64,000 bases of DNA, from assembly GCA_902593945.1 (NCBI GenBank), contig CACJKA010000003.1, positions 53,864-117,863 on the forward strand. The letters are read 5' to 3'. The position numbers and the translations under genes are program-made. The notes under the pieces are model-generated. The model was not told where the DNA came from. It saw nothing but the letters and a program-made list of their open reading frames with translations, and did not search any database. Origin of the DNA: an uncultured Candidatus Poseidoniales archaeon (GTDB lineage: Archaea; Thermoplasmatota; Poseidoniia; Poseidoniales; Thalassarchaeaceae). Below are positions 1 through 64,000 of this stretch, piece after piece (positions within the stretch are counted from its first letter, which is position 1; each line of letters starts with the position of its first letter).

Positions 1-2637
1 AGTAAGAGATTCTACATTCAACTCTTCAGCTAATATTTCATGGAACTCAGAAATATCCGGCCCTCCTACAATCCAACCTGATTTACAAGGTAGTCTCTGT
101 CTTCTGCCTGCCTCAACCCTAACTCTTCTTCCAGTTTCGGCTAGCTTCCTTACTAGAGCCATTTCTTGTTCGAGAACCCAGTTCTGAGGGGGTAATGACC
201 TCTCTACCAAATTAGAACCAACAGGCCAATCTGCAAGATGAACTGAATGCCCAGTCAGATCTCTATGAATCTGATCGGGTATGAATGGAGAAACTGGTGC
301 CATCAATCTACAGACTGTAAGCAATACTTCGTGTAAAGTATGTTGACAAGATCTTTTATCGTTACTTTGATCTTCATTCCAGAGTCTTCTTCTAGATCTT
401 CTTACATACCAATTTGATAAGTCATTGATTACAAAATTTTCTAGTTCTCTACCTGCTTTATGAAAATCCCAGGAAACGAAGTTCTCATGATAATTTTCAG
501 CAACAGTTGTCATTCTTGAGAGAATCCATTTGTCTAAGTGACTTCTTTCTTTTATGTTCACAAAACTTTCTTTGTCTTCTGGATCAAAATTATCCAAAGA
601 AGCATAATCTGAATAGAACTTATGTACATTCCATAGAGTAAGGAACATTTTAGCATACGATTCCCTAACTCCATTTGGATCAAAGTTTGTTGGAGTCCAT
701 GGTGCACTCTGTGTCATCATATACCATCTGATAGAATCAGAACCCTCTTTGTTAAAATGATCCCACGGATTTACTACATTTCCTCTCGACTTACTCATTT
801 TTTTACCATCCTTGTCTAATATATGGCCTAAAGAAAGACATCTTTTGTAAGCTACATTATCGAAAACTGTTGTCGAAACAGCAAGTAATGAATAGAACCA
901 ACCTCGAGTTTGATCTACAGCTTCGCAAATATAATCTACTGGGAATACACTCTCGAACTTTTCTTTATTTTCGAATGGATAATGCCATTGAGCGAAAGAT
1001 GCACAACCTGAATCAAACCAACAATCCATTACGTAAGGCTCTCTAACCATTTCACCAGAACAATTTGGATCGCTACAATTTAGTTTCACATCATCGACAT
1101 AAGGTCGATGTAGTTCTGGAGGTGCCGGTGAATCTTCTGTTTTCATGGATATCATTTCTTCAACACTTCCAACACAATACTCACTATTACAATCATTGCA
1201 AATCCAAACAGGAATCGGTGTACCCCAATATCTTTCACGACTAATAGCCCAATCTTTGATATTGGATAGCCATTCACCCATTCTTTTTGTTCCAGTCCAT
1301 TCTGGTGCCCATTCAACTTCAGAATTATGTTGAATAATTTGATCTTTAACTGCAGTCATTTTTACGAACCAACTATCCATTGCATAATACAACAAAGGGT
1401 GATCAGTTCTCCAACAATGTGGGTAATCATGAGTGTAGATATGTTCACGGTATAGTTTTCCACCTGATTCTAGAAGGTCAATAATATCTGAGTCGCATTC
1501 TTTAACATATCTCCCATCTAATTTTTCGTGGGTCCCTTTGATAAATTTACCATCTATTCCAACAGTATGTTGCGCCGGAAAACCTTCTTTCATACCCAAA
1601 TTATAGTCATCTTCACCATACATTACTGCGGTGTGAACTACTCCTGTACCATCGCTTGTAGTTACAAAATCTGCTCCAACTACTGTCCATGCGTTAGAAT
1701 TACTGCCATCAACAGCACCAGGAAATAATGGTTCGTAAGACTTACCTATCAATTCGGATCCAGAAAATTCTTCTAAAACTTCCATTTTATGTCTAAGGAC
1801 ATTCCCTAGAAGATCTTTCGCTAGAATTAGTTCCTCACCTAATTCTGCTCCCCCTCTTCCCTCCCAAGAATTAGATGATTCAGCAGTTATTTTGACCCGA
1901 CAATATACTACATCAGGGCCTACGGCTAAGCCTACATTCCCCGGTAATGTCCAAGGTGTTGTGGTCCAAGCTAAAATAGATGAATTTGAATCACTTAGTT
2001 TAAATTTAATGAAGACCGCAGGTTCTGAAACTTCTTTGTAACCTTGAGCAACTTCATGACTAGAATAACTTGTTCCAGTTTGAGGGCAGTAAGGTAGAAC
2101 TTTATGCCCTCTAAAAAGAAGGCCTTTTTCGAACATTTGTTTCAAAGACCACCATGCCGATTCAATGTAATCATCATGCAAGGTTACATATGGATCATCC
2201 ATATCAACCCAGAAACCCATCCTTTCAGTCATTTCTCTCCAAGCCTGTTCATAAGTCCAAACACTCTCTTTACATTTCTGATTGAATGCTTCCATCCCAA
2301 AATTTTCTATTGCATCATTAGACATTAAGTCAAGTTGCTTTTGCACCTCAATTTCAACCGGTAGACCATGAGTATCCCAACCAGCTTTCCTTTCGACAAT
2401 ATGTCCTTCCATTGTTTTCCACCTACATACCATGTCCTTGTAAAGTCTGGAAATCACATGATGAATTCCAGGTTTTCCATTTGCGGTAGGGGGTCCTTCA
2501 AGAAATGTAAATGGTGATTGTTTTGATCTCCTGTTTTCAATCGAATGAACAAATGTTTTTTCTTCATTCCATAATTCAATCAATGAAGTCTCAAGAGCTA
2601 CTGGGTCTAGATTTCCAGCCGCCTTCGGTACGGTCAT
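1..2637 (-). CDS. ileS: Isoleucyl-tRNA synthetase (N-terminal part; continues past the left window edge)
   Basis: Reverse-strand translation from ATG at 2637 reads MTVPKAAGNLDPVALETSLIELWNEEKTFVHSIENRRSKQSPFTFLEGPPTANGKPGIHHV, the class I HIGH-type motif context of IleRS; open to the window edge. Confidence 0.93.
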   Translation of the reverse strand, partial: MTVPKAAGNLDPVALETSLIELWNEEKTFVHSIENRRSKQSPFTFLEGPPTANGKPGIHHVISRLYKDMVCRWKTMEGHIVERKAGWDTHGLPVEIEVQKQLDLMSNDAIENFGMEAFNQKCKESVWTYEQAWREMTERMGFWVDMDDPYVTLHDDYIESAWWSLKQMFEKGLLFRGHKVLPYCPQTGTSYSSHEVAQGYKEVSEPAVFIKFKLSDSNSSILAWTTTPWTLPGNVGLAVGPDVVYCRVKITAESSNSWEGRGGAELGEELILAKDLLGNVLRHKMEVLEEFSGSELIGKSYEPLFPGAVDGSNSNAWTVVGADFVTTSDGTGVVHTAVMYGEDDYNLGMKEGFPAQHTVGIDGKFIKGTHEKLDGRYVKECDSDIIDLLESGGKLYREHIYTHDYPHCWRTDHPLLYYAMDSWFVKMTAVKDQIIQHNSEVEWAPEWTGTKRMGEWLSNIKDWAISRERYWGTPIPVWICNDCNSEYCVGSVEEMISMKTEDSPAPPELHRPYVDDVKLNCSDPNCSGEMVREPYVMDCWFDSGCASFAQWHYPFENKEKFESVFPVDYICEAVDQTRGWFYSLLAVSTTVFDNVAYKRCLSLGHILDKDGKKMSKSRGNVVNPWDHFNKEGSDSIRWYMMTQSAPWTPTNFDPNGVRESYAKMFLTLWNVHKFYSDYASLDNFDPEDKESFVNIKERSHLDKWILSRMTTVAENYHENFVSWDFHKAGRELENFVINDLSNWYVRRSRRRLWNEDQSNDKRSCQHTLHEVLLTVCRLMAPVSPFIPDQIHRDLTGHSVHLADWPVGSNLVERSLPPQNWVLEQEMALVRKLAETGRRVRVEAGRRQRLPCKSGWIVGGPDISEFHEILAEELNVESLT

Positions 2638-2741
2638 ATCTACGCCGACAGTAGATGCTTTCTTGAACGTGACTAATCGGAAAAAAGTAGATTAGGAAAT
2701 AACCACGACTTCAAAAGGTATAACCTCGTGCGTTTAATTAT

Positions 2742-3392
2742 ATGTCAGAGTCGATATCAATAGATATTGGAGGAATGACCTGCGATGGTTGTTCAGGTAA
2801 AGTGAAAAAAGCTCTCGAAAGTATTACTGGAGTGATTTCTGCCGAAGTTTCTCATGAATCTGGAGTAGCAGTAATTGAACACAAAAAAGTATCAAAAGAA
2901 GTATTGATTTCCAGCATTAAATCAACTGGCTACACTGTTGATGGAAAGGGTGAAGATTTCCATTGGAGGGATGGAAGTGTTTGGAAACAATCTGCTCATA
3001 ATACCAAGTGGTGTTTGATAGGCTGTAGTATTGGTGATTTTGGTACAATTGCTGCATTCCAATCAATCGCTTATCTTGATGCTCTTGGCTGGTCTGCAAT
3101 GTCGATTATGATGCTTGCAATGTTCAATGGAATCATGACCTCAATCGCACTTGAGACCTTCATCTTAATCAAACAGATGGGGGGGATTAGAGAAGCATTC
3201 AGAGTAGCTATTGGAATGTCTCTTATTTCGATGATAGCGATGGAATCCTCGATGAATGCTACAGATATTCTAATCATGGGAGAGCCTACATTGACATGGT
3301 GGGTAATTCCGATTATGTTGTTCGTAGGATTCATTACTCCATGGCCATACAACTATTGGCGTCTAAAGAAGTATGGAGTTTCATGCCATTAA
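2742..3392 (+). CDS. HMA (heavy-metal-associated) domain fused to a DUF4396-like membrane domain
   Basis: N-terminal GGMTCDGCSGKVKKAL metal-binding motif; C-terminal WKQSAHNTKWCLIGCSIGDFGTIAAFQ membrane region. Confidence 0.8.
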   Translation: MSESISIDIGGMTCDGCSGKVKKALESITGVISAEVSHESGVAVIEHKKVSKEVLISSIKSTGYTVDGKGEDFHWRDGSVWKQSAHNTKWCLIGCSIGDFGTIAAFQSIAYLDALGWSAMSIMMLAMFNGIMTSIALETFILIKQMGGIREAFRVAIGMSLISMIAMESSMNATDILIMGEPTLTWWVIPIMLFVGFITPWPYNYWRLKKYGVSCH

Positions 3393-3406
3393 GTGAGAGG
3401 ATAATT

Positions 3407-4180
3407 ATGAGCGATTGGGATTACTTAGCTGAAGATATCTCAAATTGGATTTTGAAATATGCTGAACAAAATAATATTTCGACTCTAGTAGTTGGAGTTT
3501 CAGGAGGTATTGATTCAGCAGTAACATCAACTCTTTGCGCAAAAACTGGAATTAACACAATCGTAATTAATATGCCGATTAATCAAGCTGTGTCTCAATA
3601 TGATCTTTCAAATCAACATATTGAATGGTTGACTTCAAAGTGGAGTAATGTAGAAAGTCATATTATTGATTTAACAGAGACTTACGAAGTTTTCCATTCC
3701 AAATTAAACGATTTTAATGTTTCAGAGCTTTCAATGGCTAATACTAGAGCCAGACTTAGAATGGCAACTCTTTATGCTTTAGCAGGTTCAAATAATGGTA
3801 TCGTTGTAGGCACAGGAAATAAGGTTGAAGACTTTGGAGTAGGATTTTTCACCAAATATGGAGATGGCGGGGTAGATATCTCGCCTATAGCGGATCTTTA
3901 CAAATCAGAAGTATATTCATTAGCGGAATCCTTACAGATAATCCAATCTATTCAAGATGCTCCTCCGACGGATGGGCTTTGGAGTGATGGAAGAACTGAC
4001 GAAGATCAGATAGGTGCTACATATGAAGAATTAGAATGGGCGATGAATGAAATTGAAAACCCATTACCTGAGAAAATGCAGAACGAGAGGCTCGCAGAAG
4101 TAATGAGAATATATTTGAAATTTAATCGAACGAATTCCCATAAAATGAAACCCATTCCTATTTTCAAGTTCAATCGTTAG
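3407..4180 (+). CDS. nadE: NAD+ synthase
   Basis: VGVSGGIDSAVTSTLC PP-loop, GTGNKVEDFGVGFFTKYGDGGVDISPIADLYKSEV. Start placed at ATG 3407 rather than the track's 3296. Confidence 0.92.
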   Translation: MSDWDYLAEDISNWILKYAEQNNISTLVVGVSGGIDSAVTSTLCAKTGINTIVINMPINQAVSQYDLSNQHIEWLTSKWSNVESHIIDLTETYEVFHSKLNDFNVSELSMANTRARLRMATLYALAGSNNGIVVGTGNKVEDFGVGFFTKYGDGGVDISPIADLYKSEVYSLAESLQIIQSIQDAPPTDGLWSDGRTDEDQIGATYEELEWAMNEIENPLPEKMQNERLAEVMRIYLKFNRTNSHKMKPIPIFKFNR

Positions 4181-4211
4181 ATTAAAGAACAAATGATTCT
4201 ATCACTCTAAT

Positions 4212-4736
4212 ATGGAATCATCCATCGGATATGCTGATAGCGGCCATAAAATGGCAGTAGAGTTTGATAGAAAAATAATTATTTATTGGTGGATGACTAC
4301 TAACTTAACGCTCCTTTCAACATTAATTGGAATACCTTTGATGATATTCTGGCTACCATTTGGATGGATTATTCATCAAAAACAGTATGAACATATGTCG
4401 GCTGCTCTAACTGATCGTTCAGTAAATATGCGTATGGGATGGCTTTTCAAGAAACAGCAGAACATACCTCTAGACAAACTAACAGATGTTTCAATTCATG
4501 AGGGACCAATACTCAATGCATTTGGTGTTGTTAGAATGCAATTTGAAACTGCAGGAGCCGCTCCATTCATTTTGACAGGGGTAAAAAATTCTGAAAAATT
4601 CCGCGATTTGGTATTGGAGCAGAGAGATTCTTTAGTCTCTAACCCAATAGTCAATAATTCAAATCTAGGTTCCGAGGATGTCTTTGTTGAAATTAGAGAT
4701 TTATTGAAAAGTATTGATTCTAAACTTAGTGAATAA
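4212..4736 (+). CDS. Membrane PH-domain (bPH2/DUF304-like) protein
   Basis: Two TM segments followed by VNMRMGWLFKKQQNIPLDKLTDVSIHEGPILNAFGVVRMQFETAG, typical of the YdbS-like bPH2 family. Confidence 0.65.
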   Translation: MESSIGYADSGHKMAVEFDRKIIIYWWMTTNLTLLSTLIGIPLMIFWLPFGWIIHQKQYEHMSAALTDRSVNMRMGWLFKKQQNIPLDKLTDVSIHEGPILNAFGVVRMQFETAGAAPFILTGVKNSEKFRDLVLEQRDSLVSNPIVNNSNLGSEDVFVEIRDLLKSIDSKLSE

Positions 4737-5306
4737 TTACCAAGGAAATTTCACAGACCAAATTATTAGGTCATTTAGTATACATTGTATAGAAATCATA
4801 AATGCACCTAATATCATTAACTCTGAGCTCTGAACTCCGTCAAGATATGCGCTATAAGCCAGTAATCCTAACATTATGTTTCCAATTGAAGTCAATAATA
4901 ATGTTCCAATTACTATTATTGGAGTCCATGAATATTCATTTGATAAATGAAATGATGTGCTTTCAAGCCACAAAGCTGAAGGTATCAAGAATAGAACGTA
5001 CGCAAGTAGTAATCTTTCCATTCCTGAGCCATCAGAATCTGACCAAGGCCATCTTAGATTTTCTAATTCTAATATCTCTAGTTGGAATAAGGCAATCCAC
5101 CAGTAAATCAGGTATCCTAGGGCTGCAACAAACATAAATGGCACAATATATCTCCGCCATGATTCTGGAATTCCCCCCCATAATTTCATCGGATCCGTTG
5201 ATTTTGAAACACCGTAAACATATGATAAAAGTACAATCAAACCACTAACAATTGTAAAAATCCGTATAAAGTCTCTCGATACGTCCATGTTTATCCTAGA
5301 AGACAA
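4737..5306 (-). CDS. Hypothetical multi-pass membrane protein
   Basis: Long ORF with several hydrophobic segments, convergent to the upstream gene; no recognised family. Confidence 0.6.
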   Translation of the reverse strand: MSSRINMDVSRDFIRIFTIVSGLIVLLSYVYGVSKSTDPMKLWGGIPESWRRYIVPFMFVAALGYLIYWWIALFQLEILELENLRWPWSDSDGSGMERLLLAYVLFLIPSALWLESTSFHLSNEYSWTPIIVIGTLLLTSIGNIMLGLLAYSAYLDGVQSSELMILGAFMISIQCILNDLIIWSVKFPW

Positions 5307-5373
5307 TCATTCATAATGAATTGTTCATCAATGTATTACAAAGTACCAATACCAAAGACTTCTCCCAAAGTTC

Positions 5374-5931
5374 ATGGTTGAAACTTTGGAGGAGCCAAAG
5401 TATCAATTAATTAGTGATTATGAAGATTTTGAGATTCGACTCTACAGCGAAGTTATTCAAGCCCAAGTTTCTAGAGAAATCGGGGAAAATTTTACCCCTT
5501 CAAATAACTTTAGAATTTTAGCCGGATATATTTTTGGAAACAATAAATCTAACGAAAAAATTGCTATGACCTCTCCGGTGGAAATGTGGGACAATAAATC
5601 AACTATGGATATGGCATTTACTATGCCTTCAGAATATAGTTTTACGAATTTACCCGAACCTAATGACTCAAAAGTTAAAATCGTTAAGATTCCTGAGAGA
5701 TTAGTTGCAGTAAAGAGATTTTCAGGTTTTTATGGTTCTAAGAAAGTAAGCAAACTAGTCAGAAAACTGAATAAATCATTAATAGAAAGAAGTTTCAAAC
5801 CTAATGGAAGTTATATTCTAGCAGTTTATGATCCACCCACTAGGTTACCATTTCTCAGAAGGAACGAGATTTTAATCCCAGTTAAAGAAATAAGTTATTC
5901 AGAAGAAATAGGTTCAGGGGAGTTATTATGA
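5374..5931 (+). CDS. SOUL family heme-binding-like protein
   Basis: YEDFEIRLYSEVIQAQV ... NEKIAMTSPVEM ... AVKRFSGFYG, diagnostic SOUL motifs. Confidence 0.88.
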   Translation: MVETLEEPKYQLISDYEDFEIRLYSEVIQAQVSREIGENFTPSNNFRILAGYIFGNNKSNEKIAMTSPVEMWDNKSTMDMAFTMPSEYSFTNLPEPNDSKVKIVKIPERLVAVKRFSGFYGSKKVSKLVRKLNKSLIERSFKPNGSYILAVYDPPTRLPFLRRNEILIPVKEISYSEEIGSGELL

Positions 5932-6644
5932 GCATGCAGAGATGTGGTGAGTATGAAGTCTTGACATCTATTGAAGATGGTGACGATGTTAGTTTAATTT
6001 TAATAAAAAGAGATGCTGAGTCACCACTAATTAGTAAGATATTGAATTATGCTGATGAATTAGCGATTAAAGTTATTTATGGTTCAGAAAACGATTTATG
6101 GCGTATGTCCAGATCTACTTCAAATGGTATCCCTGACGTTCTATGTTTAGTTGGCCGCGACCCTGAATCCTCATTGAAGGAGGTACTATCCAAAGGGGGT
6201 TTAGTCTGGTTGCTTGCAGGTGCATCTTACCCAGTTAATATTGGCTTTTGCATAAGAACTGCTGAAGTCTCGGGTGCTGATGCCGTAATCATCGATGCTG
6301 AATTAAATAATCAAGAAAGAAGTGCAGCAAAACGAGCATCAATGAAGGCTCACAGATTCTTACCTGTTTTTTGGACTTCCGGCCTAGAGTCGATATTAAT
6401 GGCTAAGGGTTATGGATTTAGAATAATCTCGGTAGAAGACGTTGGCGATTCTGCTCCATGGGATATTGATATGACCGGAGATATTGTTTTAGTTGTGGGT
6501 GGAGAGAGAAACGGCATCTCTGAAAAAATTTTAGAACAGTCGGATGAAATTATTAGAATTCCAATGTCTGGTTTTGTTCCTTCGTTTAATTTACAGGCTC
6601 CATTAAGTTATGTGGCTATAGAAGCCCAGAGGCAGAGAAGTTGA
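5928..6644 (+). CDS. TrmH/SpoU family RNA 2'-O-methyltransferase
   Basis: YPVNIGFCIRTAEVSGADAVII ... VVGGERNGISEKILEQSDEIIRIPMSGFVPSFNLQAPLSYVAIEA SPOUT knot motifs; 4-nt overlap with the previous CDS. Confidence 0.88.
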   Translation: MSMQRCGEYEVLTSIEDGDDVSLILIKRDAESPLISKILNYADELAIKVIYGSENDLWRMSRSTSNGIPDVLCLVGRDPESSLKEVLSKGGLVWLLAGASYPVNIGFCIRTAEVSGADAVIIDAELNNQERSAAKRASMKAHRFLPVFWTSGLESILMAKGYGFRIISVEDVGDSAPWDIDMTGDIVLVVGGERNGISEKILEQSDEIIRIPMSGFVPSFNLQAPLSYVAIEAQRQRS

Positions 6645-6694
6645 TTATTTTCTTAATTTTACCTTTATGATTTATTGAGTCTCTGTACTACCCA

Positions 6695-8446
6695 GTGATT
6701 ATGAATGTGCCAAGCGAGCTAATTTCGATGCTCGTCGGCGAACATGGTACAACTAAACAGAAAGCGGCCAGACTTGTCATAGACCTTGCATCTAGTGCGG
6801 GAGCAACTGACTTTGTCCGTTGTGAGCATTCCCACGTTTCGGGAGTAAGTGTAATTACTGGCGGGCATGGCCTTCGTCGCTTTCTTTCAGATTTAGCTGG
6901 AGACGATAGAGGAACTGTTTCAATACCTACTACTCTTAATTCAGCCGGCTGCGATAGAGAAAAAATGGAAGAGATGGAAATAGATTATCCAGACTTTTTG
7001 AAATATCAATTTGAAATAATTGATGCTTATAATAATCTCGGAATTGATGCAACCTTATCCTGCACACCTTACGACAGAGGAATTGATTTAGCAGAAGGGA
7101 TTGGTTCTTGGGCAGAGTCCAATGCAGTTTGTTTCTCTAATTCCTATACTTCTTTGATTACAAATAGAGAATCTGGGTTATCTGCGTTAGCAACAGCATT
7201 GACCGGGTGGGCCCCTCTTTGGGGGCTCCATATTGAAAAAAATCGAGTTCCTAATATTCATGTCGTAGTTGAATGTTCAATGGAGAATATTTCTGATTGG
7301 AGTGTATTAGGAGATTGGATTGGAAAGCAGATAAGACCTGAATGGAGAATGCCATGGGGGATGATGCCTCACATTTCTGGACTTCCTAAACACGCGAGTT
7401 TTGAAATGAGAAAAGCGTTGACTGCAGCAGCAGCAAATTATGGTTGTCCAATGCTTTGGGCCGATGGCCATACTGTTAAACCACCAATTATTGATAATTA
7501 TGAAGGAGAATTAGTATTTACAGAAAATGATTTACAACTCCGGTATCATGAATTATCTCCGAAAGGTATTGTTGATCTTGTAGTAATTGGTTGCCCACAA
7601 GCTAGCGTTGGAGAAGTCAGGACAACAGCATCTTATGTCCGTTCTAAGATGGAAAACGGCGAAACAATTCCCGACAAGCGCTTATGGATATTTACTAGTG
7701 GCCATAATTATGACATTCTAGAGTCTGATGGGACCATAGACTTACTAGAAGAAGCAGGTGCATTAGTATTGAAAGATACATGTCCAGAAGTAACACCGTA
7801 TAACAGAAATAAGTTTAATCATATTCTTACCAATTCTCTAAAAGCCGAACATTATTTGACTTCTGGATTGAATAAAATGCCAACGAGTGTTTCAACAATC
7901 TCTGAATGTGTAAATCATGCATTTAATCCCAATTTAATTAACAGTCCGAGGCCAACGTTAGAATCAATTAAAGTCAAACCAATGTTTTCTAATAAGGAGC
8001 ACAGAACTGGTTCCTTGGAGATAAATGGTAAGAGTATCCCCAGCCAAAAAGGATGGTCCATAGAGGGGCGTGCCCTAGTAACTGATGTCCCAATAACATA
8101 TCTTGGATACGTAAATAGGGATACTGGAGTAATTGAAGAGAGAGGGCATCCATTAGATGGTATAGCAATTGAAGATACTATTTTGATATATCCAAAAGGT
8201 TCTGGGTCAACCGTTGCTCCGTTTGTATTAATGGGGTTGATATACACCGGTAAAGGCCCTAAGGCAATAATAAATTGCGATGTTTGCCCACTAACTTTAC
8301 CTGCTGCTTCCTTGCTAAATGTCCCTTATGCTCATGGATTTGAACTAAATCCTACATTGGAAGTAAATACAGGAGACCAAGTCTCAATCAGACTTAATGA
8401 AGAAGTTGTTAGTCTTTCAGTTATATCTCGTGTAAGCGAGGATTGA
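6695..8446 (+). CDS. Aconitase X, fused large (DUF521) and small swivel (DUF126) domains; candidate phosphomevalonate dehydratase
   Basis: Large-subunit motifs SCTPYDRG, GCPQASVGEVR, DTCPEVTPY followed by swivel motifs GRALVTDVPITYLGYV, YPKGSGSTVAPFVL, CDVCPLTLPAA in one ORF. Confidence 0.85.
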   Translation: MIMNVPSELISMLVGEHGTTKQKAARLVIDLASSAGATDFVRCEHSHVSGVSVITGGHGLRRFLSDLAGDDRGTVSIPTTLNSAGCDREKMEEMEIDYPDFLKYQFEIIDAYNNLGIDATLSCTPYDRGIDLAEGIGSWAESNAVCFSNSYTSLITNRESGLSALATALTGWAPLWGLHIEKNRVPNIHVVVECSMENISDWSVLGDWIGKQIRPEWRMPWGMMPHISGLPKHASFEMRKALTAAAANYGCPMLWADGHTVKPPIIDNYEGELVFTENDLQLRYHELSPKGIVDLVVIGCPQASVGEVRTTASYVRSKMENGETIPDKRLWIFTSGHNYDILESDGTIDLLEEAGALVLKDTCPEVTPYNRNKFNHILTNSLKAEHYLTSGLNKMPTSVSTISECVNHAFNPNLINSPRPTLESIKVKPMFSNKEHRTGSLEINGKSIPSQKGWSIEGRALVTDVPITYLGYVNRDTGVIEERGHPLDGIAIEDTILIYPKGSGSTVAPFVLMGLIYTGKGPKAIINCDVCPLTLPAASLLNVPYAHGFELNPTLEVNTGDQVSIRLNEEVVSLSVISRVSED

Positions 8447-10614
8447 TGACTGATAGTTGCTCCAGTCATGTTGTGAATACACGACCCAATCCTGCTCCCT
8501 GTCGCCCTCAAGACAGAGGTAAGTTTGAAATTTTACAAAAAGATGGTTCAGCTAGAATTGGACGTTTACATACAAATCATGGCATGCTCAACACTCCGAT
8601 GTTACTACCTGTTGTCAATCCTAATATTAGGACTATTGAACCTAGGGAAATGTGGGAAAAATATCGAGTTGATGGATTAATTACAAATTCTTATGTGATT
8701 TGGAAACATGATGATTTAAGTAAATCTGCATTAGAGAATGGGGTACATGAACTAATCAACTTCCCTGGAGTTATAGTTACTGATTCCGGAACCTTTCAGT
8801 CATATGTTTATGGCGATGTAGAAGTTGGCGTAGAGGAGATTATCAATTTTCAAAGAGATATTGGCGTAGATATTGGAACTATGCTCGATGTTTTCGGTAG
8901 ACCAGAAATGAGTCGAGAAGAAATAGAGTCTGCTGTAGAAATTACTGCAGATAGAGCCCCAATTTCATTAGATTTAGCTGGAGATGATTTACTCTTGAAC
9001 GGGCCTATTCAAGGAGGACTTCATGATGATTTAAGGGCGTTAGCTGGCAAATTAATGGGTGAAGTAAATAGCACCAATGGAGGATTTACTATTCATCCAA
9101 TAGGGGGGATAGTTCCTTTAATGGAAAATCAGAGGTATAAGGATCTATTTCGAATACTTCTATCTGCCAAATCCACTCTCCCTCCAGATAGGCCAATTCA
9201 TTTGTTTGGATGTGGTCATCCATTACTATTCCCAATGTCAATAGCATTAGGAGTAGATATTTTTGACTCTGCTGCTTACGCACTTTTTGCTCGAGGAAAC
9301 CGTTTACTAACACCTACTGGGACAGTTCGCTTGGATGAGATTACTGAATGGCCCTGTAACTCTTCTGAATTGTTTAATTGGACTCCAGAGGAAGTCAGAT
9401 CATTGGATAGTAAGGAACGTGAGAAAGTTCTAGCTAGACATAATCTAGAAGTCACTCAATCAGAGTTGGCTCGCTGCCGTGAATCAATTAGAAACGGTAA
9501 GATTTGGCAGTTAGCAGAAGAAAGAAGCCATTCTTCGGCTCAATTGAGGGAGGCATTCCTTTGGGTTCTTGATCAATTAGAAGATCCTGATGATGGCCCT
9601 GTTGGAGTTTCATCATTAAGGATGATTTCTTCTACTAATCCTGTTAGAAAGGGCGGTGAAAACCTAGTAGAAGATATTGATGATAGGCCGCATATTCTTC
9701 ACTTTAAATCCCTACTTGCATTAAGGTGGAGAATACCTGGTTCTTGGTGGAATGGTTCTCTAAGTGATCCTAAGAGAATAATCATAATTGAAGGAGCATG
9801 CCCTCCATGGCGAGATAGTTCACTACATACAGTGGTTTCTTTGTTAGAGGAAATTCCTGAGTCGATAATATTTATTTCTACTCCTATAGGGCTAATTCCT
9901 TACAGTTTAGAAGATGTATCACCCTGGTCTCATATTGATGGTTCAGATGAGATATGGGATTCTCCCCTAGATGAAGATGACATTCTTGATGAACTAATTG
10001 AATTTGATTTATCCGATATTCCATTTATTAGGGTCACACCAGGCCCTGTTTCTGAAGTAGAAGAAAGGAGAATAGGGAGTATTTATGACTGGATTGATAG
10101 ATGTTCTATAGTCGATAAATTATCAGTTCTAAATGGCTTGTCTCCATCATTAGGTTGTAAGTTGACATCAGGAATGACCTCTCGCAAGTCTAAGACAAGA
10201 AGGATGGTGAATGTTTATTCAGATGGTTCACACATTTTTTCTCCCAGATTAAATGATGGAGGAATTTCTCTAACTCTAAACGGCGCTAAAATCATTAATG
10301 AGTTATCTCCTGGTAAACCAATTCATTTTGGAGTAGATTACGATGGTGATGAATTAGATCATCCAGGAATTGCTAAGGTTATGATAGTAGATGATGCGAT
10401 TCCATTTGTTGGTCAAGGTAAGAATGTGATGCAAGGATATGTGCTTGGTGCCGATCCACATTTAATTCCCGGTCAACCCTGTCTAGTTGTAGATTCGAAT
10501 GGAGAATTAGTAGCTCACGGCATTCCTATGACAACTGCTCGAGAAATGGCATTTTTGACAAAAGGAATTGCGGTAAGAGTACGAGATGGAGCATTAAAAA
10601 ATAAAAACAATTAA
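8443..10614 (+). CDS. tgtA: Archaeal tRNA-guanine (archaeosine) transglycosylase with C-terminal PUA domain
   Basis: VTDSGTFQSYVYGDVEV (nucleophile region), IGGIVPLMENQRYKDL, HLFGCGHP, FDSAAYALFARGNRLLTPTGT; C-terminal PUA KNVMQGYVLGADPHLIPGQPCLVVD. Confidence 0.9.
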   Translation: MMTDSCSSHVVNTRPNPAPCRPQDRGKFEILQKDGSARIGRLHTNHGMLNTPMLLPVVNPNIRTIEPREMWEKYRVDGLITNSYVIWKHDDLSKSALENGVHELINFPGVIVTDSGTFQSYVYGDVEVGVEEIINFQRDIGVDIGTMLDVFGRPEMSREEIESAVEITADRAPISLDLAGDDLLLNGPIQGGLHDDLRALAGKLMGEVNSTNGGFTIHPIGGIVPLMENQRYKDLFRILLSAKSTLPPDRPIHLFGCGHPLLFPMSIALGVDIFDSAAYALFARGNRLLTPTGTVRLDEITEWPCNSSELFNWTPEEVRSLDSKEREKVLARHNLEVTQSELARCRESIRNGKIWQLAEERSHSSAQLREAFLWVLDQLEDPDDGPVGVSSLRMISSTNPVRKGGENLVEDIDDRPHILHFKSLLALRWRIPGSWWNGSLSDPKRIIIIEGACPPWRDSSLHTVVSLLEEIPESIIFISTPIGLIPYSLEDVSPWSHIDGSDEIWDSPLDEDDILDELIEFDLSDIPFIRVTPGPVSEVEERRIGSIYDWIDRCSIVDKLSVLNGLSPSLGCKLTSGMTSRKSKTRRMVNVYSDGSHIFSPRLNDGGISLTLNGAKIINELSPGKPIHFGVDYDGDELDHPGIAKVMIVDDAIPFVGQGKNVMQGYVLGADPHLIPGQPCLVVDSNGELVAHGIPMTTAREMAFLTKGIAVRVRDGALKNKNN

Positions 10615-10690
10615 TCAGGTCTTGTAGGGGATTAATTCAAGAGCGTGATTTATAACGAAGTTATGAAACTCCCAGTGCGAAGGCGATTTT

Positions 10691-11689
10691 ATGAATGAGA
10701 TTTCTTCTAATAATTTGGTCATTGAAACTGTAGACCTAGTGAAGATGTATGGCCCTCATGTTGCCTTAGAAGGCCTTAATCTGAAATTAGAATCAGGTGC
10801 TATTGGTATTTTAGGGCCTAATGGTGCCGGTAAATCTACATTCTTCAAATGTATTCTAGGTCTTATTACAACTACATCAGGGCAAGGCAAGGTTCTAGGT
10901 TATGATATTAAAACACAGGGCGATATTATTCGTTCTAGAATAGGATATATGCCTGAATATGACTCATTAGATCCAGAATTAGCAGCCCTCGATCAAGTAC
11001 GTTATTCGGGAGAATTAATTGGCATGAACCCAGCACATGCTACACAAAGAGCGCATGAAGTATTGGAATATGTAGGGCTTAAAGATCAGAGATATAGAAA
11101 AATAGGCACATTTAGTACTGGGATGAAACAAGCTGCTAAATTAGCATGTGCTTTAATTCATGATCCCGAGATATTGATTTGTGATGAACCAACTAATGGG
11201 CTTGATCAACGTTCAAGAGAGTTCATGTTACAAACATTAAGAAATACTGTCCAACAAGGAAACAGGACTGTATTAATGAGTGGTCACGTAATGGACGATA
11301 TTCAGGAAGTTTGCGACAGTATTGTGATGATACATAAGGGCAAAATAGTGGTCCATAGTCGAATTGAGGAGTTGGCAAGTCAAGTTGATGAAGAGATAGA
11401 AATTTCTGTTTGGGGCGGTTCATCTAGAATGCAAGAATCATTGGAGTCTCGAGGCTTATCTGTTCGTCGTTTAGGTAGGTTAATTAGAGTAAAAGTCGAG
11501 TCAGAAGATACAATTTCAGTCATCTTAAAATGTGCAGTTGAGAGCGGAGTACAGGTTCGTAAAATGGGTGAGTATGAACCGGATTTAGAAGATATTTTCT
11601 TATTAATAATGGACAAGTTAGGGGCCGAAGTAAAGACGACCTCTGATTTGATGACTTCGGAACATACAGGAGGTGCGAACAATGAGTGA
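10691..11689 (+). CDS. ABC transporter ATP-binding protein
   Basis: GILGPNGAGKSTFFKCILGL (Walker A), FSTGMKQAAKLACALIHDPEILICDEPTNGLD (signature/Walker B). Confidence 0.93.
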   Translation: MNEISSNNLVIETVDLVKMYGPHVALEGLNLKLESGAIGILGPNGAGKSTFFKCILGLITTTSGQGKVLGYDIKTQGDIIRSRIGYMPEYDSLDPELAALDQVRYSGELIGMNPAHATQRAHEVLEYVGLKDQRYRKIGTFSTGMKQAAKLACALIHDPEILICDEPTNGLDQRSREFMLQTLRNTVQQGNRTVLMSGHVMDDIQEVCDSIVMIHKGKIVVHSRIEELASQVDEEIEISVWGGSSRMQESLESRGLSVRRLGRLIRVKVESEDTISVILKCAVESGVQVRKMGEYEPDLEDIFLLIMDKLGAEVKTTSDLMTSEHTGGANNE

Positions 11690-12695
11690 GGATTTGATTG
11701 ACCTAGATGGTGGTCAAACTCGAATGGAAGCTGCTTATGGTTCAGATGATGGCGATGAAGATCTTTTTGCTATTACTGCCAAGAGAGAGGCATCAGTAGG
11801 TGCGATATTTGAACAGAATTATCGACCATGGGATGGAGATTTTGGACCTCGCTGGGTCAGAAATTATGCAATTTTTAGACATCATGTATTTGGTTTATTT
11901 AGTTCAAAAGGTCATCGTAATTATAATCCATTTATCCGACTTACAATTTTAGTAATCTTCATTGGTGCAATCTCTCCCATTGCGATGTTATTCTTCTCAT
12001 CTCTTTTTGGCGCCGAACCTGATGGTTTTATCGATAAAATGTGGGGTGTTAATAGGAGTAATCTTTGGGGTCAGGTATTGGGTTATTTCCCGAGAAATCT
12101 ATGTTATTGGCCACTTTTAACAGCACTTGTTGTAGGTGGAATGATTTCTGATGATAGAAGGAATGGAACCAGTGCTATATATTTCTCCAGACCTGTTACT
12201 AGAGTAGATTATACAATGATGAAATATCTCAGTGTGGCGGTAGTTTTAGGGTTTGTAATCATATTTTCATATATGTTATACTATACTTTAGCTATAGTTT
12301 TCAAAGGCGAAGGTTGGGGATTTTTAATTGATACTCTACCTATGTTCTTAGCTGGTTTATTATGTAGTATATTACTAGTAATCACATACACTTCGATAGG
12401 TCTAGCATTGTCTAGTATCAGTCAAAGTCGTTTTTTCTCAGCTATTGCCTTTTTGAGTATAATATATGGTACAAAACTAGTCGCTTTATTGATTGATCTT
12501 CAGTTTGAAACATCGATATTGTATATCTTAAGTCCATATGATTGTCTTGCTCATTTTGGACAGTGGATGTTGGGATTAGAACTAAATTATTCTCACTCTT
12601 TATCACTATCTGTCGTCTCTTTAATTTTAATGAATCTAGTATCAATTTTAGTATTAGTTTCTAGAGTTAGTTCACTGGAGGTTACAAGAGAATGA
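11682..12695 (+). CDS. ABC-2 type transporter permease
   Basis: Multi-TM protein with GGMISDDRRNGTSAIYFSRPVTRVDYTMMKYLS motif between two ABC ATPase genes; start at ATG 11682 preferred over 11673. Confidence 0.82.
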   Translation: MSEDLIDLDGGQTRMEAAYGSDDGDEDLFAITAKREASVGAIFEQNYRPWDGDFGPRWVRNYAIFRHHVFGLFSSKGHRNYNPFIRLTILVIFIGAISPIAMLFFSSLFGAEPDGFIDKMWGVNRSNLWGQVLGYFPRNLCYWPLLTALVVGGMISDDRRNGTSAIYFSRPVTRVDYTMMKYLSVAVVLGFVIIFSYMLYYTLAIVFKGEGWGFLIDTLPMFLAGLLCSILLVITYTSIGLALSSISQSRFFSAIAFLSIIYGTKLVALLIDLQFETSILYILSPYDCLAHFGQWMLGLELNYSHSLSLSVVSLILMNLVSILVLVSRVSSLEVTRE

Positions 12696-13630
12696 GTGAT
12701 GATATCAAAGTACCTTCAGTATTAGTTGAGAATGCATCTAAATGGTACGGGCAAGTGATCGGAATTAATGACGTGTCTCTAGCTATTGAAGGAGGAGTTA
12801 CTGGAATATTAGGACCCAATGGAGCAGGTAAGTCTACTTTATTTAAGTTATTAATGGGTAGAATTAAGCCCAATCAAGGTAGTGTGAAATTATTTGGAAT
12901 TGATCCTTGGGAAGACACATCTCCTTATCGAAGAATAGGTTATGTTAGTGAATCTGAGAGACTTTATGATTGGATGACTGGTCAAGATTTTGTTTCTACT
13001 TTGGCTAGATTACATGGAATGACTCGTAATGAAGCGGACTCTAGAGCAGAACATGTTTTAGAATTCGTTGGCCTTTATGATGTTCGTCATAAAGAAATCG
13101 GCAAGTATAGTAAAGGGATGAGGCAGAGAGTTAAGATTGCACATGCCTTAGTCCACGATCCTGATTTAATAATTTTAGATGAGCCGCTACATGGGTGTGA
13201 CCCTATTGCAAGAACCAGTATTATGAATGTGATAAAAGAACTCGGAAATCAAGGTAAAACAGTTTTAGTTTCTAGTCATATTTTGGAAGAGATTGAAAGA
13301 ATTACTGAACAAATAGTAATATTACACAATGGAAGATTGTTGGCTCTAGGGAATATTTATGCTATCCGAGATCTACTGGATAAACATCCACATAGAATTA
13401 TGATTACGACCGAAGAGCCTAGGAAATTAGCTAACGCATTTATCGGTGAAGAACCCATTTACGGTGTGAGATTCCCAGAAGAGGGTAAGTTAGAGATTCA
13501 AACTAATGATTTATCTGCCGCCCATTCAGTTTTACCTAGAGTCATTGTTGAATCGGAAGTAAAAGTATCAAGAATTGATAATCCCGATGACAATTTAGAA
13601 TCTTTACTTGAATATTTGATTGGAGGCTAA
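12692..13630 (+). CDS. ABC transporter ATP-binding protein
   Basis: GILGPNGAGKSTLFKLLMG, YSKGMRQRVKIAHALVHDPDLIILDEPLHGCDP; 4-nt overlap with preceding permease. Confidence 0.93.
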   Translation: MSDDIKVPSVLVENASKWYGQVIGINDVSLAIEGGVTGILGPNGAGKSTLFKLLMGRIKPNQGSVKLFGIDPWEDTSPYRRIGYVSESERLYDWMTGQDFVSTLARLHGMTRNEADSRAEHVLEFVGLYDVRHKEIGKYSKGMRQRVKIAHALVHDPDLIILDEPLHGCDPIARTSIMNVIKELGNQGKTVLVSSHILEEIERITEQIVILHNGRLLALGNIYAIRDLLDKHPHRIMITTEEPRKLANAFIGEEPIYGVRFPEEGKLEIQTNDLSAAHSVLPRVIVESEVKVSRIDNPDDNLESLLEYLIGG

Positions 13631-13633
13631 TAA

Positions 13634-15316
13634 ATGACAGAAATAGATAAACAAGGTAGAAACCTTTCAACTACTGTTTGGACTCAACTTGATAGGAAGG
13701 CCGGAGCCATTACAGAACTAACTATCAGACAACTCCGTAACCGAATTTCTACTTGGGTTGTTTTGGGAGTAGGTGTGCTATTAATTTCCCTCTTACTCGT
13801 ATTTTATATTGATTCAATCAGGGATGAGTTCGAACCTTATGATAATGATGGAGATAGTGAAGATTGGGATAATGATGGATATCCATTAGGACAAGAAAAC
13901 ATCTATGGAACCAGTGACTATGATGAATTCAACTTCCCAGGTTCATCAGAGTATATCTATCAGGGCGATGTAGATTGGAATGATCAACCTCGAACTCATG
14001 AGGGGAATCATACCTGGTATTATGCATGGGGTTATTTTAATCCAATATGGATTGATGTAAACGCCTCTAATCCTTTTATCTATAATTATGATTGGATAGA
14101 TTGGAGTTTAGGAGATTATTTCTGTGAGGAAGAAGGTTTAGGTAGCGACCCATTTGAAATTGGTCCAAACGGTTATTATGGATTTGAAAATATAGATAGA
14201 AATTATTGTCAATTCGAAAATGGAACTTACATAATGTTTGGAGCCGCATTTAGTGGAGAAGGAGAATTTTTTGTAGAGCCGGGATGGAATACTGAATGGG
14301 GTTATGTAACTGAATCATTTTTTGTCGAAAAGCATCCTAAATCAATGTATATCGATGAAGATGATATTGATTGGGATGGGACAAGTGTATCTAGTTCTCA
14401 AGGATTCGATGATGATGGTGACTGTCTTAAGGATGATTATCTAGTTGAAAGCACTCCTAGCGATAGTAATAGGAATGGAATATACTGTGATGTACAGTGG
14501 ACATATGATCAATATGGGAATCTTATTAGTATCAGAGCAGATTCTAATGTTGATGAAGATCCTGACGACTCTAGACATATTGGCGAATCAAGTCATCGAA
14601 CATTCATAATTGGAACCGGGAAAATAGCATTTGTAATGTTGCTCGGGCTATTCTTACCTCTATTTTTAGCACTGGGTCTGGTAAGAGATGAATCTGAGAA
14701 TGGAACTTTACATTATCTTCTTTCCAAACCAATTCATCGAGGTGAATTTATTCTATACCGATTATTAGGTTATCTAGCGATTGTTGTTTCTTATACTGTG
14801 ATATTAACTTTTATAATTGCATTTATCACTTCAATTATCGGACCAGGGGAATCAATAATCCGCCTCTCTGATTATCCTGTATGGATGGGTATTTCACTTT
14901 CTACGATACTAGTTTTGATAGCATATGGGTCAGTATTCAATACTGTCGGCTTAGTTTTACCTCGATATGGAGTTTATCTTTGTATCTTATTTGGAGTATG
15001 GGAATTTTTAATGGGGCTTTTCACTATCACTATTCCTAGTTCTGATATAACTATGTTATCTATTTCTCATTGGGCAATACAGATTATTGATGCTACTGTA
15101 ATGATTGCTTGGAGCGATACTCCACTAATGCAGCAACAAGCTGACGCATTTGGTTTGGAAACTGGAATTTCCTTTTTCTGGCATCCTCCCGTTCATACTT
15201 TGGGTACTGGAAGCCCCTTCGTTGCATTGATAATTAGTGTGGTTTTCATACTAATTTTTAGTTTGGGAATGATTTTGATAGGGCAACTAATTTTCAGGAA
15301 AAAGGAAATAATGTGA
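13634..15316 (+). CDS. ABC-2 type permease with large acidic extracytoplasmic insertion
   Basis: TM1, then about 280 aa rich in Asp/Gly/Tyr (DNDGDSEDWDNDGYPLG, GFDDDGDCLKDDYLVESTPSDSNRNGIYC), then GLVRDESENGTLHYLLSKPIHRGEFILYRLLGY and further TMs. Confidence 0.8.
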   Translation: MTEIDKQGRNLSTTVWTQLDRKAGAITELTIRQLRNRISTWVVLGVGVLLISLLLVFYIDSIRDEFEPYDNDGDSEDWDNDGYPLGQENIYGTSDYDEFNFPGSSEYIYQGDVDWNDQPRTHEGNHTWYYAWGYFNPIWIDVNASNPFIYNYDWIDWSLGDYFCEEEGLGSDPFEIGPNGYYGFENIDRNYCQFENGTYIMFGAAFSGEGEFFVEPGWNTEWGYVTESFFVEKHPKSMYIDEDDIDWDGTSVSSSQGFDDDGDCLKDDYLVESTPSDSNRNGIYCDVQWTYDQYGNLISIRADSNVDEDPDDSRHIGESSHRTFIIGTGKIAFVMLLGLFLPLFLALGLVRDESENGTLHYLLSKPIHRGEFILYRLLGYLAIVVSYTVILTFIIAFITSIIGPGESIIRLSDYPVWMGISLSTILVLIAYGSVFNTVGLVLPRYGVYLCILFGVWEFLMGLFTITIPSSDITMLSISHWAIQIIDATVMIAWSDTPLMQQQADAFGLETGISFFWHPPVHTLGTGSPFVALIISVVFILIFSLGMILIGQLIFRKKEIM

Positions 15317-16521
15317 TTCTTATGAAAGATGAATTAACTAGATTTTCTGGAGATTATTCATCATTATGGCGTTTAGACATCATGCCTTCTTTACCGCGCC
15401 TTTCATGGTGGTGGTGGTGGGTGATATTATTCGTCCCTGACCCTGATAATCCTTCACGTTCAAGACAATTGATGGTCCTATGGTCTTCGAAAGAAACACC
15501 AGCAATACGTGTTAATGATCATTGGTGGAAACCGGGTTCAAGGATGAGGGTTGATGAACATGGGGGTCATGTAGTCCCTGGGATGGTATGCTCATGGTGG
15601 TATGATGGTAAAGATATGCACGAGCCTCTAATTATGAAGGAATGTAAGATGGTTTCTATAGATGACAAACATCCATTATGGCCATCTGAGGGTTCTGGAG
15701 AAGGTTCTGGCGCAGTAGTTCCATTAGTTGATGAAGATTTATCGCTCGGACTGACTGAAGGGAACAAGAAATTTTGGCTTAATTTAACTAGTGATGAAGG
15801 TGCCCAGAAAAATGGTGCACCTAAGTCAATTAAGGCAGAACTAACTCCTTGGTGGGGTCCACCAAGTAAATTGACGTACAAGAATAATGTATTTCTCTCT
15901 AATATGGGATATGATATATTGAGGATACAGGGAACTAAAGCTTCTGTAATAATTGATGGCGAAAATTTTGAAGGAACCGGATATTTCCAGAAAGTTAGCG
16001 TTCAGGCACCAACAGTTCCTTGGTTTTGGGGTATGTTACATTTTGATGATGGTTCTTATCTCGATTGGTTTATGCCACATATTTCGTTTTCTTGTCTGAA
16101 CATGGACGATAAACCCTGGAAATTAAGAGATATTTTTAGAAGAAAAATGAGTGGTTCAGGAATCTTTCATGACGCTAAAAGAGACGCAACTCACGAATTT
16201 AAAAATTGTGAGGTTGAATTAGTTGAGCCAAATGGAGATGAAGAAATTTTATTTGATAATCATGGCAATAAATTACCTAAATTCAGAGTCCGTTTATGGA
16301 ATGAGAAGACCAAAGTCTCCTTAGAAGTTAGAGCCGCCTCTCGAGCCAGATGGACCTTTGATCAACCAACTCGTGCAGGGATGGTTAGCCATCTTACATA
16401 CAACGAATATCCTCTTGAATTGTTGAGAATATCAATTTTAGACGAGAAAGGACTTCGCACAAAGAATGATTACTCTTGGATACACGGTAATGCTGAGCAT
16501 TCATGGGGATTATTACATTAG
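15313..16521 (+). CDS. Conserved-looking hypothetical protein of the ABC operon (Trp-rich; possible AttH/CrtC-like beta-barrel)
   Basis: GTG start overlapping the previous stop; SWWWWWVILFVPDPDNPSRSRQLMVLWSSK, VPWFWGMLHFDDGSYLDWF. Fold assignment is tentative. Confidence 0.6.
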   Translation: MILMKDELTRFSGDYSSLWRLDIMPSLPRLSWWWWWVILFVPDPDNPSRSRQLMVLWSSKETPAIRVNDHWWKPGSRMRVDEHGGHVVPGMVCSWWYDGKDMHEPLIMKECKMVSIDDKHPLWPSEGSGEGSGAVVPLVDEDLSLGLTEGNKKFWLNLTSDEGAQKNGAPKSIKAELTPWWGPPSKLTYKNNVFLSNMGYDILRIQGTKASVIIDGENFEGTGYFQKVSVQAPTVPWFWGMLHFDDGSYLDWFMPHISFSCLNMDDKPWKLRDIFRRKMSGSGIFHDAKRDATHEFKNCEVELVEPNGDEEILFDNHGNKLPKFRVRLWNEKTKVSLEVRAASRARWTFDQPTRAGMVSHLTYNEYPLELLRISILDEKGLRTKNDYSWIHGNAEHSWGLLH

Positions 16522-16533
16522 GAGGTGCCTTGA

Positions 16534-17448
16534 TTGAATGAAATTGTTTCTGAATCAAGAGATTCTATTGATGAAGATTTAGTAAGAAAAAAGTTCCCTC
16601 AATTAGAGGTTAATGAGACTCCTATATGGATGGGTGCTCCAACATTTCTTTCATATTCACCAAGATATTTGCTTGCTGTAATAATTTTTTCTATTCATTT
16701 TATTTTCTACCGTGTAGCGGTGACAGTATATGCCGAAGGAATGGAGGGATTCTTCTACACCTTTTTACGCATAATAGATCAACTATTTGACTTAATTGAC
16801 GTCTTTGCTTTCGTTATCGTGATGCTTCTTATTGCGAGAATTAATCATTTTCTAAATATCTCTACATCAAATCTAAGAACTACTCTTTTCTTGTTAGTTA
16901 TTGGTTTCATTCCCTCAACTTGGTACGTAATAAATATAATTGATTGGATATTATTATTGCTAGGCAAAGAAGGGCTAAATGTCCCTGAGTGGTTTGATAC
17001 TTGGTTTCTAGCATTGGGAATAATAAACACCATAATGTTCCTAATTTATACAGTTACTTCTCAATTCTCTTATTCATATTTAATTACAGACAAGAATATT
17101 TACATAAGGAGAAAAATTTTATTCTTTTATAATTCAATTACAATTTTTAGCCTAGATGAACTAGTGAATCTCAAAACACATATGTCATACTTTGGTAAAA
17201 TAATGGGTTATGGCAACATATTACCTATTGTTGAGGAAAATTTAGAAATGCAATCAAAAGTCAAGATTCAAAGAGTGGGATTTCAAAAGGTAATTCATAT
17301 AATCAAGCTACTTATTTCTTATAAGATAGTAAAAAAAGAGTTAATGAAGCCTCCTTCTGAATGTATTTTTGGAGTTAAAAAACCAATGAGAGTATACGAA
17401 TTAGCAAGTGAATTGATGGATGAAAATAATACTGAATCAGAAATTTAA
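16534..17448 (+). CDS. Membrane protein with C-terminal PH-like (bPH2-type) domain
   Basis: About five hydrophobic segments then SYLITDKNIYIRRKILFFYNSITIFSLDELVNL, similar to bPH2 proteins. Confidence 0.55.
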   Translation: MNEIVSESRDSIDEDLVRKKFPQLEVNETPIWMGAPTFLSYSPRYLLAVIIFSIHFIFYRVAVTVYAEGMEGFFYTFLRIIDQLFDLIDVFAFVIVMLLIARINHFLNISTSNLRTTLFLLVIGFIPSTWYVINIIDWILLLLGKEGLNVPEWFDTWFLALGIINTIMFLIYTVTSQFSYSYLITDKNIYIRRKILFFYNSITIFSLDELVNLKTHMSYFGKIMGYGNILPIVEENLEMQSKVKIQRVGFQKVIHIIKLLISYKIVKKELMKPPSECIFGVKKPMRVYELASELMDENNTESEI

Positions 17449-17502
17449 GTTTCCGCATCATTATTAATGAAAAGGTATCGAGAGAACATTAGAGGGATTC
17501 AC

Positions 17503-18048
17503 ATGTCCGAAGAAGATATCATCACAATAGCAGCACAACACATTACCAAAGGAGATTTCATGGGGGCCATGGAAATATTTGAGAATCACGTTAATGACAA
17601 TCCCAAAGATCCTGCCGGATATCACGGATGGGCGGAGGCAGCAATGTTCGAAATTCAAGAAAATGGGAATTTCGATGAAAAAGGAAATGACAGAATAAAT
17701 GAGGGAAAGGTACAATCATATCTTCGAAAAGCTGCCGGTTTAGAACCAGATAATGCCGAATATCAGGCTGCGTTTGCAAATGCTCTAGTTGAGTTCGACC
17801 GTGTTCCTATGGCTGTCCGTGAATTTAAGAAACTAATTGAGCTTGGTAAGAAAATAGAAGATGTTGATGTTTCTTTCCATCTTTATGAAGCGGCTAAACA
17901 ATTAATTGACTCTATTGATGTTAAAGTTGGTTATGATCGTAGCGAGCAGTTTGCAAGGCAATTTATTCCTGTTGCAATAGAATTCGCTATCCTAGGATTA
18001 GGCTTCTCTTCTGTTGAAGAAGCAATGGAATACCTTTCTGAGGAATAA
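17503..18048 (+). CDS. TPR-like repeat protein
   Basis: MSEEDIITIAAQHITKGDFMGAMEIFENHVNDNPKDPAGYHGWAEAAM ... LRKAAGLEPDNAEYQAAFANALVEFDRVPMAVREFKKLIELG helical repeats. Start chosen at ATG 17503. Confidence 0.65.
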   Translation: MSEEDIITIAAQHITKGDFMGAMEIFENHVNDNPKDPAGYHGWAEAAMFEIQENGNFDEKGNDRINEGKVQSYLRKAAGLEPDNAEYQAAFANALVEFDRVPMAVREFKKLIELGKKIEDVDVSFHLYEAAKQLIDSIDVKVGYDRSEQFARQFIPVAIEFAILGLGFSSVEEAMEYLSEE

Positions 18049-18945
18049 TTGGGGGTTTTCCGATTGACTAGCGGCCGCATAATGGTCGCATTTGGTTACC
18101 ACGGTAGTCATTTTCATGGATCACAGATTCAGCCAGATGTCCCTACAGTACAAAAAGCGATAGAAAATGCGTTAAGGAAAGTTAGTTGGTGGACTGATGG
18201 ATGTTTAGAAATGTCCAGCCGTACTGATGCTGGTGTCAGTGTTAGGATGAATCTAGCTTGTATTGATATACCAATTACAGTTTGGAAAGAGGTAGAGAAA
18301 AAAACTATTCTTAAAGTTCTGAATAATCGATTCCCTGAGGGTTTATGTGCATGGGATTTAGTCAAAGTAAGTTCTGATGTAAGGAGTAGGGCAGCAAAAA
18401 ATCGAACTTATCTTTATCGAACAGAATTAATTGAAGAATGGTCGTCAGGAATTAATGAGAATTTATTTATTGATGCCTGTGAGTTTATTATTGGTACACA
18501 TAATTTTACAAATTTTTGTAAACTAGAAGAAGACAAAAATCCAATCCGTACAATTGATTTTTGTAAACCTTGGTATTCTTCCGACGGAAGAATTATAGGA
18601 ATATGTCTTAGTTCTGAGGCATTTTTATGGAATCAGGTTAGAAGACTTGCAGCGGCAATTACTGGTGTCGCAACTGGAAGAATTAATTTCGATATATTCA
18701 AATCAGCCTTAGAAAATCCTGAATCTTCAGTTGACCTAGGGAGAGCTCCTTCTAATGGCCTAATACTTTGGTCTATTGAACATCAATATTCTGAAAGAAT
18801 GGGATTGGATTGTGAACCAGATACTAATGGTTTTTCAACCCCTCCAGAAAAAAGACATCGATTTAAGAGATGGTTATCTATGGCCAAGTTAGAGATGGGA
18901 ATGCTAATTGAAAGAGATTGGGAAAATTCTCTCAATCTAGCTTGA
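18049..18945 (+). CDS. truA: tRNA pseudouridine synthase A
   Basis: VAFGYHGSHFHGSQIQPDVPTVQKAIENAL ... SSRTDAGVSV (catalytic Asp) ... FLWNQVRRLAAAI. Start codon uncertain (TTG at 18049, or an internal start). Confidence 0.9.
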   Translation: MGVFRLTSGRIMVAFGYHGSHFHGSQIQPDVPTVQKAIENALRKVSWWTDGCLEMSSRTDAGVSVRMNLACIDIPITVWKEVEKKTILKVLNNRFPEGLCAWDLVKVSSDVRSRAAKNRTYLYRTELIEEWSSGINENLFIDACEFIIGTHNFTNFCKLEEDKNPIRTIDFCKPWYSSDGRIIGICLSSEAFLWNQVRRLAAAITGVATGRINFDIFKSALENPESSVDLGRAPSNGLILWSIEHQYSERMGLDCEPDTNGFSTPPEKRHRFKRWLSMAKLEMGMLIERDWENSLNLA

Positions 18946-19366
18946 TTTCTAATATGTCACCATCTTTACATGGCATCAATTCTCTTAGGAACGAACCTGA
19001 AATTATTTCCGCCGTTTCGGTATGCCTTGTTAAGTCTGGAATTAATATTGCACAGCCTATCCAGTTTTCTTTATCTGATGATATTTTTCCAAGAAATGCC
19101 GTTGCCCCTCCAAAAGACCTTCCATCTCTTTCGAAACCTTTGATTCTGAATGGCTTAGACTTTATTGTAACATCCCCTTCTTCAAGACCTGATAGAATTC
19201 TTAGATTCTGATAGTCTTTTAGACTATTATTGTCCATATCAAGATTCAAAGTTCCAGGCCACGCACTAACTTCAAGAACTTTCTTGAATTGTTCTTGGTA
19301 ATGAGGTTGAGCCATGAATACATGTGCTCTTCCGAGGCCACTGGTCACTTTACCCGATAGGCGCAT
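18932..19366 (-). CDS. ribK: CTP-dependent (archaeal) riboflavin kinase, DUF120 family
   Basis: MRLSGKVTSGLGRAHVFM ... WPGTLNLDMDN ... ATAFLGKIS ... CAILIPDLTRHTETAEIIS ... GDILEIKLD. Confidence 0.88.
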   Translation of the reverse strand: MRLSGKVTSGLGRAHVFMAQPHYQEQFKKVLEVSAWPGTLNLDMDNNSLKDYQNLRILSGLEEGDVTIKSKPFRIKGFERDGRSFGGATAFLGKISSDKENWIGCAILIPDLTRHTETAEIISGSFLRELMPCKDGDILEIKLD

Positions 19367-19413
19367 GATTGTTCGCCCTATTGTTTATTCAAGAGGGTTG
19401 CCACTAGAACATA

Positions 19414-20304
19414 CTATAATTTTAGTACATCTCCGATTTCAGAAATTTTCCATCCATTTACTTCAACAAGTTTTCTTTGCTTTGACCCTATATCATTAAC
19501 TGGATTTGAATGATTTAAATGTAAAAAGGAAATTCTAGGATCATCTTCCATTTTTCTACCAAGAAGTTGGAGACTTTTCTGTATTGTAGGGTGCGGTATT
19601 TCCGATATATTTCTTCCAGGTAATTCTTCCATGCTCCAAAATGTCCCATCAATTAATGCTTCATTGATATCAAACATTTTCAAAAAGTCTCTAATATTTT
19701 CTTTCGAATAATGTTCCAATGTTTCTTCCCAAGAATCTTGATCCGGCATAAATAGAATATTTTTTTCATTTCCTTTGATAATTATTGCAGCAGTATCTCC
19801 TAATTCACTCCTGTGAGGTATTGGGATAAACTGTAGGGAAAAACCACAGCCTTCTTTTGGCTCAAATGATTGATAAAAATCCTTTGAATGGGTCTTAATA
19901 TTATTTTCCTTAATCATTAATTCAATATCACTTCTTCCATCAAAAATATTTTTATTATCTCGACTGAGGAAAATATCAACTTCTTTTAATGCCATAACTG
20001 GTTTTCCAAATTGTCCGATGCCTTCGACATGCCCTAGGTGTAGGTGTGTAATGGATACTGTTTCAGGAATAAATAACTCATTTGCATCAGGAGTCCAAAT
20101 CATTAATTGTTCGCACAGATTTTTTGTAACCTCTACAATATGCTTTGACCCATCTGCTCCCAGAATTCCTAGAGATACTGGATATTTTCTTAGTTCCAAA
20201 TCTTTGTGTGCTTCCTTACACCTTTCACATGAGCAACCAGCTTGTGGTATTCCTCCGTCTTGGGCAGTTCCTAATATTGTTACACTAACTCCTGCCGCCA
20301 TCAA
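19414..20304 (-). CDS. MBL-fold metallohydrolase, PqqB-like
   Basis: VTILGTAQDGGIPQAGCSCERCKEA and VSITHLHLGHVEGIGQFGK. Confidence 0.8.
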   Translation of the reverse strand: MMAAGVSVTILGTAQDGGIPQAGCSCERCKEAHKDLELRKYPVSLGILGADGSKHIVEVTKNLCEQLMIWTPDANELFIPETVSITHLHLGHVEGIGQFGKPVMALKEVDIFLSRDNKNIFDGRSDIELMIKENNIKTHSKDFYQSFEPKEGCGFSLQFIPIPHRSELGDTAAIIIKGNEKNILFMPDQDSWEETLEHYSKENIRDFLKMFDINEALIDGTFWSMEELPGRNISEIPHPTIQKSLQLLGRKMEDDPRISFLHLNHSNPVNDIGSKQRKLVEVNGWKISEIGDVLKL

Positions 20305-20400
20305 GATATCCGTATGGGTTCCAATCTTTAACTCGTCGATTTACTAAATTAGTAATCATTTCATAGAAGCACCAATGAACTCTGTCCTCTTGGATAGTTC

Positions 20401-21582
20401 ATGGCTGCAGATACGTCATGGATGTCATTGCGTTATAGCGAGATAAGAAAACAAGGTTTAGATTGGAATCCACCTACTTTGGAAACCTCCAATGATGCGA
20501 GGTGTATTATTGATGGTAAAGAGACAATTATGCTTTCCGCAAACAATTATCTTAATCTTACAAATCATCCCAAAGTTATCGATGCTATGATATCTGCAAC
20601 TCGTAAGTATGGAGCAGGAAGTGGTTCAGTTAGGGCAATAGCCGGAACTATGGACATTCATCTTGAGGCCGAGAAAAAAGTTGCCGAATTCAAGAAAGTA
20701 GAATCCTCTTTAATTTACTCAGCAGGTTATACTGTTAATGTGGGATTAATACCGACGTTAGTTAGAGGTTCAGAAGATATAATAATCAGTGATGAATTAA
20801 ATCATGGTTCAATAATTGATGGCGTGAGACTTACAAAAGCACGTAGAGGAGTTTACTCGCACAACGATATGGGTGAATTAGAGGCAGTTTTGAAGGCAAA
20901 TTCGGATGCCGAAAGAAAATTAATAATCACTGACGGAGTATTTTCAATGGATGGAGACATCGCTCCTTTGGATGAAATTAGTAAGTTAGCAGACGAATAT
21001 GATTCGATGGTTTTTGTTGATGATTGTCATGGAGAGGGTGTATTGGGGAAGAAAGGTGCGGGTATAGTTGATCATTTTAATTTACAAGGAAAAGTTGATT
21101 TTGAAGTTGGTTCATTTTCCAAAGCATTAGGTGTCCAGGGTGGAATTCTTGCAGGCTCTGAAGAGGTTAGAAATCATGCTTTGAATCATTCTAGGTCTTG
21201 GCTTTTGTCCGGTAGCCAACCACCTGGTGTTGCAGCAGCGCAAAAAGCTGCAATCCAGGTTCTTATGAGTGAACCTCAACATCATTCTCGTTTATGGGAT
21301 AATACAGATTATTTCCGTAAAGAACTACAGTCATTAGGTTTCGATACAGGTTCTTCTGAGACTCCAATTATACCTATAATGTGTGGGGAATCTCTCGTAG
21401 CTAAACAATTATCTGAAGAACTTGGTAAGAACAATATAATGGCCGGAGCTATTGTATTTCCGATGGTTGCTAGAGATAAAGCAAGAGTAAGAACTCAGAT
21501 GTCTGCAGGGTTAAGTCGTGAAGATTTAGATAATGTACTTAGAGTTCTGGAAAAAATAGGCCCCGAACTCAAATTAATATGA
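20401..21582 (+). CDS. Alpha-oxoamine synthase family PLP enzyme (glycine C-acetyltransferase / KBL-like)
   Basis: LSANNYLNLTNHPKVIDAM, GAGSGSVRAIAGTMDIHLEAE, DGVFSMDGDIAPLDEI, VDDCHGEGVLG, GSFSKALGVQGG. Confidence 0.9.
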   Translation: MAADTSWMSLRYSEIRKQGLDWNPPTLETSNDARCIIDGKETIMLSANNYLNLTNHPKVIDAMISATRKYGAGSGSVRAIAGTMDIHLEAEKKVAEFKKVESSLIYSAGYTVNVGLIPTLVRGSEDIIISDELNHGSIIDGVRLTKARRGVYSHNDMGELEAVLKANSDAERKLIITDGVFSMDGDIAPLDEISKLADEYDSMVFVDDCHGEGVLGKKGAGIVDHFNLQGKVDFEVGSFSKALGVQGGILAGSEEVRNHALNHSRSWLLSGSQPPGVAAAQKAAIQVLMSEPQHHSRLWDNTDYFRKELQSLGFDTGSSETPIIPIMCGESLVAKQLSEELGKNNIMAGAIVFPMVARDKARVRTQMSAGLSREDLDNVLRVLEKIGPELKLI

Positions 21583-21591
21583 GGTTTTATT

Positions 21592-22017
21592 ATGACGAAG
21601 ACATCAACTTTAGATGACAGAGAAATTAATTCAATGTTGGAAAGAATTAATTCGGTTCCAATTACTGAGACTTTGAAAATGCAAATTTTGAGGCTCGATA
21701 GAGGAGAATGTGAGGCTTTTATTCCTAGAGATACCATGTGGGACGGTATTTTTCAAACATTCCACGGAGGCATTCTTGCAACAATTGCTGACAGCATTAC
21801 TTGTTGGGCTATTTTGACAAAAATTGGGTCTGAACGAAAAGTAGCAACTACTGATTTTAATATTAGATTCTTACGTCCTTGCAATACGGACGTCAGATGT
21901 TTAGCTAAAGTAATCAAGGCAGGGCGGACATTAAGTTTAGCCGAGGCGGAAATCTATGATATGGATGATAAATTAGTTGCAGTTTCACAAGTAAATTATA
22001 TTTCATTAGATTCATGA
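21592..22017 (+). CDS. PaaI-like hotdog thioesterase
   Basis: WDGIFQTFHGGILATIADSITCWAI ... TTDFNIRFLRPC hotdog-fold motifs. Confidence 0.8.
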   Translation: MTKTSTLDDREINSMLERINSVPITETLKMQILRLDRGECEAFIPRDTMWDGIFQTFHGGILATIADSITCWAILTKIGSERKVATTDFNIRFLRPCNTDVRCLAKVIKAGRTLSLAEAEIYDMDDKLVAVSQVNYISLDS

Positions 22018-22635
22018 ATCTAACTCTTCGATAGCATTCTCAAGGTCATTAAAATTTCTTTCCATCAAATCCTCATTATTTTTTTCAAGGTATATCGTCT
22101 TCTTCATTCCTTCAAATGGATCTAAGTCTCTGTCTATTCTTTCAATCATCCTCCATCTTGGAGCATAAGATATCAGAATGTATAGTGGTCCTGGTGCAAT
22201 CAATATGAAATAACCCAATATTCGTAGTTCTTCAGAAGTAGAAAAAATGATTGCAATTGTAGTTATTAAGAACCCAATGAATGGTAATGGATAGAGATAT
22301 CTTCTTCTTTTTTCTAGTCTTACAGGTGGTCTTTTAATTAAAGAAGAAATAATAGTCGATATAGCTCCTAGGGATGCACATAATAGTAAGATGATTATAC
22401 TTTGACTAATCCATTTTTGTAAAATGTCCGAATTACTCTCTGAATTAGCATTTCCCTCATAAAATATAGGCAATAGAAGGGTCATATTTATCATCAATCC
22501 ATAAACAATACCTACAAAAACTGGATTGGAGAACGATAGCGAATAACCCAAGAATAGTTGGCTAATTGACCCTCCTTCTAGCATATGCCTATGCTCGTCA
22601 TCATATTCATTGAGACGTTCGCGCCATTTAGACAT
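22012..22635 (-). CDS. Hypothetical membrane protein
   Basis: Four or more hydrophobic segments; convergent 6-nt overlap with the thioesterase gene. Confidence 0.6.
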   Translation of the reverse strand: MSKWRERLNEYDDEHRHMLEGGSISQLFLGYSLSFSNPVFVGIVYGLMINMTLLLPIFYEGNANSESNSDILQKWISQSIIILLLCASLGAISTIISSLIKRPPVRLEKRRRYLYPLPFIGFLITTIAIIFSTSEELRILGYFILIAPGPLYILISYAPRWRMIERIDRDLDPFEGMKKTIYLEKNNEDLMERNFNDLENAIEELDS

Positions 22636-22787
22636 AATTTGTTCTCACGATAGCTCCTCTTTCACTATTGCGGGGTTTTTAATTAAAAAAACTACAATAA
22701 TAATCTAAAGGAAGAGCGCCATATTCTAAACTTAAAATCGGAGATATTATGACTTAACCATATTGGGACAGTATTTTGTGGTACTAG

Positions 22788-23957
22788 ATGACTGATGAAG
22801 ATGTATTGTTTTCGATTACTGATAAGAACCTCGATTCAGGGCTAAGAGGTGTTCCAGTTGGAACTTGTCAGACATCTTTTGTTGATCCTTATGAAGGAGT
22901 ACACTATGTGGGGTATCCAGTTGAAGATTTAGTTAATATGGAAGAAGAAGATGTAATCTTTCTACTTTTTAATAAGCGTTTACCAACAGAAGAAGAATCA
23001 GAAGAGTTTCGTGCGGAATTAACACAGAGAGGAGAAAATATTCCTACAGGCGCACTTAGAGTTTTGGAATCTCTAACTCCTGGAAGTGGCCATCCTATGG
23101 AATGGCTTTCTATTGGCATCATGGCTCTAGGGACTGCAGAAAAAACTGGAGATACAAGGGCTGATGCGATGAATCTCATTGCCAGGATGCCTGAACTAAT
23201 GGCTAGAATTTTCCGTTTAAGAGGCGGAGAGAAAGAGAAATTAAAACCACGAAGCCCTGGCCTAGGTTTAGTCGAAAATTTCGTTCATATGATGGGTTTT
23301 GAAGATGAACAGGCACGTGATATCGAAAGAGTACTTCGTTTCTTTTTCATTCTTCACATGGATCATGGAGGGGGTAATCTTTCAACATTCTCAGGTAAAG
23401 CAGTAGCTTCCGGTTGGGCATCCATTTATTCTTCTATTTCTAGTGCAATGAACGCTCTTTCTGGGCCTCTTCATGGACAAGCCAATCAAGCATGTTTAGA
23501 ATTCGTCAAAAGAATTGGAACATCTGATCATAAGGAAATTGAAAATTTTGTCCGTACAGAATTATCTAATCGCAGAAAAATTTATGGTTTTGGGCACGGA
23601 GTTTTGAGAGCTGAAGACCCCCGTGCTCGCTTGTTGTTTGAATTAGGTGATGAAATATGCCCCGACCACGAATATTTCAAAATCGCAAGAGCATTGAGGG
23701 AAGTAATTCCTCCTATTCTAAGTGAGATTCCAAAAATAAGTAATCCATATCCCAATGTAGATATTGCAAGTGGAAGTTTACTTCATTCAGTTGGTTTCCG
23801 AATGCCTGAATATTATACTACATTTTTCGGTTGGGCAAGAGTTGCAGGAATTAGTGCTCAGATACTTGATGAGAGGAATGCTAGGGATGGCCGAGGAACT
23901 CCTATTTACCGACCTAAATATATCCCTAAGAATCAACCATTAAGAAGAATTGAATAA
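22788..23957 (+). CDS. gltA: Citrate synthase
   Basis: SFVDPYEGVHYVGYPVEDL, MDHGGGNLSTFSGKAVASG, ALSGPLHGQANQACLEF, GFGHGVLRAEDPRARLLFE. Confidence 0.93.
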   Translation: MTDEDVLFSITDKNLDSGLRGVPVGTCQTSFVDPYEGVHYVGYPVEDLVNMEEEDVIFLLFNKRLPTEEESEEFRAELTQRGENIPTGALRVLESLTPGSGHPMEWLSIGIMALGTAEKTGDTRADAMNLIARMPELMARIFRLRGGEKEKLKPRSPGLGLVENFVHMMGFEDEQARDIERVLRFFFILHMDHGGGNLSTFSGKAVASGWASIYSSISSAMNALSGPLHGQANQACLEFVKRIGTSDHKEIENFVRTELSNRRKIYGFGHGVLRAEDPRARLLFELGDEICPDHEYFKIARALREVIPPILSEIPKISNPYPNVDIASGSLLHSVGFRMPEYYTTFFGWARVAGISAQILDERNARDGRGTPIYRPKYIPKNQPLRRIE

Positions 23958-23958
23958 A

Positions 23959-25098
23959 TCATGAAGATCCATTTCTATGTGATTTACCAGTACCCCTATG
24001 CCCGATTATTCTTGGAGCTTCCCAAGGTAAACTTGATGAAGAAGTTTCTTTAATTAATGAATCAATTTCTCTTTCCCATGACCATCTTTTCTTCCAATTA
24101 GAGATGAAATCAAACCTTTCATTATCGGAAAGTTCATGCCAAGGGGTGACATCTTTCTTCATTTCATTAACTTTTGAAACATGTTGTTCGATTGGAGTAT
24201 CATCTAATTCTTTTCGTTGTTCCTTAGTTAGTGGTTGCGTAGCAGGTTTTGTCCATCTTGCTTGACCTGACTCCAAAGTTACTGAGGTTGGAGCAAGATC
24301 ATCAGTAAGTCCCGTTAAACCAGCATCTAGTAGCATTCTTTCAGAATTCGATTTCGATGGCCAAACATAAACTGGGTATCCTTTCCTACATTTTGTTAAA
24401 CGTTCTAATTTTTTCCCTTCTAGACCCACCGTTCTTCCTAAACTTAGGTTGCTTTCAAACCCTCTAAGATATTGTAGAGAACAAGGTAGCATTGGAGAGT
24501 TTTCTTTCCTCTGCTTTTCCATCAATCGAGGCAGAGAATTTAGAATAAATGAAGGGGTAGCAACAATTCTCTGTGATGTCCAATTCCCCCATGGGCGTAT
24601 ATGTGGCCTTAATCTACTAAATTTCAAATTAGTTTTCACTTTTTTAGATGCGGAAATAATCTTTGGCTCAAATGAATAAATTACAGTACTACTTTCGGAG
24701 AAATCAATTGGTTCTAAGATTTCATTTAATTCTTCAATCATTTTCGCCATATGTTTTTCCCTTTCTTTACCATTAAACCAACCTCCAGCTTTGCCACTAC
24801 TTGGGTGAGGGGATTTAAATTCAAAACATGTGAATGCTCCTTCTTCAGTCCATCTTCTAATGAAATCTTTTTTGTTTAATAAATCCTCTATTGGCTCTAC
24901 ATAATCTGGCAATTCATCTAATGTCAAACATTCAGGATAATCACCCAACTCGGTTTTAGAGTCATGATGAAGGACAAGTCTATTGTCTTCAGATAATCTC
25001 AAATCTAATTCAACACCATCACATTCATTCATTCCGTAAACTAATGCTTCAACCGTATTTTCTCTTGGACGAATCCATTGACCACTCTCTTCATCCAT
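23959..25098 (-). CDS. Glycerophosphodiester phosphodiesterase-like protein with permuted motif order
   Basis: N-terminus: RPRENTVEALVYGMNECDGVELDLRLSEDNRLVLHHDS, then FTCFEFKSPH and VYVWPSKSNSERMLLDAGLTGLTDD; the canonical N-terminal motif APRIIGHRGTGKSHRNGSS is instead the C-terminus. Confidence 0.85.
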   Translation of the reverse strand: MDEESGQWIRPRENTVEALVYGMNECDGVELDLRLSEDNRLVLHHDSKTELGDYPECLTLDELPDYVEPIEDLLNKKDFIRRWTEEGAFTCFEFKSPHPSSGKAGGWFNGKEREKHMAKMIEELNEILEPIDFSESSTVIYSFEPKIISASKKVKTNLKFSRLRPHIRPWGNWTSQRIVATPSFILNSLPRLMEKQRKENSPMLPCSLQYLRGFESNLSLGRTVGLEGKKLERLTKCRKGYPVYVWPSKSNSERMLLDAGLTGLTDDLAPTSVTLESGQARWTKPATQPLTKEQRKELDDTPIEQHVSKVNEMKKDVTPWHELSDNERFDFISNWKKRWSWEREIDSLIKETSSSSLPWEAPRIIGHRGTGKSHRNGSS

Positions 25099-25195
25099 GA
25101 GTCTTGCGAGATATATCTAATAATTAATTAAGCGTTTTTTTCAAGACTAATCCGCCCCAACGCTAAATAGACAAAAAGTCAACGCGAGACTAGGT

Positions 25196-27013
25196 ATGAG
25201 CATGTCAGATACAATAGAACTTGACCGAGAATCAAATCCAATAGAAGTTAGAGGTTACGCGTTTTACGATTGGGCTAAATCTGCTTTTGAAACCTCAGTG
25301 ACTGTTGCAGTATTGCCTGCATGGTATGCTTATCTATTCCTGAAGGCTAACGGATTAACAACTACTATCGGTTCTATAGAGATGCAAGGAGATGCTGTTT
25401 GGTCATTTGCAGTAGCAATAGGTACCTTATTTATTGCAATAATTAGCCCTTCCTTGGGTGTAATTGCAGATAGAAGAAGAATCAAGATGTGGTGGTTAAG
25501 AATACTTACATATGTCGGTGCTGGTTCAACTTTCCTTCTAGCATTCGCTCCTCTTTTACCAATTGAAACTCAGTGGTTATGGCTAATGGTATTCTTTATG
25601 CTGGCCAATGTAGGTCTCAATGGAGCAGGTGTGTTTTACAATGCTCTCCTTCCTCATATGGGTAAAGATGATGAGATGGATAGAATATCCAATCTAGCAT
25701 TTGCATACGGTTATCTCGGTGGAGGAATCTTACTTCTCGTTCATCTTGTTATGGTAATGTCATTAACTGGAGATTGGGTTATTCCCTTCGTAATGGCGTC
25801 ATCAGGTATTTGGTGGTATGGTTTCGCTTTATTGACTTTCAAATGGGTTCCTGAACCCCCTATTGAGAATGAGATGGAATCTTTAGATTTCGTTTCATCA
25901 GCAAAATTAGCCATTTCCGAAATTAGAAAAACTCTCAGTGAAATTGAGAAATTTAGGACACTATTCATTTACATGCTAGCATATTTCTTCTTCATCGATG
26001 GAATAAATAGTGTGACTGCTCTTGGAGGCGTATTTGGATCAACTGTACTTGGAATAACTACTGTTGACCTAATTGTAACAATTCTTGCAATTCAATTTGT
26101 TGCTTATCCTTCGGCATTAATGTTCACCAGGCTTGCAAAAAAATTAGGCACTAAATCTGCATTAAATATTTCACTAGTCGGATGGGTTGTGCTTTGTTTC
26201 GCTGCTCTTTCTTTTGCCCCCCTAGAGTACTCTCAACATAGTGATTACCAAGTTCAGCTGGATGAAGATGCAGAAGCAGGAGTATGGCATTATACACCCA
26301 ATGCAAATCTCCTTGATTTCCCTATAGCGCAGGTTGAAAATGGAGAAGAACAAGAGTGGGCGTTCACCAGTCTTCTTTCTGCAGGAATTGTTGAAATTGA
26401 TGAGGACTATTCCGATTCAGAAATTTACAAATGGGCTGGATTCGATGATGACAATGAACCTATTGCTATAAGTTTAGGTGTTCAGACAAGTGAAAATATA
26501 AATGAATTAATAAATTCATTTGAGGATACTAGATTTTCTGTAAGTGTTGCTTATTCAGATGGTAGCGAATCAACCAAGGTAGGGGTTGATCATCCAACTA
26601 GTCTAGGTGATGGTGTGATTGACGTCATTCCAAGTACAGTTCGTGACAAAGTTTGGCAACCTCTTGGCCTTACAGTTGGTCTACAATTCCTAATCCTTGG
26701 TTGTGCAATGGGGACATTGCTTGGGGGCTCTCAAGGTCTAGCAAGAAGTATGTTTGGTCAAATGGTTCCAGAAACCAGAAGTGCAGAGTTCTTCGGATTC
26801 TTCGGATTCTTCGGTAAAGTTGCAGCATTTATTGGACCATTATTATATGGTTTAATGACAGTAATGTTCGATAGTAGAGTTGGAATCTTATCCATTGCTA
26901 TGCTTATTCTGATTGGTGCTGTAATGATGAGAATGGTTGATCTTGATCAAGGACGTATGGACGCACAAGCAGAAGATGCTAAGAATAGAGGCATTCATTT
27001 CGGAGAAGATTGA
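25196..27013 (+). CDS. UMF1 / Atg22-like MFS transporter with soluble insertion
   Basis: EVRGYAFYDWAKSAFETSVTVAVLPAWYAYLF, FYNALLPHMGKDDEMDRISNLAFAYGYLGGG, QGLARSMFGQMVPETRSAEFFGFFGFFGKVAAFIGPLLYG. Confidence 0.88.
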   Translation: MSMSDTIELDRESNPIEVRGYAFYDWAKSAFETSVTVAVLPAWYAYLFLKANGLTTTIGSIEMQGDAVWSFAVAIGTLFIAIISPSLGVIADRRRIKMWWLRILTYVGAGSTFLLAFAPLLPIETQWLWLMVFFMLANVGLNGAGVFYNALLPHMGKDDEMDRISNLAFAYGYLGGGILLLVHLVMVMSLTGDWVIPFVMASSGIWWYGFALLTFKWVPEPPIENEMESLDFVSSAKLAISEIRKTLSEIEKFRTLFIYMLAYFFFIDGINSVTALGGVFGSTVLGITTVDLIVTILAIQFVAYPSALMFTRLAKKLGTKSALNISLVGWVVLCFAALSFAPLEYSQHSDYQVQLDEDAEAGVWHYTPNANLLDFPIAQVENGEEQEWAFTSLLSAGIVEIDEDYSDSEIYKWAGFDDDNEPIAISLGVQTSENINELINSFEDTRFSVSVAYSDGSESTKVGVDHPTSLGDGVIDVIPSTVRDKVWQPLGLTVGLQFLILGCAMGTLLGGSQGLARSMFGQMVPETRSAEFFGFFGFFGKVAAFIGPLLYGLMTVMFDSRVGILSIAMLILIGAVMMRMVDLDQGRMDAQAEDAKNRGIHFGED

Positions 27014-27807
27014 GATTTTGTAAATAATTTATCAATCAATAATGCAACTTCTAATAACAATACAATCGGACCTCCTACTAAGAACATAGATATTGGGTCT
27101 GGGGGAGATAGTACTGCTCCCAACAATAGTGCAAAGAACCAAATTATTCCTCTGTTTTCTATCAAACTCGATCTACTAATTATTTTAGTCCTTAATAGCA
27201 ACAATGTCACTAAAGGTGTTTGAAAACTCATTATTGATCCAAAGAAAAGACCAATTACAAATCCTAACCATGATTGTAATTGCCAGGTGTTAGTCAAACC
27301 AACACTGCTTGCATCATTTGCTAGAAAATCAAGAAGCATGGGAATTAGTATATTGTGAGCATAAATAGCCCCTATTATTCCAAGTCCAATTGAGGATAAG
27401 AATACTAAGAATAAACTGGTAAGTTTGGAACTATTTTGTTTAATCTTATTTTTATTCGATTTACTAATAATTTTACTTCCATTCCAAGACATATCTATCA
27501 TTATCATTGTAAATGCCATTGCGATTCCAATCTGAGTTGCAATTCTTAGTCGAAGTAAGATCACTTCCATTGGTTGAATAATAATTATTAATACTTCATC
27601 GGGAAGGTATCCATTAGCTTGTAATAGCCAACTAATTATATCACCTGAAAGTGGATAACCCAATACTAGACCAAAAATGAAGACGCCGATTAATAGAGTA
27701 ATTCTACCTCTCAGGTATCTAACTAAGTTTACAAATTCGGCCATAGGGATAATGTCCCTCTGCCTGTCATCCATGTAACTGCGTAGGCGTTCACTTACTG
27801 AATACAT
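26995..27807 (-). CDS. tatC: Twin-arginine translocase subunit TatC
   Basis: MAEFVNLVRYLRGRITLLIGVFIFGLVLGYPLSGDIISWLLQ ... IIQPMEVILLRLRIATQIGIAMAF ... LGFVIGLFFGSIMSFQTPLV. Confidence 0.85.
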   Translation of the reverse strand: MYSVSERLRSYMDDRQRDIIPMAEFVNLVRYLRGRITLLIGVFIFGLVLGYPLSGDIISWLLQANGYLPDEVLIIIIQPMEVILLRLRIATQIGIAMAFTMIMIDMSWNGSKIISKSNKNKIKQNSSKLTSLFLVFLSSIGLGIIGAIYAHNILIPMLLDFLANDASSVGLTNTWQLQSWLGFVIGLFFGSIMSFQTPLVTLLLLRTKIISRSSLIENRGIIWFFALLLGAVLSPPDPISMFLVGGPIVLLLEVALLIDKLFTKSQSSPK

Positions 27808-27822
27808 CGCTTGATAGATTTT

Positions 27823-28938
27823 CTATCTTCTCAGTATTATTGAAAGAATATCGCCATCTTTGAGGAGATGATCTAGGCCAACCCTTTGCCAATCGAATTT
27901 ACCGCTTGGCCCTTTAACTCTGGCATATCTAAATTTCCTTACAAAATCTCTATGTAATTTTACACAAACATCTCTAACTGTAGATGTGTCCTTGATAATT
28001 AGAGGTTCAACTAAATCTGCTTCCTGGCCCTGAGGCTTCAAGAAAACAGACATGAAATGTAGATTTTCGAATACAAAGTCTTTCATATTCTCAATACCTT
28101 TTCCTGTTTTCGCAGATACTTCTAGTACTGGCCAATTAAGTGGAATCATTTCCATAGTTCTTTGAATATCTTTTTCATTTGCTAAATCAACTTTATTTAT
28201 CACAACTACTGCATTACTGTAAACTCTATTACCGGCCAATGTGTCAACAATATGGTCATCAGTTACATTAGTTCTCAAAGTGACTGTTGCAGAAACTATC
28301 CCGAAACTCCTGACTATTTCTTGAATCTCTTCATGAGTCAGATTTGTTTGTTTAACAGTCGATCTAACAACGATTCCACCTTTATTTGATCTTGTGATGA
28401 ATACCTGCGGTTTCTTTTGATTTAGTCTCATTCCTGATCTCCATAATTCTAGATCTAATATGTCGAAATGAGATTCTTGAAATGGATCTAATACGTATAA
28501 TACCATATCAGAACCTCTAATTACATTAAGAATTTCTTTCCCTCTTCCTTTTCCTTCCGCTGCTCCCTTGATTAATCCTGGTAAGTCGAGAATTTGTATC
28601 TTAGCACCTTTATGCTCCATCAAACCGGGTATACAAGTCAGTGTAGTGAATGCAAAATTTCCAACTTCTGATTCCACTTCTGTCAACTGGGAGATAAGAC
28701 TTGATTTACCAACACTTGGGAAACCCACCAAGGCCACAGAAGCATCACCTGATTTCTTAACTTCGAAACCAGGCCCTCCCCCACTAGATTTAGCATGTGC
28801 CTGTGCTTTTTCTTTTCTTGCTTTCAATGCCGCAATTTTAGCCTTCAGTTTTCCAATGTGTGCATTTGTAGCTTTATTCTTCTGTGTTTTCCCAATTTCT
28901 TCTTCGAGAGATTTGATTTGTTCATCGATTGTTGCCAT
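27823..28938 (-). CDS. DRG-family GTP-binding protein with TGS domain
   Basis: VALVGFPSVGKSSLISQLTEVESEVGNFAFTTLTCIPGLMEHKGAKIQILDLPGLIKGAAEGKGRGKEIL; C-terminal TGS. Confidence 0.94.
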   Translation of the reverse strand: MATIDEQIKSLEEEIGKTQKNKATNAHIGKLKAKIAALKARKEKAQAHAKSSGGGPGFEVKKSGDASVALVGFPSVGKSSLISQLTEVESEVGNFAFTTLTCIPGLMEHKGAKIQILDLPGLIKGAAEGKGRGKEILNVIRGSDMVLYVLDPFQESHFDILDLELWRSGMRLNQKKPQVFITRSNKGGIVVRSTVKQTNLTHEEIQEIVRSFGIVSATVTLRTNVTDDHIVDTLAGNRVYSNAVVVINKVDLANEKDIQRTMEMIPLNWPVLEVSAKTGKGIENMKDFVFENLHFMSVFLKPQGQEADLVEPLIIKDTSTVRDVCVKLHRDFVRKFRYARVKGPSGKFDWQRVGLDHLLKDGDILSIILRR

Positions 28939-29057
28939 GACTATACCCCCTATCGCAACCGATGCTCATGTGACTGGCCCAGTCATCTATTATTCAATTG
29001 AATGCCTAACCGATAGTTCATTGTGTACTTCTCTCTGGCTAGGCCCGAGGTACGAAC

Positions 29058-29741
29058 ATGGCAGATGTGATTCTAAATCTTGTTCATCATTCTAATTTTC
29101 AAAAATTAGTGTCAATGACTCTTCAAGAATTATTTGAAAAAGTAGAAGATAGTTCATTGAGAAATTATAGACCAGAATTAGATAGCCGATTTCATAGAGA
29201 TTTTGATGTTGATTTAGAAGGAGATATAATGGAATGGTCGGATAAAATTTCAGACTTAGTTATATCTGAGACAATATATTCTCAGCCAATAAAAGAATCT
29301 GAAATAGCAGAATTAACAATTTTACTGGCGAAATGGTGCTCATTTTCTGAATGGCGTTGCTGGGATGCCCGGCTCTTCTTATACGTGGAACCTATGTTGG
29401 AATACAATATTCCTAACTCTAATGACTTCCTTAAATTCTCCTTATGGGAGGATTTCATGTCTTCTTTATCCAAGACCGATAAAAAATCTTATTCAGAATC
29501 TGTAGTTCTTGATTGGATGAGTAGAAGAGAGGAATTAGGTGAAACAATGGAGCCATCCGAAGACCCTAGAATCTTACCAACAATGAGTTCCCATAGTACT
29601 TCTAGTGAATTATTACATATTTTTCTTGATAGTTTCGACTCAAAAAATATTAGTTTACTAATCGGCCGCGAATATTTAGAATATGAGTCTTGGAGTCTGA
29701 ATGGCAGTTATTTATATGATTTAGAGGAGATAGTTAAATGA
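29058..29741 (+). CDS. Hypothetical protein
   Basis: ORF overlapping the downstream nadM-like gene by 4 nt (translational coupling); no recognised motif. Start may be internal. Confidence 0.55.
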   Translation: MADVILNLVHHSNFQKLVSMTLQELFEKVEDSSLRNYRPELDSRFHRDFDVDLEGDIMEWSDKISDLVISETIYSQPIKESEIAELTILLAKWCSFSEWRCWDARLFLYVEPMLEYNIPNSNDFLKFSLWEDFMSSLSKTDKKSYSESVVLDWMSRREELGETMEPSEDPRILPTMSSHSTSSELLHIFLDSFDSKNISLLIGREYLEYESWSLNGSYLYDLEEIVK

Positions 29742-30349
29742 CAAAATTACCTTTGATACCGCCACCTCCTCAAGATATTCCCGAACCAGGTTTTGTAGTT
29801 CTGGGGCGTTTTCAACCATTTCATAATGGGCATGCCGCGATGATAACAGCAGCTGAAAAATATCGCGTTAATAATTGCCCCGAATTAAAACTAATTATTG
29901 CAGTAGGTTCTTCAAATAGGCCACAAACACTGACAAATCCTTGGTCAGATAAAGAAAGAATTGACATGATATCTTCATGGCTCAACAAAGTAAATATTGA
30001 AGCAAATATTGTTTCCATCCCAGATATTGAAGATCCTCCAAATTGGGTCAGTCATGCTGAGAAGTATCATGGTAAGTCTGGTATTTTCTTTAGTAGCGAC
30101 ATTCACTCATCTGAATTATATGAAATTTCCTTATGGCCAGTTATTTCTACATCACTTATAGAAAGAGACAGGTTTGAAGGATGGAGGGTCCGTGAGACCG
30201 CTAGAATGCTTTCTACAATTAATGATGAAAATGCAATTAAGATGATTCTAGGCCAGTCAGTTCCTGAAACAATTATTGATTTCTTGATATCAAATGATTG
30301 CCTCAAGAGACTCGCATTCTTGGGTGAAGGTGGAGAACCTGTTGGTTAA
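29738..30349 (+). CDS. nadM: Nicotinamide-nucleotide adenylyltransferase (archaeal NadM type)
   Basis: GFVVLGRFQPFHNGHAAMITAAEK (H/TxGH nucleotidyltransferase motif), PWSDKERIDMI, VSIPDIEDPPNWVSH. Confidence 0.85.
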   Translation: MTKLPLIPPPPQDIPEPGFVVLGRFQPFHNGHAAMITAAEKYRVNNCPELKLIIAVGSSNRPQTLTNPWSDKERIDMISSWLNKVNIEANIVSIPDIEDPPNWVSHAEKYHGKSGIFFSSDIHSSELYEISLWPVISTSLIERDRFEGWRVRETARMLSTINDENAIKMILGQSVPETIIDFLISNDCLKRLAFLGEGGEPVG

Positions 30350-32397
30350 CTCCAACTCAGGTCATCCGAAGAAAATGAGCAATCACCGTTACAAGTATCT
30401 ACAATATCTTCCAATTGAAGATATTTAAATGCCATATCTCTAGCTGAAAATAGACCCCCAATCGCATTATGGGCAGGGTGAGGTTCTTCACCATATTCGT
30501 TTCCATCAGGTGCGAGAATATATCCTCCATCAAAGAAAACTCCAACAGATCCGACATGAGTCTCATTCACTATATCAATGCCATAAGGGATGATGGTTGA
30601 TGAATCAAGAATTGGTATATTGGCTGTCCTCATCATTCTTGCGGACGAAATATTTGAAATTTGTAAATCACCTATTGAGAATAGGGTCATCAAATCATAA
30701 GGTTCAACTTCATTTAGGTATCCTTCCTCTCTAAGTGATAGGAATGTATCAGATTCAACTGAATCCCATAGAGTCTGCATAATAGAAATAGCGACTGCCC
30801 TATCTAGTTGACTTTCGTATCCCCATTCACTGGCAAATATGAAATGGAATCTATCGTATTGTGTACAGCGTTCTATGATATGAGAAAAGGAAGATCCTCC
30901 TGCCCAAAGAACTCCTCTATTCAGATCTGGTGAAAGACCGATTATCGATGGTCCCCGCAACCCTCCATTTGAATACCCTGTGTAAACTGGGTCAGAAACA
31001 TCTACTAAACTATTATTATTCATGTGTAATTCAGGTAATTCAGAACAAATCCCCATAAATGATTTTATCATTACTACCTGATTAATCATTGATTGTTCAA
31101 GTCTTTCTGCTTGGTGTTGGAAATAATTCATATCAAGAACAGCATATTCTATGCTAGTGATATCGTCACTTGCCCATCCATAAAAACTAGTTCCTAACAT
31201 TGCTGCATTATTTTCATTAGCCCATCCATGCAACCCTGAAGTATCTCCTGTTCCAAGGAATCCATGCCCCCATATTGTCAAATCAGCAGGTTCATTGACA
31301 GCAGTACCCGGAATTAATAACCAGAAAGGAATCTCTCTATTTTCTACAAAAACTGGTGTCCGATCTGTCTCTGAAGTCCTTCTGATTAAAGTTGGTGGAT
31401 AAAATGATTCAGTATATTGTGGAGCAGTATAAGTTCCTGAGATAAGCCAATGACTTGTATTCGTAGTCCCTTCAATAAATGATTCTTCTACGGTGACATC
31501 GTTACAGCCTATGCCGTCTTCACCAATTCTTTGCAAAGCATCATTTCTCATCTCAATAATTGGACCGATTATCGATTCAGTAGATGCTGTATGAAAGCTC
31601 CATGCAGTTTGTAAATGTTGGATCTGAATATCAGTATTTGATTCAATAAATGAGAACAAATTTTGAAAAGAACTCCTTCTATTTTCAATATCAATTGATG
31701 AAGTAATTACTTGATCTCTTAGCGCCGCAAAACCTTCTGGAGCGGGTACTAATTCTCCTGATTCGTCTATTAGACCCGATATTATCACGGCATAAGGTGT
31801 GTTATGTTCCAATGCTTCTATTGTTCTAATGTGAAGTATAGTCGGTTGATCAATCTCAGATCTAATATCAAGTTCAACCCAGTGTGCAACTAATTCGCCA
31901 GTTAATTTATTCATTAAAATTGTAGAGTGACCATCTTCTAAACTTTTTGAAATACTATATTGCCCTGCTAATTCTGACACATCAGGTTCAATTTCAAAAG
32001 CAGTCATAATCTGAGTATTAGGGCTTGCTCCATCAATTTGATTGATTATAGGGATATTGATTTGACTAGATGTTCCCGACCCAGGTATTGTATTTGGTGC
32101 ATAATTTATCCTTTTACCAGTAACGGTACTCGAGTCATCAACTAGGAACGCGTCGGAAGGAAAAGGTAGCATACAATGTATTGAGTTCGTATTGTCGCAC
32201 CCATCAATATGTGGTATTTCTAGAACTTCTTCAACATCTTCATAAAAACAACTTCCATCATCTATTGTAGCTTCTTCATTGTAATTTAATGAATCTGAAT
32301 CAGTACAACCGAGAGTTTCTAGAACTTCCTCCTTTACTCCAGTACATCCAGAGAGAATCATAGAGGTGCATAACAAAATTACGAGAAACTTATTCAT
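30346..32397 (-). CDS. Secreted lipoprotein with alpha/beta-hydrolase-like domain
   Basis: Signal/lipobox MNKFLVILLCTSMILSGCTG; CTDSDSLNYNEEATIDDGSC motif; IWGHGFLGTGDTSG and PVYTGYSNGGLRGPSIIG resemble a hydrolase oxyanion loop and nucleophile region. Confidence 0.7.
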   Translation of the reverse strand: MNKFLVILLCTSMILSGCTGVKEEVLETLGCTDSDSLNYNEEATIDDGSCFYEDVEEVLEIPHIDGCDNTNSIHCMLPFPSDAFLVDDSSTVTGKRINYAPNTIPGSGTSSQINIPIINQIDGASPNTQIMTAFEIEPDVSELAGQYSISKSLEDGHSTILMNKLTGELVAHWVELDIRSEIDQPTILHIRTIEALEHNTPYAVIISGLIDESGELVPAPEGFAALRDQVITSSIDIENRRSSFQNLFSFIESNTDIQIQHLQTAWSFHTASTESIIGPIIEMRNDALQRIGEDGIGCNDVTVEESFIEGTTNTSHWLISGTYTAPQYTESFYPPTLIRRTSETDRTPVFVENREIPFWLLIPGTAVNEPADLTIWGHGFLGTGDTSGLHGWANENNAAMLGTSFYGWASDDITSIEYAVLDMNYFQHQAERLEQSMINQVVMIKSFMGICSELPELHMNNNSLVDVSDPVYTGYSNGGLRGPSIIGLSPDLNRGVLWAGGSSFSHIIERCTQYDRFHFIFASEWGYESQLDRAVAISIMQTLWDSVESDTFLSLREEGYLNEVEPYDLMTLFSIGDLQISNISSARMMRTANIPILDSSTIIPYGIDIVNETHVGSVGVFFDGGYILAPDGNEYGEEPHPAHNAIGGLFSARDMAFKYLQLEDIVDTCNGDCSFSSDDLSWS

Positions 32398-32428
32398 ACT
32401 GTGTGCAGCAGCACCTCAGTTATCAATT

Positions 32429-32962
32429 TTATTTTTCTGAAACAATAACTTTCACTGGCCTTAATACACGTTCATGGAACAAATATCCTTCTTCAATTAC
32501 TTCAACTACCGTGCCTGGTTCCTTACCTTCAGGAACAGGAATTACTGCAATTGCCTCCATAAATGATGGATTAAATGCCTGGTCTAGGGCCTCTATTTTC
32601 TCTACTCCCTCATTTTCCAAAACAGTCTTCAACGTCTTCATAGTCATATTGACACCTTCAAGGAACTTTTCAGATTCACTATTCTCTATTGATATTGCTT
32701 TCTCTAAATAATCCAGTACAGGGAGAATTTTTGATGCTAGATTCATGCTAGAGAATTTCAATAAGGTATTTCTTTCTCTAGCATATCGTTGCCTTAGATT
32801 AACCATTTCTGCAGTAGAGTATTGTTTCTCTTTCTCTAACTCCTCAATTTTATCTTCAAGAACTTTAATTCGGTCGACATTTTCAATTTCCTCTGAATTA
32901 TTTTCATCAGATAACTCCTCAGTAGGCTCGTCACCCTCGTCTGCCATGCTGCTTGGTTTCAA
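32429..32962 (-). CDS. grpE: Nucleotide exchange factor GrpE
   Basis: N-terminal coiled coil; ENEGVEKIEALDQAFNPSFMEAIAVIPVPEGKEPGTVVEVIEEGYLFHERVLRPVKVIVSE. Confidence 0.9.
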   Translation of the reverse strand: MKPSSMADEGDEPTEELSDENNSEEIENVDRIKVLEDKIEELEKEKQYSTAEMVNLRQRYARERNTLLKFSSMNLASKILPVLDYLEKAISIENSESEKFLEGVNMTMKTLKTVLENEGVEKIEALDQAFNPSFMEAIAVIPVPEGKEPGTVVEVIEEGYLFHERVLRPVKVIVSEK

Positions 32963-32989
32963 CCATCCTTCAAGAATCCAATGGTTATA

Positions 32990-34759
32990 TTACTCAATGT
33001 AGAAGTATTCTCCAGCGATTTTTTGTTCTCTGTCCTTTCTACTATTTGGTTTGTTAATACGTGGCCTATATGATTCATGGTCTCTTCGAAATGTCATATC
33101 AATATCTTTCAAGAATTTATTCATTCCTTTTCTGAGGGTTAACGGACCTACTGCGTTTCCATTTTTCCCTCCTTCCCCATCAAAAACTAGTAATGAATCA
33201 CTTACAATATCAATGAAATAGATATCATGATCTATTACCATTGCTGCTTTCTCATTACTTTCCATCGTCCTTCTTATGGCTTTTGCCGCTTCCATTCTTG
33301 CATTAGCATCAAGATGTGCACTTGGTTCGTCAAGAAGGTACAAATCAGCTTCTTTTCCTAGACAAATAGTAATACTAACTGCTTGCAATTCTCCACCGGA
33401 TAGCTTTTTTGCTTGCAAATCAACTAATTGATCAACTTGTAATGGTCTGACAACTTGTGTATGAAACTCGCCGCTCCTCCATTTATTGCCCAATTCTGAA
33501 TTCAGCCAATCTTCGACAGTTCCTTCGAATTCGGTGTGAACATGTTGAGATTTATAGGATATTTTTGCATCCATTGTACACCATCCTTGATCCGGCTCGA
33601 TTTCTCCTGCAATCATCTTGACCATGGTCGTTTTACCAGTTGCATTAGGTCCAACGACACCAACTACCTCTGCACTTCTAACCATGCCTTCTCCTGTTTT
33701 TAGATTGAAGTCACCTAGAGTTTTTTCCATATCTCCCCATTTCAAGATAGGAAGTCCAACTCCCTCTCCTCTGATCCTTCCTCGTAAAAACTCAATTTTT
33801 TTGTCTCTAATTCTCACATTTTCTTCGGGTAAATAACCCTCAAGATACATATTTATTGCACTTCTTGTAGATCTAGCGGGAGTAAAAATTCCGTACGCCG
33901 CTCTTTCTCCATAAACAATGTGAACTTGATCACAGAGTACATCTAGAATTGCTAAATCGTGCTCAACAACAATTACTCTCTTACCTCTTTCGGCAAGTTC
34001 TTGCAAAATTCTCACCATTCTCATTCTTTCGTAAATATCTAGATATGATGAAGGCTCATCAAAAAAGTATACATCTGCTTCTTTAAGAATTGTAGCACAA
34101 ATTGCAACTCTTTGTAATTCACCTCCTGAAAGACTCGATAGCCCTCTATCTAGCAAATGTGCAACTCCAACTAGGCTGGAATATTTTTCTAATTCTCCTC
34201 TTTCATCGACACGAGATAACAATCCTCTAACTTCTCCATCCCATAATTTTGGTAATTTGTCAATATTTTGTGGTTTCACAGCGATACTGATTCCTTCTTC
34301 TGCAACCAATCCAAGATAATCTCTAAGTTCTCCTCTAGGGAATGTAGAGATTATTTCTTCCCATTCTGGAGATGGATTTTTCCAATCGCCTAAATTTGGT
34401 TTTATTGCTCCCGATAAAATATTGATAGCAGTTGATTTGCCTACTCCATTCGGTCCAAGTATGCCAACAACCTGTTTTACTTTAGGAGCAGGTAATCTGA
34501 ATATTCTGAATGCATTTAGGCCATAACAATGAGTCATATCAGTTTCAAGTTCTTTTGGAAGATTAATGACAATTACGGCGTTACCTGGGCATAATCTTGC
34601 TCGATAAAAACAGGGTGGGCATGCTGTTTCTAGTATCTTGCATTTATTGTCCTCAACTTGTATACATTCTGCACCACACATGCCTGCATATTTCTCTAGA
34701 TATCTGAAAGCTTCACTCTTCGGTTTACACCTATCTTGAAGTAGTACCGCGACTTTCAC
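32990..34759 (-). CDS. ABCE1 / RNase L inhibitor homologue (ribosome recycling ATPase)
   Basis: Two ABC cassettes (GILGPNGVGKSTAINILSG; GVVGPNATGKTTMVKMIAGE), LSGGELQRVAICATI, LSGGELQAVSITICLG, DEPSAHLDANARMEAAKAIRR; Cys-rich N-terminus; GTG start. Confidence 0.94.
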   Translation of the reverse strand: MKVAVLLQDRCKPKSEAFRYLEKYAGMCGAECIQVEDNKCKILETACPPCFYRARLCPGNAVIVINLPKELETDMTHCYGLNAFRIFRLPAPKVKQVVGILGPNGVGKSTAINILSGAIKPNLGDWKNPSPEWEEIISTFPRGELRDYLGLVAEEGISIAVKPQNIDKLPKLWDGEVRGLLSRVDERGELEKYSSLVGVAHLLDRGLSSLSGGELQRVAICATILKEADVYFFDEPSSYLDIYERMRMVRILQELAERGKRVIVVEHDLAILDVLCDQVHIVYGERAAYGIFTPARSTRSAINMYLEGYLPEENVRIRDKKIEFLRGRIRGEGVGLPILKWGDMEKTLGDFNLKTGEGMVRSAEVVGVVGPNATGKTTMVKMIAGEIEPDQGWCTMDAKISYKSQHVHTEFEGTVEDWLNSELGNKWRSGEFHTQVVRPLQVDQLVDLQAKKLSGGELQAVSITICLGKEADLYLLDEPSAHLDANARMEAAKAIRRTMESNEKAAMVIDHDIYFIDIVSDSLLVFDGEGGKNGNAVGPLTLRKGMNKFLKDIDMTFRRDHESYRPRINKPNSRKDREQKIAGEYFYIE

Positions 34760-34825
34760 ACCCTCTCCTCCATAATCATATTCAATATGTCTTCTATAGT
34801 ATAACCTTATTCAGGTTGATTTTAA

Positions 34826-36076
34826 TTATAATGCAAAGAAACGAAATCTAACATAGATGTAAGCTGCTAGACCTATCTTCTCGGTTTTCGATAATTGTGT
34901 TCTTTGAGAAAAAACGTCTCCATCATTTTTCTCTATTTTCTTCATAATAGAATGATAAAATGTAGTCATAGCAGCAGGGGAATATCTACTAGATTTATCA
35001 AGAAGAGGGAACAATTTCATTCCTCTTTCTCTATACTTATCTGCTCTTTTAATGTATTCTTTAACAAACGGTTTCCACCCAGGATGTTTCAAAATATCTT
35101 TACCATTTTTCAAGTCCTTTTCTGAAATTCCAAATCTATTAAGGTCCTCGATTGGGAGATATATTCTATCTCTTTCGATATCTTCCGCAACGTCTCTTAG
35201 AATATTTGTTAGTTGCATATAAATTCCCCAAGATTCAGCATATTCTTTCGCTCTTTTATCATCATATCCGTATATTTCGATACATACGAGCCCGACGGTT
35301 GAAGCTACTTTGTAACAGTATGAATACAGGTCTTCAAAAGTTTCATACCTATTCCTATGAAAATCTTCTTCCATCCCGCTAATCATATCATCTAATAATT
35401 GTCTAGAAATTCCATATTTATTCACTGTATCTTTCAATGCTATAAATATTGGATCGGTAGACGTCATTTTACCATATGCAGTCGATAATTTCTTTCTGTA
35501 ATAGAATAATTGTGACATTTTATCATTGTAAGAAGATCTATCTAGGACAGGTACCCCATCTATTAATCTCTCAATTTTCGTCCTGTAGTCAATTGACTCC
35601 TGATCTTCTTCGGAACCTCCCGGAAAATAATCTATATAATCGCCATCAGCAATATCATCTGCTCTTCTACAAAATGCATAATAGGCCATGATTGATCTTC
35701 TTTCATTTTCTGGTAGATACTTAAATGAATGATAAAAATTTCCTGCTTCTCTACGAGTCAATTCTTCACAATAGTCATAAGCAGACTCTATGAGGTCATC
35801 GGGTAGTCTATTTTCTGCCCATAAAGCAGCATCAATATGGGAAAAAGGATTTACTAGTTCTCCCCTGGAGCCAATTACTCCCATGAAGAATGCACCTTCT
35901 CTCAGAGTTTCTAAGGCAGTAATGCTAATTGCATGAACTGCTTCTTTAGTCACGTTTACTGCTTTGCGAACTTTCTCAATTGGGACGGAATTATTTTCCT
36001 CTGTAACTAGAGATATAGATCTACCTTGGTCATACATGACCTCTGGTTCGGAATCAATAATCTGTCTCCCAGGCAT
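34826..36076 (-). CDS. Phytoene/squalene synthase family protein (CrtB-like)
   Basis: YYAFCRRADDIADGD first Asp-rich motif; YCYKVASTVGLVCIEIYG; LTNILRDVAEDIERDRIYLP second Asp-rich motif. Confidence 0.88.
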   Translation of the reverse strand: MPGRQIIDSEPEVMYDQGRSISLVTEENNSVPIEKVRKAVNVTKEAVHAISITALETLREGAFFMGVIGSRGELVNPFSHIDAALWAENRLPDDLIESAYDYCEELTRREAGNFYHSFKYLPENERRSIMAYYAFCRRADDIADGDYIDYFPGGSEEDQESIDYRTKIERLIDGVPVLDRSSYNDKMSQLFYYRKKLSTAYGKMTSTDPIFIALKDTVNKYGISRQLLDDMISGMEEDFHRNRYETFEDLYSYCYKVASTVGLVCIEIYGYDDKRAKEYAESWGIYMQLTNILRDVAEDIERDRIYLPIEDLNRFGISEKDLKNGKDILKHPGWKPFVKEYIKRADKYRERGMKLFPLLDKSSRYSPAAMTTFYHSIMKKIEKNDGDVFSQRTQLSKTEKIGLAAYIYVRFRFFAL

Positions 36077-36149
36077 ACTACTTTCATATTGAGCCCAATA
36101 GATTCACTCTTGAACTTCACGCTGAGTTGTACAACCCATGAATCATCAT

Positions 36150-37214
36150 TTAACTCATCTTTTTGGGGCTAATTCCAGTTATTGATAGCCACATTGACTT
36201 CCTCATTATTTTTTTAATCTCGGGCCTTAATACCTTAATCCTATTTTGAAAATCTAGAATATTCCCTTCTCGCAGTAGTTGTAATGTTCTTTGTCCGATT
36301 AGTATAGGCAATAAGCATGAAAGTCGAAGTCTAAACTGACTTCTTGGTAGCATTTTGACATAATCTACAGCCTCGTCAAGATAATTTTCAGCCCTATCGA
36401 GATAAGAATTATACAATGGTCTAAATTTTTCAATATTATTCATATCAAGAAGTTCTTGAGCAGTCATTTCAATTCCATTAAGGGACTCCTTTGGAATGTA
36501 GCATCTCCCCATTCGTAAGTCTTCAGGAATATCTCTCAGAATATTGATTAATTGTAATGATTTACCGAATTTCACTGCCTTTTCAAATAAAATTTCCCTT
36601 TTATCATCACTAATAGTAAATAGATGACTCAATGAAATATGGGTCCAAAACTCACCGACACTACCCGCGACTCTATATGTGTAGTCGTCTAAATCATTCT
36701 CATTTGCCAATGAGATAATTTTACCTCCCGACGCATCAGCAAATCTTTCTAAATCAAGTATTTGCCCACTTATTATGATGTCAAGTAATTTTCTTATTTC
36801 TTTTCTATCTGCACTTGTTATTTTTTCTGATTTTTCTAAATAACTAATTGGTATCATTGCTTCATTGAGTAATCTTGCTTCTGCTACATCTTCTTGTATT
36901 TCTGCCAATTCGGAAAAATCAGGTAGTGGATATTTTTCATCTTGTATTCTTCGATTATATTCTTGGAGTAATTTGAGCAAAATCTTCTTTTCGCCTACCT
37001 TAGAATCTGCAATTGTATCAGACAAACGTGGAAGAAGATAACCTAAACCAATCTGTTTCCGTATTTTTTTGGGCAGAACTTTCAAGGTTAAATAAAATGA
37101 TCTCGAAGTTCCTTCTAAGAGGTCATCCATTATTTCTTCAGACTCGCCAACAGTTGACTCGCCCTTTGCCATGGATATGTGAATACGTCTTACATCTAAG
37201 ACTCTCGCATCCAA
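36150..37214 (-). CDS. Squalene/phytoene synthase family protein (second, squalene-synthase-like paralogue)
   Basis: SRSFYLTLKVLPKKIRKQIGLGYLLPRLSDTIADS; YTYRVAGSVGEFWT; LQLINILRDIPEDLRMGRCYIP. Confidence 0.88.
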   Translation of the reverse strand: MDARVLDVRRIHISMAKGESTVGESEEIMDDLLEGTSRSFYLTLKVLPKKIRKQIGLGYLLPRLSDTIADSKVGEKKILLKLLQEYNRRIQDEKYPLPDFSELAEIQEDVAEARLLNEAMIPISYLEKSEKITSADRKEIRKLLDIIISGQILDLERFADASGGKIISLANENDLDDYTYRVAGSVGEFWTHISLSHLFTISDDKREILFEKAVKFGKSLQLINILRDIPEDLRMGRCYIPKESLNGIEMTAQELLDMNNIEKFRPLYNSYLDRAENYLDEAVDYVKMLPRSQFRLRLSCLLPILIGQRTLQLLREGNILDFQNRIKVLRPEIKKIMRKSMWLSITGISPKKMS

Positions 37215-37216
37215 GT

Positions 37217-38137
37217 TTATCTTAATCCGCTATCTTCCAAAGCCTTAACTAATACATTTCCAATTTCAGAGGGGTCTCTTGCAACATAAATTCCTGCTGC
37301 TTCAAATGCCTTAAATTTCTCTGCTGCAGTACCTTTTCCTCCCGAAATTATTGCGCCGGCGTGCCCCATTCTCTTTCCTGGAGGTGCAGTTGATCCTGCT
37401 ACGAAACCAACTATGGGTTTTGTCATATTCTTTGATGCCCATTCCGCTGCTTCTTCTTCAGCTGAACCTCCGATTTCTCCAATCATTACTACTGCTACAG
37501 TTTGATCGTCTTTTTCAAAAGCATCCAAGCAATCGATAAAACCTGTTCCATTGACTGGGTCTCCACCGATTCCAACACAAGTTGATTGCCCTTCACCAAC
37601 ACTCATAGTTTGCGCAACTGCCTCATAGGTCAGAGTACCTGATTTCGATACAATCCCTATTCTTCCCTTAGCATGGATAAATCCGGGCATTATTCCGGCT
37701 TTACTGCCACCAATATCCCCTGGAGTGATTATTCCAGGGCAATTTGGTCCGATTAACCTAACTTCTGGATATTGATTTACTCTAGCAACTGCTTTAACCA
37801 TATCCAAGATAGGAATGCCTTCAGTAATACAGACAATCAACCCTCCTCCCTTTTCATGAAATGCATCAGCGGCTTCAACAATGGCAGCAGCAGCAAATCT
37901 AGCAGGAACATAAATCAAACTAACATCTGCTTTGGTATCTTCTAAACCTTCAGCAACTGTATTGAAAACAGGAACTTTCTTACTCGGTAATTCAACAAAT
38001 TGTCCACCTTTACCCGGAGTGACACCACCTACTACATTAGTATTATATTCATCCATTTTTGTCCCATGGAAAGTGCCCTGCTTCCCCGTAATCCCCTGAA
38101 TCAAAACTTTACTTTTTTCGTGAATCCAAATTGACAT
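37217..38137 (-). CDS. sucD: Succinyl-CoA synthetase alpha subunit
   Basis: [75 protein letters not shown]. Confidence 0.95.
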
Positions 38138-39354
38138 TATTCCACTCTCCTTGTAAGATTCACTATTTTTTCCGCACCTTCAGCGAGAGTACTTGCTGTG
38201 TGTACATCTAAGTCACAGGAATCTAGTACCTCTTTTCCTTCTACATGATTAGTTCCTGAAAATCTAACGACTAAAGGAACTTTCAGTCCAAGTTCATTTG
38301 AGGCTTCAATTACACTTCTAGCAACCATGTCGCATTGAATAATGCCTCCAAAGATATTCACCAATATCCCTTCAACATTATCATCCTCAAGAATAATTCC
38401 GAATGCAGTGGTAATTGAATCCCTAGTTGCTCCCCCGCCTATGTCAAGGAAATTTGCCGGCTCACCGCCATATAATTTTATGACATCCATGGAAGCCATA
38501 GCAAGACCAGCACCATTTACTAGGCAACCAATATTCCCATCTAGTTTCACATATGATAGGCCGTGGTCATGAGCTCTAGTTTCTACTTCTTCTTCCTCAG
38601 AATGGTCACGCATTTCTTCCATCCATGGATGTCTAAATGAGGCATTTTCATCGAAACTAATCTTTGCATCTAAAGCTATCATTTCTCCTGATTCTGATCT
38701 CACTAGAGGATTAATTTCTATCATAGAACAGTCCTTTTCAACGAACATTTTAGATAACGAATTTAACATTGAAACTAATTCTTGCTTCGATATCCCCTCT
38801 AGATTGAGATTATCTGCCATTTCTACAGCATCATTTTCATTTAGTCCATCTACTGGATGAGTCCATATTTTATGAATTGCTTCAGGAGTTTTTTCTGCAA
38901 CTTCTTCAATATCCATACCCCCTTCAGTAGATGCCATGATTAGTATCGATTTTGCCTCTCTATCAACTAATAGAGCTAAGTAATATTCATGCGCAATTGA
39001 GCAACCTGCTTCTATGTACAAATTATTTACTATTTTTCCACTTGCACCTGTTTGCTTAGTCACAAGTTTCCTTCCAATAATATTTTGTGCATATTTCTCG
39101 ACATCTTCTCTAGAAAAAGCAATTTTCACGCCGCCTTCCATTACTAAATCATTAGTTTCTTGGTCATAAAGAGTTCCTTTCCCTCTCCCTCCTGCATGAA
39201 TTTGTGATTTTACAGCCACAACTTTTGAGCCCAATGAATCATATGCATTAAGAGCATCATTTACTGTTTTACAGTGTATTCCATCTTGTACTTTAACTCC
39301 CGCTTCTTTAAACAGAATTTTTCCTTGATACTCGTGAATATTCATATCTCTCAA
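38137..39354 (-). CDS. sucC: Succinyl-CoA synthetase beta subunit
   Basis: [75 protein letters not shown]. Confidence 0.95.
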
Positions 39355-39449
39355 CCGTCCGAGTGGAAGTCGCTCTTTGAACGATGCGCCTATCGATGTT
39401 CAAATCTTAAGCACGAAGTGCTGAAATCCATTGTCATTTTCGACAAGGT

Positions 39450-40418
39450 ATGGATGTAGTCGTTCTAGCCGGTGGATTTGGGACTAGACTAAGGCCATGG
39501 ACTGAAGGAAGAGCCAAGCCTTTACTGCCTGTTTTAGACAAGACTCTCTTAGAAAGAGTGGTTGAATGTGTTCCGACTAAAATGATTGACAGGGTAATAA
39601 TTGCTGCAGGTTACAGTGTGGATGAAATGCAGAGTTTCTTTGACTCATCCGCACTACCTTTTGATGTAGTAATTTCAGTTGAAGATGAGCCTTTGGGCAC
39701 TGGCGGTGCAATTTCTAAGGCCTTTTCCCATCTTACAGGTGAGGGGCCAGTCTTGATTTTGAACGGAGATCTCGTTTCAAGTGTCAATGTTAATGATTTA
39801 TTGAAGCATCATAGAGAAAAGAATGCTTTAGTGACTTTATCCCTTTGGCATGTGGAAGACCCTAGTAGGTTTGGGGTGTGTGGTTTAGAAGACTCAGGTA
39901 TGATTACTAAATTTCAAGAAAAACCTGAACCTGGAACTGAATTTTCTAATCTAATAAATGCAGGATGTTATTTGGTAGAGAGGGAGGTATTGGCATCACT
40001 TTCTTCGAAGAGACATAGTATGGAAAGAGAGGTATTTCCTGAAATAGCCAAAACTGGAAAAATGGCAGGATTGGAATTTAAAGGATACTTCGTAGATGCT
40101 GGAACTCCAACTTCGTTTATTGAAGCCACAAAAGTTTGTGTCTCTAACCGTAAATTCACACTCGGAGCTATAGATGAGAACAACAATTGGTACCTCGACC
40201 AATCATTAATTGATGACTCATACAAGATAACAGGTTCATCAGTTTCAAATGATGTATCAATCGGTAATGGTTGTGAAATTACAGATTGTGTAATTTTATC
40301 CGGGGCTATCATTGGAGAAGACTGTAAATTAACTAGGTGCTTGATAGGCGAATCATCTAGGATAAATAATAATTCAGAGATTTCGGATAAGGTTGTAGGT
40401 CATGGCGAAATTGTATAA
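39450..40418 (+). CDS. Sugar-phosphate nucleotidyltransferase
   Basis: VVVLAGGFGTRLRPWTEGRAKPLLPVLDKTLLE, EPLGTGGAI, ILNGDLV; C-terminal hexapeptide-like repeats. Confidence 0.9.
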   Translation: MDVVVLAGGFGTRLRPWTEGRAKPLLPVLDKTLLERVVECVPTKMIDRVIIAAGYSVDEMQSFFDSSALPFDVVISVEDEPLGTGGAISKAFSHLTGEGPVLILNGDLVSSVNVNDLLKHHREKNALVTLSLWHVEDPSRFGVCGLEDSGMITKFQEKPEPGTEFSNLINAGCYLVEREVLASLSSKRHSMEREVFPEIAKTGKMAGLEFKGYFVDAGTPTSFIEATKVCVSNRKFTLGAIDENNNWYLDQSLIDDSYKITGSSVSNDVSIGNGCEITDCVILSGAIIGEDCKLTRCLIGESSRINNNSEISDKVVGHGEIV

Positions 40419-40445
40419 TTTATCCGTCACCATCATATCGGTATT

Positions 40446-41123
40446 ATGCCTCGCAGTTCTATGATGGACACACTAATCGTTGTTAATTTCAAAACTTATC
40501 AAGAGGCGCACGGTGTTGCTGCTGAAGAATTAGCAATGATTATGCAAGATATAGAGACTGATGCTAGAATGATTGCAGTAGTGTCTGCTTTTGATTTATC
40601 TTCAGTTGTTTCTGCCGCCCCCAATTTAGAAGTTTGGACTCAACATTTAGATCCGATTAACTTTGGATCCAATACTGGTTGGTTACATCCTGAAACAGCC
40701 ATTTGCAGGGGGGCTAAAGGAACTTTGATTAATCATGCAGAACACAAAGTTTCTATCGAACATATTGCGATGCTTCTAGACAGTGTCCCAGAGGATTTCA
40801 CTGTCTGTGCATGTGCTGCGGATATTGATGAAGCAAGAGCGTTGTCGGCATTAGAGCCTAATTATGTAGCTGTGGAACCTCCTGAATTAATTGGAGGAGA
40901 AATTTCCGTAACTACTGCTGATCCGGATATTGTTAGTGGGACTGCCGCAGCTATACGTGAAATTAGTGAAGAAGTAGGAATTCTATGCGGTGCTGGTGTG
41001 AAAAATGGAGAAGATGTCGCCACAGCAATTAATTTAGGCACTTCAGGAGTTCTTTTGGCTAGCGGAGTCACTAAAGTTGACGACCCAAGAATGTCTCTGA
41101 ATGATTTGATTTCTAAAATCTAG
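40446..41123 (+). CDS. tpiA: Triosephosphate isomerase (archaeal type)
   Basis: VVNFKTYQEAHG, WTQHLDPINFGSNTGWLHPE, GTLINHAEHKVS, AVEPPELIGG, GAGVKNGEDVATAINLGTSGVLLASG. Confidence 0.93.
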   Translation: MPRSSMMDTLIVVNFKTYQEAHGVAAEELAMIMQDIETDARMIAVVSAFDLSSVVSAAPNLEVWTQHLDPINFGSNTGWLHPETAICRGAKGTLINHAEHKVSIEHIAMLLDSVPEDFTVCACAADIDEARALSALEPNYVAVEPPELIGGEISVTTADPDIVSGTAAAIREISEEVGILCGAGVKNGEDVATAINLGTSGVLLASGVTKVDDPRMSLNDLISKI

Positions 41124-41185
41124 AAGATTTTTATTTTTTTATTATTCAAAGAAATAATTTGAGAAAGACAAAAAAATCAGTAAAA

Positions 41186-41293
41186 TCACTGTTTCGCTCT
41201 CTTTCTAGATGCTTTTCGGCGACGAAGTTTCTTCTTACGCCATTTCCAGCGTTGGTTTCCTTGCTTCTTCCAGGCACGTGAACCTCGCTTCAT
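41186..41293 (-). CDS. Ribosomal protein eL41 (35 aa)
   Basis: Reverse-strand ATG at 41293: MKRGSRAWKKQGNQRWKWRKKKLRRRKASRKRAKQ, matching the remembered archaeal eL41 pattern (MKRxxRxWKKxGxxRWKWxKKxxRRxK). Confidence 0.85.
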   Translation of the reverse strand: MKRGSRAWKKQGNQRWKWRKKKLRRRKASRKRAKQ

Positions 41294-41374
41294 GCAGCCC
41301 GCCGACCTACTGCCCCTATATGAGCGATTTGCATTACGATAGATAATTCTAGAGTATAGAAAAAAAATCTTTAG

Positions 41375-41451
41375 TGGTGGGCGATACAGGATTCGAACCC
41401 ATGTCATCGGCTTAGAAGGCCGATATGATATCCAGACTACACCAATCGCCC
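41375..41451 (-). tRNA. tRNA-Arg(TCT), CCA encoded
   Basis: Reverse strand gggcgat-tg-...-tcggc-cttctaa-gccga-...-GGGTTCGAATCC-...-atcgccc-A-CCA; 7-bp acceptor stem, anticodon loop CTTCTAA. Confidence 0.95.
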
Positions 41452-41492
41452 TTGGGCTGACGCGGCAGTATCTCTTTGATGAACCCTACACC

Positions 41493-42269
41493 TCAAACAT
41501 TTTCCTGAAGAAGCCCATCTACAGCGTCTTCTAACACCTCTTGCATCTGGTCTACATCGTCCCCAGCACTGTAATTTAACTCTCCGTCGTCTAATATATC
41601 AGTTCGAATATCTTTGACAGTTCTACCAGTTTTTTTCGCAATCTCTTTCTTTTGATGGAGATTCTTTCTTCTCAAAGAGAATATATTTATCATTGCGGAT
41701 AAACTTCTAAGAATACTTTCCAATACTGCAATCAAGAAGAGGCTACTTGCGAAAGATGTAGCGATTTCATTCAAACCATTGAATAATTCTTCAATCTCCG
41801 AAATTTGAACCTGTGCATCTCCTACTAAGAATACACCGAGTACACCAAAAGGCAACATTTTCGCTACATCTCTAGATAAATCCTCGGTCCAATAAGAAAG
41901 AATTCTTACTGCACCAACTACTGATGTTGCAATCAGTGCATTTCTTGAATGATCGGCATCTGGTGATAATAATGTCAGAATTATTGCCAGAACTAAAGTC
42001 CAGAATGTAATCAATACTGGCACGAATACAATGTATTGTAAAACAAAAATCAGGGTCCTCGTATATTTTTTTACTCTCCCCGAAAGATTGTCAGAGTAAT
42101 GATTTAGATTTAGTGTAATCAAGTCTCTTTTTGCCAATGCTCTATAAAAAATAAATACGAAAACAGAGTAAACGGAAATTGCAACTATTGCTCCCAAAGT
42201 AGGATAAGATTCTTCAACTACTAATTGGAAAAAATCCTCAATCTCGGACCTATTGCTTGGTATTTCCAT
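41493..42269 (-). CDS. Hypothetical multi-pass membrane protein
   Basis: Several hydrophobic segments with charged C-terminus; no confident family. Confidence 0.6.
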   Translation of the reverse strand: MEIPSNRSEIEDFFQLVVEESYPTLGAIVAISVYSVFVFIFYRALAKRDLITLNLNHYSDNLSGRVKKYTRTLIFVLQYIVFVPVLITFWTLVLAIILTLLSPDADHSRNALIATSVVGAVRILSYWTEDLSRDVAKMLPFGVLGVFLVGDAQVQISEIEELFNGLNEIATSFASSLFLIAVLESILRSLSAMINIFSLRRKNLHQKKEIAKKTGRTVKDIRTDILDDGELNYSAGDDVDQMQEVLEDAVDGLLQENV

Positions 42270-42308
42270 ATGCGACCGTATACGTTTTCCATATTATGAT
42301 TATGCGTT

Positions 42309-42863
42309 TCATGACTTGAATGGTTTGGCACATTTCGGGCATCTGGTCGGCATAGTAACTCTCTTCCTTTCCCAAGTGTAGCCACAATCGCCACATATCC
42401 ATTGTCTTTCAGGTAATTTTTCAAGTACTCTTTCTCTCATTTCCTGTAACACTAAAGAATCGGATAACTTTGGCGGAGGGGCAATCTCTGTTACTAAGTT
42501 AGCATGTATTTCTCCATGATCTAATAAACCAGATGCGTGTAAAAGTTCGTGAGCCAGGGTGTTTCTATAAAGGGCTTCATCCTCGTTCAAAATAGGATTA
42601 AGGCCTATAGTCACAGGACCACAGGACAATCTTAATTTTCTTCTCCGAAATAACTCATTCGCATTATATTCGAAACGAGTCATCCCTAATCTCGAATCAT
42701 CCTTATCGATCCAAATCATATTCAATTTTTTATCCAAATATTTGAGAAAGGGCGCCTCTTTTTTATCCAATCGACCTTTCAAAACTTTAATCAAATCCTT
42801 AGGGAAATCCGGCTGAGTTGGTAATTCATCACCTTGACCCCCGTCTCCCGTTGCATTACTCAT
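42309..42863 (-). CDS. SprT-like zinc metallopeptidase with C-terminal zinc ribbon
   Basis: NTLAHELLHASGLLDHGEIH (HExxH-type motif) and CGDCGYTWERKRVTMPTRCPKCAKPF. Confidence 0.8.
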   Translation of the reverse strand: MSNATGDGGQGDELPTQPDFPKDLIKVLKGRLDKKEAPFLKYLDKKLNMIWIDKDDSRLGMTRFEYNANELFRRRKLRLSCGPVTIGLNPILNEDEALYRNTLAHELLHASGLLDHGEIHANLVTEIAPPPKLSDSLVLQEMRERVLEKLPERQWICGDCGYTWERKRVTMPTRCPKCAKPFKS

Positions 42864-42916
42864 ACCCCTGCCTACTCCATTTCCCTTAAATGGCCGTCGT
42901 CGGTCCGATGTTTAAT

Positions 42917-42993
42917 GGGCGTGTGGCGCAGCTTGGAAGCGCGCTTCTTTGGCTAAGAAGAGGCCCCGAGTTCAAATCTCGGCTCGTCCACCA
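42917..42993 (+). tRNA. tRNA, probable Ala(GGC), CCA encoded
   Basis: gggcgtg-tg-gcgc...gcgc-g-cttct-ttggcta-agaag-aggcc-ccgag-ttcaaat-ctcgg-ctcgtcc-a-cca; G3:U70 acceptor pair, the classical Ala identity element. Confidence 0.85.
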
Positions 42994-43255
42994 TCTGATG
43001 TTTCCTCTAACTTTTATTTTATAGAAAATATTCTCTTCTATCATTCCAAAAAGATATTTTCACATTTTTTGAAATATTCATTTGTTCCAATTCATTATAA
43101 GTAGATTCCGAATCGTAAATACAAAATATCAATATTATAGGATAATAATGTTCATTTGTATAATATTATTTATTTATTCTACGATTTAAGATATTATCTA
43201 GTTTAATATTTCTTCAAACGAACAAATAATAAACCTAATGCTTAGGCGGTGACTT

Positions 43256-44263
43256 ATGGTAGATAAAGCAAAACTCGAATACATTTGGCTAGATGGATAT
43301 GAACCGACTCAGAGCATGAGAAGTAAGACAATGGTCGTTTCAGATTTCTCAGGTAATATTGAAGATTGTAAACAATGGTCATTTGATGGCAGTTCTACTA
43401 AGCAGGCAGAGGGTAACTCATCAGATTGCTTGTTAAAGCCTGTAGCAATATATCCAGATCCAGATAGAATCAATGGTTATTTGGTGATGTGCGAAGTTTA
43501 CAATGCTGATGGCACTCCTCATGTTACAAATGGTAGGTCAACTATCAATGAAGATGATGATGATTTTTGGTTTGGGTACGAACAAGAATATTTCTTGTGG
43601 GACCCAGAAACAAATCTTCCATATGGGTTCCCTAAAGATGCAACTGGGCAGGGCCAGTTTTATTGCTCTGTTGGGGCCTCAAATACCTTTGGCAGAGATA
43701 TAATCGAGGCACATCTTGACATGTGTCTTGATGCGGGATTGAATGTTGAAGGAATCAATGCAGAAGTAGCAGTTGGGCAGTGGGAGTATCAAATATTCGC
43801 TAAGGGTGCTAAGAATGCAGGGGATGAGATTTGGGTATCTCGATATTTAGCAGAGAGAAATGCAGAGAAGTATGGTTTAGAGATCAATTGGCACCCTAAA
43901 CCTCTAGGAGCTACTGATTGGAATGGTTCTGGAATGCACGTAAACTTCTCTGATACAACATTGAGAACTTGTGGTGATGAGAAAGTTTTCAACAAAGTTT
44001 GTGAAGCGTTCGGAAAGAATATTAAGAAACATATGGATGTTTATGGTGCACATAATGAGCAGAGATTAACAGGTCTTCATGAAACTCAATCGATTCATGA
44101 GTTCTCTTATGGAGTCTCAGACAGAGGCGCTTCTATTAGAATTCCAATTGGTACGGTTGAAGATGGTTGGGTAGGGCGATTAGAAGATAGAAGACCCTCT
44201 TCTAATGGAGATCCCTACAAAATTGGTGCGGTTGTAATTAGCACTACTAAGTCAGCATATTGA
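43256..44263 (+). CDS. Type II (eukaryote-like) glutamine synthetase
   Basis: LEYIWLDGYEPTQSMRSKTMVV, WSFDGSSTKQAEGNSSDCLLKPVAIYPDP, GQGQFYCSVGASNTFGRDIIEAHLDMCLDAGLNVEGINAEVAVGQWEYQI, NGSGMHVNFS, GASIRIP. These are GSII signatures. Confidence 0.93.
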   Translation: MVDKAKLEYIWLDGYEPTQSMRSKTMVVSDFSGNIEDCKQWSFDGSSTKQAEGNSSDCLLKPVAIYPDPDRINGYLVMCEVYNADGTPHVTNGRSTINEDDDDFWFGYEQEYFLWDPETNLPYGFPKDATGQGQFYCSVGASNTFGRDIIEAHLDMCLDAGLNVEGINAEVAVGQWEYQIFAKGAKNAGDEIWVSRYLAERNAEKYGLEINWHPKPLGATDWNGSGMHVNFSDTTLRTCGDEKVFNKVCEAFGKNIKKHMDVYGAHNEQRLTGLHETQSIHEFSYGVSDRGASIRIPIGTVEDGWVGRLEDRRPSSNGDPYKIGAVVISTTKSAY

Positions 44264-45188
44264 TTTTTATTAGCTTGACTACCTCATCAGCACAACCCCA
44301 TGAGAGAGTAACTCCTGCTCCTCCATGTCCATAATTATGAATTATTTTCTTATCCTTTATCGATTCTTCTTCCAATCTTATCTCATACCTAGAAGGCCTT
44401 AGGCCAACTGCTGTACCAACAATTTTTGTCCTATCTAGTTCAGGCCATAATTCCTCACATTTCGAAAGAATATATTCATTATCTTCTAACCTAATATTTT
44501 CTTCCCAATCATCTTTTTGCGCGGTTCCTCCTAGAACAGTAACATCTCTCCTAGGGATAGTGTAAGTCAGTGTTTCAGGTTTCTGATCGAATCTTCCAAA
44601 TCCTGGGTCTTGTTCGATATAGATTACTTGTCCTCTAACGGGCCTTAGTTCATCATCATCGCATAAATCTCTCCCTCCTAGTCCACAACAATTGACTATT
44701 ATTTCCCCCGGTACTTCTTGTAATGTAGAGAATTCCTTTAATTCATACAAACCACCTAATTTTTCGAATCTAGAAAGTAGCCAGGGCATATAATGATTCA
44801 TTTCGATAACAGGAGCTTCAATTTCCCAGCCAAAATTATACCCACTCATAACTTCATTTTCTTCCAGAACTCTAAAATGAGGTATTTCTGAACTCCACCC
44901 TGGTAATTCACATTTTTCTTTCAAATATTCTCTTCCTAAACGCATTGTTATACATTCGACATTTTCTTCATCTCTCAGCCTAATTAATTCATAGAATGTT
45001 TCTGAGGACCATTTATTTGTTTTCTCTACTGGTTCTGCAAGAAATGGATACCACCATGCTGCAGCAACATCTGAAACAGTATTTGGGCTCATATTTTTTG
45101 CAAAGATTGTAACTTTAAATCCCGACTCTAGAAGTCTAATTGCGGTGGTTAACCCTGAAACTCCCGCGCCTAGTACGGTAATTTCCAT
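44247..45188 (-). CDS. D-amino-acid oxidase family FAD-dependent oxidoreductase
   Basis: EITVLGAGVSGLTTAIRLLESGFKVTIFAK (FAD-binding), VSDVAAAWWYPFLAEP, VNCCGLGGRDL, VGLRPSRYEIRLE, HNYGHGGAGVTLSWGCADEV. Confidence 0.9.
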   Translation of the reverse strand: MEITVLGAGVSGLTTAIRLLESGFKVTIFAKNMSPNTVSDVAAAWWYPFLAEPVEKTNKWSSETFYELIRLRDEENVECITMRLGREYLKEKCELPGWSSEIPHFRVLEENEVMSGYNFGWEIEAPVIEMNHYMPWLLSRFEKLGGLYELKEFSTLQEVPGEIIVNCCGLGGRDLCDDDELRPVRGQVIYIEQDPGFGRFDQKPETLTYTIPRRDVTVLGGTAQKDDWEENIRLEDNEYILSKCEELWPELDRTKIVGTAVGLRPSRYEIRLEEESIKDKKIIHNYGHGGAGVTLSWGCADEVVKLIKINMLT

Positions 45189-45273
45189 GAGTTGGAATAG
45201 AGGTATAGTAAATCATCTAGTCGGTATGATAACAGTCTTAATGATTGAACATTTAGAGAGTACAGTTGATTGT

Positions 45274-45459
45274 ATGCCCAAAGTCAGAAAGCCGAAAAAA
45301 GGTTGGTTTCGACCTTCAAAAAAGAAACCTCGCCGTGGCCCTTTAGTCTCTCCGAGTGAGAGGGGTCTTCCTCCATGTCCTGCATGTGGGGAATGGAGTA
45401 TGCAAAAAGATAATACTCGAAAAGAGATTTATTGTGGTGCATGCGGGGCTATCGCTTGA
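45274..45459 (+). CDS. Small basic zinc-ribbon protein (61 aa)
   Basis: MPKVRKPKKGWFRPSKKKPRRGPLVSPSERGLPPCPACGEWSMQKDNTRKEIYCGACGAIA; two CxxC pairs after a basic N-terminus. The track start 45145 overlaps the antisense gene and is unlikely. Confidence 0.7.
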   Translation: MPKVRKPKKGWFRPSKKKPRRGPLVSPSERGLPPCPACGEWSMQKDNTRKEIYCGACGAIA

Positions 45460-45502
45460 TTTTATCGTAAATCCAATATGTTACAATCTCTCCGCTATCA
45501 TT

Positions 45503-45567
45503 GTCGCAGTGATGAGGAACCGCACCGGATACCTTGGGTATCGCGAGTGATGGGCGATCTGAGCGGC
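45503..45567 (+). ncRNA. Candidate box C/D-like sRNA (weak)
   Basis: GTCGC stem, GTGATGA (C box), CTGA (D box), GCGGC closing stem; 43 nt between boxes. Internal C'/D' boxes are poor. Confidence 0.3.
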
Positions 45568-45574
45568 TTCTAAG

Positions 45575-47182
45575 GTGAACATATTGGATAGAATAGTAAC
45601 TGATAATCATGGTAGAGAATTGCGTTTAATAGAACCAACTTCTTTGACCGCTGCTCCTGATGATTTTCAATTATCTAGAGCTAGTAGACCTTTTAGAAGA
45701 TATTTTTCTTTAGTTGCTAATTCATTAATTATGGTATTTCTCGTCCAAGCATTTTCGGCTCAACTAATTGGTATTCTTGATGGAGAGCCACTGTATGTTA
45801 TTGGATGTAGTTTCGTAACTTTTCCCTGTATTGGTTTCCTGATTTTCCTTCATCGACCCAAACTAATTGAAGTTAGGTTATTGACATCTCATGAGAATGG
45901 TATGTATGCTCATCCAATTCCCGAGGGTGGTTCAATTCAGACACCTAATCCTACGAAAATGAGTCGATTTCTTGTTAGAGATGATTCTATAATTGATACG
46001 CCACCTTCATTTTGGATATGGGTTATTTTTGCAATCTGCCTTTGCATTTCTTTTGTGATAGCAATAATTGAGATAATAGGTGGAGATTTGGGTTTGATTC
46101 TTTCCTTGGTTATGGCCTTGCCGATGACTCTAATTTTATTTTCAATTCCAGTTTATGCTTGGTGGGCATCATCAACTTCTTGGATTGGCCTCCCTACTCG
46201 TTTGAGAGATGCAGAGTCATGGTTAATAGCCGGAATGGCAGCAGGAATTCCTGCAATTTTAATTAATAGTTGGTTGACTCCAAACTTAGTCCCTTCCTCT
46301 TGGTCAATAGGGACTGAAGAATTTATAATTTATACTTTAAGTGCCCCTATAGGTGAAGAGATTTTCAAGTTCTTAGCAGTGTTATGCTTTATTTCTTCAA
46401 TAAAAGGTCCTAAAACCGGTTTCCAAGTTGGTTTCACTGTTGGATTAGGATTTGCTATATCTGAAAATTTCGGTTATCTTTTTTCCTCCTATATAGGTGG
46501 AGGATTCACAGGCTTATTCATCACATCATTAATCAGAGGAATTGGTTCTATTCCTGGGCATGCAGTTTGGACCTCATTTAGCGGTGCTGCTTTAGGATGG
46601 TGGGTCAGTGATCCTAATAATAAAGCCAAAATTATTTTCTTAATTCAGAGTTTTTCATCTAAATCAATGGATCTAATTGAGAGTATGGGTATTGATGTCG
46701 ATATGGATGGTGATGTATCAGGATTTGATGGTCCAGAGTATACTATGTTGACAGCTCTTGAAGAGGCGAAAAAACCTTCTGATGAGGTTAGTTGGACCGT
46801 TTCTGCCGATAAATCTGAAAAGATTTCTACTTCCTTAATTGGCGATAATAATCCAATGTGGTGGATATTACCAGAACAAATTTATAGTAATGGCCGTATT
46901 ATGGTTTCCGGAAAAGATGGTAAAGAATCTAATTCTGAGCCCAAATTGAAAATAATCCCCCCCAAATCAATTATTCTAGGCCTCCTAATTGCGATTGCTG
47001 GGCATTCACTATGGAATGGTTCAGGAATAATCCTAGGAGAAATCGGCATAATAATCGGACTAAGTGAGGACGCGATTATTTTACTCACACTACTTTGGAT
47101 TATTTTCCTAGTAATTATTGTTCTTTTTGTATCTTCTTTGCTTATGAGAGGAATTAGTACAATCTCAGACATTAGTAACTAA
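45575..47182 (+). CDS. PrsW-like intramembrane glutamic protease family protein
   Basis: APIGEEIFKFLAVL, GLGFAISENFGYLFS, IPGHAVWTSFSGAALGW conserved membrane motifs; GTG start. Confidence 0.82.
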   Translation: MNILDRIVTDNHGRELRLIEPTSLTAAPDDFQLSRASRPFRRYFSLVANSLIMVFLVQAFSAQLIGILDGEPLYVIGCSFVTFPCIGFLIFLHRPKLIEVRLLTSHENGMYAHPIPEGGSIQTPNPTKMSRFLVRDDSIIDTPPSFWIWVIFAICLCISFVIAIIEIIGGDLGLILSLVMALPMTLILFSIPVYAWWASSTSWIGLPTRLRDAESWLIAGMAAGIPAILINSWLTPNLVPSSWSIGTEEFIIYTLSAPIGEEIFKFLAVLCFISSIKGPKTGFQVGFTVGLGFAISENFGYLFSSYIGGGFTGLFITSLIRGIGSIPGHAVWTSFSGAALGWWVSDPNNKAKIIFLIQSFSSKSMDLIESMGIDVDMDGDVSGFDGPEYTMLTALEEAKKPSDEVSWTVSADKSEKISTSLIGDNNPMWWILPEQIYSNGRIMVSGKDGKESNSEPKLKIIPPKSIILGLLIAIAGHSLWNGSGIILGEIGIIIGLSEDAIILLTLLWIIFLVIIVLFVSSLLMRGISTISDISN

Positions 47183-47250
47183 CAATTATCTTATATGTTC
47201 ATCCGAATCTTTGATGACCCCCCCCTTGACGCAGGAAGATTGGAATAACC

Positions 47251-47985
47251 ATGGACATAGGCGACGACCAACTTATTTCTATTGGCCTTGTTTTGGCTCT
47301 ATTGGTACTTTCAAAAGTAAGAGATCTCTTAGATAATGGTGGATTAGTTGCAGCCACATTCACAGGTTTAACAGTATCGTTAATGGGGCATTGGACTTGG
47401 TTAATTGCTCTACTCACATTCCTTGTAATAGGGTCATCTGCTACAAAATGGAAGTTAGATGAGAAGAAATTACTTTCTTTAGAAGAGGCAAATGAAGGAC
47501 TTCGAGGTTGGAAAAATGTTCTTGCTAATGGTGGTGCAGTTTCAATAGTGGCGATATACAACTTTTTTTATCCGGGAGAAGAATGGATTTATTTTGCAGC
47601 CATAGCAAGTATTTCTGTAGCCTTATCTGATACCTTGGCTTCCGAAATCGGTTCACTAGATATTAGGACTAGAAGCATCACTACTTTGCAATCTGTACCC
47701 GCAGGGACTAATGGAGGAATGTCTCCAACAGGTACTGTGGCAGCATTATTCGGTGCAATTATCATTTCAATTGTCGGAGTAATTTTTTCTCCTGAAGATT
47801 CGAAAATTTCTGAAATACAACTATTATTATTCTTGTCAATAATTGGGTGGCTCGGATGCCAAGTTGATTCGCTATTAGGAGCGGTGTTAGAGAATCGAGG
47901 TTATCTTGGAAAACACAGTGTAAATTTCCTTGCAACATTTTCTGGTTCACTTATGGCGATTATTTTTTATTATCAATTCCTATGA
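47251..47985 (+). CDS. DUF92 / TMEM19-like membrane protein
   Basis: ISVALSDTLASEIGSLD, VPAGTNGGMSPTGTVAALFGA, GCQVDSLLGAVLENRGYLGKHSVNF. Confidence 0.88.
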   Translation: MDIGDDQLISIGLVLALLVLSKVRDLLDNGGLVAATFTGLTVSLMGHWTWLIALLTFLVIGSSATKWKLDEKKLLSLEEANEGLRGWKNVLANGGAVSIVAIYNFFYPGEEWIYFAAIASISVALSDTLASEIGSLDIRTRSITTLQSVPAGTNGGMSPTGTVAALFGAIIISIVGVIFSPEDSKISEIQLLLFLSIIGWLGCQVDSLLGAVLENRGYLGKHSVNFLATFSGSLMAIIFYYQFL

Positions 47986-48024
47986 ACTAATTAGCGTTGA
48001 CTTTGAGTAATAATAGGTGCTGGC

Positions 48025-50358
48025 ATGGGCATGAGTGGCAGAAAGTCAAGTAAGACATTTCTATCATTATCTATTATTTCATTATTTTTCATATCTCTAA
48101 TTAGTATCTCTTCGGCGCAGATCATAGCTCCTGATGGCCCAGGGATAGAATGGGAAAAACCCGAAAGCCATCGGCTTTTCCTAAAAGGCGAGGCAAACTC
48201 TCCATATTTAGATAATAATTGGAGTTCTTTGACTGGTCAGCCTATTGGTTCAATAGATTTCCAGAAAACAGTTGGTTCAACAAATTTGATTGATATTCAA
48301 TCAGCACCGATAATGGAAGATTTAGAGTTTAATGGCAATATTACTGTTCATCTTTTTGCATCTTTAGATGTTGCAAATGATGGATGTAAGTTTACAAATG
48401 TCCTCCCAGGTTCTCCTTTGGGTTCCGAAACAAAATTCTCTGTTTCGCTCACATTAGGGAATAATCAAATTCTTTCAGACGCTCAAACTAATTCTATAGT
48501 GATGGAAGAATCTTTCACATTAGCTCATGAATTTTTAATTGATGCTAATAACATCAATGTAAGTCTTCAGAAGGGCGATCTAATTGGATTACGGATTGAT
48601 GTAATACATGACTGTGCACAGACCGGTGTTTTGTGGTGGGATACTTATGATGCGACTACAGGAATAGAATTTAAAGGTGAATTAATTTTTCCTGAATTAG
48701 ATCAAACAGTTGACCCTAATGGAATAATAAGAGTAGAATTTACACCAAATTCGCCCTGGGGGAATGATCTTTATCTATCTCAAGTTTTAGAGGTAATTGG
48801 ACCTGTTGAATGGCAAGATATGATTCACGGCAATGCCGATGAAGACACTAGATTAGATCATTTTGAGTCTCCACATGGAATAAGAGTTGATGAATTTAAT
48901 CGTACTGTTTTAACTTGGTCATCTCAAAATAGATTATCTCCTGGAAAGTATATGGTTGATAGTTGTTACAAATTGTCAGATCAAGATCCGGGGGAAACCT
49001 GTGACTTAATCGGAGTTCTTAGGTTTCAAGTCTTAGAACCAGAACCCTCTCTATTAAATGGGACCTGGGCTGCTATTTTGATTCCTCTAAGTATTATCTT
49101 TTGGATTGGAATATCTATGAAAGAAGCACTACTACCTTTACCTGCATATGGTGTTATTTTGTTATTAGCATTAACAACCCTAGGTCCTGCAATGGATTTA
49201 CCAGACATTGATGCTGAAGAACCGAGGTTTGAGGGAGCATCTCCCTTCTTCTCATTGTATGAACATAGCGAGTCACAAAATTTAGTAGAATTTAGTGATT
49301 TATTATCCAATCATGATGCCATAGTAATTGGTCTCTTCACTCCGAGTTCTCCAAATGCTGAAATTCAGAGAGTTGATTTCGAAATTGCTCAGAAAGTAAT
49401 TGATGATGATGTTGCGTTTATTCAAATTGCAACAGGAGAAGGAGTCAATAGTCTAGATTTAGATAAATTAGTAGATCAGATTAATGGAAGTTGGCCAGTT
49501 CTTATTGACAATCCTGATTCATCTGTAGGTAAATCATTTCCTAGCAGAGCTTCGGACTCAGTTTTTGTGATTGACTCTGCAGGATTCATATCATCTTGGA
49601 GGCCTGGAACTATGTCTTCTCAATCAATAGAAGATGCAGTCGAGGCTTCCTATCTTGGTTCAGGAAATCTGCCTCTAGATTTGATAGGTCTGATTTTTGG
49701 AACTACCTTCCTCCCTCTTGTAGTCTTAGCGATGCCCAGAGGTGGAAAATATGAGATTCCGGATTCTCCACTTATACCTGGAGCCGGTTTAGCTCTTACA
49801 TTATATTCTTCAAGTGTGGGTTTTGCTTTGTGGGCATTACCTGTATCGATATTGTCAATATTAGGATTAGGTTCGTTTTGGATTTATATTGAAATTATAA
49901 TAAGTCTGATACTTATTTATCATGGTCTTTCGATGTTATTTAGAGGGGGTATTAAAGAAATAGAAATTATTGGAGGAGTATTTTATTCTAAATTGCCCGA
50001 ACCGTATCGATTATGGTGGAAAGAAAATAAATTCTTAGATGATATGTATTTAGGTCTCTGGGTTGCATGGCTATTGTGGCTTAGAGCACCAAGTACAATA
50101 CCCCAAGCTATAGGTGCAGTTGCAAGGTCAGGATTAATTGGAATATTAATCTGTATTATATTCTTCTTAGGTTACATGTTTATGGCTGGATTGGTGGTAG
50201 TGATTTTCAGAACAAGTTTATCTTTAGTCGGAGATTTCACACGAATTTTGGGCTCACTGAGTGTTGGTCTAAGGCCACGTGCATGGGGCTTAACATGTAC
50301 CATTCTTGGAACATGGGTTTTATTCAGTATAATTGCTGGGCCTTTGATGATAATGTAA
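48025..50358 (+). CDS. Secreted/membrane protein with thioredoxin-like segment and C-terminal TMs
   Basis: Signal peptide; extracellular beta-rich region; TM pair; HDAIVIGLFTPSSPNAEIQRVDFEIAQKVIDDDVAFIQIA thioredoxin-like; several C-terminal TMs. Confidence 0.65.
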   Translation: MGMSGRKSSKTFLSLSIISLFFISLISISSAQIIAPDGPGIEWEKPESHRLFLKGEANSPYLDNNWSSLTGQPIGSIDFQKTVGSTNLIDIQSAPIMEDLEFNGNITVHLFASLDVANDGCKFTNVLPGSPLGSETKFSVSLTLGNNQILSDAQTNSIVMEESFTLAHEFLIDANNINVSLQKGDLIGLRIDVIHDCAQTGVLWWDTYDATTGIEFKGELIFPELDQTVDPNGIIRVEFTPNSPWGNDLYLSQVLEVIGPVEWQDMIHGNADEDTRLDHFESPHGIRVDEFNRTVLTWSSQNRLSPGKYMVDSCYKLSDQDPGETCDLIGVLRFQVLEPEPSLLNGTWAAILIPLSIIFWIGISMKEALLPLPAYGVILLLALTTLGPAMDLPDIDAEEPRFEGASPFFSLYEHSESQNLVEFSDLLSNHDAIVIGLFTPSSPNAEIQRVDFEIAQKVIDDDVAFIQIATGEGVNSLDLDKLVDQINGSWPVLIDNPDSSVGKSFPSRASDSVFVIDSAGFISSWRPGTMSSQSIEDAVEASYLGSGNLPLDLIGLIFGTTFLPLVVLAMPRGGKYEIPDSPLIPGAGLALTLYSSSVGFALWALPVSILSILGLGSFWIYIEIIISLILIYHGLSMLFRGGIKEIEIIGGVFYSKLPEPYRLWWKENKFLDDMYLGLWVAWLLWLRAPSTIPQAIGAVARSGLIGILICIIFFLGYMFMAGLVVVIFRTSLSLVGDFTRILGSLSVGLRPRAWGLTCTILGTWVLFSIIAGPLMIM

Positions 50359-50430
50359 AATTAATTCTTATTTTTGAAGACAGCGCACCGAGAGCATCAT
50401 AAGAGCAATGTCTTTCGTAGGATTACCCTT

Positions 50431-50619
50431 GGGGGTATAGTATAACTTGGTAGTACAGCGGGCTCCAGTTGCACGGGAATGACGACGAATAAGTGATCTG
50501 ATGGTATTGATGACCAACTGGAGCACTGACCCGTCGCAACCCGAGAGCGTGCAATTGCCAAGTGCACGCTAAGCGGAAGATACCCGCTGATCTGGGTTCA
50601 AATCCCAGTGCCCCCACCA
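50431..50619 (+). tRNA. tRNA-Trp(CCA), interrupted by a 113-nt intron at 37/38; CCA encoded
   Basis: GGGGGTA...TGCCCCC-A-CCA acceptor; anticodon stem GCGGG/CCCGC, loop CTCCAG|A with intron after G37 (50468) and exon 2 from A38 (50582); T-arm CTGGG-TTCAAAT-CCCAG. Confidence 0.93.
50469..50581 (+). ncRNA. tRNA-Trp intron containing a box C/D guide RNA
   Basis: Stem ACGGG/CCCGT; C-like ATGACGA (50479-50485), 12-nt spacer, D' CTGA (50498-50501), C' TTGATGA (50507-50513), 12-nt guide CCAACTGGAGCA, D CTGA (50526-50529); then 8-bp hairpin AGCGTGCA/TGCACGCT. Confidence 0.88.
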
Positions 50620-50697
50620 CTTAATTTCAAAATCATAGTTCCAATTGCGATACGATAAGGGGTAGGTTTGAAGGACAAATTACACTTGCCCTAACTC

Positions 50698-52800
50698 ATG
50701 GAAAGGGGAGTCATCGCAATTTTACTCATATTGTTACTGTTAACACCTTTAACTGGAAGTATTGCTGAAGGAGATGATTACAATAACTATTATGATGGCT
50801 TTCAAATAATTAATTCCGGCCAAACAACTGATATTCCAATACAAGAAACAATTCCCTGGGATGATTCAGTTCCTTGGTGGGAGACTACTATGTTAGACAC
50901 AGATAGAGATGGAGTTCACGATTCTCTTGTTGACGAAACGGGAATAGTAAATCTTGGTTTATCATATTCTCGAGATGTAATGAAATCTGATATCGAATCT
51001 CTCTCATTATTGGGCATAAATGTCAATCTAGAGTTACCATCTGTTGATGCATTATTAATTGGAGGAGTTTCTGTGGAGAAAATAGAAGAAATTTCCAATC
51101 TTGATGGAATTGTAATGATTGAAAGATATGGTTCAGTTGTCTTTTATGGTGATATACAGACACCTTCAGTCAAAGCAAAGAATTCTTCTGAGTACCCTCT
51201 AGGTGCCTGGAATTTAGGCGTTAGTGGTAATGGTATGAATATCGCACTAGTTGATACTGGAGTAGATAATGAACACCCCGGTCTTAGCGATAAATTTATT
51301 GCAGGTTATGATGCAGTTTGTTATGTCCACACCGATCCAACCTGCCTTCTTTCAAATCCACTTAGAGAAGATGATGGTTCTTTCGACCCAGATGACGGTA
51401 ATCAGCATGGTACTGCATGTATGGGGATGGCTAGTGCAACTGGTATAGAGGCTGATGGCAGTCAATCGGAATTTTATGGAGCAGCTCCCAATGCAACTTT
51501 GGTAGACATAAGAATTGGAACCGATGTAGGTGCGGGACCTTTTGAGAATTATCTTCTAGAGCAGGAGTTTTATGAATCTGCAATGAATGGCCTCCAATGG
51601 GTGATTGATCATCATGATGATGCATGGCCTGGCGTTTCAGAAGAATATCATGGAATCGATATAATTTCGTTATCATGGGGTATAACAAGTCATGAAAATG
51701 GTGGTTCAGATGGTTCTGATATGCATAGTCGTATTCTAGATGAAGCTATGATTGAAGGAATTATTGTTTCTGTAGCGGCAGGAAATGATGGTCCAAATAA
51801 TGATGGCCTTTCAGGAATGGGTTCTTCGGATTTATCTGTTACTGTCGGAGCTACTGATGACCTGAATACTGTAAATCGTGAGGATGATACGATTGCAGGT
51901 TATTCTTCTCGCGGTCCAAGAAAGGATAATGGTGATGGGAATCCTCTTAATGAGCTAAAACCAGAGATTAGTGCCCCTGGTTCTAATATAATTCAAGCTG
52001 AAGGTTGTGTCACTAGTGGTGGCTGTTCAAATTTATTCAATGATGCATCAGATAATTCATACACTGGTCGAGGTTCAGGAACTTCTTATGCAACACCTTC
52101 TGTTTCAGGAGTAATGGCACTTGTATGGGAAGCAAACGAGAATCTGACCACAATGCAACTTAAAGAAATCTTGAAACAAACTTCGGAGAGGAGAGGTGAA
52201 CCAAGTCTTCCAGATGTCGACCCATATTGGAATAGAGATTTTGGTTTTGGTATGGTTGATGCATATGCTGCAACTTTGATGGCCATTCATATTAAAGAAT
52301 CAGGCACTACTGAATTAATAGATCCAGGTATCCAAAATCATTTAATTTCATTTAATGATACTGATACTGTAAAATTAACAGGCCATTCTTGGAGTACATC
52401 AGGTTCAGTAGAATCAGTTAATTTCAGAATAGATGGAGGAGATTGGATAATGGCCAATTTTAATTCCTCAATAATTGAAGTAGGTCCGATAACTCCTTTT
52501 GAATGGTACGTTGAAATTGATGCAAATAAATTTTCTGTGGGCACTCACACATTAGAAGTGGTCGCATTTTCATCACTTGAACAATCTCTTCCAGTAGTTG
52601 TTCAATTTGAAAGTGAAGGCGATAATTCCTCTTCGTATGATTTTTCAGGTATGATATATATTTTAGTCGCAATTATTGGCATTGTTTGGTTATCTATATT
52701 TTTATCAATTAGATTGGGCTATGTTACAAAATTTTCTGATTTATTGTTCTTTTCAAGCACTGAGAATAATAATCCTATAGATGCAGAAATTATAGAATAA
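50698..52800 (+). CDS. Secreted subtilisin-like serine protease (S8) with C-terminal TM anchor
   Basis: MNIALVDTGVDNEHPGLS (Asp), GNQHGTACMGMASATG (His), SGTSYATPSVSGVMALVWEAN (Ser); C-terminal TM. Confidence 0.95.
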   Translation: MERGVIAILLILLLLTPLTGSIAEGDDYNNYYDGFQIINSGQTTDIPIQETIPWDDSVPWWETTMLDTDRDGVHDSLVDETGIVNLGLSYSRDVMKSDIESLSLLGINVNLELPSVDALLIGGVSVEKIEEISNLDGIVMIERYGSVVFYGDIQTPSVKAKNSSEYPLGAWNLGVSGNGMNIALVDTGVDNEHPGLSDKFIAGYDAVCYVHTDPTCLLSNPLREDDGSFDPDDGNQHGTACMGMASATGIEADGSQSEFYGAAPNATLVDIRIGTDVGAGPFENYLLEQEFYESAMNGLQWVIDHHDDAWPGVSEEYHGIDIISLSWGITSHENGGSDGSDMHSRILDEAMIEGIIVSVAAGNDGPNNDGLSGMGSSDLSVTVGATDDLNTVNREDDTIAGYSSRGPRKDNGDGNPLNELKPEISAPGSNIIQAEGCVTSGGCSNLFNDASDNSYTGRGSGTSYATPSVSGVMALVWEANENLTTMQLKEILKQTSERRGEPSLPDVDPYWNRDFGFGMVDAYAATLMAIHIKESGTTELIDPGIQNHLISFNDTDTVKLTGHSWSTSGSVESVNFRIDGGDWIMANFNSSIIEVGPITPFEWYVEIDANKFSVGTHTLEVVAFSSLEQSLPVVVQFESEGDNSSSYDFSGMIYILVAIIGIVWLSIFLSIRLGYVTKFSDLLFFSSTENNNPIDAEIIE

Positions 52801-52852
52801 TGGAAGTCTACAATACACTCCTTTCATATCTCGGTGCATATGTCCGGAGGTC

Positions 52853-53995
52853 ATGGTGCGCTTCTCAGATAGAGCAAATAGCATCCGTCCGACAGGTGTT
52901 AGACGGATGTTTGATCTTGCTGGAGATGATTCTATACAGTTTGGTTTAGGGGAGCCTGACTTTCAACCTCCCCAATTAGCAATAAAGGCATTTTCGAAGG
53001 CAATGGAAGATGGTAGAAACAAATATACTACTACAGCAGGTCTTCCTGAGTTAAGGAAAAAGGTGGCTCAAACATGGCATCATAGAGATTCAACATTGGA
53101 CGAGAGAAATGTATGTATCACTATGAGTGGAACGAATGCATTATTGGACATTTTCCTCGCATTAGTTAATCCTGGAGATAATGTATTGATACCAGAACCG
53201 TACTTTCCCTTATATCCGACAGATGTAGTCCTTTGTGGAGGGGAGGCAAATATGTATCCCTGTCATTTTGAAAATGGCTTCGTGCCTACAATTGAAGATT
53301 TAAAATCACGTGTTAATGAAAACACGATTGCAATTCTTTACAATTTCCCTAGCAATCCAACAGGAGGGAATGTTACTGAAGAACAAAGGGATAATCTTGT
53401 TCAATTCGCTAAAGAAAATGATTTATGGCTAATTACAGATGAGGTTTATGATAAAATAGTCTATGACTCTGAACACGTCTCATTTCTAGGTGCAGGTTAT
53501 GAGAAAGTGATTATGATTAACTCTTTTTCTAAGACCTTTGCAATGACTGGATGGAGAATTGGTTATTTGTTATCTCCCGATTTGGAAGCAATGGGGCAGC
53601 TGATTAAAATGCAGTATTATGTTACTGCTTGTAGCAATGATGCTATGCAATATGCTGTACTAGAAGCTCTGGAAAAAGCTAGTGATTACCCTGCAGAGAT
53701 GTGTGCAGAGTTCAAAAAGAGAAGAGATTTGATTTGTGATAGATTAAATTCAATGCCGAATGTTTCTTGTAATATCCCAACTGGTGCATTTTATGTATTT
53801 CCAAAGTTTGATATTCCAGGTTATACAAGTGAAGAACTGGCTATGAAGATGTTAGAAGGAGGTGTCCTATGCTCACCAGGGACTGCTTTCGGAGATGCAG
53901 GAGAAGGTCATCTCAGATTTGCTTACACTATTTGTCAAGAAGAAATTTCTAGAGGAATGGATAGAGTCGAAAAAATTATTTCTAAACTAATTTAG
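52853..53995 (+). CDS. Class I/II aminotransferase (aspartate aminotransferase-like)
   Basis: FGLGEPDFQPPQLAIKAF, YNFPSNPTGGNVTEEQR, DEVYDKIVYD, INSFSKTFAMTGWRIGYL (PLP Lys). Confidence 0.94.
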   Translation: MVRFSDRANSIRPTGVRRMFDLAGDDSIQFGLGEPDFQPPQLAIKAFSKAMEDGRNKYTTTAGLPELRKKVAQTWHHRDSTLDERNVCITMSGTNALLDIFLALVNPGDNVLIPEPYFPLYPTDVVLCGGEANMYPCHFENGFVPTIEDLKSRVNENTIAILYNFPSNPTGGNVTEEQRDNLVQFAKENDLWLITDEVYDKIVYDSEHVSFLGAGYEKVIMINSFSKTFAMTGWRIGYLLSPDLEAMGQLIKMQYYVTACSNDAMQYAVLEALEKASDYPAEMCAEFKKRRDLICDRLNSMPNVSCNIPTGAFYVFPKFDIPGYTSEELAMKMLEGGVLCSPGTAFGDAGEGHLRFAYTICQEEISRGMDRVEKIISKLI

Positions 53996-54003
53996 GCGTT
54001 AAT

Positions 54004-54222
54004 ATGAGTATTTTTCTTTCTTATGGCTCTGGAATAGTAACCTTAATTCTCTCTTGGTTTTTACTTAAGGATGTACTTTACGCTAGTATCGCAGCATTCA
54101 TCTTTTCTTCATTATTTTTGTATCTACAAGGTCCCAATGCTATTGCCTTCTCTCTTTGTTTATCGAATGGCTGGATAATTCTAAATGTAATTATTGAGAA
54201 ATTTTTTCCAGTAAATAATTAA
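54004..54222 (+). CDS. Small membrane protein (72 aa)
   Basis: Two to three hydrophobic helices; follows the aminotransferase closely. Confidence 0.45.
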   Translation: MSIFLSYGSGIVTLILSWFLLKDVLYASIAAFIFSSLFLYLQGPNAIAFSLCLSNGWIILNVIIEKFFPVNN

Positions 54223-55328
54223 TTAAATAAATCGAACGGAACATCAATCAATCTTCCATCTTGTTCATCTTTTTGTTCATTAGAATTAAGATCATTTTCT
54301 GTTTCCTCTACATCATTTCTCCTTTCATATTGTGACTTTTCTTCATCATCTTGTCTAGGTTCGGGGAGACTCTGTTGAGATAGGTTTTCTAAATCATCTT
54401 CTTTATTCTTCATCCAAGGTGAAAGGCCATTTGAGCCACCTAATACGCTGATAGTAGTGAATGCTGCCATCGGTAATACAGATATTGCCACTAAGAAATC
54501 AATAATTGCAGTTTCTGGGACCTTTGCTTCTGGCGCTACAAAATTTAAGATCACGCCTTCCAATTGAACATCATGCCATTGTGAAATATCAATTCCTAAT
54601 GATGTTAATGAGAACTGAAGAATCGCTCTGGCGCACGCCCATAAGATAATTACAGGTAGAATCCAAGAAATTTTTGTTATTCTCCATAGGATTTTTCTAA
54701 ACATTGCAGCGAATCCAACAAATTGTGAAGAAATAATTGGTTGTACTCTAAATGAAATCCATAAACCGATAATATATCCGAGCATGCCTAACTCGAATGC
54801 ACTGTCTTTTCTAATCAGATTTTCAGGAATGCCTTCCATGATTATTAGTGGGATTGCAATTAGTAGCACTTGTGATGGCACTGCAAGTAATTGTAATCCT
54901 CCATGCACTGCAAACAATTCAGATTGATCACTTTTTATTCTGTTTGCAACTAATCTACTCATTTTTCCATAAGGGCTAGAATAAGCAGCCATTTTGGCTC
55001 TATCGATAAGTTCTGGGTCATACCTCCTTCTACTAAGTCCAACAGCAACTATCCAACCACCTCTTTCAACAACAGGTGAAGGTCGGTAACCTCCAATGAT
55101 TAGTGCCAATGCGAGACATATAATTCCATAAGTCAATCCCGAGACTATAATCCAGTAGAATAATTCTGCTCTTATAGAAATGCCAAAATTTTCTCTATCG
55201 ATGTCTATTAGATATGTGAGGGAGAAACCAATTATCGGAATAATTGTAATTTGGATAAGCAAAATTAGTGCTAATCCTAATCTATGAGAAAGACTGGCTC
55301 TACCTTCCATGGTCTGCACGCAACTCAA
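54219..55328 (-). CDS. Hypothetical multi-pass membrane protein with acidic C-terminal tail
   Basis: Multiple TM segments; tail rich in D/E/Q/N; convergent with the upstream small ORF. Confidence 0.65.
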   Translation of the reverse strand: MSCVQTMEGRASLSHRLGLALILLIQITIIPIIGFSLTYLIDIDRENFGISIRAELFYWIIVSGLTYGIICLALALIIGGYRPSPVVERGGWIVAVGLSRRRYDPELIDRAKMAAYSSPYGKMSRLVANRIKSDQSELFAVHGGLQLLAVPSQVLLIAIPLIIMEGIPENLIRKDSAFELGMLGYIIGLWISFRVQPIISSQFVGFAAMFRKILWRITKISWILPVIILWACARAILQFSLTSLGIDISQWHDVQLEGVILNFVAPEAKVPETAIIDFLVAISVLPMAAFTTISVLGGSNGLSPWMKNKEDDLENLSQQSLPEPRQDDEEKSQYERRNDVEETENDLNSNEQKDEQDGRLIDVPFDLFN

Positions 55329-55410
55329 TTAATGCATAAGTCCTTCATTGGTAATTTACCAGTAGGTATGGTTTTCAACGGGATTTTCTTTTTTCCATTA
55401 CTGCTATCAG

Positions 55411-58400
55411 TTGAATCGGCCACAAACTTTTACCCCCAACCTTCTTACACGATTTCTGTACCGAATGGACTTGTTAATCATGCGTATGCTAACTCCAATC
55501 TTTGTGTTGTCAATTTTGATTATGATGAGTTTATCTCCTTTATTTGTTGATTCAGAATTAAAGGAAAATGAAAATAGTGGTGATATAGGGCCTAAATCCT
55601 TGATTGATTTTGAGATAACATCAATAGAAATTGGAAATCAAACAAGAGACGCTAAGGAGTGGACCCAGCCTGATGGCTCAATAGTTGAATATATCATGAG
55701 AGATGAAACTATTCAAATTAATGTAACTTATACACAAGCAGGCTCTTCTGGTCAACCAGCAGCTGCTGAGGGTTATCTTCAGATTTGGCACCCTGTTGGC
55801 TTTATGATAGCGGAATATAATGTAAGTATGCTTCTTTCAGGTTTCCAGTCTTTGAAAGCAAGTTTTGTTTGGACTCCAAGTTCTGCTCACAGTGCATTAG
55901 ATGAGAACGGATATCTAGTAGGTGGAATTATCTTAAGAGGTATAGTTGATGGTGGATTGGCTGACGATACAGAATCAAATAATGAATTAGATCGTTATAT
56001 CCCTGTCGCAATGTGGAATGATCCTATGGAAAATGGTTTCTGTGGTGACGTTGATGGAGACAGTGTTATTGACTGCACAAATCAACTTCAAGCAAATGTG
56101 CCTACTTGGGTAGGTGCAGGATACGATTCTTCAGGTCAATTATCTTCAGATCCTGATAGTTTTGGTCATTGGCGAATGGAAAATTCATCCAGTGAGGAAG
56201 GAGAGAATCATTGGCGAGTTTCTCGTCCAGGAGCTAATTATGCTAGTAACCGCCATGATAGACTTTGGTGGGGATGGTTTACTCCATTCGATAATTGTAA
56301 CGAACCAGGTCATGGGCTAGGTCTCGGAACTCTTGATTCTGCAGTAAGTTCTAATTATGGGAATAATTTCTGTAAGATTCGCCTCAAAGGTTTTGATTTC
56401 TTAACTATCCAATTAGTGACAAATGCATGGGGGGAAATGGCTGCAGGTGATGAAATGAGAATTGAAGCCGACTCAGGTGGAATTAAAGAATTCTACAATT
56501 TTTCTTCCCAATCTCTTCCAACCACTGGCGAATGGACTCAGTTAGTTTGGAATATGACTGAAGTTCATTCATCTGCTGAGTATACTTTAGCCTTCAAATT
56601 CGATTCAAATAGTTCTTTTGCGAGTCAAGGGATACAAATTGATTCATTCATTATTTTTGCTATTGAGAAGGTACCTCAATATACTTTAGATTTTGATTGC
56701 AATGATCCACTACCTAACTCTTACTTGGTAGTTCCATCTGATCCAAATCCCCCTTCTTTATACTGTAACATCAAGAATAATGGATATGTAGATATTACTT
56801 TGAGGCTCTATACTGAAGTTACAAATCGTTCATGGATGTATGATTTCCCATTAAGAATTGATTCTAATAACCCTGTAGATCATGATAATTATGTAATCAC
56901 GAAGGTAATCCCCGCACTGAGTTATATGGATACTTGGTTTAACCTTACAATACCTGATGCCTCTGGTGTTCAAGACTTATATTGGGATGTTTGGGTAAAT
57001 GATGGAATTACTAATATTACTAAAGAATATGTCAGCCTACCTGTTTCCGTTATGCCTGCCTACTCAAGTAAATTGAGACAGGTTTCGTTACAGAATCCTG
57101 CTGCAACTTTAGAGCCCGGAGCAAGCGGTGTAATCCCAATGTCTTTCAAGAATACGGGCAATCAAATAGCAACATGGAGTTTTGATGCAGCATTCCCTGA
57201 TATTAACTGGATTGACAATGCTGACATCAAATGGTATTACAATGGTTCAGAGGTTTCGACACTAGAACTAGCGTTAAGTGATGATATTGTAATCGATGCT
57301 GTAATCACAGCGCCTCTTCAAGTATCTCCTGGCACATATCCTGTAACATTGCTTGCCTCTGGTGTATCTCCTGCTCAATATCTTGCAGAATGGCAGGTGA
57401 ATGTAGTTGTTCCTGTTTATTCTGATTTAGTGATAGAACCAGAGGTTTCTAATCTAGTGGCTCCTGCTGATAATTCTTTGAGACTGATAGAGATTAGACT
57501 GGTGAATAATGGTAATTCTCCAGAATCCTTTGATTTGAGCATTCAAGCAGATTGGAAATTAGGTTTGGAAATGAATACTGAACAGACTTTTGAGATTGAT
57601 CCATTCGGTGGTGATGCAACAGTGACCATGCTTCTTCCAATGCCTTATGGGATTGTGAATGAAACTTATTCAATAATTTTCACAGCCACGAGTAAATTAA
57701 ATTCTGATTATCAAATGTCCTCTCAGATTTTATTGACGGTTCCGCAAACAAATTTAGTTGAAGTTGAAGATTTAGATATGTTAGACGAGGTCTTCCGTGG
57801 TGGAGACGACCCTAGAACTGTCAATTGGCGTATTTGGAATAGAGGGAATGTTGCAGATTCTTTCGAAATATCTTTTGACCATTTTTCTGATGTTTCCGCA
57901 TCTGCTGTAGGGCTTAATGATGGTAAGACTCCATATATTCTTCCTGGTGATTCGCATAATCTAACTGTAAGATATTCTTTTAGTTCTATAACCTTTGGTG
58001 ATAGAACAATTTCGATGACAGCTACTAGTGTTCTCTCTCAGACATCCGGCTCTCCTGTATCGGGGACAGGTCATGCTGATTTCCAAGTAGGTGCTCAAGG
58101 TTGGATTACTCTAACTCCTCCGGGTATAATTGAAATCAGAGAAGGAGGGAATGATATCGAGATCACTTTCAATGTAAGGAATGAGCATCCAACAGATGCT
58201 CAGTTGTTAAGAGCAGATATTGATCGAAACTCCAATATTTTCTACAATATAGTTGACGCTAGAGTTGATACAGGTGATCAAAACTTCGTCTTAGAAGCTC
58301 AATCAACGAGAGAAATTACTGTATTCTTAACTGCTACTGATGAAAATCTAAGGAACCTGAATAATAACTCTGAGGTGTTCAAGTTACCTCTAAATGTTGA

Positions 58401-58911
58401 TGGAGATATTGACAAAGTTTCTATGTCTGCTAGTATTCAGATGTTTAAAATAGATCCAGTAGAAACTGGAAATAATGCAGGAGAATATGCTGGTTTAGTG
58501 GGCAATATTATTTTCATATTAATTGGTCTGGTAGTTTTAGCTGCTGTTTTAGTAGCAACTTTCAGAATAATGCGCAGTGCATCTTCTCCTTTAGAAGAAG
58601 TTTCAACCTTTGATGATTATGAATACACTCAAGGAAATAATTTCAATCCAACTACTTTACCAACTGCTCCTGAATTACCTTCGGAGGATAAAGTTGCAAA
58701 TTCAATGTATGGTGGTTCTGAAGAAATATTCAAACAACCTCCGCCCCCTCTACCTTCGACAGAATCTTCTATGGAAGAATCACAGCCAGAAGAAGAAAAA
58801 TTACCGCCAGGGGTGCCTGAGATACCAGAGACAGGTCTACCCGAGGGATGGACTATGGAACAATGGATACATTATGGCCAAGCATGGATTGATCAGCAGA
58901 ATGAATCTTAA
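55411..58911 (+). CDS. Large secreted/cell-surface protein with CARDB-like beta-sandwich repeats and C-terminal TM
   Basis: Signal-like N-terminus, repeated SFKNTGNQIATWSF / RLVNNGNSPESFDLS / RIWNRGNVADSFEIS motifs, C-terminal TM IIFILIGLVVLAAVLVATF and a Pro-rich cytoplasmic tail. Exact start uncertain. Confidence 0.8.
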   Translation: MNRPQTFTPNLLTRFLYRMDLLIMRMLTPIFVLSILIMMSLSPLFVDSELKENENSGDIGPKSLIDFEITSIEIGNQTRDAKEWTQPDGSIVEYIMRDETIQINVTYTQAGSSGQPAAAEGYLQIWHPVGFMIAEYNVSMLLSGFQSLKASFVWTPSSAHSALDENGYLVGGIILRGIVDGGLADDTESNNELDRYIPVAMWNDPMENGFCGDVDGDSVIDCTNQLQANVPTWVGAGYDSSGQLSSDPDSFGHWRMENSSSEEGENHWRVSRPGANYASNRHDRLWWGWFTPFDNCNEPGHGLGLGTLDSAVSSNYGNNFCKIRLKGFDFLTIQLVTNAWGEMAAGDEMRIEADSGGIKEFYNFSSQSLPTTGEWTQLVWNMTEVHSSAEYTLAFKFDSNSSFASQGIQIDSFIIFAIEKVPQYTLDFDCNDPLPNSYLVVPSDPNPPSLYCNIKNNGYVDITLRLYTEVTNRSWMYDFPLRIDSNNPVDHDNYVITKVIPALSYMDTWFNLTIPDASGVQDLYWDVWVNDGITNITKEYVSLPVSVMPAYSSKLRQVSLQNPAATLEPGASGVIPMSFKNTGNQIATWSFDAAFPDINWIDNADIKWYYNGSEVSTLELALSDDIVIDAVITAPLQVSPGTYPVTLLASGVSPAQYLAEWQVNVVVPVYSDLVIEPEVSNLVAPADNSLRLIEIRLVNNGNSPESFDLSIQADWKLGLEMNTEQTFEIDPFGGDATVTMLLPMPYGIVNETYSIIFTATSKLNSDYQMSSQILLTVPQTNLVEVEDLDMLDEVFRGGDDPRTVNWRIWNRGNVADSFEISFDHFSDVSASAVGLNDGKTPYILPGDSHNLTVRYSFSSITFGDRTISMTATSVLSQTSGSPVSGTGHADFQVGAQGWITLTPPGIIEIREGGNDIEITFNVRNEHPTDAQLLRADIDRNSNIFYNIVDARVDTGDQNFVLEAQSTREITVFLTATDENLRNLNNNSEVFKLPLNVDGDIDKVSMSASIQMFKIDPVETGNNAGEYAGLVGNIIFILIGLVVLAAVLVATFRIMRSASSPLEEVSTFDDYEYTQGNNFNPTTLPTAPELPSEDKVANSMYGGSEEIFKQPPPPLPSTESSMEESQPEEEKLPPGVPEIPETGLPEGWTMEQWIHYGQAWIDQQNES

Positions 58912-59000
58912 ATCTTAGTTTTTTGATTTCAACTTGTTGTGGGAGGCCTTATGAGGGTCTCTTAAGTGGCCCGAATCCCGATACAGGTGGCTGATTTCTA

Positions 59001-60611
59001 ATGTACAATGGACAACAACCAATATTTATTCTAAAAGAAGGCACTGAAAGAACCAGCGGACGTTCCGCTCAGAGCAATAACATTGCCGCGGCTAAGGCAG
59101 TAGCAGATTCTGTTCGTTCTACACTAGGCCCTAAAGGAATGGACAAAATGTTGGTTGATGGAATGGGCGATGTAGTAATAACAAACGACGGGGCTACAAT
59201 ATTAAAGCAAATGGATATTACAAATCCTGCCGCAAAAATGATAATTGAAGTTGCTAAAACACAGGAGCAGCATTGTTTTGATGGCACCACAAGTGCTGTT
59301 GTAATTGCTGGAGAATTATTGAAAAGAAGTGAAGACTTAATTGATCAGAATGTACATCCTACAGTGATTTGTGAGGGATTCCGCTTAGCTGCAGAAAAAG
59401 CCGCAGAGTTAATTGAGAGTCATTCTCTTGAGATAAACGAGCAAATGTTAACTGAAGTTGCTAAGACTGCATTGACTGGTAAGAGTGCTGGAGCAGTAAA
59501 AGAATTCTTAGCGGATATCTGTGTTAGAGCAGTTCAATCCGTTGCTCAGGAAGTTGACGGCGATACAGTTGTAGATCTTGACGATGTTAAAGTCGAAAAG
59601 AAACAAGGCGGTTCAATTGGTAGTAGTACATTGGTTGATGGTATTATTTTAGATAAAGAAAGAGTACATTCAGGTATGCCCAAGGTAGTTAATGATGCTA
59701 ATATAGCACTAATAAATTCTGCAATAGAAGTAAAGAAGACAGAAGTAGATGCTAAGATTCAGATTACAGATCCAAATATGTTGTCTCAATTTTTAGACGA
59801 AGAAGAATCCTATCTCAAATCTTTAGTTGAAACCATTAAATCATCTGGTGCAAATGTAGTAATTTGTCAAAAAGGAATTGATGACTTAGCTCAACACTAC
59901 ATGTCAAAATCAGGTTTAATGGCAATAAGAAGGGCAAAGAAAAGTGATATGGAGGCACTTTCCAAAGCAACAGGTGGGAAAATAATTACTAATATTGACG
60001 ACTTATCTTCTGATGATTTAGGTTATGCATCTAAAGTCGACGAGCGTAAAATAGGTGAGTCAGATATGATTTTTATTACTGGATGCAAAGATGCAAAGAG
60101 CGTTTCGGTTCTTTTAAGAGGAGGCACTGAACACGTTATTGATGAAATTAATCGTGCATTCGATGATGCAATTGGTGTAGTAGCAGTAGCCTATGAAGAC
60201 GGATCAGTTTTGACAGGTGGAGGTTCTGTATTAGCAGCGATTAGTAGATCATTAAGGTCATATGCTGAAGGTATTGGAGGCAGAGAACAGATGGCTATTG
60301 AAGCCTTTTCTGGCGCTTTAGAAGTGATACCAAGGACATTAGCTGAGAACGCAGGACTAGATCCTGTTAATACTATAATAGATCTGAGGAAAGCACATTC
60401 TGAAGGGAAATCAGAGTTTGGAGTAAATGTTTACGAAGGTGGTGTAGCTAACATGGCCAGTAGCAAGGTATTCGAGCCTAGCCGAGTAGTCGACCAAGCA
60501 ATCCAATCTGCTACCGAAACTGCGGTCATGATTCTTAGAATTGATGATGTAATTTCCAGTAGAGCTTCCAGTCCAATGGATGGCGGAGAATTCGATGGAA
60601 TGGGGATGTAA
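59001..60611 (+). CDS. Thermosome (group II chaperonin) subunit
   Basis: [74 protein letters not shown]-terminal GGEFDGMGM. Confidence 0.96.
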
Positions 60612-60709
60612 GTAATACTACTCACTGACTTAATTCTATCTCTCCAACACGCTACATTCAATAATCGTCGATTGGTCGAAGTATTGCCCCGAGTGGTATA
60701 GGTGTACTC

Positions 60710-62887
60710 ATGTCGACCGTTCGTTCTCTACTAGTGCTGTTTGGCTCTCAATCTGGTAACGCAGAGGATGTTGCTTCTAAAGTTGGAAAAGCGGCATCTA
60801 AATACGGACTTGAAGCAACAGTAAGGGGAATGGATGAAATCCAAATTAGCGATATGGCTGGGCAAAAAAGAATAATGATTTGTTGTAGTACTTGGGGAGA
60901 AGGAGAACAACCAGATAATGCCGAGGACCTATGGGTCTCAGCAAATGCTGAGGCCTCTCCTTCGATGGAAGGCGTGAATTTCTCAGTACTAGCATTGGGT
61001 GATTCTTCATACGATTTATTCTGCGAGTCAGGTAAAGAATGGGATTCTTGGTTAGAGTCTAAGGGTGGCTTCAGGATCAATCAACGTGTAGATTGTGATG
61101 TTGATTACGAAGATCCTGCTAAAGAGTGGATGGATGAAACTCTTGCAAGGATGGGTGCAGTAGATGATTCAGGAGTATTTCAAGAAAGTTTAGTTGAAGA
61201 AGTAAAAAGCAATGCCTCTGGAAATGCATCGAATAAGGCAGAACCAGAGTCGAAAAGTTCAGACTCGTCGATTGAAATTTCTACAGACGGCGACCGTTCA
61301 ATGACAATTCTCTTCGGCTCTCAATCAGGGAACGCGGAAGGCCTAGCAGCAAAATTTGCAAAACAGGCTACTAATTATGGTTTAGATGCTGTAGTTGCAG
61401 ATATGGATGGCTTTGATCTTTCATCATTATCTTCTAAGAAGCGAGTCTTGATTATCTGTTCTACGTGGGGCGAAGGTGAGCAACCTGATAATGCTGAGGA
61501 ATTGTGGAAGACAGCAGTATCTGCATCTCCAGGTTTACTAAATGGAGTTTATTTCTCAGTTCTGGCACTTGGAGATACATCGTATGAGTTGTTCTGTGAA
61601 TCAGGTAAAGAATGGGACAAAAGATTTGAAGAATTAGGGGCCAAAAGACTGGTCGATAGAGTAGATTGTGACGTAGACTATGACAAGATTTCTCAAGAAT
61701 GGGCCGAAGAAGCTCTTGCTTCAATGGCAGCAGTGGATGGGGACGGTCTATTCCATGAAGAAATGGTTCAAGCAATAAAAGATTCAATTTCATCTGACTC
61801 AGCAGGTGCTTCCGGAGAAGATGGTTTTACAGTTCCGAATCTCAAGTCTGAATCGATAAGGGCGGAAATTAGTATTTTCAGATATGATCCTTCATCCTCG
61901 ACAACTGGCAAAGACACCTGGATTTGTGCATTACCTGGTCATATGTCTATTCTAGAAGTTCTCAGAATCCTGAAGAGTACTCAAGAAGGTTCCTTAACTT
62001 TCAGAGATGGCGCGGTAGATGATCCAACTACTGCCATTACAGTAAATGGTAGGCATGTACTACCCGGTAATCTTAGGTTGGATTTAGCTGCTCCAATTCG
62101 TGATGGTGGAATTAGTATCAGAATAGAACCGCTCAGTGGTTTTGAAGTAATTAGAGATTTAGTTGTTGATTATTGGGCGCTTGAGACGAAAAGAGAGGCA
62201 AGTAAGCCTTGGATGGTATCTGTAACTAGAAAGGGATTGAGTACACCTCAAGGGGCTCTCGGTTCGATGCTGCCACTTGTCGCTTCTGAACTTCATTCAA
62301 TTACTGATATCCACAGTTATCCAATTCTTCATTCTTCATCCGATGCAACTTCTCATTCAGAAGAATATTTCGGCCCTTCAATCATTTCTCATTCTTGGGC
62401 GAGAAGAAATGACCCTCGTATTTCACCTATTAAGAAGAAGGAAATAGAGAAACTCCTCGATTCTCCAAACGGAATCAAGGCAGAAACAGATTTGTCCTCA
62501 ATCAGGAGGCAAGGTAAAGGTTCGATAATCCATGACGCTCTGTTAAATTGTAAAACTTCAACCTTAGCAAGAACAGGGTATAATGGACGTCATGGAAAAC
62601 ATGTTTGGTGGTATGCAGTTACTGTCAAAAGTAGCGGTAAAGTAAATGATACGGTATTGTACAGGCAGGTTTTAGGGCCAGTTGGTTTAATTGGAAATCT
62701 ATTTTCAGGAGTTACAGCTAGAATGGTACTTGGTTTTACTAGAACTGGCGGTAAGATGATTAACGATATTTTAGCACTGGTAGCACCTCCAGCAGGACTC
62801 GGAAAGATGCCTCGGCAGTTTAATTCATCAGTGAAAAATCATCATGAAGTGGTAGCAATATTCAATGAGATGGATGGTCGATTTTAA
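60710..62887 (+). CDS. Tandem flavodoxin domains fused to an SdhB/FrdB-like domain lacking the canonical Fe-S cysteines
   Basis: Two internal repeats (LFGSQSGNAE...STWGEGEQPDNAE...LALGDSSYDLFCESGKEWD; LFGSQSGNAE...STWGEGEQPDNAE...LALGDTSYELFCESGKEWD), then IFRYDPSSSTTGKDTW...LTFRDGAVDDPTTAITVNGRHVLPGN...VIRDLVVDYW, resembling SdhB without its cysteines. Confidence 0.82.
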   Translation: MSTVRSLLVLFGSQSGNAEDVASKVGKAASKYGLEATVRGMDEIQISDMAGQKRIMICCSTWGEGEQPDNAEDLWVSANAEASPSMEGVNFSVLALGDSSYDLFCESGKEWDSWLESKGGFRINQRVDCDVDYEDPAKEWMDETLARMGAVDDSGVFQESLVEEVKSNASGNASNKAEPESKSSDSSIEISTDGDRSMTILFGSQSGNAEGLAAKFAKQATNYGLDAVVADMDGFDLSSLSSKKRVLIICSTWGEGEQPDNAEELWKTAVSASPGLLNGVYFSVLALGDTSYELFCESGKEWDKRFEELGAKRLVDRVDCDVDYDKISQEWAEEALASMAAVDGDGLFHEEMVQAIKDSISSDSAGASGEDGFTVPNLKSESIRAEISIFRYDPSSSTTGKDTWICALPGHMSILEVLRILKSTQEGSLTFRDGAVDDPTTAITVNGRHVLPGNLRLDLAAPIRDGGISIRIEPLSGFEVIRDLVVDYWALETKREASKPWMVSVTRKGLSTPQGALGSMLPLVASELHSITDIHSYPILHSSSDATSHSEEYFGPSIISHSWARRNDPRISPIKKKEIEKLLDSPNGIKAETDLSSIRRQGKGSIIHDALLNCKTSTLARTGYNGRHGKHVWWYAVTVKSSGKVNDTVLYRQVLGPVGLIGNLFSGVTARMVLGFTRTGGKMINDILALVAPPAGLGKMPRQFNSSVKNHHEVVAIFNEMDGRF

Positions 62888-63747
62888 TGGCGTTAAATTA
62901 TGCATACCATCCAGGCAATGTTGCCCATTCTGGTTCTCCTGAAGTTTCAGATTCTATGGTTCCTCTGGCCAAATCATTGGGAATTAAGCTTACAAATCTT
63001 GAAGGTGCAACAAGTTGTGGTGCTGGAATAATTAGACAAGCAAATAGAAAGTTACAATTAACACTAAATGCTCGAATTTTTGCACAGGCTGAAACTCTCG
63101 GTCTCGAAATAATAACTCCCTGTGCATCAACAGCGGGTAATCTTTCAGAAGATTTGTCCGAATTAAAGGCAGATCCAATATTATTAGCAGAAATTAACGA
63201 TGTTCTGAATAAGACATGTGGTATGGAGTTTACAGGAGATACCTCGGTCAATCATCTATTACACGTTATTGTAGACGAAATAGGTCTCGATAAGGTCAAA
63301 TCTATGGTAGTAAATCCCATTGATTTCAGAGTTGCATCATATTACGGACCTAATATGCAACAAGACGGATTTTGCGGAGGCGATGATGTCTATGATCCAG
63401 ATTATATGGAACAGTTGATGAAAGTTTTAGGAGGGGAATCCGTTGACTGGGATTCAAGAATGCAAAGTGTAGGCGCTCCTAGCTTGTTATCCGAGGAACC
63501 TACTGTTCTCAAATTGTCTGCCTCAGTACTTAATGATGCTAAATCAGAAGGGGCTCAATTAATAGTTAGTGCCTGTAATTTATCTCATTCAGTAATGGAT
63601 ATATATCAAGGAAAAGCATCGCAGAGAACAGGTTTGAGGACAAATATTCCAGTCGTCCATCTTTGTGAAATATTGACTTTTGCATTGGGTCACTATAATA
63701 CTAGATTTGCCCAATTAAGGACAAGAGTAATGGTAATAGGCGATTAA
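62887..63747 (+). CDS. HdrB/SdhE-like (CCG-domain-derived) protein with eroded cysteine motifs
   Basis: YAYHPGNVAHSG, LEGATSCGAGIIRQANRKLQLTLNARIFAQAETLGLEIITPCASTAGNLSE, VASYYGPN, VGAPSLL, IVSACNLSHSVMD align with CCG-domain motif positions; directly coupled to the upstream gene. Confidence 0.8.
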   Translation: MALNYAYHPGNVAHSGSPEVSDSMVPLAKSLGIKLTNLEGATSCGAGIIRQANRKLQLTLNARIFAQAETLGLEIITPCASTAGNLSEDLSELKADPILLAEINDVLNKTCGMEFTGDTSVNHLLHVIVDEIGLDKVKSMVVNPIDFRVASYYGPNMQQDGFCGGDDVYDPDYMEQLMKVLGGESVDWDSRMQSVGAPSLLSEEPTVLKLSASVLNDAKSEGAQLIVSACNLSHSVMDIYQGKASQRTGLRTNIPVVHLCEILTFALGHYNTRFAQLRTRVMVIGD

Positions 63748-63749
63748 TC

Positions 63750-63992
63750 CTACTCATCAATACTGAAATCTTCCAACCCTTTTTGCCCCCTAGGTCTAAA
63801 TTTTGAAGGCTCTATTTCACCTATGTCTTCGTTTTCTATAATTAAGACCTCATTAACGTCTATTTCTTTCATTTTAGGACGATAATTTTCCCTCTCTAGT
63901 TTAACAAAATCTGATGCCGAAGTCAGTTTATCTCCATCCGTTATAACAAAATTTTGGATATTAGATAAGTCTTGGTGCGTTTTTCTTGGCAA
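63750..63992 (-). CDS. Hypothetical protein (may extend beyond the right window edge)
   Basis: 80-aa ORF on the reverse strand immediately after the HdrB-like gene; no motif recognised. Confidence 0.4.
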   Translation of the reverse strand: MPRKTHQDLSNIQNFVITDGDKLTSASDFVKLERENYRPKMKEIDVNEVLIIENEDIGEIEPSKFRPRGQKGLEDFSIDE

Positions 63993-64000
63993 TTTACTTC

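Follow-up and report, generated by a model that had tools for sequence, protein, structure and literature searches.

The window, i.e. the whole stretch of 64,000 nucleotides of an uncultured Candidatus Poseidoniales archaeon that we analysed, very probably encodes a natural circular permutation of the TIM barrel of glycerophosphodiester phosphodiesterases (GDPDs), an active metal-dependent enzyme in which both chain ends are located at the active-site loop. The chain would follow the order b2-b3-...-b8-linker-b1 in place of b1-b2-...-b8, with the HRG motif, which comes first in canonical GDPDs, at the end of the protein.

Order of the motifs in the gene

The gene starts with an ATG and stops with a TGA at 23959-23961; its 379-aa protein begins with MDEESGQWIRPRENTVEAL and ends with APRIIGHRGTGKSHRNGSS. 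In canonical GDPDs, ENT comes a few residues after HRG. Here we read, from the N-terminus onwards, ENT (residue 13), ELD (30), HHD (44), ExK (93), W (246), TD (265), then 100 residues, and finally HRG (367). This is the order claimed by the earlier note, which had placed HRG behind ENT...TD and a linker of about 100 aa; the His codon, a CAT for residue 367, is at 23998-24000 as it had reported. It had also claimed that no N-terminal HRG is hidden upstream of the start, and this holds: an in-frame TAG found 7 codons 5' of the ATG limits any upstream extension to 6 residues at most. The features are the following:

23959-25098, minus strand: probable circularly permuted GDPD, whole gene, 379 aa (open reading frame list; PF03009 at 35 bits; homologues in 183/194 genomes)
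25054-25062, minus strand: ENT motif, residues 13-15, adjoining the N-terminus (read in the sequence; N14 in 98/98)
25003-25011, minus strand: ELD motif (E30, D32), strand b2, expected metal ligands (E30 and D32 in 98/98; model strand 28-35)
24961-24969, minus strand: HHD motif; H45 is the putative counterpart of the catalytic His93 of LpgD (H45 in 98/98; role taken from PMC10404611)
24814-24822, minus strand: ExK motif (E93, K95), strand b3, expected third metal ligand and active-site Lys (98/98 each; model strand 89-94)
24358-24366, minus strand: VWP (W246), strand b7 (W in 97/98; model strand 243-248)
24301-24312, minus strand: GLTD (D266), strand b8 (D266 in 98/98; model strand 262-265)
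24028-24300, minus strand: predicted helical linker from b8 to the moved b1, residues 267-357 (helices 292-300, 303-316, 325-339 and 345-350)
23986-24027, minus strand: putative moved strand b1, PWEAPRIIGHRGTG, residues 358-371, with HRG at 23992-24000 (model strand 364-367; conservation in 98/98; rotation test)
22788-23957, plus strand: citrate synthase, convergent neighbour, context only (PF00285; near the gene in 78/79 loci)
25196-27013, plus strand: ATG22/UMF1-type major facilitator transporter, divergent neighbour, context only (PF11700; 61/79 loci)

In its native order, the 379-aa protein matches the Pfam GDPD family (PF03009) with 35 bits over profile positions 9 to 159. The curated cut-off of Pfam for this family, 23.6 bits, is exceeded by all three members tested, this protein included. 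Judged by homology, the protein is a GDPD, but a permuted variant of it.

The citrate synthase and GDPD genes are convergent, a single base separating their ends (together they occupy 22788-25098), and they stay paired in 78 of the 79 loci. As the citrate synthase and the ATG22-type transporter are on the opposite strand, the neighbourhood is a case of synteny rather than an operon.

Conservation of the order of the motifs

A whole-genome search found GDPD homologues in 183 of the 194 genomes of the order, in 21/21 genera and 2 families, with identities of 33-91% among the matches listed; the named homologue records belong to marine group II (Candidatus Poseidoniales, Thalassarchaeaceae, Poseidoniaceae). 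The earlier note had proposed to look for the same order of motifs in Poseidoniales, considering that relatives with an N-terminal HRG would speak for a local event. When the frames are read from stop to stop, HRG is solely C-terminal in 141 of 142 homologous loci; in none of the 142 is it found upstream of ELD, so that the linear, HRG-first order is absent from all the homologues read. These loci contain some repeats of the same genome, and yield 97 distinct sequences besides the window protein. Among 20 further loci, 19 have a C-terminal HRG and the twentieth ends with its contig just after IGH. The permuted gene is also present in a genome made of a single contig (G002). The sole homologue without the HRG tail (L080, on G005:C3) diverges from its relatives after EEQG, which possibly reflects an assembly junction or decay.

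The mean column identity in the family is 50%. However, many positions are identical in all 98 distinct sequences: N14, D27, G28, E30, D32, H45, E93, K95, F143, P165, D266, W320, W359, R363, H367, R368, G369 and G371. They include the metal ligands expected of a GDPD (E30 and D32 of ELD, E93 of ExK) and its two histidines (H45 of HHD and H367 of the C-terminal HRG). With H367, R368, G369, W359, R363 and G371 in 98/98, the conservation of the tail lies far beyond chance.

Relatives differ in the length of the linker, with 60 to 107 residues separating D266 from HRG; after HRG, 2 to 16 residues remain. In genus g15 (L079, L078), the permuted GDPD has its linker shortened to 60 residues. The linker gave some matches to Type II secretion protein I (E 0.5-0.7), which we judged to be due to chance.

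Moving the tail to the front

When the tail of the window protein is moved to its front, the Pfam score rises from 35.1 to 40.6 bits and the match now starts from profile position 1. The same rotation applied to two distant members brought the scores from 25.7 to 30.5 bits and from 51.0 to 52.5 bits, again with a match from profile position 1. Searching the PDB with the single sequence (phmmer), the E-value went from 0.00043 in the native order to 0.00037 in the rotated one. This gain is slight because the similarity of single sequences is weak, hence the need for a comparison of profiles.

We therefore aligned with hhalign the profile of 97 family members against that of 13 canonical Thermoplasmatota GDPDs. 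The score is 153.8 in the native order and 171.4 in the rotated order, where RIIGHRG is aligned to IISHRG. With 200 column-shuffled tails placed at the front, the mean score is 155.1 (sd 1.13) and the maximum 162.5, while four other linker segments moved to the front gave 153.4-154.3. Even the unrotated family profile aligns its end to the beginning of canonical proteins: columns 364-373 to residues 4-13 of L067 (from the sister order), columns 358-372 to residues 67-83 of L069, and columns 364-373 to residues 74-83 of L071. An alignment in swapped order to unpermuted GDPDs marks a circular permutation, and at the level of the profiles this is what we have here. At an Neff of 74, a mean-field analysis of coevolution linking the moved strand with b2 or b8 carried little information, even known neighbouring strands giving only a weak signal.

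Predicted structure

AlphaFold2, run on the family alignment, gave a model with a pLDDT of 92.8 and a pTM of 0.91. The strands of its barrel are 28-35, 89-94, 138-142, 160-162, 204-207, 243-248, 262-265 and 364-367; the last one is IIGH, and the barrel reaches eight strands only when it is counted. The fold is thus, as a prediction, a TIM barrel. For the relative with a linker of 60 residues, the pTM is 0.88 and the last strand (320-323, MIGH) is at a pLDDT of about 93, the region preceding it being at 56-71. From the models, we infer that the moved strand occupies the b1 slot, as DSSP assigns a bonded strand to it and as opening a parallel barrel at b1 frees the edges of b2 and b8 only. The assignment of this strand and the confidence of the models argue against an HRG lying far from the active site.

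The best PDB matches found by Foldseek for the model of the window protein are GDPDs (E about 1e-8), and nearly all its matches are GDPDs; the top matches of the short-linker model are again GDPDs. The target-normalised TM-scores reach 0.68, in an alignment which follows the order of the sequence and so leaves the moved strand aside. Taken with the conservation of the tail and the rotation test, the two AlphaFold models and these matches support the circular permutation which the earlier note had claimed.

Alternative explanations

The order of the motifs could be a local rearrangement, an assembly error or a pseudogene confined to the genome of the window, which is an incomplete bin (65% complete). 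We give this practically no credit: the same order recurs in many species, from 21 genera of 2 families, and also in the single-contig G002, and the active-site residues are invariant in the homologues. Very improbable, too, is a reading of the C-terminal GHRGxGK[ST] as a Walker A-like P-loop that binds nucleotides and has no relation to the HRG of GDPDs. The GHRGTGKS of the window does fit GxxxxGK[ST]; however, the lysine, invariant in Walker A motifs, is found at position 372 in 79/98 sequences and the full GxxxxGK[ST] in 55/98, whereas each residue of HRG is in 98/98. Moreover, no helix follows the motif, past whose HRG 2-16 residues remain, and the barrel would be left without its b1.

Two other explanations keep the permuted chain. 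Some permuted proteins show swapped termini, and the linker, long (about 100 residues) and helical, might be the hinge of a strand-swapped dimer, where b1 completes the barrel of the partner subunit. This arrangement seems improbable to us, since the prediction made for a monomer gives the strand confidently, even with a linker 40 residues shorter. Slightly less improbable, but still improbable, is a barrel which is permuted yet catalytically dead or repurposed for a binding or regulatory role. The unusual linker and the additional conserved residues W320, W359 and R363 could be understood in this way, but the entire catalytic set of GDPDs is invariant, and the gene is the sole PF03009 match in 27 of the 29 f2 genomes sampled. 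Hence an active, permuted GDPD is the explanation that we retain.

Distribution and origin

We examined the PF03009 complement of a sample of 60 genomes of the order (31 from family f1 and 29 from family f2). The permuted gene is the only match in 27 of the 29 f2 genomes, the other two having none. Many of the 31 f1 genomes also contain a short canonical GDPD-like protein (193-208 aa), absent from the f2 genomes sampled. One of these (L001, G000:C17:404-1003, minus strand, 199 aa, GHRLGASGTKLENT) has HRL for HRG and lacks the W..TD end; it adjoins a gene for a GpsA-like glycerol-3-phosphate dehydrogenase, named by eye. It shares with the permuted GDPD the PF03009 match and the f1 genomes, but it has the canonical order, with HRL at the N-terminus, and is much shorter; we saw no sign that it is the direct precursor.

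Outside the order, both in its sister order within the class and elsewhere in the phylum, matches to the family model are weak and confined to the N-terminal part of the model. The 13 canonical GDPDs (from the sister order, other Thermoplasmatota and G030) have HRG first. The one from G030 (L077, G030:C11, genus g9) is a protein of 335 aa whose N-terminus is hydrophobic; in that genome, no permuted gene was detected. As the sister order and the rest of the phylum carry HRG-first forms and match the family model weakly, the permuted form seems to date from one event at the root of the order: most likely, the permutation arose once, before the split of the two families. The most likely route would be the usual path to permutation, in which a gene is duplicated, fused and trimmed; none of the 142 loci is an intermediate carrying HRG at both ends. 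The contig scan listed 79 of 266 relatives, so that rare occurrences elsewhere may exist; viral contigs gave no relatives. We rejected as a bacterial member a locus (L148, JAOMAZ010000023.1) from a Deltaproteobacteria single-cell genome: over 6.5 kb it shares 92.4% identity with a locus of Poseidoniales (L149), and is likely a contamination or a mislabelling.

Comparison with known enzymes

The PF03009 GDPDs (TM1621 of T. maritima, 1o1z; 2pz0 of T. tengcongensis; GlpQ of B. subtilis, 5t9b) are the top Foldseek and profile matches of the permuted family, and share with it all the motifs, the catalytic residues and the predicted TIM barrel. The permuted family differs from them by its C-terminal b1 and HRG, by an additional linker of 60-107 residues, and by termini placed at the active-site loop. 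LpgD of S. aureus, a lysophosphatidylglycerol phospholipase D (8GHH), shares the active site with two His and a metal (PMC10404611) and serves as a mechanistic template; unlike the archaeal family, it has the canonical order of strands. Among the permuted members, 18 of 40 share with it a weak NCBIfam match. A natural circular permutation between TIM barrels, both catalytic, is known for PutA proline dehydrogenase and MTHFR (PMC3779223): there, strands 1-8 of PutA correspond to strands 8,1-7 of MTHFR, in a different superfamily, whereas in the permuted GDPD strand 1 would have moved to the end.

Proposed mechanism

The chain would be opened between HRG and ENT, within the b1-a1 loop, bringing its two free ends to the active-site loop. 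Through the helical linker, the strand IIGHRG at the C-terminus would return into the vacant b1 slot, so that H367, the equivalent of the canonical HRG His, may act with H45, the metal ligands E30, D32 and E93, and K95. Catalysis, metal, substrate and the distance of H367 to the metal site are all inferred here. In LpgD and GlpQ, the 2-hydroxyl is activated by the HRG His together with the metal; the HHD His first serves as a general acid and then as a base, the reaction passing through a cyclic phosphate (PMC10404611). By homology, H367 and H45 would fill these roles while E30, D32 and E93 hold the metal. The most likely reaction would be that of canonical GDPDs, a metal-dependent hydrolysis, in two steps, of glycerophosphodiesters or of lysophospholipid headgroups, proceeding via a cyclic phosphate and giving glycerol phosphate (or lysophosphatidate). 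The N-terminus of the window protein is polar and shows no signal peptide by eye, which suggests that the enzyme is cytosolic.

One may speculate, though we find it rather unlikely, that the permutation is functional and not neutral: as the catalytic H367 would sit on a free C-terminal strand next to the free N-terminus, the enzyme would be activated only after its full synthesis and the docking of its tail, and the opened b1-a1 loop would widen the active site for the lysolipids of Poseidoniales, whose membranes have been proposed to be of an unusual G3P-based or mixed type.

Discussion

Our literature search, which covered papers available without subscription, returned no relevant paper on a permuted GDPD. 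It appears that a widespread enzyme family has here undergone a natural permutation that is so far undescribed, with the chain cut in the active-site loop; this is apparently an old and working natural redesign, fixed across an abundant order of marine archaea. As homologues are numerous, linker lengths vary and canonical relatives exist in the sister order, the family lends itself well to tests of how an enzyme tolerates permutation. The Pfam and NCBI models cover only a part of the protein, so that such permutations are readily missed in annotation.

According to a published report (PMC7852524), Poseidoniales have no glycerol-1-phosphate dehydrogenase and yet can make G3P. A phosphodiesterase releasing G3P would fit with this, which we offer as a suggestion only. 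Often the only GDPD within the genomes of the order, the permuted enzyme bears on the recycling of glycerol phosphate in archaea.
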